From: Crocosphaera sp. UHCC 0190
Lineage (GTDB): Bacteria; Cyanobacteriota; Cyanobacteriia; Cyanobacteriales; Microcystaceae
Reading direction: 5' to 3'
NCBI RefSeq assembly: GCF_034932065.1
Contig: NZ_JAYGHP010000003.1
Location: forward strand, 310,001 to 374,000
Length of the DNA stretch: 64,000 nt
Shown: positions 1 to 64,000 of the stretch, one piece after another
Layout of the letters: every line of letters starts with the position of its first letter
Position numbering within the stretch: the first letter of the stretch is position 1
Translations under genes and position numbers: made by a program
Notes under the pieces: model-generated
Told to the model about the DNA's origin: nothing
The model's database searches: none
The model's input: the letters and a program-made list of their open reading frames with translations, nothing else

Positions 1-306
1 TTGAGCCGCTTTATTTAAGGCTTTGACGCCCTGTCCCTGTTTACCGTTGGTACAATAGGCGTTTTCACCTTGGCTTTTAAACCAGCTTAACCAGTCTTGA
101 AGCACGGATTGAGGTATCATATCAATGCGGTTGAGTACCAAAATCCTCGGTTTTTCGCCAATCCATTCAGGCACGTTGGGATGGTGAGAAGCGATGGGAA
201 TACGAGCATCTAGCACTTCAAAGACAACATCGACACGGTTGAGTTGTTCTTTGAGTTGTCGTTCGGCTTTGGCAATGTGGCCAGGATACCATTGAATTAG
301 GGGCAT
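1..306 (-). CDS. ylqF: Ribosome biogenesis GTPase YlqF/RbgA (N-terminal part; runs off left edge)
   Basis: Reading the minus strand from an ATG at 306 gives a protein beginning MPLIQWYPGHIAKAERQLKE, the characteristic opening of YlqF/RbgA. This is a circularly permuted GTPase that acts in late assembly of the 50S ribosomal subunit. The G4 specificity motif comes first in this family and is seen as NRID at residues 59-62, with arginine in place of the usual lysine. The P-loop (G1) and the C-terminal RNA-binding region lie beyond the window. The DARIPIASHHP stretch at residues 33-43 is typical of the family. Only about 102 codons are visible. The gene stands apart from its right neighbour by about 130 bases. 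Confidence 0.9.
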   Translation of the reverse strand, partial: MPLIQWYPGHIAKAERQLKEQLNRVDVVFEVLDARIPIASHHPNVPEWIGEKPRILVLNRIDMIPQSVLQDWLSWFKSQGENAYCTNGKQGQGVKALNKAAQ

Positions 307-435
307 GGATTAGCATTCAGAAATTGTCTCTCTTCATTAATTTTAAACGGTTGTTTGATAATTCTCGACAAACTAGAGTTAAATTCTATTATTTGTGATA
401 ATTTAGTAGAAAAAGTCCGGTAGAACCTTTTTTTC

Positions 436-864
436 CTAGGGACAAGGTTCAATTGTCCAATCACTTGATTCCTTGCTTCTATAACAAGATTGTTGACGAC
501 CGACTTCTATTAAACGCCATTTTCCGATAGATTGATCGAATTGAAATTGAAGTCTGTAACGTATCCCCCTAACCGAATCATCCGGCAGATTCATCTGAGT
601 TAACATCACAATTTTGTCAAACCCTTCTTGTTTATTGGCCGTGATTTCTTGAGAAAAGTTTCCCTCGACTTTTTCCTTTATCCCAAATAACTCTAATGTC
701 ATCGCTTCGGGATTATCTCCAGTTAACTCTCCTTCGACTTCTGTTAGATTGATGGGTTGATAAGAATTTTCGCCTAAAACATTATTCTCCGGGGTACATC
801 CTATGAGAATTAAACTAAAACATAATCTTATTGTTAAAGACTGTAAGTTGATTTTTCTTGGCAT
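436..864 (-). CDS. Putative lipoprotein of unknown function
   Basis: A 142-residue protein with an N-terminal basic and hydrophobic signal ending in a lipobox-like LIGC near residues 20-23. It is therefore probably exported and lipid-anchored. The remainder is a soluble domain rich in charged residues, with two cysteines near the C-terminus (YRSKESSDWTIEPCP end). I do not recognise a named domain. The segment with QLQFQFDQSIGKWRLIEVGRQ-like strands suggests a small beta-rich fold, and this is inference only. It lies between ylqF and recJ; recJ is divergent, so the two share an intergenic region of about 80 bases. Confidence 0.65.
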   Translation of the reverse strand: MPRKINLQSLTIRLCFSLILIGCTPENNVLGENSYQPINLTEVEGELTGDNPEAMTLELFGIKEKVEGNFSQEITANKQEGFDKIVMLTQMNLPDDSVRGIRYRLQFQFDQSIGKWRLIEVGRQQSCYRSKESSDWTIEPCP

Positions 865-944
865 AGGTATTTAAAATTAGATTTGTTACAATCAAAGAAT
901 TGTTATTATTATAAACTGTAACAGAGTCATCTGACAAATCTCTT

Positions 945-2909
945 ATGAAATTACCCAATCAAAGATGGTCTATTGCCCCTTCTCACCCCGAAAAAGTACA
1001 GGCATTAGTCAAAGAAACGGGACTCTCTCCCCTCATTGCCCAAGTCATTTTAAATCGTGGCATTGATACCCCTAATTTAACTCAAGTTTATCTTAACCCT
1101 GACCAGCAAATTTTGCCTTCTCCTTTAGAAGAATTTCCTGATTTACAGAAAAGTATTGAATTATTAAAGGAAGCTATTGAAACAGGAGATAAAATTGCTA
1201 TTTGTGGAGATTATGATGCTGATGGCATGACTAGCACTTCTTTATTATTACGGGCTTTAAAACATTTAGGGGCAGATGTTTATTATGAAATTCCTAGCCG
1301 TATGAAAGATGGTTATGGGATTAATAAACGAATTGTCGAAAGTTTTGCTCAAGATGGGGTAGGACTTATTTTAACGGTTGATAATGGAATTTCTGCCTAT
1401 GAACCTATTCAAAGAGCCGTTGAATTAGGGTTAACTGTTATTATTACAGATCATCATGATTTACCGGAAAAGTTACCCCCTGCTCAGGCAATTTTAAACC
1501 CTAAATTATTGCCTGTTATGTCTCCCTATCGAGGTTTGGCGGGGGTAGGAGTTGCTTATATTTTAGCGGTAACTACGGCCCAAAGTTTAGATAAAAGTCA
1601 AGGGATTATTGGCCCTTTATTAGAACTATTTACCTTGGGAACAATTGCCGATTTAGCCCCCTTAGTTGGGGTTAACCGTCGTTGGTTAAAACGGGGCTTA
1701 AAACAATTGCCTAATTCACAATTAGCTGGAATTCAAGCCTTAATGCAAGTAGCAGGGGTGAGTGAAGCGCAAAAACAATTGAAACCTGATGATATTGGCT
1801 TTAAATTAGGGCCGAGAATTAATGCGGTGGGACGAATTGGCGATCCTCAAGTTGCGATTGAATTATTGACTACAGATGATTTAGGAATTGCTTTAGAAAG
1901 AGCTATGCAGTGTGAACAAATTAATAGTAAACGCCAATCTTTGTGTGAGGAAATTGAACGGGAAGCGATTCATTTAATTGAAACAACGCCTATTAATTAT
2001 CAAAAAGATCGGGTTTTGCTGATTGTCAAACATCAATGGCATCATGGAGTAATTGGTATTGTTGCCTCACGTTTAGTTGAACGTTATGGGGTTCCGGTTT
2101 TTATTGGGACTTATGAAGAAGAAGATTTGAGTAAAATTAGAGGTTCAGCGAGAGGTATTGAAGAATTTAATGTGTTTGAAGCTTTAGTCTTTTGTGATAA
2201 TTTGTTAGATAAATATGGGGGACACAAAGCCGCCGGAGGCTTTAGTTTCTCTGCTAATAATTTAGAGGCATTTAAGGAAAGGTTAAGTAGTTTTTCCCAT
2301 CAATGTTTAGAACCAAATCATCTTAAACCTTTAGTAAAAATTGATGCTCAGGCAGATTTTAAGGAATTAAATTTTAATTTATATCAACAGATTGATGGTT
2401 TACAACCTTGGGGAATTGGTAATGCTTTTCCGGTATTTTGGACGGCAAATGTTAGAGTTTTAGAACAAAAAATTGTAGGCAAAAATAATCTAAAAATAGT
2501 ATTTTCTCAAAATAATGATGGTGCAGAAATGAAGGCGATAGCTTGGCGTTATGGTGGTTATTTTCCTTTACCAGCACGTCTAGATATTGCCTACAAACTC
2601 ACAGAAAATCACTGGAATGGTAATACAAATATTGAATTAGATATTGTGGGAATGCGTCTTCCTTTGTTATCTGATGGTGCATCTCAAAATATGTTTGAAT
2701 ACCAAGGCAAACAATACATCTGTCATTATCTAAAAGATGAGCAAGAATTAAGAATTCAAAATCCTCAAGGAAAAGTTTTATCAATTAGAAAAGGACAACG
2801 GAAAGGTTTATTAGGAATTAATCAAAGAGAAGCTAAAGAAATTGATGTTACAAAACTACCTTATTATGATATAATTAAGGCAGCAATGAAAGTTTTAAAC
2901 CTATCTTGA
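945..2909 (+). CDS. recJ: Single-stranded-DNA-specific exonuclease RecJ
   Basis: RecJ degrades single-stranded DNA 5' to 3' in recombination, mismatch and base-excision repair. The 654-residue protein shows the DHH phosphoesterase motifs that bind two metal ions: DYDADG at residues 89-94, VDNG near 145, and DHH at 169-171. A DHHA1 domain follows, with the glycine-rich GGHKAAGGF near residue 425, then an OB-like domain around 470-560. The length is slightly above the bacterial RecJ core; the tail after residue 580 looks like a cyanobacterial extension. The start is ATG at 945. No neighbour on the same strand follows closely, so it is probably transcribed alone. Confidence 0.95.
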   Translation: MKLPNQRWSIAPSHPEKVQALVKETGLSPLIAQVILNRGIDTPNLTQVYLNPDQQILPSPLEEFPDLQKSIELLKEAIETGDKIAICGDYDADGMTSTSLLLRALKHLGADVYYEIPSRMKDGYGINKRIVESFAQDGVGLILTVDNGISAYEPIQRAVELGLTVIITDHHDLPEKLPPAQAILNPKLLPVMSPYRGLAGVGVAYILAVTTAQSLDKSQGIIGPLLELFTLGTIADLAPLVGVNRRWLKRGLKQLPNSQLAGIQALMQVAGVSEAQKQLKPDDIGFKLGPRINAVGRIGDPQVAIELLTTDDLGIALERAMQCEQINSKRQSLCEEIEREAIHLIETTPINYQKDRVLLIVKHQWHHGVIGIVASRLVERYGVPVFIGTYEEEDLSKIRGSARGIEEFNVFEALVFCDNLLDKYGGHKAAGGFSFSANNLEAFKERLSSFSHQCLEPNHLKPLVKIDAQADFKELNFNLYQQIDGLQPWGIGNAFPVFWTANVRVLEQKIVGKNNLKIVFSQNNDGAEMKAIAWRYGGYFPLPARLDIAYKLTENHWNGNTNIELDIVGMRLPLLSDGASQNMFEYQGKQYICHYLKDEQELRIQNPQGKVLSIRKGQRKGLLGINQREAKEIDVTKLPYYDIIKAAMKVLNLS

Positions 2910-2936
2910 TGGTTCAAGAAATGAAAGTTTTATTAA

Positions 2937-3134
2937 TTATCCTTCTACAGTATGACCTGCTGCCGTGATAATTTCTTTGATTATTTCTTCAGATGCTTCT
3001 GTCTCTACCGTAACCATTTTTGACTCAACATCAATAGAAACTTTGGCATCTGGTTTTTGCCCTTCAATGGCTTTAGTGATAGTATTAGCACAAGCACCAC
3101 AGGCAATACTAGGAACCTTTAAAGTAATGGTCAT
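2937..3134 (-). CDS. Atx1-like copper metallochaperone (heavy-metal-associated domain)
   Basis: A small cytosolic copper carrier. In cyanobacteria such Atx1 proteins pass Cu(I) from or to P-type ATPases that supply plastocyanin in the thylakoid. The 65-residue protein is a single HMA domain with the metal-binding pair Cys12 and Cys15 in IACGAC, followed by a typical beta-alpha-beta pattern ending ITAAGHTVEG. I chose the start MTITLKVPS at 3134 over ATGs at 3155 and 3152. It matches the usual length, and AAGAGA lies just upstream of it. The methionine usually found two residues before the first cysteine (MxCxxC) is an isoleucine here, as I recall for cyanobacterial Atx1. It is convergent with recJ. 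Confidence 0.85.
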   Translation of the reverse strand: MTITLKVPSIACGACANTITKAIEGQKPDAKVSIDVESKMVTVETEASEEIIKEIITAAGHTVEG

Positions 3135-3226
3135 AATGTAATCTCTTTTCATCATGTTCTTACTTTGATTGTAGCTTAGGAATTTTATTTAATCATGAAG
3201 ATTTTATGATAATATTAGAACGTTGT

Positions 3227-3922
3227 TTAAATATCATCAGGATTAATCCCTAATTCTCGTAATTTTGCAGCTAATTTTTCAGCCCGTTCATGTTCTTCTT
3301 GAACCCTAAAATGTTCTTTAATAAGTTTAGCTTCAGATTCTTGTAACCGTTGAGCAATTTCTACATAGGATTGAAAAGGTTGATCGTCAGGATAATATAA
3401 GCATAACTCAGGTGAACCTATTTCAAACCGAATTCCTAAACGGGGACTAATCCAATTATCTATATTTTCAATGGTTTCTAATCTATTATCAATGCGCTGT
3501 AACCCATTCAAATCATTTTTATCTGGATCATAAATATAATATTCTTCTACCCCATAACGATCATAGAATAATAATTTTCTCGTCATTTCTGTTTGGGTAT
3601 TACCAGGAGAAAGAATTTCAAAAACCACTTGAGGTGCTATATTTTTCTCTTTCCACTGTTGATAAGAACCGCGATCGCCTTTTGGTCTACCAAAGACTAT
3701 CATAACATCAGGAGCTTGTCTTAACTTATTACTTCCTTCCAGGGGATACCATAACAAATCTCCAGCAATAAAAACATTATCATTGTTGGCAAATAACCAA
3801 TCTAAGTTAGATTTAATCATTGTAATCCAACGAAATTGAATCGTATTATCCGACATCGGTTTACCATCACTATCAGGATAAGTAATCTCGAATTCTTGGC
3901 TATTTTTAAATTGATAAATCAT
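3227..3922 (-). CDS. Uma2 family (DUF820) PD-(D/E)XK nuclease-like protein
   Basis: A 231-residue member of the Uma2/DUF820 family, which is very abundant in cyanobacteria and predicted to adopt a restriction-endonuclease-like fold. Its biological role is not established. Motifs seen are PDVMIVFG around residues 75-82, then VVFEILSPGN near 99-108 followed by KLLFYDRYGVEEYYIYDP, the conserved core of the family. The C-terminal 40 residues form a charged helix (EAKLIKEHFRVQEEHERAEKL), a tail common in these proteins. It lies downstream of higB, higA and a small unknown gene on the same strand, with gaps of about 20-50 bases, so it may be co-transcribed with the toxin-antitoxin pair. Confidence 0.85.
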   Translation of the reverse strand: MIYQFKNSQEFEITYPDSDGKPMSDNTIQFRWITMIKSNLDWLFANNDNVFIAGDLLWYPLEGSNKLRQAPDVMIVFGRPKGDRGSYQQWKEKNIAPQVVFEILSPGNTQTEMTRKLLFYDRYGVEEYYIYDPDKNDLNGLQRIDNRLETIENIDNWISPRLGIRFEIGSPELCLYYPDDQPFQSYVEIAQRLQESEAKLIKEHFRVQEEHERAEKLAAKLRELGINPDDI

Positions 3923-3940
3923 GGTTAATATTTCTGATTA

Positions 3941-4183
3941 CTACCATTTTAATACCGAAGCATCTGCACCTTTTTCTCGCCGAATTTTTCCATCTTTTTC
4001 AAACCAGTCAACAACCTGTTGATGGCTTAATTCTTCTACCGAAACTCCTACATCTTGAGCAATTATCATTAATAATCTGAGAGAAGAAATTGTTAAGCGG
4101 GTTAAAAATTTTTCTGGGGCAGTTAATAACGCTTTATCAACATCAGCAGATTCTTCAGGGGTTAAAAATTGAGGTTCATTCAT
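3941..4183 (-). CDS. Small hypothetical protein
   Basis: An 80-residue acidic to neutral protein starting MNEPQFLTPEESADVDKAL. It has a helical middle (FLTRLTISSLRLLMIIAQDVGVSVEEL) and ends in a basic patch (KDGKIRREKGADASVLKW). I do not recognise the family with certainty. It sits 18 bases upstream of the Uma2 gene and 50 bases downstream of higA on the same strand, so it is likely part of that accessory block. The VSVEELSHQQVVDWFEKDGK segment could be a short helix-turn-helix-like region, but this is speculative. Confidence 0.55.
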   Translation of the reverse strand: MNEPQFLTPEESADVDKALLTAPEKFLTRLTISSLRLLMIIAQDVGVSVEELSHQQVVDWFEKDGKIRREKGADASVLKW

Positions 4184-4233
4184 TTTGATTTTTCATAAAC
4201 AGCTTACACTCTCTATGATAACGTTTTTCTTGT

Positions 4234-4653
4234 TTAAATGAATAGGTTAGGAGATAATTTAAAATAATCTCCCAGTGCTTTTGCTTGCGATTTACTAATA
4301 GCACGTTTTCCATTAACTACTTCAGAAACAACACCACTTGAGCCAATAATACCAACCAAATCAGCTTGACGAGTGCCACTAACTTCCATTAAATGTTGTA
4401 AAATTTCATGGGGTTTCGATTGTTGCATGGAATAATTTTCTGTTTCGTATACTTCAATTAATGTGACTAATAATTGATATAATGCGCTTTCTTCCGGGGT
4501 ACGAGTTTTGTTGAAGGTTAATTGTTCCGCAACGGTTAAAGCTTTATGGTATTCTGCTTCTGATTCAATTACTTTCGGGGCAATTTCAAACAAAAGATGA
4601 CGATAAGTTACTTCATTAAAAGTAGGGATCATTTTTCCAGTTGTCTTTGTCAT
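4234..4653 (-). CDS. higA: HigA-type antitoxin, helix-turn-helix (XRE) protein
   Basis: The antitoxin of a type II toxin-antitoxin pair; it would bind HigB and repress the operon. The 139-residue protein has an N-terminal helical region (EAEYHKALTVAEQLTFNKTRTPEES) typical of HigA proteins of the ImmA/DUF-associated kind. A C-terminal HTH follows, in which LVGIIGSSGVVSEVVNGKRAISKSQAKALGDYF (about residues 100-132) is the DNA-reading part. The start could be ATG at 4653 or at 4632 (MIPTFNEV). Either way it overlaps the 3' end of higB, so translation is coupled. Gene order is toxin first, as usual for higBA. Confidence 0.88.
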   Translation of the reverse strand: MTKTTGKMIPTFNEVTYRHLLFEIAPKVIESEAEYHKALTVAEQLTFNKTRTPEESALYQLLVTLIEVYETENYSMQQSKPHEILQHLMEVSGTRQADLVGIIGSSGVVSEVVNGKRAISKSQAKALGDYFKLSPNLFI

Positions 4654-4915
4654 ATTCCCTGTGGGTTAGAAAGTATTTGTAGTAGATAACTTGTGCTTCA
4701 TAATCAATACCGACTATCAAACGATAGTGATTTCCTTTAATATTAAAAACGGTAAAATTGCCAACGGCTTCTGCATCTCGATATATCTTCTTAACTTCTT
4801 CTAAGTTTTGCCATGGGGCATTTTTAACCACTGTGTACCAATTTTCAATTGTTTTTTTTACATCAGGGTAACAACTGGCCTCTTGACGAAGATGGGAAAT
4901 GGAAATTAATTTCAT
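4616..4915 (-). CDS. higB: HigB-type mRNA interferase toxin
   Basis: A 99-residue RelE-superfamily toxin, predicted to cleave mRNA on the ribosome and to be held inactive by the downstream HigA. The sequence shows the HigB pattern: an N-terminal helix pair with PDVKKTIENWYTVVKNAPWQNLEEVKKIY, then strands with FNIKGNHYRLIVGIDYEAQVIYYKYFLTHREYDK. The conserved basic and aromatic residues Arg67-Leu68 and the THREYDK stretch near the C-terminus are candidate catalytic residues. It overlaps higA by 38 bases or fewer, depending on the higA start. Confidence 0.88.
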   Translation of the reverse strand: MKLISISHLRQEASCYPDVKKTIENWYTVVKNAPWQNLEEVKKIYRDAEAVGNFTVFNIKGNHYRLIVGIDYEAQVIYYKYFLTHREYDKDNWKNDPYF

Positions 4916-5093
4916 GGGGTTTAATGACCAAGTTTTTCATAATTCTCTATATTTGACACTTTGCTAGTTTAATTTAATTCTCTCAAAATGAGAGGATTTT
5001 GTCAAGGTAAATCCCTAAGCTCAGTATTAAGAATTTTATAATAAAGAAAAAAATATTAATTTATTGATCATGACTTATGCACAGATGCTATCC

Positions 5094-5121
5094 GTAGGGG
5101 CAATTTATGAATTGCCCCTAC
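5094..5121. repeat. 28-bp palindromic repeat (GTAGGGGCAATT arms)
   Basis: An inverted repeat with arms GTAGGGGCAATT and AATTGCCCCTAC around a 4-base centre, lying in the 268-base gap between higB and sufR. It belongs to the same family as the palindromes at 7562, 32510 and 38702 (GTAG...CTAC ends, 26-28 bp). The rest of the gap is AT-rich and shows no gene. Confidence 0.75.
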
Positions 5122-5183
5122 AAGCAACAGAATGTATAGAGATGTTGCGTAAGTCCTAATTATATTAACTGTTCCCTATTCCC

Positions 5184-5849
5184 TTAATAATCATTTTTAA
5201 ATTGTATTAAATAGCCACAATTATGCTCTCCCTCATTAATCCAATTAGTCCGTTCTATGGTACAATCAGGCAGAATCGCGGCAAACATTTCTAATTCGTG
5301 ACCGCACACCGTCGGATAGGACTCCGCAACCTCAGAAATGGCACAATGATGCTCAGCCAAAATATAACCCTTGATTTGACTATGCAAACCATTTTTACCG
5401 TTAACCTGGTGTATTTCAGCCATATAACCCTCTTCCTGTCGCAGTGTTACTAACCTCTCCACCCTCTCTTTTAATGACCCCTCACCAATACGCTGTCGGT
5501 ACTCATCTGCTTTTCGTTGCCATTGCTTGCGTAACACCTCTTTAACCTGTGTTTCTCCCACTGCTTCCGTTAAGGTATCCAAAAATGACACCGCAAACTC
5601 TCCATAACGGTTAGGAAAGCGATCGCGGCCTGATTTACTGAGAGAATAAATATATTGGGGTCGTCCTAACCCTCCCTGCATCGCTTGGCGTTCAATTAAT
5701 CCTTCCCCTTCCAAGTCTTTGAGGTGACGACGGGTTGCTTGGGGAGTAATATCGAGAGTCTCAGCGAGTTCTTGGGCGTTAGCTTGACCCTGTCTAAGTA
5801 AATACTGCAAAATGTCTTCTTTCGTCGAAGGAGGCTGAATGATAGTCAT
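5184..5849 (-). CDS. sufR: Iron-sulfur cluster biosynthesis transcriptional repressor SufR
   Basis: SufR is the Fe-S-sensing repressor of the cyanobacterial suf operon. It has a winged HTH in its first 80 residues (ELAETLDITPQATRRHLKDL, then the wing GGLGRPQYIYSLS). The four C-terminal cysteines are spaced C-x12-C-x13-C-x14-C, exactly the cluster-binding signature known for SufR. The second lies in VCGHE and the last in HNCGYL. I prefer the start MTIIQPPSTKED at 5849; an ATG four codons upstream at 5861 also exists. The gene diverges from sufBC and shares a 247-base regulatory region with them that holds an operator at 5927-5940. Confidence 0.95.
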   Translation of the reverse strand: MTIIQPPSTKEDILQYLLRQGQANAQELAETLDITPQATRRHLKDLEGEGLIERQAMQGGLGRPQYIYSLSKSGRDRFPNRYGEFAVSFLDTLTEAVGETQVKEVLRKQWQRKADEYRQRIGEGSLKERVERLVTLRQEEGYMAEIHQVNGKNGLHSQIKGYILAEHHCAISEVAESYPTVCGHELEMFAAILPDCTIERTNWINEGEHNCGYLIQFKNDY

Positions 5850-5926
5850 TTTTAAACTCATAAGTTATAAAATGTTAGAGATTTAGGGGTAGAGTTCCCA
5901 AAAATTTTAGGTGAATGTCACTTTGA

Positions 5927-5940
5927 CAACAATAAGGTTG
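5927..5940. promoter_or_regulatory. SufR operator (CAAC-N6-GTTG)
   Basis: The sequence CAACAATAAGGTTG between sufR and sufB is an exact match to the inverted repeat CAAC-N6-GTTG, known as the SufR binding site in cyanobacteria. It is 78 bases from the sufR start and about 170 bases upstream of sufB, so it could control both promoters. I found no second perfect copy in the gap. Confidence 0.8.
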
Positions 5941-6083
5941 TTAATCTATTGTAGGATAGAATTAAGAAACAAAAAAGTTGTTTTATTAATCTCTGCCCTG
6001 GAGACATCGACCTTGTGGGGTTGACTGTTTATCACCTGCCATCTTGAATTATTTGACTTTCCAATCTTAAGGAGAGTCGTTAC

Positions 6084-6152
6084 ATGGAACTGGAGAACAC
6101 AAAATCTAATGAGTGCAACAACCGTCAAAAACCTAGTCAACCAACCCTATAA
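6084..6152 (+). CDS. Possible 22-codon leader ORF overlapping the sufB start
   Basis: An ATG at 6084 is preceded by a strong Shine-Dalgarno sequence (AAGGAGAG at 6069-6076) and opens a 22-residue frame ([12 protein letters not shown]...QPTL). It is out of frame with sufB and ends at 6152, 43 bases inside sufB. The sufB ATG at 6109 has only a distant GGAG. The mini-ORF may couple or tune sufB translation, or the good SD may be coincidental. No protein evidence is available. Confidence 0.3.
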
Positions 6153-7551
6153 ATACGGCTTTGTTACTGACATTGAAGCTGATACCATTCCTCGCGGTTT
6201 AAATGAAGACGTTATCCGTCTGATTTCTGCGAAGAAAAACGAACCAGAGTTTATGCTTGAGTTTCGTCTCAAAGCCTATAAGCAATGGCAGAAAATGACA
6301 GAACCCACTTGGCCCCATGTCACTTATCCAACAATTGACTATCAAAATATTATCTACTATTCTGCGCCAAAACAAAAGAAGGAAAAACTCAAAAATTTAG
6401 ATGAAGTTGACCCAACTTTGCTAGAAACCTTTGAAAAGTTAGGTATTTCTTTATCAGAACAAAAACGCCTCAGCAATGTAGCTGTAGATGCTATTTTTGA
6501 TAGTGTGTCCGTCGCCACAACGTTTAAAGAGAAATTAGCGGAATCTGGTGTTATTTTCTGTTCTATTTCCGAAGCATTGCAAGAACATCCTGAGTTAATC
6601 AAAAAATATCTCGGTAGCGTAGTTCCTATTAATGATAATTTCTTTTCTGCCCTAAATGCTGCTGTGTTTAGTGATGGGTCTTTTGTCTTTATTCCTAAAG
6701 GGGTAAAATGCCCTATGGAATTGTCTACTTATTTCCGTATTAATAACGGCGATACTGGACAGTTTGAACGGACTTTAATTGTAGCAGAAGAAGGTGCATC
6801 CGTCAGCTATTTAGAAGGCTGTACTGCCCCCATGTATGATAGTAATCAACTCCATGCCGCAGTGGTTGAATTAGTGGCATTGGATGATGCTGATATTAAG
6901 TATTCAACGGTACAAAATTGGTACGCTGGCGATGAAAATGGCAAGGGCGGAATTTATAATTTTGTGACCAAAAGAGGACTCTGTAAAGGAGTTAATTCTA
7001 AGATTTCTTGGACTCAGGTAGAAACGGGTTCAGCTATTACTTGGAAATATCCCAGTTGTGTGTTAGTAGGAGATAATTCTGTTGGGGAATTTTACTCTAT
7101 TGCTTTAACAAATCATAAGCAACAAGCTGACACGGGAACTAAGATGATTCATATTGGCAAAAATACCCGCAGCACGATTATTTCTAAGGGTATTTCTGCG
7201 GGGAATTCCAAGAATAGTTATCGTGGTTTGGTAAAAATTGGCCCTAAAGCAACGGGGGCAAGAAACTATTCTCAATGTGACTCTATGTTGATTGGGGATA
7301 ATGCAGAAGCTAATACATTTCCTTACATTCAAGTCGATAATAATACCTCAAAAGTTGAACATGAAGCCTCTACTTCTAAGATAGGGGAAGACCAACTTTT
7401 CTACTTTGCTCAACGAGGTATTTCTGAAGAAGATGCTGTCTCAATGTTAGTCAGTGGTTTCTGTAAGGATGTCTTGAGTGAGTTGCCGATGGAATTTGCA
7501 TCTGAAGCTGATAAATTATTAAGCCTCAAGTTAGAGGGAACTGTCGGTTAA
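6109..7551 (+). CDS. sufB: Fe-S cluster scaffold/assembly protein SufB
   Basis: SufB is the scaffold subunit of the SufBCD complex, on which Fe-S clusters are built, the main route in cyanobacteria and plastids. The 480-residue protein begins [18 protein letters not shown], matching the family N-terminus and supporting this start. It carries the right-handed beta-helix core with the conserved Cys390 in [10 protein letters not shown], the residue corresponding to the essential cysteine of E. coli Suf[12 protein letters not shown] and [16 protein letters not shown] follow. The C-terminal motif [19 protein letters not shown] is typical. It is followed by sufC after a 75-base gap that contains a palindromic repeat. 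Confidence 0.97.
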
Positions 7552-7561
7552 ACAGTTATCC

Positions 7562-7589
7562 GTAGGGGCAAACGGCCGTTTGCCCCTAC
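7562..7589. repeat. 28-bp palindromic repeat between sufB and sufC
   Basis: A perfect palindrome with arms GTAGGGGCAAACGG and CCGTTTGCCCCTAC, 10 bases after the sufB stop and 37 bases before the sufC start. As RNA it would form a stable hairpin inside the sufBC transcript and might attenuate or stabilise it. It shares its ends with the copies at 5094, 32510 and 38702. Confidence 0.8.
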
Positions 7590-7626
7590 AAAAGTTATTT
7601 GTATCAATCAACAATCAACAAAAACC

Positions 7627-8397
7627 ATGAGTAACGTTATCTTATCCGTTAAAAATTTGACTGCCAATGTGGAAGGAACGCCTATTTTGAAAGGGGTTAA
7701 CCTGGAAATTAAAGCAGGTGAAGTCCATGCTATTATGGGCAGAAATGGCTCAGGAAAAAGCACTTTATCTAAAGTTTTAGCAGGACATCCTGACTATGAA
7801 GTAACGGGCGGTGAAGTGATTTATAAAGGAGAAAATATCTTAGATAAAGAACCCCACGAAAGAGCATTAGAGGGTATATTTCTAGCCTTTCAATATCCTT
7901 TAGAAATTCCTGGAGTGAGTAATTTAGATTTCCTCAGAGTTGCCTATAATGCGCGTCAGAAACATTTAGGATTAGAAGAAATTGACACCTTTGATTTTGA
8001 AGATTTAGTCGAACAAAAATTAGAAATTGTTAAAATGAATCCTAGCTTCTTAGAAAGAAGTTTAAATGAGGGTTTCTCTGGAGGTGAAAAAAAGCGCAAT
8101 GAAATCCTACAAATGGCATTATTAGAACCTAGTTTAGCGATTTTAGATGAGATTGATTCGGGGTTAGATATTGATGCCTTAAGGATTGTTTCAAACGGCG
8201 TTAATCAGTTAGCAACTCCTGATAATGCTTTGTTAGTTATTACCCATTATCAACGCTTACTTGATTACATTGAACCTCATTATGTTCATGTGATGCACGC
8301 GGGACAAATTGTTAAAACAGGGGATAAACAATTAGCCCTAGAATTAGAAGAAACGGGTTATGATTTTATTGAGGAGAAATTACTCGCCAAAGCTTAA
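7627..8397 (+). CDS. sufC: Fe-S cluster assembly ATPase SufC
   Basis: The ABC-type ATPase that drives conformational change in SufBCD. The 256-residue protein shows Walker A GRNGSGKS at residues 38-45, a Q-loop ([10 protein letters not shown] near 87-96), signature FSGGEKKR at 150-157, and Walker B with the glutamate [11 protein letters not shown] from 171. The switch histidine is in [16 protein letters not shown] is diagnostic for SufC against transporter ATPases. The usual downstream partners sufD and sufS are absent. A palindromic repeat and a convergent gene follow instead. Confidence 0.97.
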
Positions 8398-8468
8398 ATG
8401 ATTGATAGGGTAAGTAACTATTAATATTTACATAGAACTTACCAAAAACCAAAGTATAGGCGTAAATT

Positions 8469-8495
8469 TAGGGGCTTAATATTATTAAGCCCCTA
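8469..8495. repeat. 27-bp palindrome, likely bidirectional terminator
   Basis: Arms TAGGGGCTTAATA and TATTAAGCCCCTA flank a single central base. It lies between the convergent sufC and DCC genes, and its last three bases encode the DCC stop codon. A near copy sits upstream of the DCC gene at 8925 and a third, partly decayed, at 39433. As a hairpin it could end transcription from both sides. Confidence 0.7.
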
Positions 8496-8903
8496 TAGTT
8501 TGTCAGTTTCATGACAACCAAAAGGATAAGGAGCATCATAAGTTTTCTCTCGTTTACCAAACCAATTATAACGATTATCTCGTACCTGTTCGTAGGTTTT
8601 ATCCCCCAACCATTTCATTCCTGGTAAACTGCGATAAGCTAGAATAAAGGCTTGTCCTAATGGCAATAAATTAACAATTTCCTCTGCCGCGTTGCTTCCT
8701 TGCCAACGGTTATTAGGGTTATTTCCATCAATTAAAATCATCCCCATTTCACAATCTTGGGCAGTAATCTTAAATTGTTTTAAAGTTTCTTGATCTTGCA
8801 TCGGAATATAATCAAATAAATTCCCTTGATCAAACTTAGCTAAAACCTGGGTAAACGTTGCACAAAGATTACAATTGCCGTCATAAATAATGTGATAAAC
8901 CAT
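8493..8903 (-). CDS. DCC-family thiol-disulfide oxidoreductase-like protein (DUF393)
   Basis: A 136-residue protein of the DCC/DUF393 family, a thioredoxin-like group of predicted redox proteins with no firm physiological role. The N-terminal motif is DGNCNLC (residues 8-14), where family members usually have DGxCxxC; both cysteines are kept. The middle region FDYIPMQDQETLKQF and the C-terminal PGMKWLGDKTYEQVRDNRYNWFG are typical. The gene lies convergent to sufC and is flanked on both sides by copies of one palindromic repeat, so it may be an inserted cassette. Any link to Fe-S assembly would be by proximity only. Confidence 0.85.
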   Translation of the reverse strand: MVYHIIYDGNCNLCATFTQVLAKFDQGNLFDYIPMQDQETLKQFKITAQDCEMGMILIDGNNPNNRWQGSNAAEEIVNLLPLGQAFILAYRSLPGMKWLGDKTYEQVRDNRYNWFGKREKTYDAPYPFGCHETDKL

Positions 8904-8924
8904 GTTTGAAAATCCGATTATATT

Positions 8925-8952
8925 GTAGAGGCTTAATATTATTAAGCCCTTA
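8925..8952. repeat. 28-bp palindrome, second copy flanking the DCC gene
   Basis: Shares the core AGGCTTAATATTATTAAGCC with the copy at 8469, with arm ends GTAGAG and CTTAG. It lies just upstream of the DCC start and downstream of cruG on the minus strand, where it may also act as the cruG terminator. Confidence 0.7.
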
Positions 8953-8976
8953 GAAAATTCTCCTCAACCCGTCACA

Positions 8977-10182
8977 TTAATACTCCCTCCCTCGCCATTG
9001 TTTTGGTTTTTGAAAGGCAGATAAAAAGATTCTGAAAACCGCCAATGGATCAGCAAAAGGAGATAACCAAAATAATAAGGATTTAGGAAAAGAAGATTGA
9101 TTTTGATAATAAGAAGGGGTAACAGCAGCCAATAAAGCCCAACGAATCATTAATAAGCCAAGATTAAGAGCGATCGCTAATTGTAAACTCAGGAAATGAT
9201 AGCCAACGAACCAACAAATTACTAAGAAAATTAACAATAATAAAGGTAATCCTTGGGTCAATAATAATAAGGCCAAATCTCCCCCAAGTTGAGAACGAGA
9301 AGAAGCATCTTTTAGATCCAGCGATCGCCCCCATTCTTGCCAAGTTTCTGTTATCCCTTCATACATCCTCACCCGAATGAGGTTCGCACCATCCAAAAAA
9401 CCCACCTTAAAGCCCCGTTTAGCGGCTTCACGGGCTAAAGTAACATCATCACAAAAAGAACCTGCAGCACAAGCATAACCGTCCAATTGTTGCAAAACAG
9501 CACGACGGGACAAAAAACATTGACCATTGGCCATGACTCTTTCCGGTGTTTGTTTCCGTACCCCTGCCGAATCAAACCGATACAATAAAGTCATCAATAA
9601 AGCAGGTTGTAACCACCATTCCCCGGCATCTTTGAGGATAAACTGAGGGGAAAGAGAGACAATATCATAGCCCTCCTCTTCCGCAGCGCGAAGCAAACTC
9701 GCTACTAACCCCCGTTGGGGTTGGGTATCAGCATCAATGCCTAATACCCATTCACTGCGAGGAGAACTATGTAAAAATCCTGTATGTAAGGCCCAAGGAC
9801 GACCAACCCATCCCAAGGGTAAAGGATCATCCGTCATCAAGCGAAAACGAGGATCACGCAAGGCCGCTGTTTTTACCAGTTCTTGGGTTCCATCTTGAGA
9901 ATGACTATCAACGATGAGAATTTCCCTGACTTCGTAACTCTGTTGACTCAACCCCTGCAAACAAGGACTGATCCTTTCTGCTTCATTAAGCGTCGGAACC
10001 ACCACCGTTACCTTACCCAACAGATCAGGATCAGGAACTTGGGGTTTTAGGGGAGGGCGACGAATTGCCCCTTTAAGGAGACGAGACAGTAAAATTAGGG
10101 TTGCCGTTCCTTGAAATAGCAACAGAGACAGGGAAATAACCCCTAAAACAGTATCATTCAACAAGACAGAAAACTCCCTCAC
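8977..10182 (-). CDS. cruG: Family 2 glycosyltransferase, CruG-like carotenoid 2'-O-glycosyltransferase
   Basis: A membrane-associated GT2 enzyme of 401 residues. An N-terminal transmembrane segment (residues 10-35) is followed by the GT-A core with VVVPTLNEAERISP near 60-73. The nucleotide-sugar and metal-binding DADTQPQRG lies near 150, and the acceptor region GSFCDDVTLAREAAKRG near 240. Two or three C-terminal membrane helices follow. It overlaps cruF by 4 bases (ATGA). In Synechococcus the adjacent CruF and CruG make the 1'-hydroxylated, 2'-glycosylated end of myxoxanthophyll, so this pairing gives the assignment. The sugar donated cannot be read from the sequence. Confidence 0.82.
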   Translation of the reverse strand: MREFSVLLNDTVLGVISLSLLLFQGTATLILLSRLLKGAIRRPPLKPQVPDPDLLGKVTVVVPTLNEAERISPCLQGLSQQSYEVREILIVDSHSQDGTQELVKTAALRDPRFRLMTDDPLPLGWVGRPWALHTGFLHSSPRSEWVLGIDADTQPQRGLVASLLRAAEEEGYDIVSLSPQFILKDAGEWWLQPALLMTLLYRFDSAGVRKQTPERVMANGQCFLSRRAVLQQLDGYACAAGSFCDDVTLAREAAKRGFKVGFLDGANLIRVRMYEGITETWQEWGRSLDLKDASSRSQLGGDLALLLLTQGLPLLLLIFLVICWFVGYHFLSLQLAIALNLGLLMIRWALLAAVTPSYYQNQSSFPKSLLFWLSPFADPLAVFRIFLSAFQKPKQWRGREY

Positions 10183-11084
10183 TTAGATAACAGGCCAACC
10201 GGATTTATAGACACATTTACCACATTTTCAGAGTTTATAGCTTTGGTTTGGCTATTGGCTAGACGATATAACAGGAGTATGGGGAACAGTCCCACAATTA
10301 ACCCTAACAAGACCGGAATATAAATTCCGGCGGCCAAACTCATGATAGTCGCAAAGGCAAAATTACTCACATAAATGGCCAAGGGTAAGCCTAATTGATG
10401 TTGGGGAAAGGTTAAAGGTTTTAACTGCCAAATTAAGGTAGCAACCGTCATAAAGGTTGCCCCAGTCCCAAACCATCCCGCAAAATTTTGATAGGGCATC
10501 CCGAAAAAGGCCCCTGGTTGTTCCCAAACCCAAAAAGGCATGGTGGTTTGACTCATGGCGGGATCTAAAACAAAATCCCAAGCCGTTAAGAAAATGGAAC
10601 CTAAAACAATCGCAGCGAGAGTTTTTAACCAATTTGAGGTTAATTTGTTATTTAAGCCCGCACGGGCGATTAAATAGGCACTAAAGCCTAAATAAAACCA
10701 AGACAAAGGAATGGTAAAAGGTACTAATCCCGCAATTTTATAACCGAGTCCTGTTAAATAGCGATAGTGACCAAAGGGAAACCCGGTACTGGTTCCCAAT
10801 AATTCGCTGCTTAGGGAAATGGCCAAGGCAGGTAACATAAATCCTAACCAGTGCCAAACCCCTAGGGTACGATAAGCATAAACCGTTACTGCTGCCATTC
10901 CTAACAACATATACATGACACCGCCCCCGGCCATTGACCAAGCGAAGGCGGTTTTACCAATGGGAGGCAAACTAGCAATAAAATCAGGATTGGGTAACAC
11001 CAATAATAATCCCGCCAAACCAAAGGCCATGGATAGGATATGACCAATTACAAGGGTGCGTTCCACACGAATTAGGGTACTCAT
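10179..11084 (-). CDS. cruF: CruF-like carotenoid 1',2'-hydratase (DUF422)
   Basis: A polytopic membrane enzyme of 301 residues with about seven to eight hydrophobic segments. It belongs to the DUF422/CruF family, which adds water to the psi end of gamma-carotene in the route to myxoxanthophyll. Recognisable conserved stretches are SSELLGTSTGFPFGHYRYLTGLG near residues 92-114, with the histidine of FGHY, TAWDFVLDPAMSQ near 163-175, and GMPYQNFAGWFGTG near 195-208. The acidic and histidine residues in the membrane are probably catalytic. It starts with ATG at 11084 and is translationally coupled to cruG by the ATGA overlap, so the two form an operon. Confidence 0.88.
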   Translation of the reverse strand: MSTLIRVERTLVIGHILSMAFGLAGLLLVLPNPDFIASLPPIGKTAFAWSMAGGGVMYMLLGMAAVTVYAYRTLGVWHWLGFMLPALAISLSSELLGTSTGFPFGHYRYLTGLGYKIAGLVPFTIPLSWFYLGFSAYLIARAGLNNKLTSNWLKTLAAIVLGSIFLTAWDFVLDPAMSQTTMPFWVWEQPGAFFGMPYQNFAGWFGTGATFMTVATLIWQLKPLTFPQHQLGLPLAIYVSNFAFATIMSLAAGIYIPVLLGLIVGLFPILLLYRLANSQTKAINSENVVNVSINPVGLLSK

Positions 11085-11249
11085 TAGTCTCTAACGATTG
11101 AAGTGGGCCAATCTCTAGTTTACAAAGCTTTATAAATAAATGTTACAAAAAAGACTAAGACTTGAGGGAGTTAGTTATTGCATTCGAGATCCCTGAGACA
11201 AGAAATCTACAAACATGGTTAAAATATACAACAGGCGACCCATTCTCCG

Positions 11250-12494
11250 GTGCGATTAATGACAGCATCTTTTGATAATCATCCTAAGCCCCTGATTCGA
11301 CCCGTGCAATATCGGGATCTCGATTGGTTAGAAGCTCTCACCACAGAGTCCACCGATGGCCAACAGCACTCGGTTTCTGTGGCATTTCAAGAACAATTAC
11401 AACAGGCTAGACGCTGGTTTGGACTGTTGAAGTTTCTCAGTTGGTTTCCGAATCTCTTTCAAGATCATTTTCGGGTTTATGTGGCCGAATTACCAACCCT
11501 TTCCCCAGAAAAGAATTTAAGGGGGTTTATCCAGATTGCTCCGTTTAATACGGGCCGTAGCACTTGGCGCGTCGAAAGGGTTATGGTAGCTGATGGAGAA
11601 GGACAACCAGAATTATTGACCCATCCGAAAGGCATCGGTTCCCAATTATTGCGTCACTGTTTGGAAACGATTTGGGAAGCAAGAACCTGGGTTTTAGAAG
11701 TTAATATTAATGACAAGAATACCTTAGCCTTATACCGTCAAGGTGGGTTTCAACCTCTAGCCCAATTAACTTATTGGTTTTTAGAACCAGAATTATTACA
11801 AAAACTGGCTCAGCATAATTTAGATTTACCTAATTTATTACCTGTTAGTAATGCGGATGCTCATCTATTGTATCAGTTAGATTGTGTGTCTATGCCCCCA
11901 TTATTGCGTCAAGTTTTTGATCGCAATCCCCAAGATTTTAGAACTCGTTTTTTAATGGGGTTGTGTGCAAAATGGCAACAGTGGTTTTATCAAAAAGAAG
12001 TGGCTCAAGGCTATGTTTTTGAACCCCAACGTAAAGCGGCGATTGGCTATTTTAAGTTAACTTTATCGAAAGATGGTTCTCAAGCCCATCAAGCTCAATT
12101 AACTGTTCATCCAGCTTATACTTGGCTTTATCCTCAGTTACTGGCTCAGATGGCCAGAATTGTGGAAAAATTTCCCAATCCAAGCTTAGAATTAGTGTCA
12201 GCCGATTATCAACATGAACGGGAAGAATATCTCGAAAAATTAGGTGCAAAACCCATAGAACATAATTTGTTAATGTCTCGTTCCGTTTGGCATAAATTAA
12301 AAGAAGCAAAACCCGAAGGACTCCATCTATCAGAGATGTTACAGGGTTTACAAGCAGTTCCTCGTACACCCATTCCCAGTCGTTTTTCTTGGCAAAAAAC
12401 ACCCTTAAAACTCTCAGAACAAACAACTAAACCTATTCAGAATAAAGAGAACAATTCAACCCTAGAATCTTCAGAAATTACTGAGAAAGATTAG
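11250..12494 (+). CDS. GNAT family N-acetyltransferase
   Basis: A 414-residue cyanobacterial protein with an acetyltransferase-like fold. The region about residues 105-180 holds VERVMVADGEGQPE, then HPKGIGSQLLRHCLETIWEART (the acetyl-CoA pyrophosphate loop with GIGSQLL) and VLEVNINDKNTLALYRQGGFQPLAQ, the classical GNAT end. The second half (GYFKLTLSKDGSQAHQAQLTVHPAYTWL) may be a degenerate second GNAT domain. The C-terminal 50 residues are polar and probably disordered. The substrate is unknown. ATG at 11250 may not be the only start: MTASFDN begins four codons in. Confidence 0.75.
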   Translation: MRLMTASFDNHPKPLIRPVQYRDLDWLEALTTESTDGQQHSVSVAFQEQLQQARRWFGLLKFLSWFPNLFQDHFRVYVAELPTLSPEKNLRGFIQIAPFNTGRSTWRVERVMVADGEGQPELLTHPKGIGSQLLRHCLETIWEARTWVLEVNINDKNTLALYRQGGFQPLAQLTYWFLEPELLQKLAQHNLDLPNLLPVSNADAHLLYQLDCVSMPPLLRQVFDRNPQDFRTRFLMGLCAKWQQWFYQKEVAQGYVFEPQRKAAIGYFKLTLSKDGSQAHQAQLTVHPAYTWLYPQLLAQMARIVEKFPNPSLELVSADYQHEREEYLEKLGAKPIEHNLLMSRSVWHKLKEAKPEGLHLSEMLQGLQAVPRTPIPSRFSWQKTPLKLSEQTTKPIQNKENNSTLESSEITEKD

Positions 12495-12655
12495 GGAAAT
12501 ATTGGTAAGTAATGGTTAAAAATCGTCCTAAGAACTTGGTTGACTTTTAAACGAAGACTATTGAGAAAAGAATTCAAAGATTTTTTGAAGGCTTTTGTTA
12601 TGTTCAAGAAGTTTTTGGGAACAATAACAGTGAATTGATTTAGATTATTTAGAAT

Positions 12656-14335
12656 ATGAAAGCATCAGAAACCAGTATTCGTAATTTACTAGAAGGCACA
12701 AAGCAGTTTCAAGTTCCTCTTTTTCAAAGACCTTACTCTTGGAATAAAGACTACTGGGACGCTCTTTGGAATGATTTGATGAGTATTTATGAAGGAGAAA
12801 TTGAAGGATTCTACTTTTTAGGCCCAATCGTAACACAAGCAGTCTCTGGCACGGCTGATGGAATTTCACCTTTTTTAATTATTGATGGACAACAGCGTTT
12901 AACAACTTTAAGTATTCTATTAGCAACTTTACGAGATAAATTACGCCAAGATAATAATAGTCTTGCAGAAGAACTGCATGAATCTTATTTAATTAATAAA
13001 TTCAAAACGAATGAAGATTTTTTTAAAATTCTCCTAACTCAAACAGATCGAGAATCCTATCGATATATTATTAATAACAAGCAACAAGACAATAAAAGCA
13101 ATGGAAAAATAAATGATGCTTACCAACATTTTACAAAAAAACTTGAAAGACAAAGCCGCAGTTTTTGTGAAAAATTAAAAAGTATAATTCTTGAAAAACT
13201 CATCATTGTTAATATTACATCTGATGAGAATGATAACCCTTATTTAATCTTTGAAAGTTTGAATAATAAAGGACAGGAACTAACTCAAGCTGATTTGGTT
13301 CGCAACTATATCTTTATGAAGCTTCCTATTGATAATCGAGAAGAACAATATAATAAACTATGGCTGCCTCTTGAAAATACATTTAAAACACAAGTTGGTG
13401 ATAAATATTCTGAAGAATTAACCAATGCTTTTTGGTTCTACTTACGCAAAGATGGTAAATCTGTTCAGCAAAAAAATGTTTACCAATCTCTAAAAAAAAG
13501 ATTTGATGATCCTCAAAATAATTTAACAAAAGAACTTCAATTAATAGTTAGGTTTTCTAAATATTATCAGCGTTTTAACTTTCCTGAACAAGAAGAATCA
13601 AATAGTAAATTTAGAAAATATTTTAATAATCTATTAAGACTTGATTTTAAAACATCACATATTTTTTTGCTAAATATATATAATGATTATGAAAATGAAA
13701 AAATTTCAGAGCAAGATTTTGAAAAAATATTGATTTATTTAGAGTCTTATTTTGTGCGTCGTCTATTTTCGGGCGTATCAACACAAATTTTAGGAGGAAT
13801 TATTAATAATCTCTATCTTGAAATCCAGAAAACAAAATTTAGTAGTATTGTCGATGGATTATATAAAACGCTTAACAATTTTGATAATAAGAAAAGATGG
13901 CCAACTGATGAAGAATTCAAAAAAAACCTGTTAACTCAAACTATTTATAAAGGTGCTAAAAATGATCGAACCAAGTTTCTTCTAGAAAGATTGGAACAAG
14001 ATCAAGGTCAAGAAACTGTCGATTTGTCAACTTTGACGATTGAACATATTATGCCTCAAACCCTTAATGACGAATGGAAACAACAATTAGGAGCCAACTA
14101 TTCATCAAATCATAGCAAATGTATTCATACCTTGGGCAATCTAACCTTAACTGCGGATAATGCTAGATTGTATAATAATTCATATTCTAGAAAATTGGAA
14201 CTTTTGAAGAGAAGTAATCTTTATCTCAATCATTATTTTAGAGAGATTGAGCATTGGAATTTTGAAACAATTGAAGATAGAGCAAATAAGTTAGCTGATA
14301 TTGCTATTAAAGTTTGGCCCCGTCAACAATGTTAA
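12656..14335 (+). CDS. DUF262/DUF1524 protein, GmrSD-like nuclease
   Basis: A 559-residue protein with an N-terminal DUF262 (ParB-like NTPase) domain and a C-terminal DUF1524 HNH-type nuclease domain. This is the fused architecture of GmrSD-like type IV restriction enzymes that attack modified DNA. Motifs are QRPYSW at residues 24-29, DGQQRLTTL at 77-85, FESLNNKGQELTQADLVRNYIF near 203-224, and Glu463-His464-x-x-Pro467 (TIEHIMPQ). A terminal HTLGNLTLT block follows the last motif. It is markedly more AT-rich than its neighbours and stands alone between a GNAT gene and ruvX, consistent with horizontal transfer. A defence role is inferred from the family. Confidence 0.85.
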   Translation: MKASETSIRNLLEGTKQFQVPLFQRPYSWNKDYWDALWNDLMSIYEGEIEGFYFLGPIVTQAVSGTADGISPFLIIDGQQRLTTLSILLATLRDKLRQDNNSLAEELHESYLINKFKTNEDFFKILLTQTDRESYRYIINNKQQDNKSNGKINDAYQHFTKKLERQSRSFCEKLKSIILEKLIIVNITSDENDNPYLIFESLNNKGQELTQADLVRNYIFMKLPIDNREEQYNKLWLPLENTFKTQVGDKYSEELTNAFWFYLRKDGKSVQQKNVYQSLKKRFDDPQNNLTKELQLIVRFSKYYQRFNFPEQEESNSKFRKYFNNLLRLDFKTSHIFLLNIYNDYENEKISEQDFEKILIYLESYFVRRLFSGVSTQILGGIINNLYLEIQKTKFSSIVDGLYKTLNNFDNKKRWPTDEEFKKNLLTQTIYKGAKNDRTKFLLERLEQDQGQETVDLSTLTIEHIMPQTLNDEWKQQLGANYSSNHSKCIHTLGNLTLTADNARLYNNSYSRKLELLKRSNLYLNHYFREIEHWNFETIEDRANKLADIAIKVWPRQQC

Positions 14336-14386
14336 TATGTCAACAAAATACAGTAATCTATGAACAGGATTATTTTTAAACAAAAA

Positions 14387-14818
14387 ATGGAGCGAATTTC
14401 TGCCCTAGGATTAGATGTGGGTAAAAGAAGAATTGGGGTGGCCGGATGTGATGGGACAGGGTTAATTGCTACAGGGTTAACCACTATCGAACGCCAATCA
14501 TTTGCTCACGATATAGAACAATTAAAAGCATTGATTCAAGAACGAGACGCACAGCTTTTAGTCATCGGTCTACCCTATTCTATGGATGGTAGCATCGGAT
14601 TTCAAGCCAAACAAGTGCAAAAATTTGCTCAAAGAATTTCTAAAGCCCTCGAATTACCCATAGAATACATTGATGAACGCTTAACCTCCGTTGAAGCAGA
14701 AACCCAGTTAAAAGCTCAAAAACAATATTCTCGATACAATAAGGGACTGGTTGATCGCCGCGCCGCCACCATTATCCTACAACAATGGCTAGATCAAAGG
14801 CGTTCCGGAAATCTTTAA
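14387..14818 (+). CDS. ruvX: Holliday junction resolvase-like protein RuvX/YqgF
   Basis: A 143-residue RNase H-like protein implicated in 16S rRNA 5' processing and/or Holliday junction resolution. The three acidic sites are visible: LGLDVGKRRIGVA at the N-terminus, the glutamate of YIDERLTSVEAE in the middle, and the aspartate of VDRRAATIILQQWL at the end. I chose MERISALGLDVG at 14387 because it gives the usual N-terminus; an upstream in-frame ATG at 14360 would add nine residues (MNRIIFKQK). No good ribosome-binding site precedes either. Confidence 0.92.
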   Translation: MERISALGLDVGKRRIGVAGCDGTGLIATGLTTIERQSFAHDIEQLKALIQERDAQLLVIGLPYSMDGSIGFQAKQVQKFAQRISKALELPIEYIDERLTSVEAETQLKAQKQYSRYNKGLVDRRAATIILQQWLDQRRSGNL

Positions 14819-14875
14819 AATTTTAGTTGACATTTCCCTGAACTTGTGAAATAATTAGAGACGGTCAGAAAAGAT

Positions 14876-14947
14876 GCGGGTATAGCTCAGTGGTAGAGCG
14901 TCACCTTGCCAAGGTGAATGTCGCGCGTTCGAATCGCGTTACCCGCT
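14876..14947 (+). tRNA. tRNA-Gly (anticodon GCC)
   Basis: A 72-base cloverleaf. The acceptor stem GCGGGTA pairs with TACCCGC, the D-arm contains AGCTCAGTGGTAGAGC, and the anticodon stem TCACC/GGTGA encloses the loop TTGCCAA with anticodon GCC. The T-arm GCGCGTTCGAATCGCG-like region is canonical. CCA is not encoded, as is common in cyanobacteria. Confidence 0.97.
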
Positions 14948-15070
14948 TAAGGAATTTTCGAGAAAGTTAAGTGAAATCTTAATTTTAGATTGAGTTAACA
15001 GCTAATCAAGTTAAGAGCAGACACACTATACTGTATAGAGCTAATTTTAGGAGCCACTGAACTGACACTT

Positions 15071-15478
15071 GTGCGACCTCAAAAGCCTGTGAAAATCGAC
15101 TTGAATCAAGAGTATCCCTGTCCTTGTCGGCGACAGGGCCATCTCTTGCCCATTGTATTAACAGAAGCCTTTGGCTGCGATCGCTGTCAACAAATCTTTG
15201 TCGTCGAAGAAAATGGTCAAACGATCGAGCAGCTATCATCAAGTTACCCTTATAAGCGAATTTGGCGTTGGACAGGCTATCGTTGGTTAGTTGTCCGTCC
15301 GGGGTTAAGAGATGGCTACCTACCCATCATGACAGGCATGATGGTAATTTTGTTAATTGGATGGTTACTTTTGGCATTGCAATCATCCTTGGGGCCGAGT
15401 ATCATAATCGGAATTGCCTTGGCTGGCTTATTAGTCGTCTTCCTAGCAATCATCTTCTGGTTAGCCTATCGGCGTTAA
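15071..15478 (+). CDS. Membrane protein with zinc-ribbon-like N-terminus
   Basis: A 135-residue protein starting from GTG. The N-terminal part has four cysteines in CPCRRQGHLL and CDRC (residues about 13-40), resembling a zinc ribbon. A linker with RIWRWTGYRWLVVRP follows. The C-terminal part has two transmembrane helices (about 85-105 and 110-132) separated by a short turn, ending in a basic YRR. The function is unknown. The following ProA-like gene begins 10 bases after its stop, so the two are probably co-transcribed. An AGGAG-like sequence lies 17 bases upstream of the GTG, longer than ideal. Confidence 0.7.
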   Translation: MRPQKPVKIDLNQEYPCPCRRQGHLLPIVLTEAFGCDRCQQIFVVEENGQTIEQLSSSYPYKRIWRWTGYRWLVVRPGLRDGYLPIMTGMMVILLIGWLLLALQSSLGPSIIIGIALAGLLVVFLAIIFWLAYRR

Positions 15479-15488
15479 GACAAAATCT

Positions 15489-16751
15489 ATGACCCTAGAA
15501 AGCTCTCCCAACTTGCTGCTAACATCCGTTCAACGGGCTTACAATGCTTATCTGGCACTGGAAACCACCGATAGTCATGATCGCAGCCAAGGCATTAAAG
15601 CCATGGCCAAGGGATTAAGTCAGAGGTTTGATGCCATTCTCGAAGCTAATACCCTAGACTTGGAAATGAGTCGAGAAATGGCCGTACCAGAGATCCTGAT
15701 TGAGTGGCTAAAATTAACCCCAGAACGGTTAAGTAACACGGTGAAGATTCTAGACTATTTAGCAGATCTCCCCGATCCCATTCAACAGGTGTTTAATGCT
15801 CCCTATCGGATCAGTACGGCAGGAACCTATTGCCAATTGATGCCCTTGGGAGTGATTGCTTTAGTATACGAAACCTTTCCCGAATTAGGAGCAATAACTG
15901 CCGGATTTTGCTTAAAAACGGGTAACAGTTTAATTTTAAGGGGATGTGGTTCATCGACCCATTCTAATCAGGTGATTGCTGAGATTCTGCAAGAGGCTCT
16001 TAAAGAGGCTCAACTCCCCATTGGGTGTTTAGAGGTACTTTCGGGGGAACAGGGGTCTTCAATTCAAGATTTAGTGACGCAGCATCAATATTTGAGTTTG
16101 GTTATTCCCTATGGCCGTCCGAGTTTGGTAGATCAGGTGACGCAGTTGGCCACGGCCCCGGTGTTAAAGTCAGCCATGGGCAATTGTTATTTATATTGGT
16201 CGCCGACGGTAGATTTAGATATGGTAAGGTGGGTCATCTTAGATAGTCATGCTAGTGAACCCGATCCCGTAAATGCCATTGAAAAAGTGTTAATTAGTCC
16301 TTCTCAAAACCCCTCAATTTTAGTGAGATTGTTTAATGTTTTACGAGAAAAGGGCTTTCAATTACGGGGCGATGCGGAGTTATCAGCAGAGTTTCCTGAT
16401 TATTTAATTGCCGCTAAATCTTCGGAATGGAGTACCCCTTATTTAGATAGAATTATTGCTTTTAAGGTAGTAAATGACTTATCTGAGGGAATTACTTGGA
16501 TGAATCAATATAGTAGTGGTCATGCTGATTGTTTGGTGACAGATTCTTATCCAGAAAGTCGTCACTTTGCGAATGAAGTTGATAGTGCTTTAGTGTATAT
16601 TAATACTTCCCCCCGTTTTGATCGCTATCCCAAGCATGGTGAGTCTTTATTTTTAGGGGTTTCTAATCAAAAAGGTCATCATCGGGGGTTGATTTCTTTG
16701 GAGACATTTACGACACTTAAACAGGTGGTTCAAGGAAATGGGAAGTTTTAG
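15489..16751 (+). CDS. ProA-like gamma-glutamyl phosphate reductase paralogue lacking the catalytic cysteine
   Basis: A 420-residue aldehyde-dehydrogenase-fold protein that aligns along its length with ProA, which reduces gamma-glutamyl phosphate in proline synthesis. Family landmarks include MPLGVIALVYETFPE (residues 118-132), LKTGNSLILRG (142-152), VIPYGRPSLVDQV (205-217) and the C-terminal HADCLVTDSYPESRHFANEVDSALVYINTSPRFDRYPKHGESLFLGVS. The active-site segment, normally ending VCNAxExLL, reads DPVNAIEKVL, so Val261 occupies the cysteine position. The LRGGxEA motif is also altered to LRGCGSS. It is therefore probably not a working reductase. A genuine proA would be expected elsewhere in the genome. 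Confidence 0.8.
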   Translation: MTLESSPNLLLTSVQRAYNAYLALETTDSHDRSQGIKAMAKGLSQRFDAILEANTLDLEMSREMAVPEILIEWLKLTPERLSNTVKILDYLADLPDPIQQVFNAPYRISTAGTYCQLMPLGVIALVYETFPELGAITAGFCLKTGNSLILRGCGSSTHSNQVIAEILQEALKEAQLPIGCLEVLSGEQGSSIQDLVTQHQYLSLVIPYGRPSLVDQVTQLATAPVLKSAMGNCYLYWSPTVDLDMVRWVILDSHASEPDPVNAIEKVLISPSQNPSILVRLFNVLREKGFQLRGDAELSAEFPDYLIAAKSSEWSTPYLDRIIAFKVVNDLSEGITWMNQYSSGHADCLVTDSYPESRHFANEVDSALVYINTSPRFDRYPKHGESLFLGVSNQKGHHRGLISLETFTTLKQVVQGNGKF

Positions 16752-16835
16752 CTCATTTTCTTAAAGTCCTAAACTTCGGTTGTGTTGATGCTAGAAAATA
16801 TGTAGCATAGAATCGAAAAATTTTAGGATGAGTTT

Positions 16836-17213
16836 ATGGACCCTGTTTCTATTATTCTTTCGGCATTGGTGGCTGGTGGGGCAAAAACGGCTGGTGATGT
16901 GGCTCAAGATGCCTACAATGGTTTGAAAGCTTTGATTAAACGTAAGTTTGAGAGCCAAGGTAAATCGGATTCAGCAACTATTCTCGATAAGTACGAACAG
17001 AAACCCGAAAAAACGAAAGCTCTCTTAGAAGACGAATTAACTGAGGTTGGGGCTGATCAAGACGAAGAAATTATTAAAGCCGCTCAAAAATTACTGGAAC
17101 AATTAAAGCCTCAAGAAGCAGCAGAAGGCAAGTTTAACGTTAAAATTTCTGGGGGTACAGTTCAGGGTTTGACACAGCAAAATACGGGAACAATCACTCA
17201 AAATTTTAGTTAA
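16836..17213 (+). CDS. Bell-like helical effector with C-terminal amyloid-signalling motif
   Basis: A 125-residue protein. Residues 1-20 (MDPVSIILSALVAGGAKTAG) are hydrophobic, and helices continue to about residue 92 (DVAQDAYNGLKALIKRKF; EEIIKAAQKLLEQL). This resembles the bacterial Bell domain, the proposed membrane-active counterpart of fungal HeLo domains. Residues 103-124 carry ISGGTVQG and NTGTITQNF, a glycine/asparagine/glutamine-rich motif like bacterial amyloid signalling (RHIM-like) sequences. The same motif, 15 of 22 positions identical, opens the NACHT protein that begins 17 bases downstream. The inferred role is a cell-death effector templated by the NLR; the RHIM-like VQG core supports this. 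An AGGATGAG-type ribosome-binding site precedes the ATG. Confidence 0.75.
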   Translation: MDPVSIILSALVAGGAKTAGDVAQDAYNGLKALIKRKFESQGKSDSATILDKYEQKPEKTKALLEDELTEVGADQDEEIIKAAQKLLEQLKPQEAAEGKFNVKISGGTVQGLTQQNTGTITQNFS

Positions 17214-17230
17214 TAAAGGGTGCTTAAAAA

Positions 17231-19177
17231 ATGAGTAGTGATAATTTTGTCAACATCTCTGGTGGTAAGGTTCAGGGGTTTATCCAGGAAAATAATGGAA
17301 CTGTCACTCAAAACTTCATATATCAAGTATCTGAGTTGATTAGTGGGCCAACATCCGATACAGGGCAATCCTTAACTCAGGTGGAATACCGCCAGAGGAC
17401 TGTTTTACTCAGTAAGGTCAAAGAATATTGGATTGAAGGGGTTTTAAACAAGTCATTGCATACCAAGGCAATGATTGAACTCGGTTTGGAAAAGCGAACC
17501 GATGCAGTAGAACGTCCATTTAGTGGCTTCGAGGAACTGCCAGAAGCGTCTAGGCAAATTTTGCCCACAGGAACAGACGCAACTGATGTCTTCCATCAAA
17601 TAGGAGAAGGTCGGACTCTGTTGATTTTGGGGGAACCAGGGGCAGGGAAAACCATAACTCTCCTGAAACTAGCACAGAATTTGATTACTCGTGCTGAAAC
17701 GGATTTGAGTCGTCTGATTCCAGTGGTGTTTAATTTATCTTCTTGGGGAAGTAAGCAACAAACCATAGCGGATTGGCTTGTAGAGGAACTTTCGAGCAAA
17801 TACCAAGTTCCCAAAGCACTGGGTAAAGACTGGGTTGAAAATCAACAACTGATATTGTTACTAGATGGTTTAGACGAGGTAAAGGCTAATCGACGAGAAG
17901 CTTGTGTCGAAGCTATCAACCAATTTACGCAAAAGTATGGACAGACTGAAATGGTGGTCTGTAGTCGCATTGCAGATTATGAAATCCTTTCTAACCGTCT
18001 GCAATTGCGAGGCGCAATCTATATTCGCTCTTTGACTCCTGAGCAAGTTAACCAATATTTGGATAGTGCTGGTGAACAATTAGAAGCAGTCAAGACCCTA
18101 CTAACCGAAGATACCGAACTGCAAGAACTAGCGAAATCCCCGCTTACCCTTAATATTATTACCCTAGCCTATCACAGCAAAAGCTTAGAAGAACTACCTC
18201 AAACAGGCTCTTTAGAAGTACGCCGTCAACACCTGTTCAATGCTTATATTGAGCGAATGTTTAAGCGTAAGAGAACTAATCAAAAATACCCAAAACAGCG
18301 GACGATACAATGGTTAACTTGGCTGGCGCAACGAATGTCTCAAGTCTCTCAATCTGTTTTTTTAATTGAGCAAATGCAGCCGACTTGGTTACAGAGTAAT
18401 GTTCAAAATATACTTTACCGATTTGGAACTATTTTGATGGGGATAGTGGTTATTGGATTGATCTTGTCTTTCGGTAGGGCTTTAGATTTAGATAATAAAA
18501 AAATCAATCATTTCAATGTATTAATATTGAATTCCTTTGCCTGGGGCCTAGTTTTATTCGGGTATTTCGGATGGGGAAAATCAGAAATAAAAACGTTTGA
18601 AACCTTGACATGGCCTTGGAAAAAAACAAGAAAAGATCTCCTTGAGGGCTTAAGACAAGGACTGATTTGGAGCGTAGTTTTATCCCCATTTGCGACAGCA
18701 TGGTGTCTTCTAACCTGTATGGACGGACCTACTGCACAAAACATAATTGCTAGTTTAGTTTTAGGATTAATTTTAGGTCTGATTATAGGGTTAATTCATG
18801 GGTTGAAAGGCTCAGAAATAGAGACAAAAACTATCCCCAACCAAGGCATTTGGAGATCGGCTGGTAATTCAGTTATCATCGTATTCGTTTGTTGGGTGAT
18901 TTTAAGCCTGATTATTCTTAATTTTTTTCCTCCAGGCGTAAAATCTAATACTTCTATAATAACTTGGGGATTAATTTTAGGGCTACTTTTCGGAGGTGGA
19001 ATAGCCGTTATCCAACACTTCAGCTTACGACTTATCCTCTGGATTAAAGGTTTTATTCCTATTAATTTACCTCATTTCCTTAACTACGCTAATGAGCGCA
19101 TTTTTCTGCAAAAAGTTGGGGGTGGTTACATCTTTGTCCATCGGATGTTGCTAGAACATTTTGCCCGCATGGAGTAA
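17231..19177 (+). CDS. NACHT-domain NTPase (NLR-like) with N-terminal amyloid motif and C-terminal membrane segments
   Basis: A 648-residue STAND ATPase. Residues 8-29 repeat the ISGGxVQG...NxGTxTQNF motif of the preceding gene. The NACHT domain follows: Walker A GEPGAGKT at 134-141, Walker B ILLLDGLDEVKANRR from about residue 207, then VCSRIADYEIL and LTPEQVNQYLDSAG, and the NACHT-associated SPLTLNIITLAYHS. From about residue 395 to 600 there are six or so hydrophobic segments rich in Leu, Ile and Gly, such as GLILGLIIGLIHGLKG. The protein ends YIFVHRMLLEHFARME, a tail often seen in cyanobacterial NACHT proteins. It would sense a threat and seed the effector's amyloid. No WD40 or TPR sensor is present, so the membrane part may be the sensor. 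Confidence 0.85.
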   Translation: MSSDNFVNISGGKVQGFIQENNGTVTQNFIYQVSELISGPTSDTGQSLTQVEYRQRTVLLSKVKEYWIEGVLNKSLHTKAMIELGLEKRTDAVERPFSGFEELPEASRQILPTGTDATDVFHQIGEGRTLLILGEPGAGKTITLLKLAQNLITRAETDLSRLIPVVFNLSSWGSKQQTIADWLVEELSSKYQVPKALGKDWVENQQLILLLDGLDEVKANRREACVEAINQFTQKYGQTEMVVCSRIADYEILSNRLQLRGAIYIRSLTPEQVNQYLDSAGEQLEAVKTLLTEDTELQELAKSPLTLNIITLAYHSKSLEELPQTGSLEVRRQHLFNAYIERMFKRKRTNQKYPKQRTIQWLTWLAQRMSQVSQSVFLIEQMQPTWLQSNVQNILYRFGTILMGIVVIGLILSFGRALDLDNKKINHFNVLILNSFAWGLVLFGYFGWGKSEIKTFETLTWPWKKTRKDLLEGLRQGLIWSVVLSPFATAWCLLTCMDGPTAQNIIASLVLGLILGLIIGLIHGLKGSEIETKTIPNQGIWRSAGNSVIIVFVCWVILSLIILNFFPPGVKSNTSIITWGLILGLLFGGGIAVIQHFSLRLILWIKGFIPINLPHFLNYANERIFLQKVGGGYIFVHRMLLEHFARME

Positions 19178-19202
19178 GATTTAATAATGGTGGGTGATTG
19201 CT

Positions 19203-19516
19203 TCAATTACCATAAAAATCTTCATCTAATAACTGTTCTACCGTAAAAGGACAATCAAGGGGATACTCATTTATTAAGGGTTTACGAATGCCAAAACTTG
19301 CCTTTTGTCCTTCTTTAATCGCTAATTTTCTCCATCATTATATGCCTTACTTAAGGCTTCATCTAAATAACTTTTAAAAGAAGGATTTGCTAATAAATCT
19401 TGTTGCACCCTAAAACGATTTTCTGTGATTGAACTATACCAACTTGCTTTCATAGAATCAGGGGCATCTTTTTGAAAAATTAATTTAAGTACATGAGCTA
19501 TTAAAATCCTGTTCAT
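19203..19516 (-). pseudogene. DUF29 family remnant, 5'-truncated and frameshifted
   Basis: Frame one, from 19516, reads MNRILIAHVLKLIFQKDAPD and on through SWYSSITENRFRVQQDLLANPSFKSYL to AYNDGEN-stop at 19322. In another frame the reading continues KLAIKEGQKASFGIRKPL, then YPLDCPFTVEQLLDEDFYGN-stop at 19203. The latter is the usual DUF29 C-terminus. Joining the two needs one frameshift near 19326-19330. The normal DUF29 N-terminus, upstream of the LIAHLLK helix, is missing. It is therefore a decayed copy of this small, function-unknown cyanobacterial family. No other gene is visible between 19178 and 19689; the remaining 170 bases to the right are AT-rich and unassigned. Confidence 0.75.
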
Positions 19517-19689
19517 ATAATTGTTTCATGATATTCTCTTGTTTTAAAGACTTAATTTATCATAGCATTTCTAACTTCAAAATCAGGTGTTCTTCCGATG
19601 AAGAACACCCTATAATAGTTGGTACTGCAATGTATTCGATTTTAGTAAAATTGACAACTCAAAAACCCAGTTTTAGGTAACAACTAATA

Positions 19690-19887
19690 CTAACTCATGG
19701 TAGCACCAGAGCGATCATAGGAAGTCCGAAAACTTGACTGAGGTTTTCCTTGAATCGTTGTCCAATAATCTTTTTCCACATCCACACCAATTTCAGACGC
19801 AGCACGTTCTAACATCGACTGCTGACGATTTTTAATCATTTGGTGGTGACGCATCATTAAAGCTCTTGCTTGTTGTTGAGTAGACAT
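19690..19887 (-). CDS. Small conserved-looking hypothetical protein
   Basis: A 65-residue protein starting MSTQQQARALMMRHHQMIKNRQQS, strongly helical and basic at first, then acidic (ERAASEIGVDVEKDYW) and ending in a polar tail. I recognise no domain. The sharp composition and an upstream AGACTCAGAT-like leader followed by an AT-rich promoter region make it a plausible gene. It is divergent from der by about 240 bases, a gap that contains no other frame I can support. It is not obviously part of an operon. Confidence 0.55.
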   Translation of the reverse strand: MSTQQQARALMMRHHQMIKNRQQSMLERAASEIGVDVEKDYWTTIQGKPQSSFRTSYDRSGATMS

Positions 19888-20126
19888 AATCTGAGTCTCC
19901 GATTGCTTATGGTGGTTTTTTATGTGGTTTGTTTTACCCTCAATACTATATATAACATGAAATTCTGTAGCAAATGTTACAGAAAACTGAATAAATTATA
20001 AAACTTAACAAATATTTCGGGATCACTTCCAGGTCAGGGATCAATGAAACCATTATCAAAAAAAATCGTTATGATAGAAGATCAAGCAAAATTATCTCTC
20101 TTCAAACTTATATAGAGTTAAATCTT

Positions 20127-21485
20127 ATGCCATTACCTATTGTTGCCATTATTGGGCGGCCCAACGTCGGTAAATCGACTTTGGTTAACCGTTTAGCTAA
20201 AGACCAACAGGCGATCGTCCATGATGAACCAGGAATCACCCGCGATCGCACTTATCGGCCGGCATTTTGGGGCGATCGAGACTTCCAAGTAGTAGACACA
20301 GGGGGATTAGTCTTTGATGATGATACAGAGTTTCTCCCCCTGATTCGGGAACAGGCCATGGCCGCATTAAATGAAGCTAGTGCCGCTATTTTTGTTGTAG
20401 ACGGACAGACTGGGCCCACTGCTGGAGATTACGAAATTACGGACTGGTTACGGCAGCAAAAAGTTCCTGTATTATTAGCAGTAAATAAATGTGAATCTCC
20501 CGAACAAGGATTAATCCAAGCGGCACAATTTTGGGAATTAGGGTTAGGGGAACCTTATGCAGTTTCCGGCATTCATGGTAACGGAACAGGGGAACTTTTA
20601 GATGAATTAATTACCCATTTACCCTCTCCTGAAGAACTCCCAGATTATGAGGAAATTAATGTGGCGATTATTGGTCGTCCTAATGTGGGCAAATCGAGCC
20701 TTTTGAATGCCTTTTTAGGAGAAAATAGAGCCATTGTTAGCCCCATTTCTGGGACAACTAGGGATGCTATTGATACGGTGGTTGAACGGGGTGAAAAAAC
20801 CTATCGATTGATTGATACTGCCGGAATTAGGCGCAAGAAAAATGTGGAGTACGGGGCAGAATTTTTCAGTATTAATCGAGCATTTAAAGCCATTCGTCGG
20901 TCAGATGTGGTGTTATTAGTAATTGATGCTATTGATGGAGTAACTGAGCAAGATCTTAAATTAGCTGATAGGGTTATTGATGAGGGAAGGGCGGCAATTA
21001 TTGTTATCAATAAATGGGATGCAGTAGATAAAGATTCTTACACCATTTATGATTATCAAAAAACGGTTTTGTCTCGTCTTTATTTTATGGAATGGGCCGA
21101 GATGATTTTTGTGAGTGCGATGACAGGACAACGGGTTGAGAAAATTTTCAATTGTGTTGATACTGCGGTTACAGAACATCGTCGCCGTGTGACCACTTCT
21201 GTAATTAATGAAGTCTTACAAGAAGCTGCTAAATGGCATTCTCCCCCTACGACAAGACAGGGAAAACAGGGTAAAATTTATTATGGAACCCAGGTTTCTA
21301 GTCAACCCCCAACTATTGCTTTATTTGTTAATGATCCGAAGCGTTTTAATGATAATTATCGACGCTATATTGAGGGTCAATTTCGTCAACAAATTGGCTT
21401 TCCTGGAACTCCAATTCGTTTTTTATGGCGAGGTAAAAAGGTTCGTGATCTTGAACAAACGGTGAATCGTGCAACTAAAGTTTGA
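20127..21485 (+). CDS. der: Ribosome-associated GTPase Der (EngA)
   Basis: Der is an essential tandem-GTPase that assists 50S subunit assembly. The 452-residue protein contains two G domains, each with GRPNVGKS (residues 10-17 and about 182-189). DxxG-type DTGG and DTAG switches and NKCE/NKWD base-recognition motifs ([12 protein letters not shown] near 297) are present. The C-terminal KH-like domain runs from about 350 ([31 protein letters not shown]) and ends [12 protein letters not shown], as in other Der proteins. It is followed by a 60-bp repeat and a convergent Uma2 gene. Confidence 0.97.
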
Positions 21486-21508
21486 TTCCCTATAAAATCA
21501 TTAGGTAT

Positions 21509-21568
21509 GGCGGGTTTATTCAACTTATTTGTGGAAACTATAAGCTGCTTTTAACAACCCGTCCCTAC
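21509..21568. repeat. 60-bp MITE-like element, copy 1
   Basis: Begins GGCGGGTTTATT and ends AACCCGTCCCTAC, giving imperfect terminal inverted repeats. A related 59-bp copy lies at 36057-36115. It sits between the convergent der and Uma2 genes and may act as a terminator for both. Confidence 0.55.
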
Positions 21569-21610
21569 AAATTTTTGCGGATTTATTTTGTTCTACCATT
21601 TGCTTAAAGT

Positions 21611-22186
21611 TCAGGAAACAGACTGAAAGGTAATATCTTCATAAATTTCTGAAACTAAGCACGAAAAGTTAATAGTCTTTAAAATCAAGGGATCATTTTC
21701 ATCATGAGAGGATAACATCCATTGTCCCTGTTCATTTATTAAAAAAGTGTCAATTCGTTTGGTTTTTTGACTAATTAAAACATATTCTTGTAAAGATTGT
21801 AATTGACGATAATCTGCAAATTTATCTCCTCTATCAAAGGCTTCTGTACTGTCAGATAAAACTTCAATAATTAAACAAGGATAACAGATATATTGGGTTA
21901 AATTTCGATCTCTTTCATCACAACTGACTGTAATATCAGGATAATAATAAGTATTCAGAGGGTCAATTCTGACCTTTGTATCAGAAATATACGTTAAACA
22001 TCCTTTTCCCCGTAAATGATTTCTTAAAAGGGTTGCCATATTGACAGTAATTAAAACATGATTATTACTTGCACCTGCCATTGCATAGATTTCTCCTTGT
22101 CGATATTCGTGTTTAATATCGCTTTTTTCTTCAAAGGAAAGATATTCATCAGGTGTTAGATTAAGGTTATCAGAATTAGCAATCAT
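21611..22186 (-). CDS. Uma2 family (DUF820) PD-(D/E)XK nuclease-like protein
   Basis: A 191-residue Uma2 protein, the second in the window. It begins with the standard LNLTPDEYLSFEEKSDIKHEYRQGEIYAMAGAS, followed by VRIDPLNTYYYPDITVSCDERD (the predicted metal-binding aspartate in PDI). LIIEVLSDSTEAFDRGDKFADYRQL comes next, with the E and K of the nuclease fold, then LQEYVLIS. All family motifs are kept, so it should be folded and possibly active. Its physiological role is unknown. It is convergent with der and lies upstream of the cbiG-cobJ fusion on the same strand, 41 bases away, without evident functional relation. Confidence 0.88.
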   Translation of the reverse strand: MIANSDNLNLTPDEYLSFEEKSDIKHEYRQGEIYAMAGASNNHVLITVNMATLLRNHLRGKGCLTYISDTKVRIDPLNTYYYPDITVSCDERDRNLTQYICYPCLIIEVLSDSTEAFDRGDKFADYRQLQSLQEYVLISQKTKRIDTFLINEQGQWMLSSHDENDPLILKTINFSCLVSEIYEDITFQSVS

Positions 22187-22227
22187 ACTGTATGCTTAGT
22201 GTTGAAACGATATGAGTAAAAAACGGA

Positions 22228-24087
22228 TTAGCTTAAATATCCCCTTGGTGTAATCATCCAATTTTGATAATGAAGAGTGCTACTATTTCCAATCAAAACA
22301 GTAGTTAACATATCAATAGAATAATTCAACATTTCTGCTAAATTAGTCAAGGTAATTTCTTCATCTTGACGATAAGCACAACGAACTAAAGCTACGGGAG
22401 TTTGGGGATCACGATAGTTTAAAAAGATAGTTTGAGTAGTAATAATTTGTTGGGTTCTAGTTTGCGATCGCGGATTATAAATAGCGGTAACAAAATCCGC
22501 CTTTGCTGCTGCTTCCAATCGCTTTTCTATGACTTCCCAAGGCGTTAATAAATCACTTAAACTAATGGCACAAAAATCGTGCATCAAAGGAGTTCCTACC
22601 CTAGCTGCTGCTGCTTGTAAGGCAGTAATTCCAGGAAACACTTCAATACTAGGATTCTTACCATCCCATCCTTGAATTTGTAACTCTTCTAAGACTAATC
22701 CTGCCATTCCATAAATACCACAATCTCCTGATGAAATTACGGTAACTGTTAACCCCCATCTTGCTAATTCTATGGCTCGTTGGGCGCGTTTTCTTTCTTG
22801 GGTAATGGGTAAAGATTCAACAATTTGCCCTGATCTTTGTAAGGATTTAATTAAGTCTACATACAAAGAATAACCAATAATCGCATCTGCTTGGGTAATG
22901 GCAGTTTTAGCAGCAGGAGTAATTTGATCTAAACTCCCTGGCCCCATTCCTACTAAATATAATTGTCCCTTTCTTCCCGTATATTCTAAACTGCTTTGAG
23001 CAATGGCAATGGTAACAGCTTCATTATCAGATTTAATGATTTGTTTCGGAACAATAAGAGAAGAATTATGATTATTTAACCAAGAATTAGCCCCATAAAT
23101 AGCAGAAGCTTCTGCCACACTAGCAGTCCCCACTTCTTGCTTAACAATATCCGAAGGGTTAGGAACATTGACACTGTTTAAAACATCAGCAGGATAGGTC
23201 AATAAAGGTAATTCTTTATCCTGACAATATTGAACAATTCCCACCTCATCTGCTTTAAGATCAATCGTGGCAAGTGCGGCGATCGCTTCTGTCGCTAAAT
23301 GATAGCTTTGACAAACCTCATCAATAGCTGTTTCAATCAATTGTTGAGAAGTTCCCCGAATGCACCCAATACCCACCCATAAGACACGGGGATACCATTG
23401 CACCTTGGCCAGAGCCGACTCATCAGCAAAACGGCGTTTAGTTGGACTGATCCAAATCCGAGCTTCTGGGGCAATATTTTCATCAATTTCAGGGAGCCCG
23501 AAATAGAAAGGATGATTTTGAGGTAAATGGTCTTGCCATAAGGTAGAACCCCCTTCTTGTATCACCTGAACCTTTTTTTGACAGGCAATAGCATGACTGA
23601 CCCCTGTCCAATCTCCTGGCCCTTTACGCCAGCCAAAAGGTAGCCCTAGAATATCAATACCAGGCAAACTTAAACTGTGAGATGCTCCTGTAATAATGGG
23701 GGTTGCATTGAGTTGTTGGGCAATTAATTGAGTTAAGGAATCAGCCCCTCCCTGATGGCCACCAGATAAACTAATCACATATTGACCTTGAGGATCAATG
23801 ACAATAATTGCCGGATCAGAGGCTTTATCCTGCAATAAAGGGGCAATCAAACGAACAACCGCCCCCGTTGCCAAACAAAAGATCAAAGCGCGGTTTTCTG
23901 ACCAAATTGCAGCAATATGATCTTTCAGGGAACCTTGATACGCGAAAATCGTCTGATCATTTAAAGCCAAGGAATCAGGGCCATAAAGAGTAGCCCCCAT
24001 TGGTTGACAAAGGGGCTGTAACAACTGAACACCTTGGGGAGTAACAGCGATCGCCCCAATGGGATAAAAAGCATCAAAAAGAGACAT
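22228..24087 (-). CDS. Cobalamin biosynthesis fusion: CbiG + precorrin-3B C17-methyltransferase CobJ
   Basis: A 619-residue fusion. Residues 1 to about 340 are CbiG-like: the N-terminal IAVTPQGVQLLQPL, then FCLATGAVVRLIAPLLQDKASDPAIIVIDPQGQYVISLSGGHQGG, and VLWVGIGCIRGTS opening the C-terminal CbiG domain. From about 370 the SAM-dependent CobJ/CbiH domain starts with LYLVGMGPGSLDQITP, followed by GDCGIYGMAGLVLEE and FPGITALQAAAARVGTPLMHDF. CobJ and CbiG together catalyse ring contraction in the corrin pathway, so the fusion joins neighbouring steps. Such CbiG-CobJ fusions are familiar in cyanobacteria. No cobalamin riboswitch was seen upstream. Confidence 0.93.
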   Translation of the reverse strand: MSLFDAFYPIGAIAVTPQGVQLLQPLCQPMGATLYGPDSLALNDQTIFAYQGSLKDHIAAIWSENRALIFCLATGAVVRLIAPLLQDKASDPAIIVIDPQGQYVISLSGGHQGGADSLTQLIAQQLNATPIITGASHSLSLPGIDILGLPFGWRKGPGDWTGVSHAIACQKKVQVIQEGGSTLWQDHLPQNHPFYFGLPEIDENIAPEARIWISPTKRRFADESALAKVQWYPRVLWVGIGCIRGTSQQLIETAIDEVCQSYHLATEAIAALATIDLKADEVGIVQYCQDKELPLLTYPADVLNSVNVPNPSDIVKQEVGTASVAEASAIYGANSWLNNHNSSLIVPKQIIKSDNEAVTIAIAQSSLEYTGRKGQLYLVGMGPGSLDQITPAAKTAITQADAIIGYSLYVDLIKSLQRSGQIVESLPITQERKRAQRAIELARWGLTVTVISSGDCGIYGMAGLVLEELQIQGWDGKNPSIEVFPGITALQAAAARVGTPLMHDFCAISLSDLLTPWEVIEKRLEAAAKADFVTAIYNPRSQTRTQQIITTQTIFLNYRDPQTPVALVRCAYRQDEEITLTNLAEMLNYSIDMLTTVLIGNSSTLHYQNWMITPRGYLS

Positions 24088-24125
24088 CTATAGCACTGCT
24101 GACTTTTGACTTTGGGGAAAGGATA

Positions 24126-26045
24126 TTAATTGCTTCTTGGCTCAGCATAATTGGTTTCCATCAGTGGGTTAACCTCACTAGAAGGAGATGGGTGAATTGA
24201 CGGTGGGCTAGGGGGTTGTAATAGTTTCTTCCAAATCTCAAGCTGAGCTTGGGCCGAACTATAGGCTGCACTATCCCCAGGAATCATTTTAGCCAAATCA
24301 ATCGCCTGTAGTAATAAAGAACGATTTGCCATGTCTTGGGCCATAGATAATAGTTGATAACTCCAACGGTTAAGGGCCTGTTGTCCTTGAGAACTCACAT
24401 CCGTTGAAGAGGGAATTTTCCGCACCACAGAAATGGCTGACACCAAGGCTTGAGGGGTTTTTCCTTGGGCGATCAAATAGGCTTCTTGGAGATCTCGTTG
24501 AGCGCGAGTTTCTTTGCGCCATTGGTCGATCTTAGTTTGAGCTTCCGTATAAAGTACCCGGCCTCGGTTAATTCGTTGCGCCGCTTGAATAGCTGCGTCA
24601 TACTCTCCCACGTTACCCAAGGAGTTAGCCTGATCAAGAATTGGTTGATCTTCTTGACGTTGAATACTAGCCCGCCAACGTTGAATATCTTCTTGCGCTT
24701 CACCCGAAAGAGCGCGGTTGGGCCCAATTAATTGGGCTTGGTTAATGGCTTGTCGTAATTCAGAAACATCACCCCCCCTGGCTAAATCTCGCGCCTGATC
24801 TAAAATGGGTTGGTCTTCCGTCAGTTGAATGGTATTTGTCCATTGTCCAATTTCCTGACGAGCTTCTTGATAGCGGGGGTTATTGGATGGAATTAACTCC
24901 GCCGAGGCGATCGCCGCATTAAGATCATCAATACTGCCCCCTGTGGCTAAATTTCGGGCTTCTTGGAGATGGGCCACATCTTCAATTTCCAGTTTCCAAC
25001 GGCCGATCAAATCTTGGGCTTTTTGATGGAGGGGACGATCTGCCTTAATTTCTTGAACCGCCGTAATGGCCACTTGTAAACTGTCTGTGGTTCCGGTTTG
25101 CGCGTCCATTCCTGCACTGGCAAAGATTTTCCAGTCACTGATTTCCTCTTGTAAGGGGAGGCTATCAGGGAGACGGTTAACCACATCTGACAGGGTGTCC
25201 CAACGGCGATCATCAATTAATTCATCTACATAATCGACTATTTTCTCTTTGGCACTTGCGATCAACTTTTGAGCTTCTTGATGAGCGTAACTTGTTTGAG
25301 GAATTTTTTCGGCATCAGCGATCGCCTTTAACCAATTATCGAGTCCTCCCCGACGTAAAATTTGATAAGCACTATCGAGTTGACTGCTATCTTCTTGGGC
25401 TAATTGGATCTGTTTCACCGTTTCATCATATTTGGTGCTGGCCCAGTATTTATTCGACAAGCTGAGGAGTTTTACGGCTTCTCTAAAGGCCAGATTCCAA
25501 TTAGACTCCCGCAGTTCCTTTTCCACTTGAGCAAAAATATCTTCTCCCTCACGCCAAACGCTGCGCCACTTTTCGATTCGTTCCTCTACCACCTGATACA
25601 CTTGAACGTAATCGGGTATACGACGGGCAGTTTTGATGGCAGCTTCTAGTTTTCCTTTTTGAAATTCTTCTTCAGCCATATCTAGAATGGCCACGGCCCA
25701 TTCTTCGACATTGCGGTTAATTTCTTTGCGTAGGGGATGATCTTCCGGTAAAGCCTCAACTAAATTAATGGCTCTCAGGTAACTATCTACCGTCCCTTGC
25801 TCTGCTTCCATTTGAGCGCAATAAATCCGCATGGAGGCTGAGGCGATCGGCCAAAATATTCGTACACATTGGGGAGATTTTGGCAGTTTTAGCAACATTG
25901 ATGTGGCGGTAAAGCCCACAGTTCCCGATACAAGAATTAGACCGATAGCCCACATCTGCCAAGAGATTTGACCGGCTGAGAGGTAAATCTTCTGTAGAAA
26001 GTCTAGCTTAGAGGTTGGAGCCGATTGATTGGTTGAGTGATCCAT
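24126..26045 (-). CDS. Helical-repeat membrane protein of unknown function
   Basis: A 639-residue protein with one transmembrane segment (QMWAIGLILVSGTVGFTATSMLL, about residues 30-52). A long helical region follows, made of at least seven repeats of the form I-P-x4-Y-x2-A-Q-x2-I-x2-W. Examples are IPSNNPRYQEARQEIGQW, INRGRVLYTEAQTKIDQW and IPGDSAAYSSAQAQLEIW. The repeats have a period near 60-70 residues. They resemble TPR-like solenoids but are not canonical TPRs. The C-terminus is proline and serine rich. Such proteins are often labelled chromosome segregation ATPase, but I see no Walker motifs. It follows 80 bases after a divergent lipoprotein gene. Confidence 0.75.
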   Translation of the reverse strand: MDHSTNQSAPTSKLDFLQKIYLSAGQISWQMWAIGLILVSGTVGFTATSMLLKLPKSPQCVRIFWPIASASMRIYCAQMEAEQGTVDSYLRAINLVEALPEDHPLRKEINRNVEEWAVAILDMAEEEFQKGKLEAAIKTARRIPDYVQVYQVVEERIEKWRSVWREGEDIFAQVEKELRESNWNLAFREAVKLLSLSNKYWASTKYDETVKQIQLAQEDSSQLDSAYQILRRGGLDNWLKAIADAEKIPQTSYAHQEAQKLIASAKEKIVDYVDELIDDRRWDTLSDVVNRLPDSLPLQEEISDWKIFASAGMDAQTGTTDSLQVAITAVQEIKADRPLHQKAQDLIGRWKLEIEDVAHLQEARNLATGGSIDDLNAAIASAELIPSNNPRYQEARQEIGQWTNTIQLTEDQPILDQARDLARGGDVSELRQAINQAQLIGPNRALSGEAQEDIQRWRASIQRQEDQPILDQANSLGNVGEYDAAIQAAQRINRGRVLYTEAQTKIDQWRKETRAQRDLQEAYLIAQGKTPQALVSAISVVRKIPSSTDVSSQGQQALNRWSYQLLSMAQDMANRSLLLQAIDLAKMIPGDSAAYSSAQAQLEIWKKLLQPPSPPSIHPSPSSEVNPLMETNYAEPRSN

Positions 26046-26178
26046 AATGTTAGAGACTCCATAAGTCTCAGTTCCTCATCATCCACACAGGTTTTCAATG
26101 TTCCCGATGATGATTATGCCTAATTTTTGTTAATGACGCAAATTCAACGGGATCATTTAAGCATAATGTAGCGTAAAA

Positions 26179-26751
26179 ATGAAGAAAAAAGTTTTGACCT
26201 TTGAGAAACAATGGCATTTTTTAGTGAATTGGGCGATCGCCATCATTATTTTGACATCCTGCTCACCCCAACCTCTATCCCCTAGGCCGCAAGCTCCGAC
26301 AAATCCTACCGCCCAACTTAAAGCCGTCACGGTAGATAAAATCAAAATTATCCAGGGGCAAACTATTTATGTCCCTATCTACTCCCATATCTATCACATC
26401 AATCGTCAGGATAATGTCATCAATTTAGCCGCTACTCTCAGTATTCGCAATACAGATCGGCTTAACCCCATTATTATTAAAGCGATAAGTTATTACGACA
26501 CTAATGGTCAATTAATTAAGCAGTATCTAGAGAATCCTGTGGAATTGAAGTCTTTGGCATCTACAGAGGTTTTTATTGCTGGAAATGATGTTACTGGTGG
26601 TTCAGGGGCAAATTTTATCGTTGAATGGGTGGCGCAAAACAGGGTATCTGAACCTATCATCGAAGCAGTAATGATTAGTACGGCCTCGGCTCAGGGGATT
26701 TCTTTTATTAGTCCTGGTAGAGTGCTTAAGCAATATGTTCAGGAAAAGTGA
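26179..26751 (+). CDS. DUF3124 lipoprotein
   Basis: A 190-residue exported protein. The N-terminal signal ends in the lipobox LTSC (about residues 24-28, followed by SPQPLSPRPQAP), so it should be lipid-anchored. The mature part is a single DUF3124 domain: QTIYVPIYSHIYHINRQDNVINLAATLSIRNTDRLNPIIIKAISYYD, then VELKSLASTEVFIAGNDVTGGSGANFIVEW. The function is unknown; the beta-sandwich character is inferred from the alternating hydrophobic pattern. It diverges from the helical-repeat protein and lies 120 bases upstream of menD. The promoter of menD appears to be separate, as an AT-rich stretch separates them. Confidence 0.88.
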   Translation: MKKKVLTFEKQWHFLVNWAIAIIILTSCSPQPLSPRPQAPTNPTAQLKAVTVDKIKIIQGQTIYVPIYSHIYHINRQDNVINLAATLSIRNTDRLNPIIIKAISYYDTNGQLIKQYLENPVELKSLASTEVFIAGNDVTGGSGANFIVEWVAQNRVSEPIIEAVMISTASAQGISFISPGRVLKQYVQEK

Positions 26752-26873
26752 TCATTTTCTTATGTTAAAATTGTTACTCCGAGTGGACTCTTTTAACAAC
26801 AATGACAGAGCTAATTTGTAAATATTAACATAGACGTTATATAATGGTATATTGTTAGGATAAAACTGAAAGA

Positions 26874-28625
26874 ATGCAGCTTGATTTTCGGAATATTAAT
26901 ACGTTATGGTGTTCTATTTTAGTTGAAAATTTAGCCCGTTTAGGGTTGAATACTGCTGTGGTTTGTCCTGGTTCTCGGTCTACTCCTTTAACCGTTGCTT
27001 TTGCTAATCATCCTAACATTGAAGCTATCCCTATTTTAGATGAGAGATCGGCTGGTTTTTTTGCCTTGGGAATTGCGAAACGTTCTCAGATTCCTGTCGC
27101 TTTAATTTGTACTTCTGGGACGGCTGGAGCAAATTTTTATCCTGCTGTGATTGAAGCTAAAGAAAGTAGGGTTCCTCTGTTAATCTTAACAGCAGATCGT
27201 CCCCCAGAATTACGAAATTGTCATGCAGGACAAACTATTGATCAAGTTAAATTATATGGTAATTATTGTAATTTTTACACGGAATTGTCCTTGCCATCTT
27301 TTGAGATAGAAATGTTACGTTATCTTAGACAAAATATAGTGACTGCTTGGGATAGTTGTCTATTTCCTTTTGGGGGTGTTGTGCATCTAAACTGCCCATT
27401 TCGTGAACCTTTAGCACCGATTATTAAACCAGAAATAGAGGGGATACTTTCTCAGGTTAATTTTAAAGATTTTTTTTCAAATATTGAATTAGGAAATCAC
27501 AAGTTAAACGGTGTTTTTTTTATTAATAATTATTTATCAAAATGGTTATCCTTTCCTAAAGGACTTATTATTGCAGGAGTTGCTAGTTCTATTAATCCTA
27601 ATTTTTATTGCCAACAAATTGCTAAACTCTCCAAAATTTTACATTATCCTGTATTAGCAGAAGCTTTATCACCCCTGAGAAATTATGCTAAGATTAATCC
27701 TCATTTAATTACTACCTATGACCTGATTTTACGGAATGCTGAATTAGCAGAAAATTTAGTTCCTGATGTAATTATTCAAGTTGGAGAATTGCCTACCAGT
27801 AAAGAATTAAGAAGCTGGTTAGAAAAAATTCAGCCCCAATATTGGGTGATTGATAGTCGTCCCGAAAATATTGATCCTCTTCATCATAAAACCCATTATA
27901 TTCGGGTTGCTGTTGAAGATTTAAACTTAGAATTTTTTGAAGATAATACTAGAAATAATTTATCTTATTTAACGCAGTGGGAATCAGCTAATAAAGATAT
28001 TAGCCAAGAGATAAAAGTAACTTTTGAGAAGATGAATGAATTATCAGAAAGTAAGATTATGTGGTTAGTTTCTCAGGTTTTACCTGAAGAGACACCCTTG
28101 TTTATTGCTAATAGTATGTCAGTGCGATATGCGGAATTTTTTTGGATGCCAAATGATCATCAAATCATGCCTTATTTTAGTCGAGGTGCTAATGGTATTG
28201 ATGGCACTTTATCAACTGCTTTAGGAATCGCTCATCATGCTAAAAGTAGTATTTTGATTACAGGAGATTTAGCTCTTTTACATGATACAAATGGCTTTTT
28301 AATTAGTCAGAAATTTCAAGGACATTTAACAATTATTTTGGTTAATAATAATGGGGGTGGGATTTTTGAAATGTTACCAATTTCTCAAGATGAGGCCTTA
28401 TTTGAAGATTATTTTACAACGCCTCAAAACATAGATTTTTATCAACTTTGTCAAACCTATAAGATTGAACATATTTTGCTTAAAAATTGGCAGCAATTAA
28501 AGGCTTTATTGAATCCTTTGCCATCGACGGGAATTCGTATGTTAGAATTACAAACAGATCGAAAAAAAGATGCTTTTTGGCTAAAAAATAATTTAAGTCA
28601 GTTGACTAAATTAAGTAATAAGTAA
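26874..28625 (+). CDS. menD: 2-succinyl-5-enolpyruvyl-6-hydroxy-3-cyclohexene-1-carboxylate synthase MenD
   Basis: MenD is a thiamine-diphosphate enzyme that joins isochorismate and 2-oxoglutarate, the committed step towards phylloquinone, the electron carrier of photosystem I. The 583-residue protein has the N-terminal pyrimidine-binding domain (VVCPGSRSTPLTVAFANHPNIEAIPILDERSAGFFALGIAKRS, residues about 29-72, including the conserved glutamate of DERSAGF). A central domain follows. The C-terminal domain has the TPP motif GDLALLHDTNGFLI...LVNNNGGGIFEMLP. The length is normal for MenD. The gene is alone on this strand, followed 21 bases later by a convergent WD40 gene. Confidence 0.95.
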   Translation: MQLDFRNINTLWCSILVENLARLGLNTAVVCPGSRSTPLTVAFANHPNIEAIPILDERSAGFFALGIAKRSQIPVALICTSGTAGANFYPAVIEAKESRVPLLILTADRPPELRNCHAGQTIDQVKLYGNYCNFYTELSLPSFEIEMLRYLRQNIVTAWDSCLFPFGGVVHLNCPFREPLAPIIKPEIEGILSQVNFKDFFSNIELGNHKLNGVFFINNYLSKWLSFPKGLIIAGVASSINPNFYCQQIAKLSKILHYPVLAEALSPLRNYAKINPHLITTYDLILRNAELAENLVPDVIIQVGELPTSKELRSWLEKIQPQYWVIDSRPENIDPLHHKTHYIRVAVEDLNLEFFEDNTRNNLSYLTQWESANKDISQEIKVTFEKMNELSESKIMWLVSQVLPEETPLFIANSMSVRYAEFFWMPNDHQIMPYFSRGANGIDGTLSTALGIAHHAKSSILITGDLALLHDTNGFLISQKFQGHLTIILVNNNGGGIFEMLPISQDEALFEDYFTTPQNIDFYQLCQTYKIEHILLKNWQQLKALLNPLPSTGIRMLELQTDRKKDAFWLKNNLSQLTKLSNK

Positions 28626-28646
28626 TAATTAAACTTCTAACTTACT

Positions 28647-31600
28647 CTACCATAAAGGAGGGCCAGGAGGAGGAGAAGGAACCGTCACAGGTTGAGAAGA
28701 GTTTTCAAGATTATTGCTAGGGTTAGTCGTTGGTTTTGTCGTCGGTTTAGGACTTTCTGGACTAGGAGGAGTTTGCGGTTGAGGTGAAGGTTGATAACTA
28801 ATGCTTAATTGTTTAATTTTGGCTTGAATTTCTTGGATTTTTGCGCTAGATTGTAATAGTTGCGCTTCAATTTGGGGGCGAAAAACTACATCAGAATCGA
28901 TAAGCTTAAGTTGTTCTCTAGCTTTTTCCCACTGACGTTGAGCTAGGCTATATTCAGCAATAGTTTTCGCTATTTCTGTTTGAAGGTTTGCTTCTTCAAT
29001 CAGTTGGGTTGCTGTGTTGAATTGTTGTTCAGCTTTTTGTTTTTGAAGTATTTGCTCATTTAATTGTTTAATTTTGTTATTCACGGTTTCAAGAGCAATA
29101 TTAGTAGATTTAAGTTTTTCCTGTAATTGGGAACCTAAATAAACCCCCGAAGAAATGGCCGTAAGTTGCTTTTCTATTTCTTCCCATTGTTGTTTTACTT
29201 GTTGATATTCTTCCATTGTGTTAGCATTTTGCATGAGTTGCTCAGCTTCTAATGCTAATTGAGATGCTTTTGTAAATTGTTCCTGAGCTTGTTGTTCTTG
29301 GTAAAGGGTTTGATCAAGTTGATTTAATTGTTTTTGAAAGCGGGTTGAAGCTTTTTGAGACTGGGGATAAATAGCAAGATTATGGGGAATCTTACTGAGT
29401 TGATTAATAGCCCTTAATAAGTGATCACGGTGCTGTTTTAATTCGGCGATATCTTTGGCATTTTCCCTGTCTAAAATGGTTTTTTCCCCTAGATTTAAAG
29501 CTTGGTTATAAATTGCCTCAAACTCTTTATCTTTCGCACAATTATTAAAAATTTTGCATAAACTAGAAATATAAGGGGATTGTAAGGTAATGCCCAGTAC
29601 CCCTAACATCAAAAAAGTAGCCAAAAATCCTAACAAGACAGAACTCATTTTTATCCCTGATGAGGGACGAGGTTGACGGGTTATTTTTTTGGGGGCTGTT
29701 TGTAACCGTTGCTGAGGTTTATTTAACCCCTTTATTTGTTCTAAATACTGCTGACAGGTGAGAGAGGCTTGTTGTTCAATCTCGCTTCGGGGTTGTTGTA
29801 TACTGGGGTGAAATTGTAGGCGATCGCAACAAATTTTTAACCAAGTTTTCCAAGAACCTCCTACCGCGATTCTAATCTTCCCATCTAAATAAGCACTGAT
29901 CAAATATTTACCATCAGGACTAAACATCAAACAAGTCACTTCCCCCTCTCGGTTGGGTTGAGGATAGGTTAGGGGTTCACCCTCTGTTGTCCATAAGCGC
30001 ACGTTACCATCTGCACCACCACTGACTAATAATTGACCATCAGGACTAAATACCACCTCATTAACAGCATGATCATGACTGGTAATAGACTGGAGTTGTT
30101 GTCCTTGAAGCGTCCATAAACAGAGGGTTCCATCTGTACCCCCACTGACTAAAATTGCACCATCAGGACTAATTGTAATCCCCTTAACCCCGCCTTGCTC
30201 ACTCAAAAATGACTGTCCTAACCATTGCTCTCCTTGTTTCCATCGCCAAATATTGCCCCTTGCATCACTACTAATCAAGGTTTTGCCATCAGGAGTAAAC
30301 ACCACCCCTGTCACTTCTTCCCCCATCATACAGTTATGACATAATTCCCCTTGAGGGTTCCACAGTTTAACCAGGCCATCTCGTCCCCCACTGGCGATAT
30401 AGTCACCTTGGGGACTATAAACCAAACAGCTAACATCCCCATCATGGGCTTTTATGGGGTCACTGAGGGGGTTTCCTTGGGGGTTCCAAAGACGGATGGT
30501 TTCATCCCAACTTCCCGTGACAAAGCTGTCTCCTAGGGGACTAAAGGCAATACAAGTTACATCCCCATGATGGGCTTTTATCGGGTCACTGAGGGGCTTT
30601 CCTTGAGGGTTCCAAAGACGGATGAACCCATTACCCCAATTACTGACTAAGATTTGGCCGTCAGGACTCATGGCCATTGACCAAACCGCTTGATAGTTGC
30701 TTTCTGTTGCTTGGATCAGGTTTTGGCCTTGGATATCCCAGAAACGCAGGGTTTGGTCGCTACTCCCACTAATCAGGGTTTTACCGTCGGGACTGAAGGC
30801 CAGGGAACGCACAGCACTTTGATGACCAAGCAATGGGGAACAAATCAGTTGTCCGTGACGGTTCCAAAGGCGAATCGTGCGATCGCTGCTTCCACTGGCG
30901 ATCATCTCTCCATCAGGACTAATGGCCACGTCTAAGACATAATCTTCATGTCCTTCTATAGCTGCATTGATTTGTTGTCCTTGCAGGTTCCACAGTTTTA
31001 GGGTTTTGTCCCAACTACCACTGACAAAATATTGACCATCAGGACTAAAGGCTACTGCATCGATGCGTTCTTGATGGGCCGCAATAGGGGGAATAATTTC
31101 TTTTCCTTGTCGGTTCCACAGTCTCAGGGTTTTATCCCAACTGCTACTAATTATTATATCTCCGTCGGGACTGACTACAATGCTGGTTATTTCTGCATCA
31201 TGGCCATTCAAGGGAGGGGTGATCGCTTCTCCTTGATAGTTCCATAATTGTAAGCTGCGATCGCTACTACCACTCACAAGATAATCTCCTTGGGGACTAA
31301 CTGCGATCGCGGTTACTTCTGCGTCATGGCCTTCTATGGGGGGAGTGATCAGGTTTCCTTGGTGATCCCAAATTCTCAGGGTGCGATCTCGACTACCACT
31401 AATTATATATTTTCCGTCATGGCTAAAGGCCAGGGCGGTTACTTCTGCTTCATGGCCATGAAAGCATTTAACTGTTTGTCCCTGACGGTTCCAGAGTCTG
31501 ATTGTTCCATCCCAACTGCCACTAATGATAGAATTGCCATCGGGACTGATAGCTACTGCGGAGATTTTTCCTTGATGACCAGATAAACAATTTTGCTCTC

Positions 31601-31856
31601 TGGCCTCCTCCATTGCTATTCTTAAGCTTGCTTGTACTGTGGGTAATAATTTTTGAGGGAGTTTGTTTAAGTTTTCTCCCATAGTTTGGATCGCTAACAT
31701 GAGACTTTCTAGGGGTCGCACTCTTAGTAGTTGTTGCGATCGCGTTGCTTTTTCTTTTAAGGTGGCTTGGATGAGGGCATCATTAAGTTGCTTAATTTGT
31801 TGTTCTGGGTTGTTGGGTTGGCGAGTTTTCCACATGGTTACTTGGTCAATGAACAA
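28647..31856 (-). CDS. 14-blade WD40 protein with transmembrane and coiled-coil C-terminus
   Basis: A 1069-residue protein. Residues 1-90 form a helical linker (RPLESLMLAIQTMGENLNKLP) that in cyanobacteria usually joins NACHT or TIR modules to WD40 repeats, but no such effector domain precedes it here. Fourteen WD repeats of about 42 residues follow (SPDGxxxxSGSxDxTxRLW), enough for two seven-bladed propellers. A transmembrane helix lies near 740 (SSVLLGFLATFLMLGVLG). A coiled-coil with two similar halves (TMEEYQQVKQQWEEIEKQL; TIAEYSLAQRQWEKAREQL) and a proline-rich tail complete it. Repeats 8 to 10 are close to identical in DNA, showing recent duplication. It is probably a protein-interaction scaffold; its target is unknown. 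Confidence 0.88.
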   Translation of the reverse strand: MFIDQVTMWKTRQPNNPEQQIKQLNDALIQATLKEKATRSQQLLRVRPLESLMLAIQTMGENLNKLPQKLLPTVQASLRIAMEEAREQNCLSGHQGKISAVAISPDGNSIISGSWDGTIRLWNRQGQTVKCFHGHEAEVTALAFSHDGKYIISGSRDRTLRIWDHQGNLITPPIEGHDAEVTAIAVSPQGDYLVSGSSDRSLQLWNYQGEAITPPLNGHDAEITSIVVSPDGDIIISSSWDKTLRLWNRQGKEIIPPIAAHQERIDAVAFSPDGQYFVSGSWDKTLKLWNLQGQQINAAIEGHEDYVLDVAISPDGEMIASGSSDRTIRLWNRHGQLICSPLLGHQSAVRSLAFSPDGKTLISGSSDQTLRFWDIQGQNLIQATESNYQAVWSMAMSPDGQILVSNWGNGFIRLWNPQGKPLSDPIKAHHGDVTCIAFSPLGDSFVTGSWDETIRLWNPQGNPLSDPIKAHDGDVSCLVYSPQGDYIASGGRDGLVKLWNPQGELCHNCMMGEEVTGVVFTPDGKTLISSDARGNIWRWKQGEQWLGQSFLSEQGGVKGITISPDGAILVSGGTDGTLCLWTLQGQQLQSITSHDHAVNEVVFSPDGQLLVSGGADGNVRLWTTEGEPLTYPQPNREGEVTCLMFSPDGKYLISAYLDGKIRIAVGGSWKTWLKICCDRLQFHPSIQQPRSEIEQQASLTCQQYLEQIKGLNKPQQRLQTAPKKITRQPRPSSGIKMSSVLLGFLATFLMLGVLGITLQSPYISSLCKIFNNCAKDKEFEAIYNQALNLGEKTILDRENAKDIAELKQHRDHLLRAINQLSKIPHNLAIYPQSQKASTRFQKQLNQLDQTLYQEQQAQEQFTKASQLALEAEQLMQNANTMEEYQQVKQQWEEIEKQLTAISSGVYLGSQLQEKLKSTNIALETVNNKIKQLNEQILQKQKAEQQFNTATQLIEEANLQTEIAKTIAEYSLAQRQWEKAREQLKLIDSDVVFRPQIEAQLLQSSAKIQEIQAKIKQLSISYQPSPQPQTPPSPESPKPTTKPTTNPSNNLENSSQPVTVPSPPPGPPLW

Positions 31857-32025
31857 AGGCTATCTTTCATTTCAGTCAATGACAAGAGGAGCAACGGGAG
31901 ATGTATTTATATGTTAGCTGCTTGGGACAACAAATGGATCAGGCTTTTAAGGATAATGGGATTAACAGGATTTTTTAGGATAGGATTATCTTTAGATTAT
32001 GTTAGATTAGGATTATGAAAACCAT

Positions 32026-32223
32026 CGATTTGAAGATTTTAAGGACTATATGTAAATGAGATTTTTGTTAGACACTCATAGTTTAATTTGGTTTTTTTCG
32101 GGCGATTTACGACTTAGCGATACAGTGCGTAATATAATGGAGGAGGTTCCTATTTTAAGTAAAGATTTAGCTTTTGATTCTTACAATATTACTCGTATTT
32201 GGAATAGTTCTCCATTTCTTTAA
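32026..32223 (+). pseudogene. VapBC toxin-antitoxin remnant
   Basis: An antitoxin tail reads RFEDFKDYM-stop (32026-32055), similar to the C-terminus of DUF2281 VapB proteins, and runs directly into an ATG at 32056. That frame gives 55 residues: MRFLLDTHSLIWFFSGDLRL is a PIN-domain VapC N-terminus with its first acidic residue (LDTH). It is joined in frame to PILSKDLAFDSYNITRIW, the PIN C-terminus. The middle of the domain, with the other catalytic acids, is deleted, so the toxin is dead. The 170 bases between the WD40 start and this remnant contain a GGATTAACAGGATTTTTTAGG stretch of a type scattered in cyanobacteria, and nothing else that I recognise. Confidence 0.7.
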
Positions 32224-32822
32224 TAATCTTCATTGTTTCAACACTAACATTACATACTTTATGTAATAAGTCAATTACTTGTTCTTTATAATCTGCAAAT
32301 CGATAATTATTGAATTTTTCAGCAATGGTTTTATCTTTGGGTTTCTTTTCTTTATATTGATCTAATACCCATTCTAAAGCGCAACGGTTCCCTAATTTGT
32401 ATTCCCAAGCAATGGGGGGTATTCCTTCTAATATTGTCACCTCATCAATGATGATTTTTCCTTGGGTTTTATCTGCTTTTAGTTTGGGTTTTGGGGTATT
32501 TTGTAGTTTGTAGAGACGTTTCATGAAACGTCTCTACAGGAGGGATATCAATACGGTTGAGGGGATAAGGGTTGATGGTTTCATAGTTAATATGTAATTC
32601 CATCAGTTTTTGTCCCCAGTTTACCCATTGAAAAAAGTTGTCATATAAGGGAAGTCTGGGAAAGTCTCGTTTAAGGTTAAGTTCGTATTTTTGGCGATAT
32701 TCAGGGTGATGTAAGACTGCATAGGTGTAATGAAATATGTCTAGTTTAGTGATAGTTTTGTTTTGATAATTGGTTTGTATTTGAGTTAGTCCCCAGTCGG
32801 TTATATTGTCTATATAAAGTCT
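32189..32822 (-). pseudogene. Type ISP restriction-modification enzyme remnant, split by a palindromic repeat
   Basis: Frame one (32822 down to a stop at 32469) reads NITDWGLTQIQTNYQNKT, then KLDIFHYTYAVLHHPEYRQKY and WGQKLMELHINYETINPYPLNRIDIPP. Frame two (to 32189) reads KPKLKADKTQGKIIIDEVT, GIPPIAWEYKLGNRCALEWVLDQYKEKKPKDKTIAEKFNNYRFADYKEQVIDLL. Together these are the C-terminal specificity region of type ISP (LlaBIII-like) helicase-methylase-nuclease enzymes. A 28-bp palindrome (32510-32537) lies at the join, and deleting it exactly restores one frame. The upstream nuclease, helicase and methylase parts are absent. Confidence 0.85.
32510..32537. repeat. 28-bp palindrome inserted in the type ISP remnant
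   Basis: A perfect palindrome with arms GTAGAGACGTTTCA and TGAAACGTCTCTAC. Its length (28, one more than a multiple of three) explains the frameshift in the surrounding remnant. It shares the GTAG...CTAC ends and size with the palindromes at 5094, 7562 and 38702. Confidence 0.85.
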
Positions 32823-32850
32823 TTACGACAAACTAAGCTATTCCCTTTCC

Positions 32851-34134
32851 TCACAACTTACATTCATTTAATCTCTCAGTTAAATAAGACATTCGACTAT
32901 AAACCACCGCAATATTTAACCCCCAACTCCAACGCGGTAAATGACCTGATGGCGCATTTAAAGAGAAATTAAGCTCATCATATAAATAATAACCCCCATT
33001 ATCATTACTTGCTTTTTTCCACCCTACTATTTGGGCAAATTGACGATAAGCATTCACATCAACTTGAGCAAAATTTCCCACGGTTTCATAGATGCGTTTT
33101 TGCACACTAAACCCAAATTTTCCTTGAGAATATTCTAACCAAAGTCGATCAATTGTTTGTAAATCTTCACAAGCAATATCTTCTAATTCTGTACTTGTAA
33201 TTCCCCCAGAATGATCCCTATCCCCTGCCATTACTATTAAATCATAAGTTCTTGCATCTGCCTTTTCCCATTGACGGGCTTTCAATAAATCTCGTAACGA
33301 GGTATAATCAACCCCAGTGGCCTGAGAAACTAGGCTAGAAGACACAGGAACCCTATAATTAGGCACGGGGTCTATAATAATCTCCGGGGGGTGTTGTAAA
33401 GCCGTTTGCGTCGGGGTAGTAGGTTGAATTTGTCCTAAGATAGCCTGACTTAAAGGAATCCCCAAATTAAGCCCCGTTTTAACATAAATATTATCGTAAC
33501 CTGTTGCTTGGGTTTGGGCAGTATCAGCCCTACCATGAATAGCAACCACTTCCCCCTGCTCATTCAATACCGGCCCCCCACTCATCCCTGGTAAGGTATT
33601 ATTGTTATAAATTAGCCCATATCCATCCTTTAACCCCTGAGATGAAGCGGATGTTACCTTTCCAGGAACAAAAGTATAAATAGACCGGTCAATGGCAGCA
33701 GTAGGTAAGGGAAACCCCGCCACATAAACCGTCATCCCTTCAAGAAGACGCTCCCCATTGCCTAATTTTGCCGTAGAATAGTTACGGTTGCTGACAAACT
33801 CAACTATTGCGAGATCTACCCCTAAGATAATTGAAATATTACGGGTGTTTATCTGGTGTCGCTGTCCATCTTGAGTTAAGGCATAAGCTTCTTCCCCTGA
33901 GTGGATAGAAGCAACCACATGGCCTGCTGTTAAGAGAGTGTAGGCATTACCCCTTTTATTAATAATAACCCCAGTGCCGTTGTTTCCTGGCCCTTCAATT
34001 AAGACCGTAATTTCCTTAGCAACCCGACTTATTTGAGTCGCTGGTAAGGCCATGACAACGGGTATGGGGACAGTTTCCATCATAGCGATTGTCCCCAATA
34101 TAGGCAGCAAGTACCCAGAGAAACGGTGACTCAT
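32851..34134 (-). CDS. Secreted trypsin-like serine protease fused to a GUN4 domain
   Basis: A 427-residue protein with an N-terminal signal or anchor (about residues 8-30). A trypsin-like/Deg-type protease domain carries the triad His72 (TLLTAGHVV), Asp107 (GVDLAIVEF) and Ser185 (LPGMSGGPV). From residue 276 a GUN4 domain begins, DYTSLRDLLKARQWEKADART, followed by the CEDLQTIDRLWLEYSQGKFGFSVQKRIYE pattern. GUN4 binds porphyrins and activates Mg-chelatase in chlorophyll synthesis. The fusion suggests a protease regulated by, or directed to, a tetrapyrrole or a protein partner in the periplasm or lumen; this is inference. It is 11 bases downstream of a COP23-like gene on the same strand. Confidence 0.85.
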   Translation of the reverse strand: MSHRFSGYLLPILGTIAMMETVPIPVVMALPATQISRVAKEITVLIEGPGNNGTGVIINKRGNAYTLLTAGHVVASIHSGEEAYALTQDGQRHQINTRNISIILGVDLAIVEFVSNRNYSTAKLGNGERLLEGMTVYVAGFPLPTAAIDRSIYTFVPGKVTSASSQGLKDGYGLIYNNNTLPGMSGGPVLNEQGEVVAIHGRADTAQTQATGYDNIYVKTGLNLGIPLSQAILGQIQPTTPTQTALQHPPEIIIDPVPNYRVPVSSSLVSQATGVDYTSLRDLLKARQWEKADARTYDLIVMAGDRDHSGGITSTELEDIACEDLQTIDRLWLEYSQGKFGFSVQKRIYETVGNFAQVDVNAYRQFAQIVGWKKASNDNGGYYLYDELNFSLNAPSGHLPRWSWGLNIAVVYSRMSYLTERLNECKL

Positions 34135-34145
34135 GCAGTAAATAA

Positions 34146-34706
34146 CTAGCGATCGCCCATTAGTCTAGCATTTTCAGGATCGAATTTTTGATTAGAGGTT
34201 TTTGCCTTGTTTAAATAGTCCTGAAAATTGATGTAAACTCGGCCTAAAGTTTCATTTAAGGGGCCTTTTTCCCTGAAGCGTACCGCCATTAACTCTTGTA
34301 ATATTTGGCTAGGGTTACTGCCTGGTTTCAAGGTAAATAATAATCCATTACAACTACCACCATAGGTATCCGTCACACAAACCACAGGCATCCGGTTCAT
34401 CAGTCCAGTGGTAATATAGTTTAATTGCCCACTCTCATAAAAATATTGAAAACGATTAGAGACTAACTGACAACGGGTGCGGGGATCATAACCAGAGTCG
34501 CTAAAATGTTGAGACCCCCATAGTAACACAGGGACATCATCTTTATTCGGTGTGACAGCGACAGTAGCAGGGACACCCTGCCAAGTATCACAGACAAAAC
34601 TGGTACTTGCACTTCTTGCCTGTGTAGAGGAGTTTACCAGAAAAGGACTTGCAATTGCCGTTGCTGCAAGGGTGGCAACTGTTCTTAATAAGTTGGATTT
34701 CATCAT
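34146..34706 (-). CDS. COP23 domain (circadian oscillating protein-like) secreted protein
   Basis: A 186-residue protein with a cleavable-looking signal (MMKSNLLRTVATLAATAIASPFLV...QARSA). A COP23-family domain follows: FVCDTWQGVPATVAV, then RCQLVSNRFQYFYESGQLNYITTGLMNRMPVVCVTDTYGGSCNGLLFTLKPGSNPSQIL. Cysteines near residues 39, 83, 110 and 118 probably form disulfides outside the cytoplasm. COP23 was first described as a membrane-associated, circadian oscillating protein; its function is not known. Its stop is 11 bases from the start of the trypsin-GUN4 gene on the same strand, so the pair is likely an operon. Its RBS region reads GATGATGAAATC. Confidence 0.85.
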   Translation of the reverse strand: MMKSNLLRTVATLAATAIASPFLVNSSTQARSASTSFVCDTWQGVPATVAVTPNKDDVPVLLWGSQHFSDSGYDPRTRCQLVSNRFQYFYESGQLNYITTGLMNRMPVVCVTDTYGGSCNGLLFTLKPGSNPSQILQELMAVRFREKGPLNETLGRVYINFQDYLNKAKTSNQKFDPENARLMGDR

Positions 34707-34954
34707 CGTAGCTTTATATAGTTTACGATCAATTCATTTAATATACCTAATCTTTGTAGAGTTGGGAGAAATGACTGACAGTTTTAGGTCTGTCCTTATT
34801 GACAATTTCAACCAGAATGATCTTAAGCAAAAATCCCAAGAAATATTTATGTTTTATGATATACTACATAAATGATGTTTAAGCAAAAAAGAAAATAAAC
34901 CAACCATGAGAAACAAATCCCCACAATTGGGACAGAAACCATTAGCATAGAGGG

Positions 34955-36055
34955 GTGAGCAATATATTATCTCCCTTGCAGTCACTCAAAGCAGGACAAT
35001 GGTTTAAGCTGATCTGTGGCGCGAGTTTCCAAGACTTGCCAGCCATCCGTAGTTTGGCCTTTGTTTATACCTTAGCGGGTGCAGACTGCATTGATGTGGC
35101 CGCCGATCCAGCAGTCATTACTGCTGCCCAAGATGGGATAAACATGGCTAGTCAGTGGGGAAAAATTGCTCAAAACAAGGGGTTTCCAGGGATAAATAAA
35201 CCCTGGTTAATGGTCAGTTTAAACGATGGGGAAGATCCCCACTTTCGCAAAGCCTATTTTAACCCTGAAAGCTGTCCTCCCGACTGTCCCCGGCCCTGTG
35301 AGTCTATCTGTCCGGCCCAGGCCATTACTCAAGAAGGGGTGATTGATCGACGATGTTATGGATGTGGTCGTTGTTTACCAATCTGTCCCCTCAAGCTGAT
35401 CGACACGCGATCGCATATTATTACTCCAACGGCGATCGCGTCCCTGATTGAAACCATGGGTATAGATGCCATTGAAATCCACACCAAAGTAGGCCGAGAA
35501 AGAGAATTTAGTCAACTGTGGCAACAATTATTCCCTTGGGTTTCTCAATTAAAACTCATTGCCATTAGTTGTCCCGACGGTGAAGGGTTAATTAACTATT
35601 TACAAACCCTCTATGAACTGATTTCTCCCTTACCCTGTCCCTTAATTTGGCAAACAGATGGTCGTCCCATGAGTGGAGACATAGGCCAAGGAACTACCCA
35701 TGCAACCATCAAACTAGGCCAAAAAGTCCTGAAAGCTAACTTACCAGGATATGTCCAAGTCGCGGGAGGAACGAACCATTATACAGCCCCAAAATTGAAG
35801 GAATTGGGTCTTTTAAATGATGGGATAACCACCAGTCAATCTGTGGCCGGCATTGCCTATGGAAGTTATGGCCGTTGTTTATTATCTCCCCTGTTAGAAA
35901 CATTAGAAAGACAAGCCATGTCCTTAAACACAAGCAATTGGCTGGAAAATTCCCCCGAATTACTCTGGCAAGCCGTCGAAACCGCCTATTCTCTGGTTTC
36001 GCAGTTGAAAGAAGGGAATACTTCGACAAGGGCCAGTGTAAACAGATTCCTATAA
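34955..36055 (+). CDS. ldpA: Light-dependent period protein LdpA, 4Fe-4S protein
   Basis: LdpA is an iron-sulfur protein that feeds redox and light information to the cyanobacterial circadian clock. The 366-residue protein starts with GTG (VSNILSPLQSLKAGQWFKLICGASFQDLPAIRSLAF), and the N-terminus matches LdpA as I recall it. Cysteine clusters CPPDCPRPCESICP (about residues 108-121) and CYGCGRCLPICPLKLID (about 134-150) would bind two 4Fe-4S centres in a ferredoxin-like fold. The C-terminal part is an alpha/beta domain ending in TAYSLVSQL. The 248-base gap upstream holds only a weak 34-codon frame at 34771-34875, which I do not support. It is followed by a 59-bp repeat and ycf45. Confidence 0.92.
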   Translation: MSNILSPLQSLKAGQWFKLICGASFQDLPAIRSLAFVYTLAGADCIDVAADPAVITAAQDGINMASQWGKIAQNKGFPGINKPWLMVSLNDGEDPHFRKAYFNPESCPPDCPRPCESICPAQAITQEGVIDRRCYGCGRCLPICPLKLIDTRSHIITPTAIASLIETMGIDAIEIHTKVGREREFSQLWQQLFPWVSQLKLIAISCPDGEGLINYLQTLYELISPLPCPLIWQTDGRPMSGDIGQGTTHATIKLGQKVLKANLPGYVQVAGGTNHYTAPKLKELGLLNDGITTSQSVAGIAYGSYGRCLLSPLLETLERQAMSLNTSNWLENSPELLWQAVETAYSLVSQLKEGNTSTRASVNRFL

Positions 36056-36056
36056 A

Positions 36057-36115
36057 GGCGGGTTTATTTAATCTGTTGCTAGAATCATTAATTTTTGTCA
36101 GAAACCCGCCCCTAC
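36057..36115. repeat. 59-bp MITE-like element, copy 2
   Basis: Begins GGCGGGTTTATTTAAT two bases after the ldpA stop and ends AACCCGCCCCTAC, matching the ends of the element at 21509-21568. The terminal arms could pair as a hairpin. Confidence 0.6.
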
Positions 36116-36167
36116 AACTAAAAAATCGCCTCGGCAACCCCTAACCATTGACGAAGCCATCCCAATT

Positions 36168-37994
36168 ATGTTAGACCCCAAAACAAATCCTTTTTTAAAT
36201 CAATCCGACCTACCCCTATTAGTAAAAGTGCCATCAATACCCCAAAACGCTTTATCCCAACGGATGCAGATTACCGACGATCTCGATAAACTGCTAGATA
36301 TCCTACCCTTAGCAATTCGTCATCACGTCAGAGAAAATCCCAAACATGACCAATTAATTGAAGTGGTAATGGACTTGGGAAGATTACCAGAAGCCCGTTT
36401 TCCTGATGAGGCGGTTTATCTCGGCGAAACCCCCATTTCTGCGGAAGACTTACAACATTGTATCAAAGGCGTTGGAACCTTTAGCGGGGACAACCGGGCC
36501 GGAATTGAACGAACCCTACACCGTATCAGTGCTATTCGTAACCGCAGTGGGGATATTATTGGCTTAACCTGTCGTATGGGCCGGGCCGTCTTTGGTACTA
36601 TCAGCATGATTCGGGATTTAGTGGAAACCGGAAAATCTCTCTTGCTGTTAGGTCGTCCAGGGGTGGGAAAAACCACCGCCCTGCGGGAAATTGCCAGGGT
36701 TCTCGCCGACGATTTTAACAAACGGGTGGTTATTATTGACACCTCTAACGAAATTGCGGGAGATGGGGACATTCCTCACCCTGCCATTGGCCGGGCCCGA
36801 CGAATGCAGGTGGCCCGTCCTGAATTACAGCATCAGGTGATGATCGAGGCCGTAGAAAACCATATGCCTGAAGTGATCGTCATTGATGAAATTGGCACAG
36901 AATTAGAAGCGTTGGCGGCCCGAACTATTGCGGAACGGGGTGTACAGTTAGTGGGGACGGCCCACGGCAACCGGATCGAAAATTTGCTGAAAAATCCCAC
37001 CCTTTCTGACTTAGTCGGAGGTATTCAAGCGGTAACATTGGGAGATGACGAGGCCCGACGGCGCGGTTCACAGAAAACCGTGTTAGAACGGAAGGCCCCC
37101 CCGACTTTTGACATTGCGATTGAAATGCTGGAACGTCAACGGTGGGTAGTTCATGAAGATGTGGCCCATACTATTGATATTCTTTTGAGAAATGGGGAAC
37201 CGAACCCCCAAATGAGAACGGTTGATGAAAATGGGGAAGTGCAAATTACCCAGGAACAACCGAAGACATTCTCGACTCAAGGGACTTCTAGTCGTGGCCT
37301 GATGGAAACGATGGAACGGCCAACCGGTTGGCGAACCTCTGGACGCATGACCCCGGTGGCCCCTTTTAGCCCAAAAAAAGGCGCGGGTCTGACTTCTGCT
37401 TCGGAGTTTGACCGTCTTTTAGAAGCGTCTTGGTGTCAACCGGAGGATAAAGGGGATAAGGTAAGGGTTCCGGGCCCCAACGGGGAAGATTTTCCTGTCT
37501 ATATCTATCCCTATGGTATCGGGCGATCGCAGTTGGAACAGGTGGTGGAAATTCTCAATTTACCGATTGTCTTAACGAAGGATCTTGATAATGCGGATGT
37601 GGTGATCGCTTTGCGTTCTCACCTCAAAAATCAACCTAAGTTACGTCAAATGGCTAAGGTGCGCCAAATTCCAATTCATGGGGTTAAATCTAACACAATC
37701 CCCCAAATTACTCGTACTTTGCAACGGTTGTTAGGCATGGATGAGGCGAAAGTCCCGGAAACGGCAGATTTACGCTTGTTTACCCGTGGGGGTAATGATG
37801 ATGAGTTGGATGCTTTGGAGGAGGCCAGACTCGCAGTTGAACAAATTGTACTGCCGAAAGGTCAACCTGTGGAGTTGTTACCGCGATCGCCTAAAGTCCG
37901 AAAAATGCAGCATGAATTAGTGGAACATTATCATTTACAATCTGATAGTTTTGGGGAGGAACCTAACCGCAGATTAAGGATTTATCCGGCTTAG
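36168..37994 (+). CDS. ycf45: AAA+ ATPase Ycf45 (SpoIIIAA-like) with R3H-type C-terminus
   Basis: A 608-residue protein conserved in cyanobacteria and some algal plastids. The N-terminal ATPase half resembles SpoIIIAA/PilT-like secretion ATPases: Walker A GRPGVGKT at residues 162-169, VVIIDTSNEIAGDGDIPHPAIGRARR, and Walker B with VIVIDEIGTELEA. AERGVQLVGTAHG closes this half. The C-terminal third includes a domain with VYIYPYGIGRSQLEQVVEIL and the end HELVEHYHLQSDSFGEEPNRRLRIYPA, an R3H-like single-stranded nucleic-acid-binding region. Its function is not established. It is followed by a clear terminator at 38015. Confidence 0.9.
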   Translation: MLDPKTNPFLNQSDLPLLVKVPSIPQNALSQRMQITDDLDKLLDILPLAIRHHVRENPKHDQLIEVVMDLGRLPEARFPDEAVYLGETPISAEDLQHCIKGVGTFSGDNRAGIERTLHRISAIRNRSGDIIGLTCRMGRAVFGTISMIRDLVETGKSLLLLGRPGVGKTTALREIARVLADDFNKRVVIIDTSNEIAGDGDIPHPAIGRARRMQVARPELQHQVMIEAVENHMPEVIVIDEIGTELEALAARTIAERGVQLVGTAHGNRIENLLKNPTLSDLVGGIQAVTLGDDEARRRGSQKTVLERKAPPTFDIAIEMLERQRWVVHEDVAHTIDILLRNGEPNPQMRTVDENGEVQITQEQPKTFSTQGTSSRGLMETMERPTGWRTSGRMTPVAPFSPKKGAGLTSASEFDRLLEASWCQPEDKGDKVRVPGPNGEDFPVYIYPYGIGRSQLEQVVEILNLPIVLTKDLDNADVVIALRSHLKNQPKLRQMAKVRQIPIHGVKSNTIPQITRTLQRLLGMDEAKVPETADLRLFTRGGNDDELDALEEARLAVEQIVLPKGQPVELLPRSPKVRKMQHELVEHYHLQSDSFGEEPNRRLRIYPA

Positions 37995-38014
37995 CTTTTA
38001 AACAAAATTTTTAG

Positions 38015-38045
38015 AGGTAGGCTAATCATAGTCTACCTATTTTTT
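38015..38045 (+). terminator. Rho-independent terminator after ycf45
   Basis: A stem of AGGTAG and CTACCT, extended by CTA/TAG pairs around a short loop, is followed by ATTTTTT. It lies 20 bases after the ycf45 stop on the same strand. Confidence 0.85.
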
Positions 38046-38147
38046 ATGCTGTAATCAGGATTAATTTTTATCAAAATTGAGTCGCTCATCTTTCAGAAAA
38101 GATTATCCTAGAAATAGAAAATAATTGAGAAGGAAACTTTAAAAACC

Positions 38148-38633
38148 ATGAATTCTAATAATGAATCAGAAAGAAATCGAGAAATTCAACAAGAAATCTT
38201 GGCGGGCAGAAAATTCTCCTTAGCTGAGGTAATCGGTCGGGAAGGGGGTGACTTTTTGAAAGGAGAGTCCCCTGTTCCTAAATTATTACAAGCGACAACA
38301 GAAATTAATCAGTTTATTGCCCAAAATCTTCAAGATTCTTCGGGGGCATTACAAAGGATTTTACAAACTTGGGTAACGACTGATGAAGCTGGCGTTAGTC
38401 AGTATTTAAACACACCTAAACTTGCCTTGCGTCAGATGCTTACTAAAATTATAGAGAATCGAGAATTATTATATGAATTGGTTAAACAAGTGGATTTTAA
38501 GTGGGGACAATTGTATAATGAACGCCCTTATTTTCAATCACCAGGACAATTACCTCATCCCGATGATGAATACACTCATGAGTCAGTTAAAGCCAAGTTA
38601 ATGAGTTTGTTGGCTATGTTAGAAACTGAATAA
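38148..38633 (+). CDS. Conserved hypothetical cyanobacterial protein
   Basis: A 161-residue, largely helical, acidic protein beginning MNSNNESERNREIQQEILAGRKFSLAEVIGREGGDFLKGESP. It continues with LQATTEINQFIAQNLQDSSGALQRILQTW and ends with PHPDDEYTHESVKAKLMSLLAMLETE. I recognise no named domain, though the style is that of conserved cyanobacterial proteins of unknown function. A GAGAAGGAAACT ribosome-binding site precedes the ATG. It is separated from ycf45 by a terminator, so it has its own promoter, and it is convergent with the gene at 38738. Confidence 0.7.
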   Translation: MNSNNESERNREIQQEILAGRKFSLAEVIGREGGDFLKGESPVPKLLQATTEINQFIAQNLQDSSGALQRILQTWVTTDEAGVSQYLNTPKLALRQMLTKIIENRELLYELVKQVDFKWGQLYNERPYFQSPGQLPHPDDEYTHESVKAKLMSLLAMLETE

Positions 38634-38701
38634 TTAAGTTATCTGAATTTTCATTTATTTACCTCAGAAGGATTACACTATATTCTAACCAAATCTTGTT
38701 G

Positions 38702-38727
38702 TAGGGGTTAACGGCCGTTAACCCCTA
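38702..38727. repeat. 26-bp palindrome between convergent genes
   Basis: Arms TAGGGGTTAACGG and CCGTTAACCCCTA, preceded by G on the left. It is close to the 7562 palindrome in its ends and ACGGCCGT centre. It lies between the convergent genes at 38148 and 38738 and may end transcription of both. Confidence 0.7.
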
Positions 38728-38737
38728 GGTTTGACAT

Positions 38738-39145
38738 CTAAAGAGTTATTCCTAAAAATGTAATAATTTGAGGCAATATTATCTTACAAGCTGTAGCTAA
38801 TTTCGTGGCAGGTTCTAATCCTTTGGCAAGGGTTTCTAATAGATTAACGGCGCGGGTTGCTTTCTTTTGTAACCCTTGATCATCGGGTTTTTGACTCGCT
38901 TCAGCAATCGTTTTAACTTTATTTGCTGCCTCTGCTTTCTCCTCATCATCAAGCTCATTTTCGCTTTCAATGGCTTTCATTAATTCTTGTAATAAGGTTT
39001 TTAATTCATCATTTTTCTGATCATTATTTTCAGGAATTTGATTAATAGTATTATTCACATCTCCGATAATTTCTCCTAAGTTTAAAACACCAGAGTTATT
39101 AATATCTCTGATAGTGATATTTTTGCTACTATCTGTATTAGTCAT
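38738..39145 (-). CDS. Small protein with N-terminal Asn/Gly-rich motif and C-terminal helical membrane-active-like domain
   Basis: A 135-residue protein. Residues 8-36 carry NITIRDINNSGVLNLGEIIG and DVNNTINQIP, a glycine, asparagine and hydrophobic pattern like short beta or amyloid-type signalling segments. The rest is helical: DELKTLLQELMKAIESENELDDEEKAEAANKVKTIAEASQKP, then KKATRAVNLLETLAKG and a hydrophobic end KLATACKIILPQIITFLGITL. From memory, the C-terminal module recurs at the ends of cyanobacterial pentapeptide-repeat and related proteins. Its role is unknown. It shares with the pair at 16836/17231 the logic of a short repeat-like motif plus a small helical domain, but not the same sequence. 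Confidence 0.65.
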   Translation of the reverse strand: MTNTDSSKNITIRDINNSGVLNLGEIIGDVNNTINQIPENNDQKNDELKTLLQELMKAIESENELDDEEKAEAANKVKTIAEASQKPDDQGLQKKATRAVNLLETLAKGLEPATKLATACKIILPQIITFLGITL

Positions 39146-39177
39146 TGCTTTTGCCTCTACATTAATTTCTGAAACGC

Positions 39178-39423
39178 CTTGAGAACAAACTAGACACCCT
39201 TCAAAAAGACGTTACAGACTTAAAAGTAGGACAGGCGACTTTAACCGAAAAAGTGGGCGGTATGGACAAGCGACTTGAAAAGGTAGAAACTGAACAAGCT
39301 ACGATGGTTAAGGCTATTCCTGACTTACAGGGTTTTCGTTCCTTGATTGTACCAATTGTTGTGGCTGTAGCAACCGCTTTATTAACCTTACTTTTTCGTC
39401 TTGTTCCCGACTTCACTCATTGA
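39178..39423 (+). pseudogene. 5'-truncated coiled-coil membrane protein remnant
   Basis: An open frame without a start codon at its natural N-terminus reads LENKLDTLQKDVTDLKVGQA, then EKVGGMDKRLEKVETEQATM (a coiled coil). It ends with IVPIVVAVATALLTLLFRLVPDFTH-stop, a membrane helix. Cyanobacterial proteins of this layout begin with a few residues before LEtKLDTLQKDV. Here the upstream bases are shared with the antisense start region of the gene at 38738. It is probably a decayed gene whose promoter end was lost, although translation from a weak internal GTG or ATG is possible. Confidence 0.6.
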
Positions 39424-39432
39424 AATAAGTCA

Positions 39433-39460
39433 TAGAGAATTAATAATATTAAGCCCCTAC
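39433..39460. repeat. Third, partly decayed copy of the TAATATTATTA palindrome
   Basis: The right arm TATTAAGCCCCTAC is intact; the left arm TAGAGAATTAATA has two changes relative to the 8925 copy. It lies just downstream of the truncated coiled-coil remnant. Confidence 0.55.
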
Positions 39461-39527
39461 AAAAATCATAATTAATGACTAATAAAATTTGGTTATACCG
39501 AACTTTTTATGCTAAATCAACACCTAC

Positions 39528-39630
39528 ATACAGACTGAAGCCTGATACTATAGAAACCAAGTCTCCCTTCGGAGACTAAATTGAACCCGCGTAGGCGGGT
39601 TTTGTCTGTATAGCTTAACCCTTAAGGGTT
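39528..39630. repeat. Multi-hairpin repeat-like element
   Basis: Outer ends ATACAGAC and GTCTGTAT are inverted (39528 and 39604). Inside are two hairpins, AGTCTCC-CTTC-GGAGACT (39560-39577) and AACCCGC-GTAG-GCGGGTT (39584-39601). A third palindrome, AACCCTTAAGGGTT, follows at 39617-39630. This layout fits a small non-autonomous mobile element (MITE) or a structured RNA. The surrounding gap 39424-39680 contains no gene. Confidence 0.6.
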
Positions 39631-39680
39631 TGAGCCTATGCAGGTTCGGTAGAGCCTAAAATTATGATTATGTTGACAAT

Positions 39681-41153
39681 TTATTGAGCATTGTGATTTT
39701 TCAATTGATTAATTAATGTAAACCGAATATCTCCTTTTTCTTCAATTAGTTTAACATCGGGATTATCATAAGTTAAATAATCTAACCCGATTTCTTTACC
39801 TGTCATTAAAAAATCAGTAATCGCTACTCGATAAATTTTTTCTAAGTTGATCGGTTCTCCTTTAATATACCAAGTATTTTGATTTAAGGTAACATTCCCA
39901 TGCTGTAAAAATCCCCCTGATCCTTTATTCATAATCCCTTGCTCTAAAACTTGTTTAATGAGACTTCCTTTCATATCTACGGATACAATTTGTCCCCCAA
40001 AAGGTAAGATACGGATAATATCATATTGACTAATATTTCCTGGGGGAAGTACATCATCAATACGAATTGAACCCCCATTAAATATGGATAAATCAGCCGT
40101 TTCTACAGTGGTTAACATAGCTTGACTAATTAAATCAGTTAAATCTGTAGAATGATTACGGACACTACTTTCTAAACCATCTAATTCTACGGTCGTTTTG
40201 GCGATCACTTCTTCTGGTTCAAATCCATTATCCCGAAAAGCTTTAAACCCTTTTTCCCGCCATTCTTGGGCAACTTTTGCGGTTTTTTCTTCCTCAATAA
40301 TAGAATCAGTTACAGGTTTTATCTGAGAATTAATGCTAAGTTTATCATTATCTGTATCATAATTTAATTGATGAATATAAACGGTTTTTGCGTTAGCATC
40401 TGCTTTGAATACGGGAGTAAAATCTGAGCCTCTCCATTGTTGAATATTTTCATGTTCATGGCCTCCCAAAATGATATCAATTTCAGGTATTGTCTCAGCT
40501 AATTTTTGATCCTGTGCTAAAGAAAGATGAGTAATAGCAACAATAATATCTACTTTATCTTTAAGTTGTGAAACCTGTTGTTTTGCTGTTTCAATGGGAT
40601 CATTATAAGTAACATAATTCACTGGGTTACTATCAAGAGTTACACCAATTAAGCCAATTTTAACTGGGTTTCCTTCCTTTCGAGTTACTGTAATGATTTT
40701 ATAGGGAAGAACATCAGGAAAAGGTTTCTTTTCTGCTGTCAAAACATTACCAGAAATCCAAGTAAATTTTGACTCTTTAATTCTCTCTAATAACTGCTCT
40801 AACTTAATATCAAATTCATGATTACCAAAGGTAGCAAAATCTAATCCCATGGCATTTAATACTGCGATCATTTGTTGACCAGCAAGGGGTTGATTATTAA
40901 TTCTTGCTGTTCCTAAAGCGGAGGGACTTACAAAATCTCCCGCTAAAATTGTATAGGTGTTAGGATTAGCTTGAATCAGTTCTTTTCTAATAGTAGCAAC
41001 TCGCGCTAGTCCCCCGACTTTTCCCCCAGAAATTGGCTCAATTTCATAGACATCATTTAATTGTAATAAGGTAATATTGACAATTTCTGCTAAAGCGGGA
41101 TTACCATAACTGAGAAGCATAAAAGCAAATAATAAACTTAAGATTTTTGACAT
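39681..41153 (-). CDS. Secreted 5'-nucleotidase/metallophosphatase
   Basis: A 490-residue exported phosphoesterase of the UshA/5'-nucleotidase family, which removes phosphate from extracellular nucleotides. I place the start at 41153 (MSKILSLLFAFMLLSYGNPALAE), where a signal peptide is evident; a longer frame to 41279 overlaps the divergent gene and lacks a signal. The metallophosphatase domain shows the LNDVYE variant of the first metal motif (LLQLNDVYEIEP), GDFVSP, GNHEFD and ITHLSLAQD, then ILGGHEHEN. The C-terminal substrate domain has SIFNGGSIR and LPFGGQIV. Two metal ions and periplasmic location are expected from the family. Confidence 0.92.
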   Translation of the reverse strand: MSKILSLLFAFMLLSYGNPALAEIVNITLLQLNDVYEIEPISGGKVGGLARVATIRKELIQANPNTYTILAGDFVSPSALGTARINNQPLAGQQMIAVLNAMGLDFATFGNHEFDIKLEQLLERIKESKFTWISGNVLTAEKKPFPDVLPYKIITVTRKEGNPVKIGLIGVTLDSNPVNYVTYNDPIETAKQQVSQLKDKVDIIVAITHLSLAQDQKLAETIPEIDIILGGHEHENIQQWRGSDFTPVFKADANAKTVYIHQLNYDTDNDKLSINSQIKPVTDSIIEEEKTAKVAQEWREKGFKAFRDNGFEPEEVIAKTTVELDGLESSVRNHSTDLTDLISQAMLTTVETADLSIFNGGSIRIDDVLPPGNISQYDIIRILPFGGQIVSVDMKGSLIKQVLEQGIMNKGSGGFLQHGNVTLNQNTWYIKGEPINLEKIYRVAITDFLMTGKEIGLDYLTYDNPDVKLIEEKGDIRFTLINQLKNHNAQ

Positions 41154-41216
41154 GATATTAATAGAACAAATCAAAGTACAATTAATATTGACATTATACA
41201 ACTTGAATGACCACAA

Positions 41217-42383
41217 ATGAACAATTTTTCTTCCCGTATGGATGGGGTACAGTCTCCTATAATTCCTATTGTTGGTCAACTAATTAGGGAAAATAAAGGA
41301 ACGATTTCTTTAGGACAAGGAGTGGTTTATTATGCTCCTCCACCAGCAGCAATTGAAGGAATTAATCACTTTTTAAGTAATTCCCATAATCATCAATATA
41401 AGTCAGTTCAAGGAATTAATTCTTTAATTAACTGTATTGTTAATAAATTAGCAGAAGATAATCAAATTATTGTCAGTGATGACCATGCTATTTTGGTCAC
41501 TGCGGGGGGAAATATGGCTTTTATTAATGCACTTTTAGCCATCACGAATGCAGGAGATGAAATTATTCTGAATACTCCCTATTATTTTAACCATGAAATG
41601 GCCATTACTATGGCTAATTGTCAGCCCATTTTGGTTAATACTGATGACAATTATCAACTTAATTTGAAAGCAATTGAAGCAGCAATTACTGCCAAAATTC
41701 GCGCAGTTGTGACCATTTCTCCTAATAATCCGACAGGAGTCGTTTATTCTGAATCAAGCTTAAGAGAAGTCAATCAACTCTGTCAAGAAAAAGGTATTTA
41801 TCATATTTCTGATGAAGCTTATGAATACTTTACTTATAATGGGGTCAAACATTTTTCTCCTGCTTCAATTATCGGCAGTGAAAATCACACAATTTCCCTC
41901 TATAGTTTATCAAAAGCTTATGGGTTTGCCAGTTGGCGTATTGGTTATATGGTAATGCCTAAACATTTATTAGATGGAGTAAAAAAAATACAAGATACTA
42001 TCTTAATTTGTCCTCCTGTTATCTCTCAATATGCAGCATTAGGGGCGTTAAATGTAGGTAAAGCTTATTGTCATCAATATTTGTCAGAAATTAATGAAGT
42101 TAGAGAAATTTTCATTCAGTCTTTGAATAAATTAAAAGATATTTGTACCATTATTCCTGCTGATGGCGCGTTTTATTTCTTTGTTAAAGTTCAGACAAAA
42201 ATGAATGATTTTGAATTGGTTAAACAATTAATAGAAAAGTATCAAATTGCTGTTCTTCCTGGGGGAACATTTGGCATGAAAGAGGGCTGTTATTTACGCA
42301 TTGCTTATGGTTCATTACAAAAAGAAATAGCAACAGAAGGAATTAAAAGATTAGTAAAGGGATTAAGAAATCTTGTCAGTTAA
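41217..42383 (+). CDS. PLP-dependent aminotransferase, class I/II
   Basis: A 388-residue fold-type I aminotransferase. Visible landmarks are the N-terminal ISLGQGVVYYAPPPAAIEGI, TAGGNMAFINALLA (cofactor phosphate loop, about residues 100-113), ISPNNPTGVVYSE near 171-183, SDEAYEYFTYNG with the conserved aspartate and tyrosine, and SLSKAYGFASWRIGYMV. The last contains the lysine that forms the Schiff base with PLP and the following arginine. RIAYGS near the end binds the substrate carboxylate. The amino donor is not determined; aspartate- or aromatic-type transaminases are the nearest. It diverges from the 5'-nucleotidase with a 63-base gap. Confidence 0.9.
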   Translation: MNNFSSRMDGVQSPIIPIVGQLIRENKGTISLGQGVVYYAPPPAAIEGINHFLSNSHNHQYKSVQGINSLINCIVNKLAEDNQIIVSDDHAILVTAGGNMAFINALLAITNAGDEIILNTPYYFNHEMAITMANCQPILVNTDDNYQLNLKAIEAAITAKIRAVVTISPNNPTGVVYSESSLREVNQLCQEKGIYHISDEAYEYFTYNGVKHFSPASIIGSENHTISLYSLSKAYGFASWRIGYMVMPKHLLDGVKKIQDTILICPPVISQYAALGALNVGKAYCHQYLSEINEVREIFIQSLNKLKDICTIIPADGAFYFFVKVQTKMNDFELVKQLIEKYQIAVLPGGTFGMKEGCYLRIAYGSLQKEIATEGIKRLVKGLRNLVS

Positions 42384-42402
42384 ACCAATTATGATTTTTT
42401 TT

Positions 42403-43725
42403 CTACTCATATTGAATGCGATAAATTCGCCCATTAGCTTCTTCTGTAAACAATAAACTACCATCAGGTAAAACTAATAATCCTACGGGACGACCCCAAG
42501 TAGAAGGAATAGAAGAATCTTCTAAAAAACCTGTGATAAAATCTTCATAATATCCCCTAGGACGAGAGTTTTCATCAAAGGGAATAAAGACCAATTTATA
42601 TCCCGTTCCTTGGTTACGATTCCATGAACCTCTAAAGGCAACAAATGCCCCATTCTGGTACTTTTTAGGAAAAGTTTTACCTGTATAAAATTTTAAGCCT
42701 AATGCCGCAGAATGAGATTGAAATAAAACATCAGGAGTTTGGGTTTTAGCTGCTAATTCAGGGTTAGAACTTTGACCATTAATTTGTTGTCGAGGATCTA
42801 AAAATCGAGGACTTAAATAAGCAAACGGCCAACCATAAAATTCTCCTTTTTGAATACGGGTAAAATAGTCGGGAACTAAATCATCTCCTAACCCATCTCT
42901 TTCATTAACAGTGGTATAAAGTTCCTGAGTAATTGGCTGAAAATCTAACCCCACAGGATTTCTTAAACCAGCAGCAAATGTTTCTTGATTAGAACCATCT
43001 AAATTCATCATTTGTACCGAAGCGCGAGGTAATTTTTCGACATCAACATTGGTTTTTGAACCGATAGAAACATATAACTTATTGTTATCCGGTGAAACTA
43101 TGATATTTCTTGTCCAATGTTGTCGATAACCCCCCCCAGGAAGCTTGATAATTACATCACCTTTTCCTTGTAATTTTTTTTGGCCTTTTTGATAGGTATA
43201 ACGACGGACAGCATTATGATTTCCTAAAAAGAAATATTCGTCAGTAAAGGCCATTCCAAAAGGAATATCTAAGCCATTTTCTGTCTTAGCAAAAGTTTGA
43301 TAATCATCCGCCACCCCATCCCTATTAATATCCTTGAGTAAACGAATTTGATTCTGACGAGTTTCGGTCACTAAAACCTCTCCATTGGGGGTTAAAGCTA
43401 ACCAACGAGGATGATCTAAATTATCAGCAAATACATTGATTTTAAAGCCATCAGCAACCTGTAAAATAGGTTGAGAAGGTATGGGAATCACTTGAGGAGG
43501 TTTTGAGGCACTATTGCTTGCAAAAGGTGGCGGCAAATTCTCGATCTTAATTTCAATTGGTTGGGTTTTTAAAGATTGGATATTAATCGAGATTTTGGGT
43601 TTGGGCAGAACATCCTTGTCGGGTTTTTCTGATGAATTATTAAAAGAGACAGTTTTTGATTGACAAGCAGAACTAAAAAGAATTATCATATAAACGAGGC
43701 ATTTAGAATAATTCATTGTCAACAA
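42403..43725 (-). CDS. PQQ-dependent sugar dehydrogenase-like lipoprotein (sorbosone/glucose dehydrogenase family)
   Basis: A 440-residue exported protein. The N-terminus (YSKCLVYMIILFSSACQS) ends in a lipobox-like SSAC, so it is probably a lipoprotein. ATG at 43716 is an alternative start to 43725. After a proline-rich linker the beta-propeller shows FKINVFADNLDHPRWLALTPNGEVLVTETRQNQIRLLKD, then HWTRNIIVSPDNNKLYVSIGS, GLRNPVGLDFQP and YTTVNERDGLGDDLVPDYF. It ends PVGLLVLPDGSLLFTEEANGRIYRIQY. These are marks of the soluble PQQ glucose dehydrogenase family. Whether the cell makes PQQ is not shown here, so activity and substrate are open. Confidence 0.85.
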   Translation of the reverse strand: MLTMNYSKCLVYMIILFSSACQSKTVSFNNSSEKPDKDVLPKPKISINIQSLKTQPIEIKIENLPPPFASNSASKPPQVIPIPSQPILQVADGFKINVFADNLDHPRWLALTPNGEVLVTETRQNQIRLLKDINRDGVADDYQTFAKTENGLDIPFGMAFTDEYFFLGNHNAVRRYTYQKGQKKLQGKGDVIIKLPGGGYRQHWTRNIIVSPDNNKLYVSIGSKTNVDVEKLPRASVQMMNLDGSNQETFAAGLRNPVGLDFQPITQELYTTVNERDGLGDDLVPDYFTRIQKGEFYGWPFAYLSPRFLDPRQQINGQSSNPELAAKTQTPDVLFQSHSAALGLKFYTGKTFPKKYQNGAFVAFRGSWNRNQGTGYKLVFIPFDENSRPRGYYEDFITGFLEDSSIPSTWGRPVGLLVLPDGSLLFTEEANGRIYRIQYE

Positions 43726-44058
43726 AATCCATGAAGATAAACAAATAAATTTCAGTAAATATTCCGGTACTCCGAAGCTATTTATTTTTTTTCAAGGCTT
43801 ATGATAACAACAGTAAACCCCTAGAAAAAACAACGTTAATAATTTCGACAATGGTATTTTAAAAATCAGAGAGAAGCTTTCAGACAAAGGTCTGGTAAAA
43901 TCAGATTAACTCGACTTAAACTTAAAAATAAGCCTTTGTCTACCTTAAATCAAAGACCCATATTTTAAATATGATTTAGTTAAACACCGTATTTAAAAAA
44001 ATGATGAGTCAGCTTTAACTGTAACATAACCTCGTCACCTCATCAGCTAGGAAGAGCC
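43726..44058. other. Intergenic region upstream of the sensor kinase
   Basis: A 333-base AT-rich stretch between divergent genes with no supportable frame. It contains the small palindrome CATATTTTAAATATG (43959-43973) about 85 bases before the kinase start, which could be an operator, and an AGGAAGAG ribosome-binding site just before the ATG at 44059. Confidence 0.5.
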
Positions 44059-46428
44059 ATGTGTTTGAATCCAGGGGATATTCTACGCAACCGATACAAA
44101 ATTATTGATCAGATTGGAAAAGGCGGATTCGGTAAAACTTATAAAGCAAAAGATATCAGACAATCGGGCCATCCCCTGCGTGTTGTCAAGGAAATTATTG
44201 CACCCCTGTCATCTGATCCGCGTGTTTTACAAGAAATCAAGAAAAGATTTATCCGAGAAGGAAAAACCCTCTCAATCTTGGGAAAACACCCCCAAATTCC
44301 CGAACTTTTTGATTATTTTGCTGATGAGGGTAACTTTTTTTTAATTCAAGAATATATTGAAGGCCACGATCTTTCTGAAGAAGTCGGGCCAGGATCATTA
44401 CCCTTAAGTGAAGCAGAAGTCATTAAATTTTTACAAGATGTTCTAGAAATCTTAGTCTTTGTCCATCAACAACACATTATCCATCGAGACATCAAACCCT
44501 CAAACCTGAGACGACGGAAAAAAGACGGTAAAATTTTCCTCATCGATTTTGGTGCTGTCAAAGAACTTAATAGCATGGCGATCACCGCTTCTGAGACAGG
44601 CAACTTTACCCAAACAATCGGCACCCCAGGTTATATGGCCGCCGAACAACAAAGCGGGAAACCCCAATTAAATAGCGATCTTTACGCCTTGGGCATGATT
44701 GGGATTCAAGCCTTGACAGGGTTACATCCCAGAACCCTCCCCAGCGATCCCCACACAGGGGATGTGATTTGGCGTTATTCTTCCCCAGAACATCCCATGA
44801 TTGAGGTTAATCCCGACTTAGAACGGATTCTCAACAAAATGGTACGCTATATGTTCAGCGATCGCTATTATTCAGCCATTGAAGCCCTAGAAGACTTACA
44901 TTCCCTCTCAGTCACCGGAAAATTCTGCAAAAAACGCCCCAAACCGAGGCTATCTCCTCCCAAGGACAAAAAATTCCCCACCCAAGTCTGGGTAGGGGTT
45001 GGCTCCGCTTTGATGATTTTCGGCGTTTGGGTTGTCAGTCAAGTCATTCCCAAAACCTGTCCCCTCACCACAGGAGATGATCTCAGTTGTGGGGAAGAAA
45101 TTTTAATCAGAACCGTTGCTTTACCCGAAAAACAAGAAGGAGTAAAAGCTTATCGTCAAAGACGCTATGAGGAAGGAGTCGCCTGGTTAGAAAAAGCCCG
45201 ACAAAAAGACCCTAATGATCCAGAAACCCTCATTTATTGGAATAATGCCCAATTAAAAGCCCAAAAAATTCCCTTTTATACTATCGCCGTCGCCGTTCCC
45301 TTGGGCAACCCCTCTGACGGGGGAGACTCAGGCAAAGAAATTTTGCGGGGTGTGGCCCAACTGCAAACAGAAATTAACCGCGATCGCAGGATTAAAGGTC
45401 ATGGGTTACGGGTTGTCATTGCGGATGATTATAATGATCTTGATCGCGCCAAAGAAATTGCTGGCAAAATGGGGAGTCAAGGGGAAATTTTAGGGGTTGT
45501 TGGTCACTATACCAGCGATAATACCCGCGCTGCCTTACCAACTTACGATCTCAACCATTTAGTCGTTATTTCCCCCACCAGTACCGCCCAAACCTTAGCG
45601 CAAGACAATTCCCGATTTTTTCGGACGATTCCCCAAGATAGTCTTAATGCAGAGCGTTTAGCCCGTTATCTTGCCCAAACTGCCCGACGACAAAAAGTGG
45701 TGGTTTTTTATAATCCTAATAGTGCTTATAGTCGTTCCCTCCATGAACGTTTTTTAATCAGTTTTGATGAACAAGGGGGACAGGTTGTTAAACAATTTGA
45801 TTTATCAAAACCTATCTTTGACGCGGCTGCGGCAATTCGTCAAGGAGAAAATCGTGGGGCAACCAGTTTAGTTTTATTTCCTGATGCTAAATCAAACCCT
45901 TATGCTTTTTCTAATGCTTTAAAAGTAATTCGTGCCAATCAAGGAAAGTATTTGATGGTCGGGGGTGATAGTTTATACACAACAGATGTTTTACAAGAAA
46001 GGGGTACAGCTAAAGATATTATTGTTGCCATTTCTTGGCACTATTTAGCAAATTCTAATCAGGTATTTTTGGCAGAAGGAAAAAAGTTATGGGAGGGAAC
46101 AGTTAGTTCTCGAACGGCAATGGCCTATGATGCAGCAAAGGTGTTAGCGACTGCCTTAGAAAATCAATCATCTCTGGATTTTAGACAGAAAATCCAAGCA
46201 ATTTTTGACCCAACAATTCGGCGAGAACTAATGTTTAGGACGGTAAAAAGTCCTTATTTTGAAACGGAAGGAGCTACGGGAAAAATAACCTTTGAATTAA
46301 GTGGAGATCGCCATGAAGCTGTGGTACAATTAGTCAGAGTGGTTCCGACAAAATGTTCTCCTTATGGCTATATGTACATTCCTATTCAATATAAATCAGC
46401 AGAAGAAGCAGGATTAGACTGTTATTAA
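44059..46428 (+). CDS. Ser/Thr protein kinase fused to a periplasmic amino-acid-binding (LivK-like) sensor domain
   Basis: A 789-residue receptor-like kinase. Residues 10-280 form the kinase: GKGGFGKTYKA (20-30), Lys44 in VVKEI, catalytic His142-Arg143-Asp144 in HRDIKPSN, and Asp163 in IDFGAVKEL. The activation segment GTPGYMAAEQ follows. A transmembrane helix (about 310-330) precedes a TPR-like stretch. From about 405 comes a Peripla_BP_6-type domain (VAVPLGNPSDGGDSGKEILRGVAQLQTEINRD, then GVVGHYTSDNTRAALPTYDLNHLVVISPTSTA). The layout predicts that binding of an amino acid or similar ligand outside controls a cytoplasmic kinase. It lies 13 bases upstream of gamma-glutamyltransferase, suggesting a shared role in amino acid or peptide supply (inference). 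Confidence 0.9.
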   Translation: MCLNPGDILRNRYKIIDQIGKGGFGKTYKAKDIRQSGHPLRVVKEIIAPLSSDPRVLQEIKKRFIREGKTLSILGKHPQIPELFDYFADEGNFFLIQEYIEGHDLSEEVGPGSLPLSEAEVIKFLQDVLEILVFVHQQHIIHRDIKPSNLRRRKKDGKIFLIDFGAVKELNSMAITASETGNFTQTIGTPGYMAAEQQSGKPQLNSDLYALGMIGIQALTGLHPRTLPSDPHTGDVIWRYSSPEHPMIEVNPDLERILNKMVRYMFSDRYYSAIEALEDLHSLSVTGKFCKKRPKPRLSPPKDKKFPTQVWVGVGSALMIFGVWVVSQVIPKTCPLTTGDDLSCGEEILIRTVALPEKQEGVKAYRQRRYEEGVAWLEKARQKDPNDPETLIYWNNAQLKAQKIPFYTIAVAVPLGNPSDGGDSGKEILRGVAQLQTEINRDRRIKGHGLRVVIADDYNDLDRAKEIAGKMGSQGEILGVVGHYTSDNTRAALPTYDLNHLVVISPTSTAQTLAQDNSRFFRTIPQDSLNAERLARYLAQTARRQKVVVFYNPNSAYSRSLHERFLISFDEQGGQVVKQFDLSKPIFDAAAAIRQGENRGATSLVLFPDAKSNPYAFSNALKVIRANQGKYLMVGGDSLYTTDVLQERGTAKDIIVAISWHYLANSNQVFLAEGKKLWEGTVSSRTAMAYDAAKVLATALENQSSLDFRQKIQAIFDPTIRRELMFRTVKSPYFETEGATGKITFELSGDRHEAVVQLVRVVPTKCSPYGYMYIPIQYKSAEEAGLDCY

Positions 46429-46441
46429 TTATTATTAAAAT

Positions 46442-48169
46442 ATGAAAAAAACTACCCAAATTTTTACCATTATCTTTTGTTTTAATCTTACCATTACTGA
46501 GGTTAAATCTCAAGATGTTCCTATTTATGATTCTCAAGCAATTTTTCATCCCGTTATTAGCAAAAATGGCATGGTTTCTTCTCAGGAAGACTTAGCTACC
46601 CAGGCCGGTTTAGAAGTCTTAAAAGAAGGAGGAAATGCCATAGATGCAGCAGTAACCATCGGCTTTACTTTAGCGGTAACTTTGCCTCGTGCTGGTAATT
46701 TAGGGGGGGGTGGATTTATGTTAATTCATTTAGGAAATCAACAAAAAACTATTGCCTTAGACTATCGAGAAAAAGCTCCTCTCGCCGCTACTTCTGATAT
46801 GTTTCTTGATGAAAATGGACAAGTTAATCAACAAAAAATTAGATTTAGTCATCAAGCTGTAGGGGTTCCAGGCACAGTTGCGGGCTTAGCTATGGCCTTA
46901 GAAAAATATGGAACAATTTCTTTAGAAAGAGCTTTAAAACCTGGGATTGAACTAGCAGAAAATGGCATAATAGTTGATGAAGATTTGTATAATTCCCTAC
47001 TCTTTGCTAAAAAACAACTACAAAAATCTAGTTCCAGTATGGCGATTTTTTATAAAGCTGATGGTAGTCCCTATGAAATGGGAGAAGTTTTGCAACAAAA
47101 AGATTTAGCTAATAGTCTTAAACTCATTGCAAAACAAGGAAAAAATGCTTTTTATCAAGGAGAAATTGCTGATAAAATTATTGCTGATATGGAAGCTAAT
47201 AATGGCTTAATTACCGAGGAAGATTTAAAGAAATATAAACCTATTATTAGAGAACCTATTGAGGGAAATTATCGAGGGTATAAAATCTATTCTATGCCTC
47301 CACCAAGTTCAGGGGGAGTCCATTTAGTACAAATGTTGAATATCTTAGAAAATTTTCCCATTCAGTCTTTAGGTCATAATAGTTCATCCACTTTACATTT
47401 AATGGTTGAAACCATGAAATATGCTTATGCAGATAGGTTTAAATTTATGGGAGATACGGATTTTATAGAAGTTCCCATTTTTCGTTCGATTTCTAAAAAT
47501 TATGCTAATCAAATTGCAAAAAAAATTAATTTAAATCAAGCAACACCCAGTCAAAATATCATGCCTCAACCCGCTTTTGAAGGGAATGAAAGTATACAAA
47601 CAACTCACTATTCTATCATGGATAGTTATGGCAATGCAGTCTCTAATACTTACACCTTAAACTTTAGTTATGGCAGTGGTTTAACTGTCCCAGGAACAGG
47701 CATTTTATTAAACAATGAAATGGATGATTTTACGGCTCAACCAGGAGTTCCTAATTCTTATCAACTCTTAGGAGGAGAAAACAATAATATTGCTCCTGAA
47801 AAACGAATGCTAAGTTCCATGACTCCCACTATTGTAATGAAAGAAGGAAAACCTTGGTTAGTGACAGGAAGTCCAGGAGGAAGTCGTATTATTACTACTA
47901 CCTTACAAATTATTATGAATGTTATTGATCATCAAATGAATATTGCTGAAGCCACTAATGCAACCCGAATTCATCATCAATGGTTTCCCGATAAAATTTT
48001 AGTAGAAAGGGGACTTAGCGTTGATACCATTAAATTATTGGAAGCAAAAAGACATATAATTGAGAACAGTTTTGCTATGGGAAGTACCCAAAGTATTATC
48101 TACGAAAAAGGTCAATTTTATGGGGCTTCTGACCCGCGAAGAACAGGGGCATTAACCCTTGGTTATTAA
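46442..48169 (+). CDS. ggt: Gamma-glutamyltransferase (gamma-glutamyltranspeptidase)
   Basis: An N-terminal nucleophile hydrolase that cleaves gamma-glutamyl bonds in glutathione and related compounds, normally periplasmic. The 575-residue precursor begins with a signal (MKKTTQIFTIIFCFNLTITEVKS). It carries QAGLEVLKEGGNAIDAAV and GNLGGGGFMLIHLG, and the self-processing site just before Thr387 in TTHYSIMDSYGNAVSNTYTLN. The small subunit then has GSGLTVPGTGILLNNEMDDF and TGSPGGSRIITT. All catalytic elements are present, so it should be active. It follows the receptor kinase after 13 bases and precedes mnmH by 45 bases. Confidence 0.95.
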   Translation: MKKTTQIFTIIFCFNLTITEVKSQDVPIYDSQAIFHPVISKNGMVSSQEDLATQAGLEVLKEGGNAIDAAVTIGFTLAVTLPRAGNLGGGGFMLIHLGNQQKTIALDYREKAPLAATSDMFLDENGQVNQQKIRFSHQAVGVPGTVAGLAMALEKYGTISLERALKPGIELAENGIIVDEDLYNSLLFAKKQLQKSSSSMAIFYKADGSPYEMGEVLQQKDLANSLKLIAKQGKNAFYQGEIADKIIADMEANNGLITEEDLKKYKPIIREPIEGNYRGYKIYSMPPPSSGGVHLVQMLNILENFPIQSLGHNSSSTLHLMVETMKYAYADRFKFMGDTDFIEVPIFRSISKNYANQIAKKINLNQATPSQNIMPQPAFEGNESIQTTHYSIMDSYGNAVSNTYTLNFSYGSGLTVPGTGILLNNEMDDFTAQPGVPNSYQLLGGENNNIAPEKRMLSSMTPTIVMKEGKPWLVTGSPGGSRIITTTLQIIMNVIDHQMNIAEATNATRIHHQWFPDKILVERGLSVDTIKLLEAKRHIIENSFAMGSTQSIIYEKGQFYGASDPRRTGALTLGY

Positions 48170-48214
48170 GGGTTTATCTCCCCCAATTGCTTAGTTAAAA
48201 ATCGAAAAATAATT

Positions 48215-49258
48215 ATGCCTATATCCCCTATTTCTGTTACATTTAACCATCAAAAAAAATATGATGAGATTATTGATGTCCGCTCAGAAAATGAGTTTTT
48301 AGAAGATCACATTCCAGGGGCGATAAATTTACCTGTTCTCAATAACGAAGAAAGAAAAGAAGTGGGGACGATTTATAAACAAATTTCTGCTTTTGAAGCC
48401 AGAAAATTAGGAGCTTCTTTGGTATTTAAAAATATTTCGCATCATCTTAAGAATTATTTTTTAGATAAACAACCTCGTTATTCTCCTTTGATTTATTGTT
48501 GGCGAGGTGGACAAAGATCGAATAGTTTAGCAATCACCTTAAGTCAAATTGGCTGGCAAGTCAACGTATTAGAAGGAGGATATAAAACCTATCGTCATTA
48601 TGTGATTAAACAACTAGAAACCTTACCGTTAACCTTTAATTATCATATTCTTTGTGGGTTAACAGGAAGCGGAAAAACCTATTTATTACATCAATTAGCT
48701 GCTCAAGGATATCAAATTTTAGATTTAGAAAAAATTGCCAATCATCGCGGTTCATTATTAGGACAAGAATTCACAAACAAGTTGGAAAGTCAACCCTCTC
48801 AAAAATATTTTGACTCTCTATTACTACAACAATTACAAATGTTTTGTTATGATAAAACTATTTGGATAGAATCAGAAAGTTATAAAATTGGTAATGTTTA
48901 TTTGCCCCCTAATTTATGGCAAAAGATGAAACAATCTCCTTGTTTTGAAATTCAATTACCTTTAGAGAAAAGAGTTGATTTCTTGTTAGAACAATATGCT
49001 CATTTTAGAGTCTACCCAGAACAATTAAAAGAAAATATAAAATTTCTTAAATCTCGTTATGGATGGGATAAGATAGTTCAATGGTTCAGTTGGATAGACC
49101 AAGAACAATGGCGAGAATTTGTAGAAGATTTATTATTAACTCATTATGATCCCGCTTATGAAAGATCCCTAGAAAAAACCTATACAAATCAAGTCCAAAA
49201 AATCCAACTTTCGACTTTAGAGCCTGATTTATTTTTAAAAGCTCTCAAAAAATCATAA
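48215..49258 (+). CDS. mnmH: tRNA 2-selenouridine synthase MnmH (SelU)
   Basis: MnmH replaces sulfur by selenium in the 2-thiouridine at the wobble position of some tRNAs, using selenophosphate; geranylation of the same base is also known. The 347-residue protein has an N-terminal rhodanese domain with catalytic Cys95 in YCWRGGQRS. A P-loop domain follows, GLTGSGKTYL (about residues 148-157), with DLEKIANHRGSLLG and an ESESYKIGNVYLP motif, both typical. Presence of mnmH implies a selenium pathway (selD) elsewhere, not visible here. The start is ATG at 48215. Confidence 0.92.
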   Translation: MPISPISVTFNHQKKYDEIIDVRSENEFLEDHIPGAINLPVLNNEERKEVGTIYKQISAFEARKLGASLVFKNISHHLKNYFLDKQPRYSPLIYCWRGGQRSNSLAITLSQIGWQVNVLEGGYKTYRHYVIKQLETLPLTFNYHILCGLTGSGKTYLLHQLAAQGYQILDLEKIANHRGSLLGQEFTNKLESQPSQKYFDSLLLQQLQMFCYDKTIWIESESYKIGNVYLPPNLWQKMKQSPCFEIQLPLEKRVDFLLEQYAHFRVYPEQLKENIKFLKSRYGWDKIVQWFSWIDQEQWREFVEDLLLTHYDPAYERSLEKTYTNQVQKIQLSTLEPDLFLKALKKS

Positions 49259-49364
49259 AAAACGTTGAAACATTTTAGAAAAGCTTTCATCTTTTTTGAG
49301 TTCAGTCCACTATGATAAGGCTATAGATCAATAATTTATCAGGGATAAATAGGAGTCACACACA

Positions 49365-51299
49365 ATGGCTAGTCCCATTGTCTACCCAAAAAATTATCGT
49401 CGTAGACTTATCCGTTGGCTATTACGAGAAAACCCGTCTTCTCACCCAGGAGATCATCCCCAATATCCTTGGTGGCAGGTGATGTGTTTAACTGGAGTAG
49501 ATTACTTTTCTACTTTGGGATATCAACCAGGCATTGCTGCCTTAGCAGCAGGGGCATTATCCCCCTTAGCCACCCTAATTTTAATCTTAGTCACCCTATT
49601 CGGGGCATTGCCCATTTATCGACGAGTAGCAGCCCTTAGCCCCCATGGAGAGGGTTCTATTGCCATGTTAGAGCATCTTTTACCCTGGTGGCAAGGAAAG
49701 ATATTTGTGCTGTGTTTATTGGGGTTTGTCGCAACGGATTTTATTATTACTATTACCTTATCAGCCGCTGATGCGACTGCCCATATTATCGAAAATCCTT
49801 TAGTACATGATTTGTTACAAAATCAGGCTATTCCTATTACTCTGATTTTAATTTCTCTACTAGGGGCAGTCTTCTTAAAAGGCTTTCGAGAAGCGATCGG
49901 TATTGCTGTTTTATTAGTCGCAACCTATCTATTCTTAAATTTAATTGTCATTGGTTTCGGTATGGTTCAAATTATTAGCCATCCCATCACCTTAACCGAC
50001 TGGAAAACGGCTTTATTAACTTATCATGGTAATCCTTTATTAATGCTAGGCATTGCTTTATTATTGTTCCCAAAACTTGCCCTAGGATTATCTGGTTTTG
50101 AGACAGGGGTGGCAGTAATGCCTCTCGTAAAAGGACATAATACAGATTCCCCAAAATATCCGAAACAACGTATTTTTAATACTCATAAACTCTTAGCCAC
50201 TGCTGCTATTATTATGAGTTTTTTCCTCTTAAGTAGTAGTGTTGTCACCACAGTATTAATTAAACCAGAAAAATTTCAAACAGGTGGCCCTGCTAATGGT
50301 AGGGCTTTAGCTTACTTAGCTCATTCCTATTTAGGGGAAATTTTTGGCACCATCTACGACCTTAGCACCATTGCTATCCTCTGGTTTGCCGGAGCCTCAG
50401 CTATGGCAGGATTATTGAATATTGTCCCCCGTTATTTACCCCGTTATGGCATGGCACCGACTTGGACTTTAGCCACTCGCCCCCTCGTCTTAGTTTATAC
50501 GGCGATCGCTTTTATTATTACCTTGATCTTTAAAGCAGATGTGGAAGCACAAGGGGGAGCTTATGCAACAGGTGTACTGGTGTTGATGAGTTCAGCAGCT
50601 TTTGCCGTAACCTTATCTTCTCGTTCGGCCAGATCTCGTAAGGGAACTATCGCCTTTGCTTTAATTACCCTAGTGTTTATTTATACTACCATTACTAATA
50701 TCATCGAACGACCAGAAGGGATTCGCATTGCGGCCTTTTTTATTGGGACTATTATTATAACGTCCCTAATTTCTAGGGTCTGGCGTTCTACGGAATTACG
50801 GGTTAGCGCAGTAACTTTCGATGAAACTGCCTTGAAGTTTATTCAAGAAGATAAAGATAGTCAGGGAAGCATTCAGATGATTGCTAACCGACGCAATACC
50901 GGAGATCAACTAGAATATTATCTCAAAGATAAACAAGTGCGCGAAGATCATCATATTCCGGCCACAGATTCCTTGATTTTTTTGGAAATTAAGGTTGCTG
51001 ATGCCTCTGAGTTTACGGAAAAGCTGGAAATAACAGGGGTAGAAGTCGGCAATTATCGTATTTTACGGACAAATAGTGCGGCTGTTCCTAATGCGATCGC
51101 GGCAATTTTACTTGCTATCAGGGATCAAACAGGTAAACCCCCTCACGCTTATTTTGGTTGGGTAGAAGGGAACCCCATTCAATATCTAATGCGGTTTATG
51201 CTCTTTGGAGAAGGGGATATTGCCGTTGTTACCCGTGAAGTATTACGCAAAGCAGAAAAAGAACCAGAATGGCGGCCAGCAATTCATGTGGGGGGTTAA
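49365..51299 (+). CDS. APC superfamily amino acid permease
   Basis: A 644-residue inner-membrane transporter with about 12 hydrophobic helices in its first 470 residues. The opening ([68 protein letters not shown]) follows the pattern of APC permeases, with a broken first helix. Later segments include [20 protein letters not shown] and [18 protein letters not shown]. The C-terminal 150 residues form a soluble cytoplasmic domain ([38 protein letters not shown]). Substrates are not determined; a KUP-like potassium transporter is less likely. AGGAG precedes the ATG. Confidence 0.85.
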
Positions 51300-51316
51300 G
51301 GGTATTTTAAAATTAA

Positions 51317-54094
51317 CTAATCTTTGAATGTTTGACCCAGAACTTTGCGTTTTAAAGCAATGACACGAGGACGGGCCCCTTTTCCAGAAAATCCTAATCC
51401 TTCTCGGAAAATTTCTGGCATATAAAAACGTTCTAACTGATCTTTTTCTTTATCTTCATAAATTACTCCCATTTCTTCAAGAATGTTTTTGGTAGGTATA
51501 TCTAAGTTAAATTGATTGACATCAAAAGGAATTTTTTTATCGGCAGGTGGATATTTAGGGAGTGTTTCCTCAACCCAAGTTTTAAAAGCTGGATATTCTT
51601 GTTTAGCTTCTTCAACTTTTTTCTCACTACAAGGTTTGAGGGCGCGACGAATTGCTTGAGGGGGTAACAATCGACTGTTAGACCATCTTTCAAATTGTAC
51701 TTCCGATGCTTTTTCAATCGTAATATCTGCTGCATAATATAAAAAGCGAACAATATCCCTAGCTTGAAGTCTTCCATTAAAATCAGTTAAAGCAGCAAAA
51801 ATCCAAGAAGGAGAATAAGCATCTTTTGATTTATCTGTCCCTAATTTATTTCCCCATAATCGCTTAAGTTTTTCTTTTAATTCTTCTCTACTTAATTTTT
51901 CTATTTCATCTGTTTTTGCTTCAATAATTTTAGCTTGACTACAAAGCCAAAAAGCTAATTTTAGGAAAGAGTCTTGATCCCAAGTTAAATCATAAGGACT
52001 ATAAAGTTTTTCAAATTGATTCACATTTTGACTAATTGTATTTCTTAAAAAATCTCGTCTAAGGAAAATAATTATTCCTAAGTTAGCTTGTCTAATTTCT
52101 GCTAACTTATTAGGCAGATCATCGATTAATGCTTTTAACGCATATTGCTCTTTTTTATCTTTAGCAATATTAGGAAATATATCTTCTAAACCATCAAAGA
52201 TAACAATTATTTTCAAGAATTTATTTTTAAGATGTTGATTAAGTTCAGAAAGGGTTATTTTTGATTCTTCTCGTATTTCTATTCCAAAGGATTTGGCAAT
52301 TTCACTTATCCAAATTTCTGTCCACTCTGGTTCGCTTAAGCTATCAGAATTAAGATGTGTTTTGATTCTATCCGAACATTCTGAAAGCAAAAACTCAGAT
52401 GAATTATCACCTAAAGCGTTTCTTACTTGCTCCCTTGCTTCACGAGTAATTTTTTTAGCTTGATCACTTAAGTTTCTAGATTCTAGCAAAGGAAAGATAT
52501 ATGTTTCCTGTTTTATTTGAGAATTGGTTCGCTCGATTTTATTTAAAAATTTTTCCCAAAACTTAGATCGTGATAACTGAATATAGTTAAAAGTTTTTCC
52601 GGCCCCTTTAGAACCAATAGACACAATATGAGGTAAGTTATCTTGAAAATTGATAGCTAAGTTTTTTAACGGTTCTGTTACCAATAATTCTTCACTTTTC
52701 CCTTGCTCCGCATACTCATATTGCTGACAAATTTCTCTTAGTGTTCTAACTTCTTCAAGTTTTTCAGAGTCTATATTTTGTTTTGATTTTGATGATATTT
52801 TTATTGGAGTTATTGGTTGTTCTTCTATTGGAGTTAGTGATTGTTCTTCAGACCATATTTTTGCAATATCCATCACTGAAGTTGGCTGAAGTTTGTTTCG
52901 TGCTTCTTCCCAGTTATTAATATAAAGTAATTCTTGAGCAAAATAAGTTTCTTGGATTTCTAATCTGGTTGAATATAAATTCTCATCCTCAGATTGAATA
53001 TAAGCTGATTGCAATTTAGTAATGCTTTCGTCAAAAGCTGGTAGAGATTTGACTTCAGGGGTTAACCAGCTAATAATTACGGAAGGATCAAAATATTTCT
53101 CATTGTCATTATTAACTTCAGTTTCTGGATAGGCAATATGACCAAGTTGTTCTAATACTAATTTTGTGCCATTAATTGATTGTTCATTTAAAGTCGTCAC
53201 TAAAAAACGTTGAATTCTAGGATCAAAAAGTAGAGGACTAGAAATTTCACTCAATCCTGCTCTAAGATCAATAAATATGTAATCTACTCCAACAGCACGA
53301 CCTAAATTATAAATAGCATCACCACATTCCCAAGTTCCACCTAGATTTCTAACTAAATTTTCAGGTAAAATAGGAGTATCTAATAACTGTTTTTCTTCAT
53401 AGAAAGCAGGAAGAAAATATAAAGTTGATTTACCTTCATTTTGAGCAGATTTTTTTATTTCTGTTGCTAATAGTTCTAAAGAGTTTTCTACTGAATTGGG
53501 AGAATAATGATAAACTTCTAGAAAATCAACAAAAGAAATCTTTGGTTGAACCTTTTGATAATTATTCCAATAGGTTAATCCTGGTGCTTCCAAATCAGCA
53601 TCAATCACTAATATATTAACCGCAGTATTTAATTGTTTCGCTCTATCTAGTAAAGCAAAAACATAAGCTGCTAAGTGTAAAGTTCTTCCTACACCACCTT
53701 TAAAAGAATAAAAAGCAATTAAATTCGGTTTATCTACATGAGGTTCGGGTAGAAACGTATTAAGTTGATTGCTATTATTAATATAAGCTACTTCTTCCCA
53801 AAAGGGACGAATTGAAAGATTAATAGTTGAACGTTGTTCATCAAAAATAAATTCGATAGGTAAGTGAGCATCACCAAAATCTAATTGAATAATTTCTTGA
53901 TCTTGTTGATACCAATCACCAAACCATTCTTTTAATACATTAGATACAGAATTTTTATCATTTTTTTGCGTCAAACTAATTTCTAGAGCATCAGAAAAGC
54001 AACTAATTCTAATAATTCCATCAGGTAAGTCATTACCATAATTAGTTTCTTGAGCAATGATGCGCTTAACATCTAACCATGTAAGTAATCTCAT
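51317..54094 (-). CDS. KGGVGR-motif P-loop ATPase with a second STAND-like NTPase domain
   Basis: A 925-residue protein. After about 125 residues of unassigned N-terminal domain comes a ParA/MinD-like P-loop with KGGVGRT at 132-138, then LVIDADLEAPGLTYW near 165 (deviant Walker B). Near 490 a second P-loop, GSKGAGKT, begins another NTPase domain, with Walker B-like IIVIFDGLEDIFPN around 640. The KGGVGR variant, instead of KGGVGKT, marks a family of large ATPases found with defence-type genes. It overlaps the upstream small HEPN-like gene by 4 bases (ATGA). The two probably form a conflict or abortive-infection module, which is inference. It is AT-rich relative to neighbours. Confidence 0.8.
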   Translation of the reverse strand: MRLLTWLDVKRIIAQETNYGNDLPDGIIRISCFSDALEISLTQKNDKNSVSNVLKEWFGDWYQQDQEIIQLDFGDAHLPIEFIFDEQRSTINLSIRPFWEEVAYINNSNQLNTFLPEPHVDKPNLIAFYSFKGGVGRTLHLAAYVFALLDRAKQLNTAVNILVIDADLEAPGLTYWNNYQKVQPKISFVDFLEVYHYSPNSVENSLELLATEIKKSAQNEGKSTLYFLPAFYEEKQLLDTPILPENLVRNLGGTWECGDAIYNLGRAVGVDYIFIDLRAGLSEISSPLLFDPRIQRFLVTTLNEQSINGTKLVLEQLGHIAYPETEVNNDNEKYFDPSVIISWLTPEVKSLPAFDESITKLQSAYIQSEDENLYSTRLEIQETYFAQELLYINNWEEARNKLQPTSVMDIAKIWSEEQSLTPIEEQPITPIKISSKSKQNIDSEKLEEVRTLREICQQYEYAEQGKSEELLVTEPLKNLAINFQDNLPHIVSIGSKGAGKTFNYIQLSRSKFWEKFLNKIERTNSQIKQETYIFPLLESRNLSDQAKKITREAREQVRNALGDNSSEFLLSECSDRIKTHLNSDSLSEPEWTEIWISEIAKSFGIEIREESKITLSELNQHLKNKFLKIIVIFDGLEDIFPNIAKDKKEQYALKALIDDLPNKLAEIRQANLGIIIFLRRDFLRNTISQNVNQFEKLYSPYDLTWDQDSFLKLAFWLCSQAKIIEAKTDEIEKLSREELKEKLKRLWGNKLGTDKSKDAYSPSWIFAALTDFNGRLQARDIVRFLYYAADITIEKASEVQFERWSNSRLLPPQAIRRALKPCSEKKVEEAKQEYPAFKTWVEETLPKYPPADKKIPFDVNQFNLDIPTKNILEEMGVIYEDKEKDQLERFYMPEIFREGLGFSGKGARPRVIALKRKVLGQTFKD

Positions 54095-54519
54095 AATCTA
54101 CCTAATTCTTGTTCAATCCAGGTTAATATTTTTATTAATTTTTTCTCTAGTTCATCATCCTTAATGTCTTCTGAACATCCACCATAACGCCACATTTGAT
54201 TTATGTCACCTGCTGTAAATTTTCTTTCTTCATTTTGTTTTAAAGGCCTCATATTTAATTGGTTAGGTAGCTTTAAATCTTTACCAGCTTTTAAAAAATC
54301 TAGTAACTTATTAATGTTGTGTTTCGACTCCTCAAACTCCTTCTTACATAAATCAGTACAATTTTTGTTTTGTCTTTTCATAATTACTGCTTTTAGTCCA
54401 CATTCTACCGAATAAAATAGAAGTAATCTATGAGCATTAGTCTTTGTTTGGACATCCTGGTAGGCTAATTTATTTTGTCGCCAAGCGTTTTTGATTTCTC
54501 GATCTGTAAATGGAATCAT
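54091..54519 (-). CDS. HEPN-like protein paired with the KGGVGR ATPase
   Basis: A 142-residue helical protein: AHRLLLFYSVECGLKAVIMKRQ (about residues 29-50) and SKHNINKLLDFLKAGKDL (about 65-82) match the HEPN pattern, in which a GLKA helix and a +H-x-L helix bracket a loop. The classical HEPN R-x4-6-H ribonuclease motif is not evident, so it could be non-catalytic. A cysteine pair lies in the middle. Its stop overlaps the start of the KGGVGR ATPase (ATGA), so translation is coupled and the two proteins likely act together. The fold is suggested by pattern only. Confidence 0.6.
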   Translation of the reverse strand: MIPFTDREIKNAWRQNKLAYQDVQTKTNAHRLLLFYSVECGLKAVIMKRQNKNCTDLCKKEFEESKHNINKLLDFLKAGKDLKLPNQLNMRPLKQNEERKFTAGDINQMWRYGGCSEDIKDDELEKKLIKILTWIEQELGRL

Positions 54520-54595
54520 AACTTGTCTTTAGGGTAACAAAATTATAGCGTTTGATAACACTTGCCGACTCAAATAATACCCAATCTGTAACAAG

Positions 54596-54622
54596 AAGCC
54601 CCCTAAAAACATTAGAGGGCTT
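54596..54622 (-). terminator. Rho-independent-type terminator after tkt
   Basis: An inverted repeat with outer AAGCCC and GGGCTT, extended by CTAA/TTAG with one mismatch, lies 28 bases after the tkt stop. On the minus strand it is followed by CTTGTT. It may also serve the HEPN gene's upstream side as an insulator. Confidence 0.7.
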
Positions 54623-54649
54623 AAATTGATTAAACACAGTCATTAGGAA

Positions 54650-56662
54650 TTATCCTAAAACTGCCTTCGCTTTAGCTAATACATTGTCAACAGTAAAGCC
54701 AAATTTCTCCAGACAGGTTCCACCAGGCGCAGAAGCACCAAAAGTGTCAATACTGACGGTATCACCTTCAGAGCCAACATATTTGTGCCAACCAAAACTG
54801 GCAGCAGCTTCTACTGATAACCGTTTGGTCACAGCTTTAGGAAAAACGGACTCTTTATAAGCAGCATCTTGAGCTTCAAATAACTCCCAAGAAGGCATAG
54901 AAACCACCCGGACTTTCTTACCTTCAGCAGTTAATTTTTCAGCCGCACTCACACAGAGACTTACTTCTGAACCAGTACCCATCAAAATGATATCAGGTGT
55001 CCCCTGACAATCAACAATGGTATAAGCACCCTTGGCAACTCCTTCCATCGAAGTTCCTGGTAAGTTAGGCACATTTTGACGAGTCAAGGCTAATAGACTG
55101 GGTTCGTGTTTTTTAGACTTCTCAATGGCGATTTTATAAGCACCAGAACACTCATTCCCATCCGCCGGACGAAATACGGTTAAATTAGGAATAGCCCGTA
55201 AAGAAGCTAAAGTTTCAATGGGTTGGTGGGTGGGGCCGTCTTCCCCTTGTCCAATAGAGTCATGAGTCATCACCCAAATGGAACCCGCTTGAGACAAAGC
55301 AGACAAACGGATAGCCGCCCGCATATAATCGGTAAAGATTAAGAAGGTAGCACCGTAAGGAATTAAACCAGAACCATGTAACGCCATTCCGTTACAGATA
55401 GCACCCATAGCGTGTTCCCGTACCCCAAAGTGGACGTTACGGTTTTCATAATGTCCTTTTTGGAAATCACCAGAAATTTTCAGTTCTGTTAAGTTAGAGT
55501 GGGTTAAATCAGCCGAACCCCCAATTAATTCTGGTAAAACAGGAGCTAATTTATTCAGACAACCCTCCGAATATTTACGGGTGGGTAGTCCTTTATCTTC
55601 AGGGGTAAAAGTAGGTAATACTTTGTCCCAACCGTCAGGAAGTTTATTGCTCAAATAGCGTTCAAATTCGGCCGCTTCTGCGGGATATTTAGCTTTGTAA
55701 GCCTCAAAAGCTTGATTCCATTCAGCTTCATAAGCAGCACCGCGCTCAATGGCTTTATTCATGTGAGCAAGCACATCTTGAGGCACGACAAAAGGCTCAT
55801 ATTCCCAACCTAAGTTATGACGGGTTAGGGCGGTTTCTTCCGCGCCTAATGCTGCTCCGTGAATACCTGCGGTGTTTTGTTTGTTGGGGGAACCGTAACC
55901 AATCGTTGTGGTTACTTTAATCATGGAAGGCTTATCCGTTACCGCTTTGGCTTCTTCAATGGCTTTAGCGATCGCCGCTAAATCGGTGTTACCATTTTCT
56001 ACATGGAGAACGTGCCAACCATAGGCTTCAAAGCGTTTAGATACATCTTCTGTGAAGGCGACATCAGTCGAGCCGTCAATAGAAATGTGGTTATCATCAT
56101 ACAGGGCGATCAATTTTCCTAAACCCCAATGTCCCGCAATAGAACAGGCTTCACTGGCAACCCCTTCCATGTTGCAGCCATCACCTAAAATTACATAAGT
56201 GTAGTGGTCAACAATAGTAGCATCAGGTTTGTTGAAGGTAGCCGCTAAATGAGCTTCAGCTAAAGCTAAACCGACTCCATTGGCGATCCCTTGTCCTAAA
56301 GGTCCGGTGGTAACTTCTACCCCTTCAGTTTCAAAGTTTTCGGGATGTCCAGGGGTTTTAGATCCCCATTGACGAAATTGTTTAATATCTTCGATGCTGA
56401 CACTATCATAACCAGTTAGATAGAGTAGGGCGTACTGTAACATACAACCATGACCAGCAGACAGAACAAAGCGATCGCGGTTAAACCATTTGGGGTTTTT
56501 GGGATTAAACCGCATGAACTTATCCCACAGGACAAACCCCATCGGAGCCGCTCCCATAGGGAGTCCTGGGTGTCCTGATTTGGATTTTTCTATCGCGTCA
56601 ACGGCTAAAAAGCGAATAGAATTAATACAGAGTTCTTCGAGTGACTGGGTGGCAACAACCAT
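54650..56662 (-). CDS. tkt: Transketolase
   Basis: A thiamine-diphosphate enzyme that transfers two-carbon units in the Calvin cycle and pentose phosphate pathway. The 670-residue protein has all landmarks: [13 protein letters not shown] near 27-39, [31 protein letters not shown] and [13 protein letters not shown] (the TPP and metal motif). The C-terminal part has [19 protein letters not shown] with the catalytic glutamate, and [17 protein letters not shown]. It is full length, ending in a conserved [16 protein letters not shown]. The start is ATG at 56662. It is transcribed alone, with an AT-rich upstream gap of 243 bases. Confidence 0.98.
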
Positions 56663-56908
56663 AACTTCTCTTGGAATAAACTACGATAAGACAACAATGG
56701 GTATGGAGTTAAGAACCTGCTAGCGGTAGGCTGCCCCAAGGTTTGTAATTATCATCCCACTCTTGCGTAACGATGGGAAGATATAGTATCAGAATTTTAT
56801 CGAGTAAAGGGTTTGACACTCTTCGTAAAAGTTCTTAATTGAGAATATACCCTAGCCAAATTTCAACGAAATAGGGATAATTTGTTTTAACCAGAATTTT
56901 TAAGGGTG

Positions 56909-57976
56909 ATGAGCAATATATTTAGGGAATATCTCAAAAAAATTGGTAGCGGTGTCCACACAGGAAAAGATTTAACCCGTGCTGAAGCTGCTGATGCCAT
57001 GAAAATGATGTTATTGGCTGAAGCAACCCCCGCCCAAATTGGTGCTTTTTTGATTGTTCATCGTATTAAACGCCCCATCCCTCAAGAATTAGCAGGAATG
57101 CTCGATACTTATGATGAATTAGGGCCAAAACTAAACATTGATAACCTTACCTTTGATTATCCTGTCACCGTTTTAGGAACTCCCTATGATGGGCGATCGC
57201 GCACTGCTCCAGTCACGACTATCACCGCCCTTATTTTGGCCACCGCAGGGGTTCCGGTAATCCTCCATGGAGGTGATCGGATGCCAACCAAATATGGATT
57301 GCCTTTAATTACCATCTGGCAAGGGTTAGGGGTTGATTTTTCCCAGTTATCTCTCACCGATAGTCAACAACTCTTAGAAAAAACTGGACTGACTTTTATC
57401 TATTTACCCCGTCATTTTCCCCTAGCTAATCAATTAGTAGCCTATCGGGAGCAAATTGGCAAACGGCCCCCCTTAGCTACCTTAGAATTGATGTGGGCAC
57501 CCTGTTCGAGTAATCAGGTTCATATTGTGTCGGGGTTTGTTCATCCCCCGACAGAAACCTTCTTTCGGGAAACCTTTCAACTAAGAGATTTTGCCAATTT
57601 TACTACCGTTAAAGGATTAGAAGGCAGTTGTGATCTGCCTCAAAGTCGTACTGCAATTATTGGTATCAATCAACCCGATAGGGAACCCCAATGGGAGCGG
57701 CTCCATCTTCATCCCCAGGATTATCATTTGGGGGGCAAAGATATTCCCTTGATCTCTGCGGCCCAACTTATTGACCAAATGCAGCAAATCTTACAAGGTA
57801 CACCTAATGATATGATGAATTTGGCTATTTATAATGGTGGCTTTTATCTCTGGCGTTGTGGTGTTTGTCAGGATTTATCTACTGCATTGACTCAAGCAAA
57901 AACCCTCTTAACCGAAGGACAAGTGGCTCAAAAATTACAAGAAATCTCAGCATCAGTAACGCTTCATCGCTCGTGA
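56909..57976 (+). CDS. Anthranilate phosphoribosyltransferase-like protein (TrpD2/YbiB type)
   Basis: A 355-residue member of the glycosyltransferase family 3 group related to TrpD. The N-terminal helical part (LTRAEAADAMKMMLLAEATPAQIGAFLIVHRIKRPIPQELAGM) is the typical TrpD regulatory fold. Features of true TrpD, such as the GTGGD loop, are replaced by VLGTPYDGRSRTAPVTT and HGGDRMPTKYGLP. This fits the YbiB/TrpD2 paralogues, which bind nucleic acid or act on unknown substrates rather than making tryptophan. ATG at 56909 follows a GTG at 56906. Its last 24 bases overlap the 3' end of smpB on the other strand. Confidence 0.85.
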   Translation: MSNIFREYLKKIGSGVHTGKDLTRAEAADAMKMMLLAEATPAQIGAFLIVHRIKRPIPQELAGMLDTYDELGPKLNIDNLTFDYPVTVLGTPYDGRSRTAPVTTITALILATAGVPVILHGGDRMPTKYGLPLITIWQGLGVDFSQLSLTDSQQLLEKTGLTFIYLPRHFPLANQLVAYREQIGKRPPLATLELMWAPCSSNQVHIVSGFVHPPTETFFRETFQLRDFANFTTVKGLEGSCDLPQSRTAIIGINQPDREPQWERLHLHPQDYHLGGKDIPLISAAQLIDQMQQILQGTPNDMMNLAIYNGGFYLWRCGVCQDLSTALTQAKTLLTEGQVAQKLQEISASVTLHRS

Positions 57977-58420
57977 GATATCTCGATCATCCTGGCGACG
58001 TTTCAGGGTTTCCCGTTTATCATGAAGTTTTTTGCCTCTGGCCAGTCCAAGGCTAACTTTTACCAGACTTCCCTTGAGATACATTTTCAGGGGAACCAAC
58101 GTTAAGCCTTTTTGCTCGATTTGTCCAATAAGTTGATTAATTTGCTTGCGATGTAGCAATAACTTCCGACTGCGGCGCGGATCATGATTAAAATATTGAC
58201 TGCTGGCTTGATAGGGGGAAATATGAACATTAAGTAACCAGGCTTCCCCATTGCGGATTAAAGCATAGCCATCGGCTAGGTTAACTTTTCCGGCACGAAT
58301 TGACTTAACTTCTGTCCCTACGAGTTCAATACCCGCTTCATAAGTCTCTAAAATCTCGTAGAGAAAGCGGGCTTTGCGATTATCACTAACAATTTTGACG
58401 GCTTGATCTTGATTTCCCAT
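57953..58420 (-). CDS. smpB: tmRNA-binding protein SmpB
   Basis: SmpB brings tmRNA (SsrA) to stalled ribosomes and frees them by trans-translation. The 155-residue protein shows DNRKARFLYEILETYEAGIELVGTEVKSIRAGKVNLADGYALI at the N-terminus. ISPYQ and DPRRSRKLLLHRKQI follow, with GLTLVPLKMYLKGSLVKVSLGLARGKKLHDKRE and the basic tail DRDISRAMKRY that acts in the mRNA channel. All are conserved. The length is normal. It overlaps the convergent TrpD-like gene by 24 bases. Confidence 0.97.
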   Translation of the reverse strand: MGNQDQAVKIVSDNRKARFLYEILETYEAGIELVGTEVKSIRAGKVNLADGYALIRNGEAWLLNVHISPYQASSQYFNHDPRRSRKLLLHRKQINQLIGQIEQKGLTLVPLKMYLKGSLVKVSLGLARGKKLHDKRETLKRRQDDRDISRAMKRY

Positions 58421-58523
58421 AGCCTTTCTAGGATAACATCTTTCTCCGGTAGAAGCAACCGCTATGGTTGCCTGCTAGAGATGTAAATATTTGGGCTGCC
58501 ATTTCACTGGAATAAACAGAGCC

Positions 58524-58555
58524 AAAAAAAGGGTTAACCGACGACTGGTTAACCC
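58524..58555 (-). terminator. Rho-independent terminator after ycf35
   Basis: Perfect arms GGGTTAACC and GGTTAACCC around a 7-base loop. Read on the minus strand the hairpin is followed by seven T residues. It lies 27 bases beyond the ycf35 stop and upstream of smpB. Confidence 0.9.
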
Positions 58556-58581
58556 CTAAGCTTGGGAACGCGCGCTAAATC

Positions 58582-58935
58582 TTAGTTGTGAAGAACTAAA
58601 TTGATATTAGCTTTCTCAAGATTACGCAGCTTAACTTCCGCTAAGGTCTTGTTAACTGCATACTTTTGGTTGATGGAATTGATTAATTCAGTTTGGTTGT
58701 GCTTCTTAGCAACACCCCAAAGGTCAGCAATCAGGTCAAAACTACCATCACTATTGCGAGACCAACCGAGATCATATTCGCCATCAAGAACAGCTACGAT
58801 ATCAGAACGAACGCGCTGACCGTTATAACCTCTTACATCAGCATCGGTCTTCACGAAAATACCAAGATCCCGTAAAGAAGCTTTTAAAATTTCAGCATCT
58901 GTAATTTTGGTGCGCAGAGTGCTAAAGTGTGACAT
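58582..58935 (-). CDS. ycf35: Ycf35 (DUF1257) protein
   Basis: A 117-residue protein conserved in cyanobacteria and in red-algal and other plastids, with no known biochemical function. It begins MSHFSTLRTKITDAEILKASL and continues with VRGYNGQRVRSDIVAVLDGEYDLGWSRNSDGSFDLIADLWGV. It ends KTLAEVKLRNLEKANINLVLHN, the usual DUF1257 pattern. A strong ribosome-binding site (GGAGGAAA on the coding strand) precedes the ATG. It is downstream of ycf46 on the same strand, with a 137-base gap containing a hairpin, and is closed by a strong terminator. Confidence 0.92.
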   Translation of the reverse strand: MSHFSTLRTKITDAEILKASLRDLGIFVKTDADVRGYNGQRVRSDIVAVLDGEYDLGWSRNSDGSFDLIADLWGVAKKHNQTELINSINQKYAVNKTLAEVKLRNLEKANINLVLHN

Positions 58936-58991
58936 TTTCGATTTCCTCCAGTAGAACAGAAGTCAACAACAACAATTTAGGGTTTGAATTT

Positions 58992-59011
58992 GCCGTTTTA
59001 ATATAAACGGC
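58992..59011. promoter_or_regulatory. Hairpin between ycf46 and ycf35
   Basis: Arms GCCGTTT and AAACGGC surround a 6-base loop in the leader of ycf35. There is no T-run on the minus strand, so it may be a leader or processing structure rather than a terminator. Confidence 0.4.
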
Positions 59012-59072
59012 TCTTGATATGCTGCTAGCTCATTGCTAGCCTTTCCACCTGTTGGGAGCAGGCGAAAGCTTG

Positions 59073-60581
59073 TTAGAACTCCAATCGCTGGTATTCAGCG
59101 ACGGAGGCTGAGGCAGGTCGCGCTCTTTGCCGCGCCCAGTCCCGAAGGGCTGTTACCTGTTCAGTCATGGTGCGAGACAGGGGTAAGGTGGATTTAATGG
59201 CAGCAATAATGTCTAGCTGCGTAAACTCCCTATCCTGAGCAAAGGCCTCATACATCGCAGCGATGATTCCTTGCTCGATCTCAGCACCGGAAAATCCATC
59301 AGAAACCTTAGCTAACTGCTCAATATCGAAGCGAGCAATGTCTGAGCGACGCTTGCTAAGGTGAATATTAAAAATTGCTTGACGCTCTTCCAAGTCGGGC
59401 AAATCTACAAAAAAGATTTCATCAAATCGCCCTTTGCGTAAAAACTCTCCTGGTAAACGCTCCACACGGTTGGCCGTAGCCATAACAAACACAGGGGAGG
59501 TTTTTTCCTGCATCCAGGTTAGGAAAGAGCCAAAAATCCGGCTAGAAGTCCCGCCATCAGAGTCCGCAGAACCCGCACTCCCGGCAAAGGCTTTGTCTAG
59601 TTCATCAATGAAGAGGATAACTGGTGAAATTGATTCGGCGGTCTTCAGGGCGTTTCTTAAGTTTGCCTCGGAACGACCGACGGCTGAATCATAAACTCTA
59701 CCTAAGTCCAGGCGTAGTAAGGGTAGTCCCCATAAACGGGCGGTGGTTTTGGCAATCAGGGATTTTCCACAACCAGGAACCCCCAAAATTAACATCCCTT
59801 TGGGTTGGGGTAAACCGTATTCTCTCGCTCTTTCGGTGAAGGCATCGGAACGCTGTTTTAACCATTTCTTGAGTTCTTCTAGACCCCCAACCGAGTTTAG
59901 GGTTTCGTCTTCTTCAATGTAGTCTAAAACGCCGTTGCGCCGAATTTGCTGCTTTTTCTCCGATAGAACTATATCGACTTCCTCTTCCGTTAAACGACCT
60001 GCTTTAACGTAAGCTTTACGATAAACTTTTTCCGCTTCGTCTTTGGTGAGTCCCAGGGTCGCTTTGAGGAGTTTTTCACGGGCTTCTGTGGTGATCCGAC
60101 GACTCTTGGTTTGATCCAGTTGACGAGATAATACTTGATTGAGTTCGCTTAAGTCGGGAAAAGGAAAGTCTAAAACAACGATATCTTTTTCGAGTTCAAT
60201 GGGAATCTGTTGCAGGGGAGAAATTAAGATAATCGTTTTTTCTGTCCCTCTTAAGCTGATAATGGCATCCCTTAAAGACCTTGTGACGTTGGCATCCGCA
60301 ATAAAAGGATGCAAGTCCTTAAAGATAAAAATTCCCGCTTCCTTTTCTCGCATCACCCAGCCAATGGCGGGTTCTGCATGAACGGTGTTATGTTGGGTCG
60401 TATTGCCAGGTTGACCATACTCCACCATCCCATGAGTAACAGTCCAAGAAAAAATACGCCGCTGCTTACTATATTGTTGTGCGATTCTGGCGATCGCCTG
60501 TTCCGCTCTTTCTTCTTCCGATGTAACTAGGTATATTAAAGGATACTGAGCCTGTATGAGTATGTTTAACTCTTCTTTCAT
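59073..60581 (-). CDS. ycf46: AAA+ ATPase Ycf46
   Basis: A 502-residue AAA+ protein conserved in cyanobacteria and some plastids. It is reported to matter for photosynthesis or CO2 utilisation, but its activity is not defined. The N-terminal half (IYLVTSEEERAEQAIARIAQQ) is a degenerate P-loop-like domain. The AAA domain has Walker A GVPGCGKS near 267-274, Walker B VILFIDELDKAF, a second-region LTWMQEKTSPVFVMATANRVERLPGEFLRKGRFDEIFF, and arginine fingers. The C-terminal helical lid includes FSGAEIEQGIIAAMYEAF. It follows an RHH protein on the same strand after 36 bases. Confidence 0.93.
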   Translation of the reverse strand: MKEELNILIQAQYPLIYLVTSEEERAEQAIARIAQQYSKQRRIFSWTVTHGMVEYGQPGNTTQHNTVHAEPAIGWVMREKEAGIFIFKDLHPFIADANVTRSLRDAIISLRGTEKTIILISPLQQIPIELEKDIVVLDFPFPDLSELNQVLSRQLDQTKSRRITTEAREKLLKATLGLTKDEAEKVYRKAYVKAGRLTEEEVDIVLSEKKQQIRRNGVLDYIEEDETLNSVGGLEELKKWLKQRSDAFTERAREYGLPQPKGMLILGVPGCGKSLIAKTTARLWGLPLLRLDLGRVYDSAVGRSEANLRNALKTAESISPVILFIDELDKAFAGSAGSADSDGGTSSRIFGSFLTWMQEKTSPVFVMATANRVERLPGEFLRKGRFDEIFFVDLPDLEERQAIFNIHLSKRRSDIARFDIEQLAKVSDGFSGAEIEQGIIAAMYEAFAQDREFTQLDIIAAIKSTLPLSRTMTEQVTALRDWARQRARPASASVAEYQRLEF

Positions 60582-60617
60582 GGCATCGACCTAATAATTA
60601 TTGAACGGTAAAGCAAC

Positions 60618-60968
60618 TTAGCAGGGAACTAAGGCTTCTTCCCCAGAAACTTGGACGGTTGCCTGCACTGTCTCCCTGACATCCAGGGGAAATTCATCCG
60701 TGAGAACACTGGGTTGATTTTTGAGGGAGGCCATCTGTCCGTCTCGCATTACCATGGCGGCTTCGCATTCTGGACAAATATGAACTTGATGGGTTTTCCC
60801 ATAAGCGGCGGCTTCCACTTCTTCTACCTTATCAGGGTATTTTAAATAGAACCCGATCGCCTTTTCGACAAGGGCCGACATCGAGTCTTCGTCAATTGCA
60901 GCTCTAATTTTAAGCTGTCGGTGAATTCCAGGGGGGAGATATAGTGTGACTTTTTGCTTGTCTTGCAT
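60618..60968 (-). CDS. Ribbon-helix-helix protein with C-x2-C motif
   Basis: A 116-residue protein. The first 45 residues form a CopG/Arc-like ribbon-helix-helix: VTLYLPPGIHRQLKIRAAIDEDSMSALVEKAIGFYL, the strand and two helices expected for a DNA-binding dimer. The middle has CPEC (residues about 75-78), a possible metal or redox site. The rest (VLTDEFPLDVRETVQATVQVSGEEALVPC) is beta-like with a terminal cysteine. It may regulate the following ycf46 (36 bases downstream) or its own expression. I know no characterised homologue. Upstream, 60969-61137 contains repeated TAACA/TGTTA elements but no gene. Confidence 0.75.
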   Translation of the reverse strand: MQDKQKVTLYLPPGIHRQLKIRAAIDEDSMSALVEKAIGFYLKYPDKVEEVEAAAYGKTHQVHICPECEAAMVMRDGQMASLKNQPSVLTDEFPLDVRETVQATVQVSGEEALVPC

Positions 60969-61137
60969 ATCACTCTAGCTGAGGTTACCCAGGTATGTGC
61001 TTTTACTTTAACGAGTTTCTTTTTGGCTGTCAAGCTGTTAAGCCAGTATGACAGTAATATTGTAACATTACTTAACAAACCAAGGAATGAAAGCTTCCTG
61101 TCCTAAACTAAATTGGTAATTATATTGATCAAAAGTA

Positions 61138-61557
61138 ATGGCGTATTATCAACAAGCAATGGTAATTCAGACGAGAGGCAAAGATTTTCACCTTATTACC
61201 CGTGAAGTCGAGGGAATTGTGGCTAAATCTGGAATTGAAATGGGATTATGCACGATTTTTGTCCGTCATACCTCAGCGTCATTAATCATTCAAGAGAATG
61301 CTGATCCGGATGTTTTAAGGGACTTATCGAGTTTTTTGGCGAAGTTAGTGCCGGAAGATTCCCGACTTTATATACATACAACAGAAGGGCCAGATGATAT
61401 GCCGGCCCATATTCGTTCAGCCTTGACAAAAACCTCAGAACAGATCCCCATTGCTCGCGGTAGATTATTATTAGGAACATGGCAAGGAATTTATCTCTGG
61501 GAACATCGTCAGAGGAGTCATCAAAGGGAAGTAATTATACATATTAATGGAGAATAA
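61138..61557 (+). CDS. YjbQ/UPF0047 family protein (secondary thiamine-phosphate synthase type)
   Basis: A 139-residue protein of the widespread YjbQ family, whose E. coli member has weak thiamine-phosphate synthase activity. The fold is a small alpha/beta trimer. Motifs are the N-terminal ITREVEGIVAKSGIEMGLCTIFVRHTSASLIIQENADPDVLRDL, with His43-Thr44-Ser45-Ala46-Ser47. TTEGPDDMPAHIRSALTKTSEQIPIARGRLLLGTWQGIYLWEHR ends the protein with a histidine- and arginine-rich site. The in vivo role is uncertain. It is followed 60 bases later by a PfkB sugar kinase on the same strand. Confidence 0.93.
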   Translation: MAYYQQAMVIQTRGKDFHLITREVEGIVAKSGIEMGLCTIFVRHTSASLIIQENADPDVLRDLSSFLAKLVPEDSRLYIHTTEGPDDMPAHIRSALTKTSEQIPIARGRLLLGTWQGIYLWEHRQRSHQREVIIHINGE

Positions 61558-61617
61558 TTAGGCAGAGATGTGTTAGGAATATAGAAAAATATTATTGTTT
61601 GTCGTGATCTTACTCAG

Positions 61618-62601
61618 ATGATTTCTGACCCTCAAATACTTTGTTTAGGTGAAATTCTCTTTGACTGTCTTGCGGATCAATTAGGCAAAGAATTAGTTGA
61701 TGTTACCTCATGGACAGCTTATGCCGGGGGTGCGCCAGCCAATGTAGCTTGTGCTTTAACTAAATTAGGAACCCAGGCTGCATTTATCGGATGTCTTGGA
61801 CAAGATAAACCAGGAAACGAGTTAGTTTCTCTCTTGGAAAAAACCGAGATCAACATAACAGGAATTCAAAGGCATTCTACCGCCCCAACTAGAAAGGTTT
61901 ATGTGACTCGTTCCCTAAAGGGAGAGAGAAATTTTGCGGGTTTTGGTCAGATTGAAACCCATAAGTTTGCTGATACCCAACTCTTAGCCAAAAACTTACC
62001 AGAATCTATTTTTATCAATGCCAAATATTTAGTCATTGGTACCCTCTTACTCGCCTATCCCAACAGTAAACAAGCTCTTGAAAAAGCTCTAGAACTGGCG
62101 AAAAAGCATCGGGTTAGCATTTTTGTCGATATTAACTGGCGACCAATGTTCTGGGAGGATTTAGAAGCGGCCCAACCCTTAATCATGTCCCTATTACACC
62201 AATCGGATTTTCTCAAATGTTCTCAGGAAGAGGCACAATGGTTATTGAACACAGAAACTCCCCAAAAGATTGCCCAATATTTTCCTAATCTTCAAGGCAT
62301 ATTAGTAACGGCAGGAGAAAAAGGTTGTAATTATTACTTAGGCAAAAATCAAGGACAAATAGACACATTTCCTGTAAAGGTTATCGATACCACTGGGGCC
62401 GGAGATAGTTTTGTCGCGGGGTTTCTTCATCAAAGCTGTTTAAAGGGTGATCTGCTTTTAAGTGACCCCAAAATAGCGAGAGAAGCGATCATCTATGCCA
62501 GTGCTGTTGGGGCATTAACGACGACGCAACCAGGGGCGATCGCGGCTCAACCGACTGGGGAAGAAGTTAGCCTCTTTTTAACCCAGAATCAGCAAGGATA
62601 A
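61618..62601 (+). CDS. PfkB family carbohydrate kinase (fructokinase-like)
   Basis: A 327-residue ribokinase-fold sugar kinase. PfkB signature 1 is seen in AYAGGAPANVACALTKLGTQAAFIGCLGQDKPGNEL (residues about 36-71). Signature 2 is VIDTTGAGDSFVAGFL near residues 254-268, with the catalytic aspartate in GAGDSF. SDFLKCSQEEAQWLL and ILVTAGEKGCNYYLG support the ATP site. The nearest named activity is fructokinase, by the WRPMFWED and DVTSWTAYAGGAPAN segments; the true substrate is not proven. HIP1 octamers occur near its end. It may be co-transcribed with the YjbQ gene. Confidence 0.88.
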   Translation: MISDPQILCLGEILFDCLADQLGKELVDVTSWTAYAGGAPANVACALTKLGTQAAFIGCLGQDKPGNELVSLLEKTEINITGIQRHSTAPTRKVYVTRSLKGERNFAGFGQIETHKFADTQLLAKNLPESIFINAKYLVIGTLLLAYPNSKQALEKALELAKKHRVSIFVDINWRPMFWEDLEAAQPLIMSLLHQSDFLKCSQEEAQWLLNTETPQKIAQYFPNLQGILVTAGEKGCNYYLGKNQGQIDTFPVKVIDTTGAGDSFVAGFLHQSCLKGDLLLSDPKIAREAIIYASAVGALTTTQPGAIAAQPTGEEVSLFLTQNQQG

Positions 62602-62685
62602 TGGCCTCAAGTCCCACTCTATGTAAGAATAGAAAGGTTGCTTATCATCCCTTGATAGAGTCGAGTGGAGAATTATAGAGAGTTA

Positions 62686-62934
62686 ATGAATATGAAAGTT
62701 GGCGATCGCGTCCGTATTAAAGAATCGGTGATTGTTTACCATCATCCTGAACATAAAAAAGAGCCATTTGACCTCAAGGGAATGGAAGGAGAAATCATGG
62801 ATATTGTGACCAACTGGCAAGGTAGACCAGTCAGTGCCAATTTACCTATCTTAGTGAAATTTGAAAAACGATTTCGGGCCCATTTTCGAGATCATGAAGT
62901 AGAAGTCATGGAAACAATGGAAACAGTTGAATAG
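62686..62934 (+). CDS. ftrV: Ferredoxin-thioredoxin reductase variable (alpha) chain FtrV
   Basis: The small structural subunit of ferredoxin-thioredoxin reductase, which passes electrons from ferredoxin to thioredoxins in the light. The 82-residue product is a small SH3-like barrel: KVGDRVRIKESVIVYHHPEHKKEPFDLKGMEGEIMDIV, then NLPILVKFEKRFRAHFRDHEVEVME. I chose ATG at 62686, which has AGAGAG upstream; a GTG at 62665 would add seven residues. The catalytic subunit ftrC is not in the window, as is usual. A hairpin follows the stop. Confidence 0.92.
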   Translation: MNMKVGDRVRIKESVIVYHHPEHKKEPFDLKGMEGEIMDIVTNWQGRPVSANLPILVKFEKRFRAHFRDHEVEVMETMETVE

Positions 62935-62959
62935 TTTTTTTCCAGTGAGAGGTTCAGGA

Positions 62960-62980
62960 GAGAGAATTAAAAATTCTCTC
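62960..62980. terminator. Probable bidirectional terminator hairpin
   Basis: Arms GAGAGAATT and AATTCTCTC around three bases, between the convergent ftrV and anti-sigma kinase genes. No long T-run follows on either strand, so efficiency is uncertain. Confidence 0.55.
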
Positions 62981-63011
62981 AAACTGATAGCCAAGCATTA
63001 AATGGCTGAGA

Positions 63012-63494
63012 TTATTGGATATTAATTAACTTACGCATGACTAAACAATTCCGTTGATTTTCAATCCTAATGTAGTCCAACTCATCGGTTAATTCTTGCA
63101 TAAAAAAGAGACCGCGATCGCTTTCTTTATCCAAGGGGTTTCCTTGTTTTTTCTGTAATTCTGCTAATTTTTCCTGTAAATCAAAAGGTGGCCCCACATT
63201 CCAAATTTGCATTTCTATCCAATCTAAATAGAAGTAAATCTCTAAAATAATGGGGATAAGAGGGGATAAATCTTGATGGGCATAATTGACAGTATTAGTA
63301 AAGCCTTCCGCTAAGGCGAGTTTACATTCCCATAAAGACTTTGTCGGTAAATAAGGTTTAGCAATGCTCTCAAACCACAGTAAAACTTCCTCCAATGCTT
63401 CCATTTTAGTCCTGACCGAGAGGCTAAATTGTTTAATTAATTCATTGTTGTGATTTTTGTTTTCAAACAGCACCACTATTTTTATGGAATACAA
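63012..63494 (-). CDS. Anti-sigma regulatory factor (RsbW-like histidine kinase-type ATPase)
   Basis: A 160-residue GHKL-type Ser/Thr kinase of the RsbW/SpoIIAB group, which binds sigma factors or phosphorylates anti-sigma antagonists. The N box is seen in CKLALAEGFTNTVNYAHQD (residues about 62-80, with the asparagine that holds magnesium). The G1 box appears in QIWNVGPPFD, and the ATP lid in DKESDRGLFFMQELTDELDY. All ATP-site blocks are present. It overlaps the upstream sugar transferase by about 32 bases on the same strand, so translation is coupled. Its partner STAS or PP2C protein is not in the window. Confidence 0.9.
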   Translation of the reverse strand: MYSIKIVVLFENKNHNNELIKQFSLSVRTKMEALEEVLLWFESIAKPYLPTKSLWECKLALAEGFTNTVNYAHQDLSPLIPIILEIYFYLDWIEMQIWNVGPPFDLQEKLAELQKKQGNPLDKESDRGLFFMQELTDELDYIRIENQRNCLVMRKLINIQ

Positions 63495-64000
63495 TTAATA
63501 AAGTTTTACAAATAAGCTTGATATCATACCAATGACTCCAGTTCTCTTGGTATCTTAAATCTAATTGAATAACTTCTTCAAAATTTTTGATCCGTGATCG
63601 CCCATAAACTTGCCATTCTCCTGTCATTCCTGGTTTAACATTTAACCGTTGCCATTGCGGAACTTCATAGCTTTCCACTTCATCGGGGGTGGGGGGTCGA
63701 GTCCCGACTAAACTCATATCCCCTGTTAACACATTCCAGAATTGAGGTAATTCATCTAAACTGGTACGCCGTAAAAAACGTCCTACTCCAGTAATACGGG
63801 GATCATTGGTATTTTTAAAGATAGCACCTGTGGCTTGGTTGGGAATCTTTCTTTTCAAAGCTTCCGCATCAGCACACATGGAACGAAATTTAGTCATTTT
63901 AAAACGTTTTCCTAGCCAACCACAGCGGGTTTGCTGAAAAAATATGGGGCCAGGACTATCTAATTTTATCACAATGGCGATCGGCACAAACAAGAGGCCA
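63463..64000 (-). CDS. Bacterial sugar transferase (initiating glycosyl-1-phosphate transferase), partial
   Basis: A partial gene cut by the right edge; the 5' end, with the rest of the membrane region, lies outside. About 178 C-terminal codons are visible. They include KLDSPGPIFFQQTRCGWLGKRFKMTKFRSMCADAEALK, then DPRITGVGRFLRRTSLDELPQFWNVLTGDMSLVGTRPPTP, and GMTGEWQVYGRSRIKNFEEVIQLDLRYQENWSHWYDIKLICKTLL. This is the family that moves a sugar-1-phosphate onto undecaprenyl phosphate at the start of exopolysaccharide or O-antigen synthesis. The conserved aspartate and arginine of SLDELPQ and VGTRPP are intact. It overlaps the following anti-sigma gene. Confidence 0.92.
   Translation of the reverse strand, partial: GLLFVPIAIVIKLDSPGPIFFQQTRCGWLGKRFKMTKFRSMCADAEALKRKIPNQATGAIFKNTNDPRITGVGRFLRRTSLDELPQFWNVLTGDMSLVGTRPPTPDEVESYEVPQWQRLNVKPGMTGEWQVYGRSRIKNFEEVIQLDLRYQENWSHWYDIKLICKTLLIVFHKNSGAV

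Follow-up and report, generated by a model that had tools for sequence, protein, structure and literature searches.

Very small cyanobacterial repeats (SDR), reportedly described by Elhai et al. in 2008 as mobile and in some cases as carrying compensatory changes, are said to lie in part inside heptamer arrays or minitransposons. A passage of PMC4390886 attributes to Elhai 2008 the finding that SDR5 inserted precisely in HIP1. According to Di Nocera, De Gregorio and Rocco (2013, PMC3733652), GTAG-tagged REPs are short dispersed palindromes starting with GTAG; GTAG-12, -15 and -16 occur in cyanobacteria (Cyanothece, Anabaena and Nostoc strains), such repeats sometimes lie inside genes, in other taxa at least, and RAYTs have been proposed as their movers. 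The same paper gives a CGTC tag at the end of the RPE sequences of R. conorii. The family described here is a tractable case for asking how the smallest mobile-looking bacterial repeats originate and persist: its dozens of copies have fixed ends and a nearly constant length, some of them lie in frame within conserved genes, and orthologous sites in different species show co-changed arms.

The window, by which we mean the whole 64,000-nucleotide stretch of DNA that was analysed, contains at 32510-32537 a strandless 28-bp palindrome, GTAGAGACGTTTCATGAAACGTCTCTAC, which matches there with 0 mismatches, whereas 100 shuffles gave 0 matches. Pairing is perfect over 30 bp (32509-32538) when the flanking T/A pair is included. 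The same 28-mer occurs at 8 exact places genome-wide and at 36 places with at most 3 mismatches, compared to 0 in a reversed control. A previous reading of this DNA from its letters alone (hereafter the sequence-only reading) had placed a perfect 28-bp palindrome between two frames of a type ISP enzyme remnant, and our analysis bears out both its position and its perfection. The remnant is 634 bp long (32189-32822, minus strand) and covers only positions 168-342 of 342 of the Type_ISP_C specificity domain (PF18135); because it is this short, the other domains of a type ISP enzyme cannot be in it. The assignment to a type ISP enzyme also held, as PF18135 is matched by both parts: the upstream part (32538-32822, minus strand), ending ...RIDIPP, at positions 168-254 (E 2.6e-33), and the downstream part (32189-32509, minus strand), which reads KLQNTPKPKLKADK... 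to a stop after YSKYE, at positions 267-342 (E 7.7e-18). Continued into the palindrome, the upstream frame gives VETFHETSLQ. On the minus strand the sequence reads ...ATT GAT ATC CCT CCT, then 28 bp, then AAA CTA CAA AAT ACC CCA..., and omission of the 28 bp joins CCT CCT to AAA CTA in a single frame, as the sequence-only reading had stated. By these domain matches the gene is a type ISP specificity-domain remnant truncated N-terminally, and, since it begins within the Type_ISP_C domain, it is dead whatever the palindrome did.

Across the genome, the pattern GTAGRGRC N10-24 GYCYCTAC is found at 84 places versus 1 in the reversed control. Length and flanks were examined in 65 palindromes, drawn from the window and from 60 genome stretches chosen among the matches listed, with L161 (which failed the pairing filter) and L186 and L188 (off pattern) left out of the count. 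Sixty-one of these are 28 nt long, three are 29 nt and one is 27 nt, and the bases outside GTAG...CTAC are unconserved save for a shortage of G. Direct repeats in the flanks of the 65 copies were at or below chance for k = 1 to 9, except at k = 4 (2 observed versus 0.3 expected), and a fixed target duplication was rejected because flank matches lie near chance. The family thus consists of a sharply bounded 28-bp unit that lacks a target duplication; it has the form of a short (20-40 bp) multicopy palindromic repeat and lacks the short direct target repeat at both ends that marks a target-duplicating MITE. Three further members lie in the window, all strandless: GTAGGGGCAATTTATGAATTGCCCCTAC at 5094-5121, GTAGGGGCAAACGGCCGTTTGCCCCTAC at 7562-7589, and a degenerate 29-nt palindrome, TTAGGGGCTTAATATTATTAAGCCCCTAT, at 8468-8496. 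Similar palindromes outside the strict pattern are seen at 38702-38727 (TAGGGGTTAACGG/CCGTTAACCCCTA) and at 8920-8958, the latter with a 19-nt arm pair.

By the similarity of their flanks, thirteen palindromes, among them the doubtful L139, were marked as belonging to one MITE-like element, and these are not independent of each other. This element has the ends ATACCAAATCCG and CGGATTTGGTAT, with a 28-mer palindrome mid-element in the copies seen (L143, L153, L166, L180, L184 and others, in G000), and its central bases occur in both orientations. A search with its joined flanks gave 23 matches; wherever the two halves of a copy were both matched, a palindrome's length separated them, and an empty copy was not among them.

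We compared the linker of the window's remnant with those of other type ISP loci (94 linkers compared, about five of them incomplete). A family palindrome is present in the window's remnant and in 3 of the 93 other loci (L010, L065 and L072, the first two being loci L115 and L109 of genome G040), so the palindrome is far from general in this linker and most homologues are without it. In G040, which has nine type ISP copies with a readable linker and a tenth without the linker, 5/9 linkers contain a GTAG palindrome in frame (two sequence types among the five), 3/9 a C/G-rich repeat and 1/9 AGAAACCAGGTTTCT, and two type ISP copies in G056 have AAATTCA-like heptamers in the linker. Small repeats thus accumulate in this linker: C/G-rich stretches or heptamers resembling AAATTCA were seen there in L122, L110, L112, L113, L116 and L117, which belong to other genomes. 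G056 is a palindrome-rich genome. A tree of 89 proteins groups the window's remnant with L006 (100/79) and then with L123 (95/74), apart from the G040 copies, in a topology in which no starred set contains the remnant and which is compatible with one origin shared with the G040 copies. Because these two nearest rows, whose grouping has no starred support, are without the palindrome, the window copy probably arrived after the split from L123 and L006.

The sequence-only reading took the restored frame as direct evidence that such palindromes insert cleanly and as a definition of their exact boundaries. The second part stands, in that the unit is discrete and sharp-ended, although this follows from the family copies (28 nt in 61/65, unconserved flanks, no target duplication) and not from the frame. 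The first does not: once two frames differ, omitting 28 nt joins them in 1 case of 2, and one restored frame, here or in general, is thus only weak proof of a clean insertion; as a proof of insertion we rejected it. Clean insertion in this gene is plausible nonetheless. Two accounts of the frame shift, a clean 28-bp insertion and a 7-bp duplication beside the palindrome, come out about equal.

In the first account, to which we assign a little less than an even chance, an intact linker received the palindrome by clean insertion, which would make the gene a direct empty-site proof. The two frames join exactly, target duplication is absent across the family, the dead gene is under no selection today for in-frame length, and a precedent exists in the SDR5 insertion into HIP1 credited to Elhai 2008 in the part of PMC4390886 cited above. 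The joined PPKLQN-TPKPK aligns with PLKNENATPKPK of L006 (80% DNA identity to the window gene, among the matches listed), with the K and N of the linker matching the K and N of relatives. However, the sequence-only reading had expected a gapless alignment across this point, and the joined reading, RIDIPPKLQN-TPKPK, is one codon shorter than its nearest relatives, RIDIPLKNENATPKPK in L006 and RIDIALKDENQTPKPK in L025/L123. Homologues thus have in part other sequence here (LKNENA in L006, LKDENQ in L025/L123, and an in-frame family palindrome in five of the nine readable G040 copies). Against a clean insertion also stand the 1-in-2 chance of joining, the position of the palindrome in phase 0 of the upstream frame (1 in 3 under random insertion), the lack of a clean empty site at 18 other loci, and a tandem repeat that crosses the edge of the palindrome.

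This repeat, a perfect 7-bp tandem TTTGTAG TTTGTAG at 32500-32513 (plus-strand letters; CTACAAA CTACAAA on the gene strand), overlaps the palindrome edge, was absent from the sequence-only reading, and offers a nearby indel that could itself account for the frame change. Tandem repeats with a unit of 5 to 12 cross 2/132 palindrome ends, this case counted, compared to a chance rate of 108/20000, or 0.54% per end. In the second account, which we likewise place somewhat short of even, the palindrome originally lay in frame (...VETFHETSLQNTPKPK...), like those of the G040 paralogues, until a tandem duplication of CTACAAA put the gene, by then dead, out of frame. With one copy of the repeat removed, 10 nt separate CTAC from AAAACCC, the same spacing that the in-frame paralogues L106, L107, L108 and L115 show, and the upstream frame reads the palindrome in its sole stop-free phase, as do GltB, LeuRS, NifJ and a YdiJ-like gene. 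This account needs an extra event, however, and AAA CTA CAA AAT also aligns with the L006 host codons AAA AAC GAA AAT without any duplication. The joined flanks were searched in 50 genomes of the host's taxonomic family (its own included), where the best other identity was 82%, too remote to tell an insertion from a duplication; a palindrome-free allele with host AAACTACAAAAT would fit clean insertion, and one without AAACTACAAAAT would fit the 7-bp duplication.

Elsewhere, 7/66 palindromes scanned are read in frame within ORFs that extend for 90 codons or more to each side of them. Profile searches, run with fragments of about 229 aa whose NCBIfam scores consequently fall below whole-protein cut-offs, identified the hosts as glutamate synthase (GltB; NF008730, PF04898), the editing domain of leucyl-tRNA synthetase (LeuRS; TIGR00396, PF13603), pyruvate:ferredoxin oxidoreductase (NifJ; TIGR02176, PFOR_II), a TIGR03960 radical SAM protein, a YdiJ-like dehydrogenase (NF049975) and a Ser/Thr kinase (NF033483, 46.8 bits), the seventh being a RAYT-like gene. 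In the titles and abstract openings of open-access literature, in-frame GTAG palindromes in cyanobacterial GltB, LeuRS and NifJ were not found. Taking 28 bp out of any of these genes would disrupt its reading frame, so the window case does not generalise to them, and in living genes clean 28-bp gains would be removed by selection in any case.

Linker lengths in these genes, some of them counted by eye, differ from host to host. The NifJ linker has 11 codons in G000, G012, G024, G058 and G070, 10 in G006, G056 and G016, and roughly 20 in G009, and its equal length across five genomes means that there was no 28-bp gain in G000; of these five, only G000 has the full palindrome, and a perfect palindrome of 18 bp is centred on the same point in G012. 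The YdiJ-like linker likewise has 18 codons in G000, G024, G058 and G017 and 19 in G012. These equal lengths fit an overwriting of DNA already present better than they fit an insertion. LeuRS exceeds its counterparts in G012, G024, G058, G070 and G009 by one codon, and the GltB linker exceeds those of G058 and G012 by 8 to 9 codons. For the radical SAM linker the surplus is 13 codons over G058 and G024 and 6 over G017. The GltB site holds a different family palindrome in G024 and G017 and heptamers in G070; the kinase palindrome also occurs in G024 but not in G017.

The sequence-only reading had looked to empty sites of the other palindromes for confirmation, which did not materialise: 0/18 loci besides the window's remnant showed a clean 28-bp presence/absence when compared with relatives, which at 72 to 92% identity make this a coarse test, and clean cases may need same-species strains. 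For one genus (g14), 20 palindrome stretches were compared with 7 genomes (among the matches listed) and the 8 loci with both flanks or one long flank were taken; the same rule, applied to 22 intergenic loci of the window genome and their matches in 5 genomes, left 4. The remaining loci searched matched on one flank or none and are uninformative. Palindromes are absent from the relatives compared at L241, L239 and L253, where one flank or the spacing is unaligned; the L241 palindrome lies within an ACTTCTG array whose phase is kept (28 = 4 x 7). At 7562-7589 in the window and at L148, relatives have other, longer sequence, which at 7562-7589 is slightly longer in five relatives and contains heptamer-like repeats. 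The L151 site holds GTAGGGTGGGCAATGCCCACC or a near copy in G012 and G024; the occupant is also a near copy of the REP GTAGGGTGGGCATTGCCCACC that adjoins an IS200-like gene described below.

At other loci the site itself is shared. L243 has a palindrome of the GTAG...CTAC type, at the same site with different arms, in 7/7 genomes of genus g14, with pairing in 86/98 cells compared to 64.8 +/- 3.5 when shuffled (0/2000 as high, by a centred count). L242, L246 and L250 have the palindrome in 3/3 genomes compared, and L256 in 2/2, one of them 24 nt long and degenerate. At L165, where 4/5 genomes have the palindrome, 6/14 pairs are changed on both sides (0/500 shuffles as high), and covariation at NifJ is weak (15/2000 shuffles as high, with two of the five genomes palindromic there). 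These covariation and presence counts are of sequences, not events, and at L165 and the ISP paralogues one whole-arm replacement may account for many pairs. The L243 arm type of G024 and G058 occurs at 2 places in G024 and 1 in G058 at up to 2 mismatches, and copying from an abundant copy was rejected for it on that ground. That arms covary while their sites stay fixed suggests template switching, hairpin selection, or whole replacement.

Among plasmids, 11 and 10 records carry family-like palindromes. Two Planktothrix agardhii plasmids share one palindrome-bearing site, with no other record covering 80% of the stretch, and for the Anabaena, Halotia and Nostoc plasmid sites no record but themselves covered more than 80% of it. 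The family pattern was also seen in four stretches of viral contigs (L277-L280).

The genome contains a RAYT-like gene with family copies (L182:503-1114, minus strand, on contig C8 of G000), which scores 69.6 bits against NCBIfam REP_Tyr_transpos, below the cut-off of 80, and 24.4 bits against Y1_Tnp, with a cut-off of 23. Palindromes of the family lie at L182 positions 774, 1165 and 2031: one in frame after the NHIHG stretch, one about 80 bp upstream of the ATG, and the third 0.9 kb further. Homologues of this gene were found on plasmids in three records, none cyanobacterial. A second IS200-like gene (L105:1333-1908, contig C14 of G000) has adjoining copies of a different REP, GTAGGGTGGGCATTGCCCACC, so that the link between family and transposase comes from one gene cluster. 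In a Y1_Tnp search of the genome, L105 alone was among the matches, without the RAYT-like L182 gene.

Fixed ends, near-constant length, many copies and no target duplication argue for a moved unit, most likely moved by a RAYT-type transposase. The best overall explanation, which we regard as on balance probable, is that a REP-like unit was moved by a RAYT and then persisted at its sites while its arms were rewritten together. The palindromes form a dispersed, non-coding REP-like family with the fixed ends GTAG(A/G)G(A/G)C...G(C/T)C(C/T)CTAC and inner arms that are variable yet complementary. Movement would be of the single-strand, IS200-like kind and due at some time to a RAYT transposase, and the window copy probably came as a unit, without target duplication, into the type ISP linker. 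Long persistence at the site would have followed, with arms changing while staying complementary, which hairpin template switching during replication could maintain most simply.

A possible but less likely alternative is that the palindromes are mainly site-fixed hairpin loci that do not hop, with both arms co-rewritten by template switching, and that they persist across species and even genera, also in NifJ, GltB and LeuRS. Weaker still, and in our judgement quite improbable, is the proposal that palindromes were made and rewritten in place from quasi-palindromic host DNA by hairpin template switching and never inserted: the equal NifJ linkers despite a full palindrome in G000 only, the 18-bp palindrome at the same NifJ centre in G012, the covarying arms at fixed sites, and the description of template switching as making and keeping hairpins (PMC8794818) speak for it, but it could not produce the same outer sequence at unrelated sites, including 8 exact 28-mers in one genome, and the GltB linker, with its 8 to 9 additional codons, also speaks against it. 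Comparison of close strains could separate insertion, in-place rewriting and hairpin selection.

Set beside the described systems, a RAYT-moved REP-like unit has several partial counterparts. SDR5, which we liken to the family by description, sits in HIP1, whereas the flanks of the family show no fixed insertion target. Rickettsia palindromic elements (RPE), like the family, are in-frame palindromes inside genes (PMC3733652), and differ from it in tag and host. As in RAYT/REPtron systems, a gene resembling REP_Tyr_transpos has palindromes inside it and just upstream, although one such cluster was found here and the other IS200-like gene adjoins a different REP. GTAG-tagged REPs have their defining GTAG unpaired at one end, whereas the GTAG of the family pairs with CTAC; compared with GTAG-15 and -16 by description rather than consensus sequence, the family is nevertheless akin to GTAG-tagged REPs in its short dispersed GTAG palindromes, its possible link to a RAYT and its copies within genes. 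We class the palindrome at 32510-32537 as a cyanobacterial repeat of the GTAG/REP-like kind, and so as a variant on an already described type.
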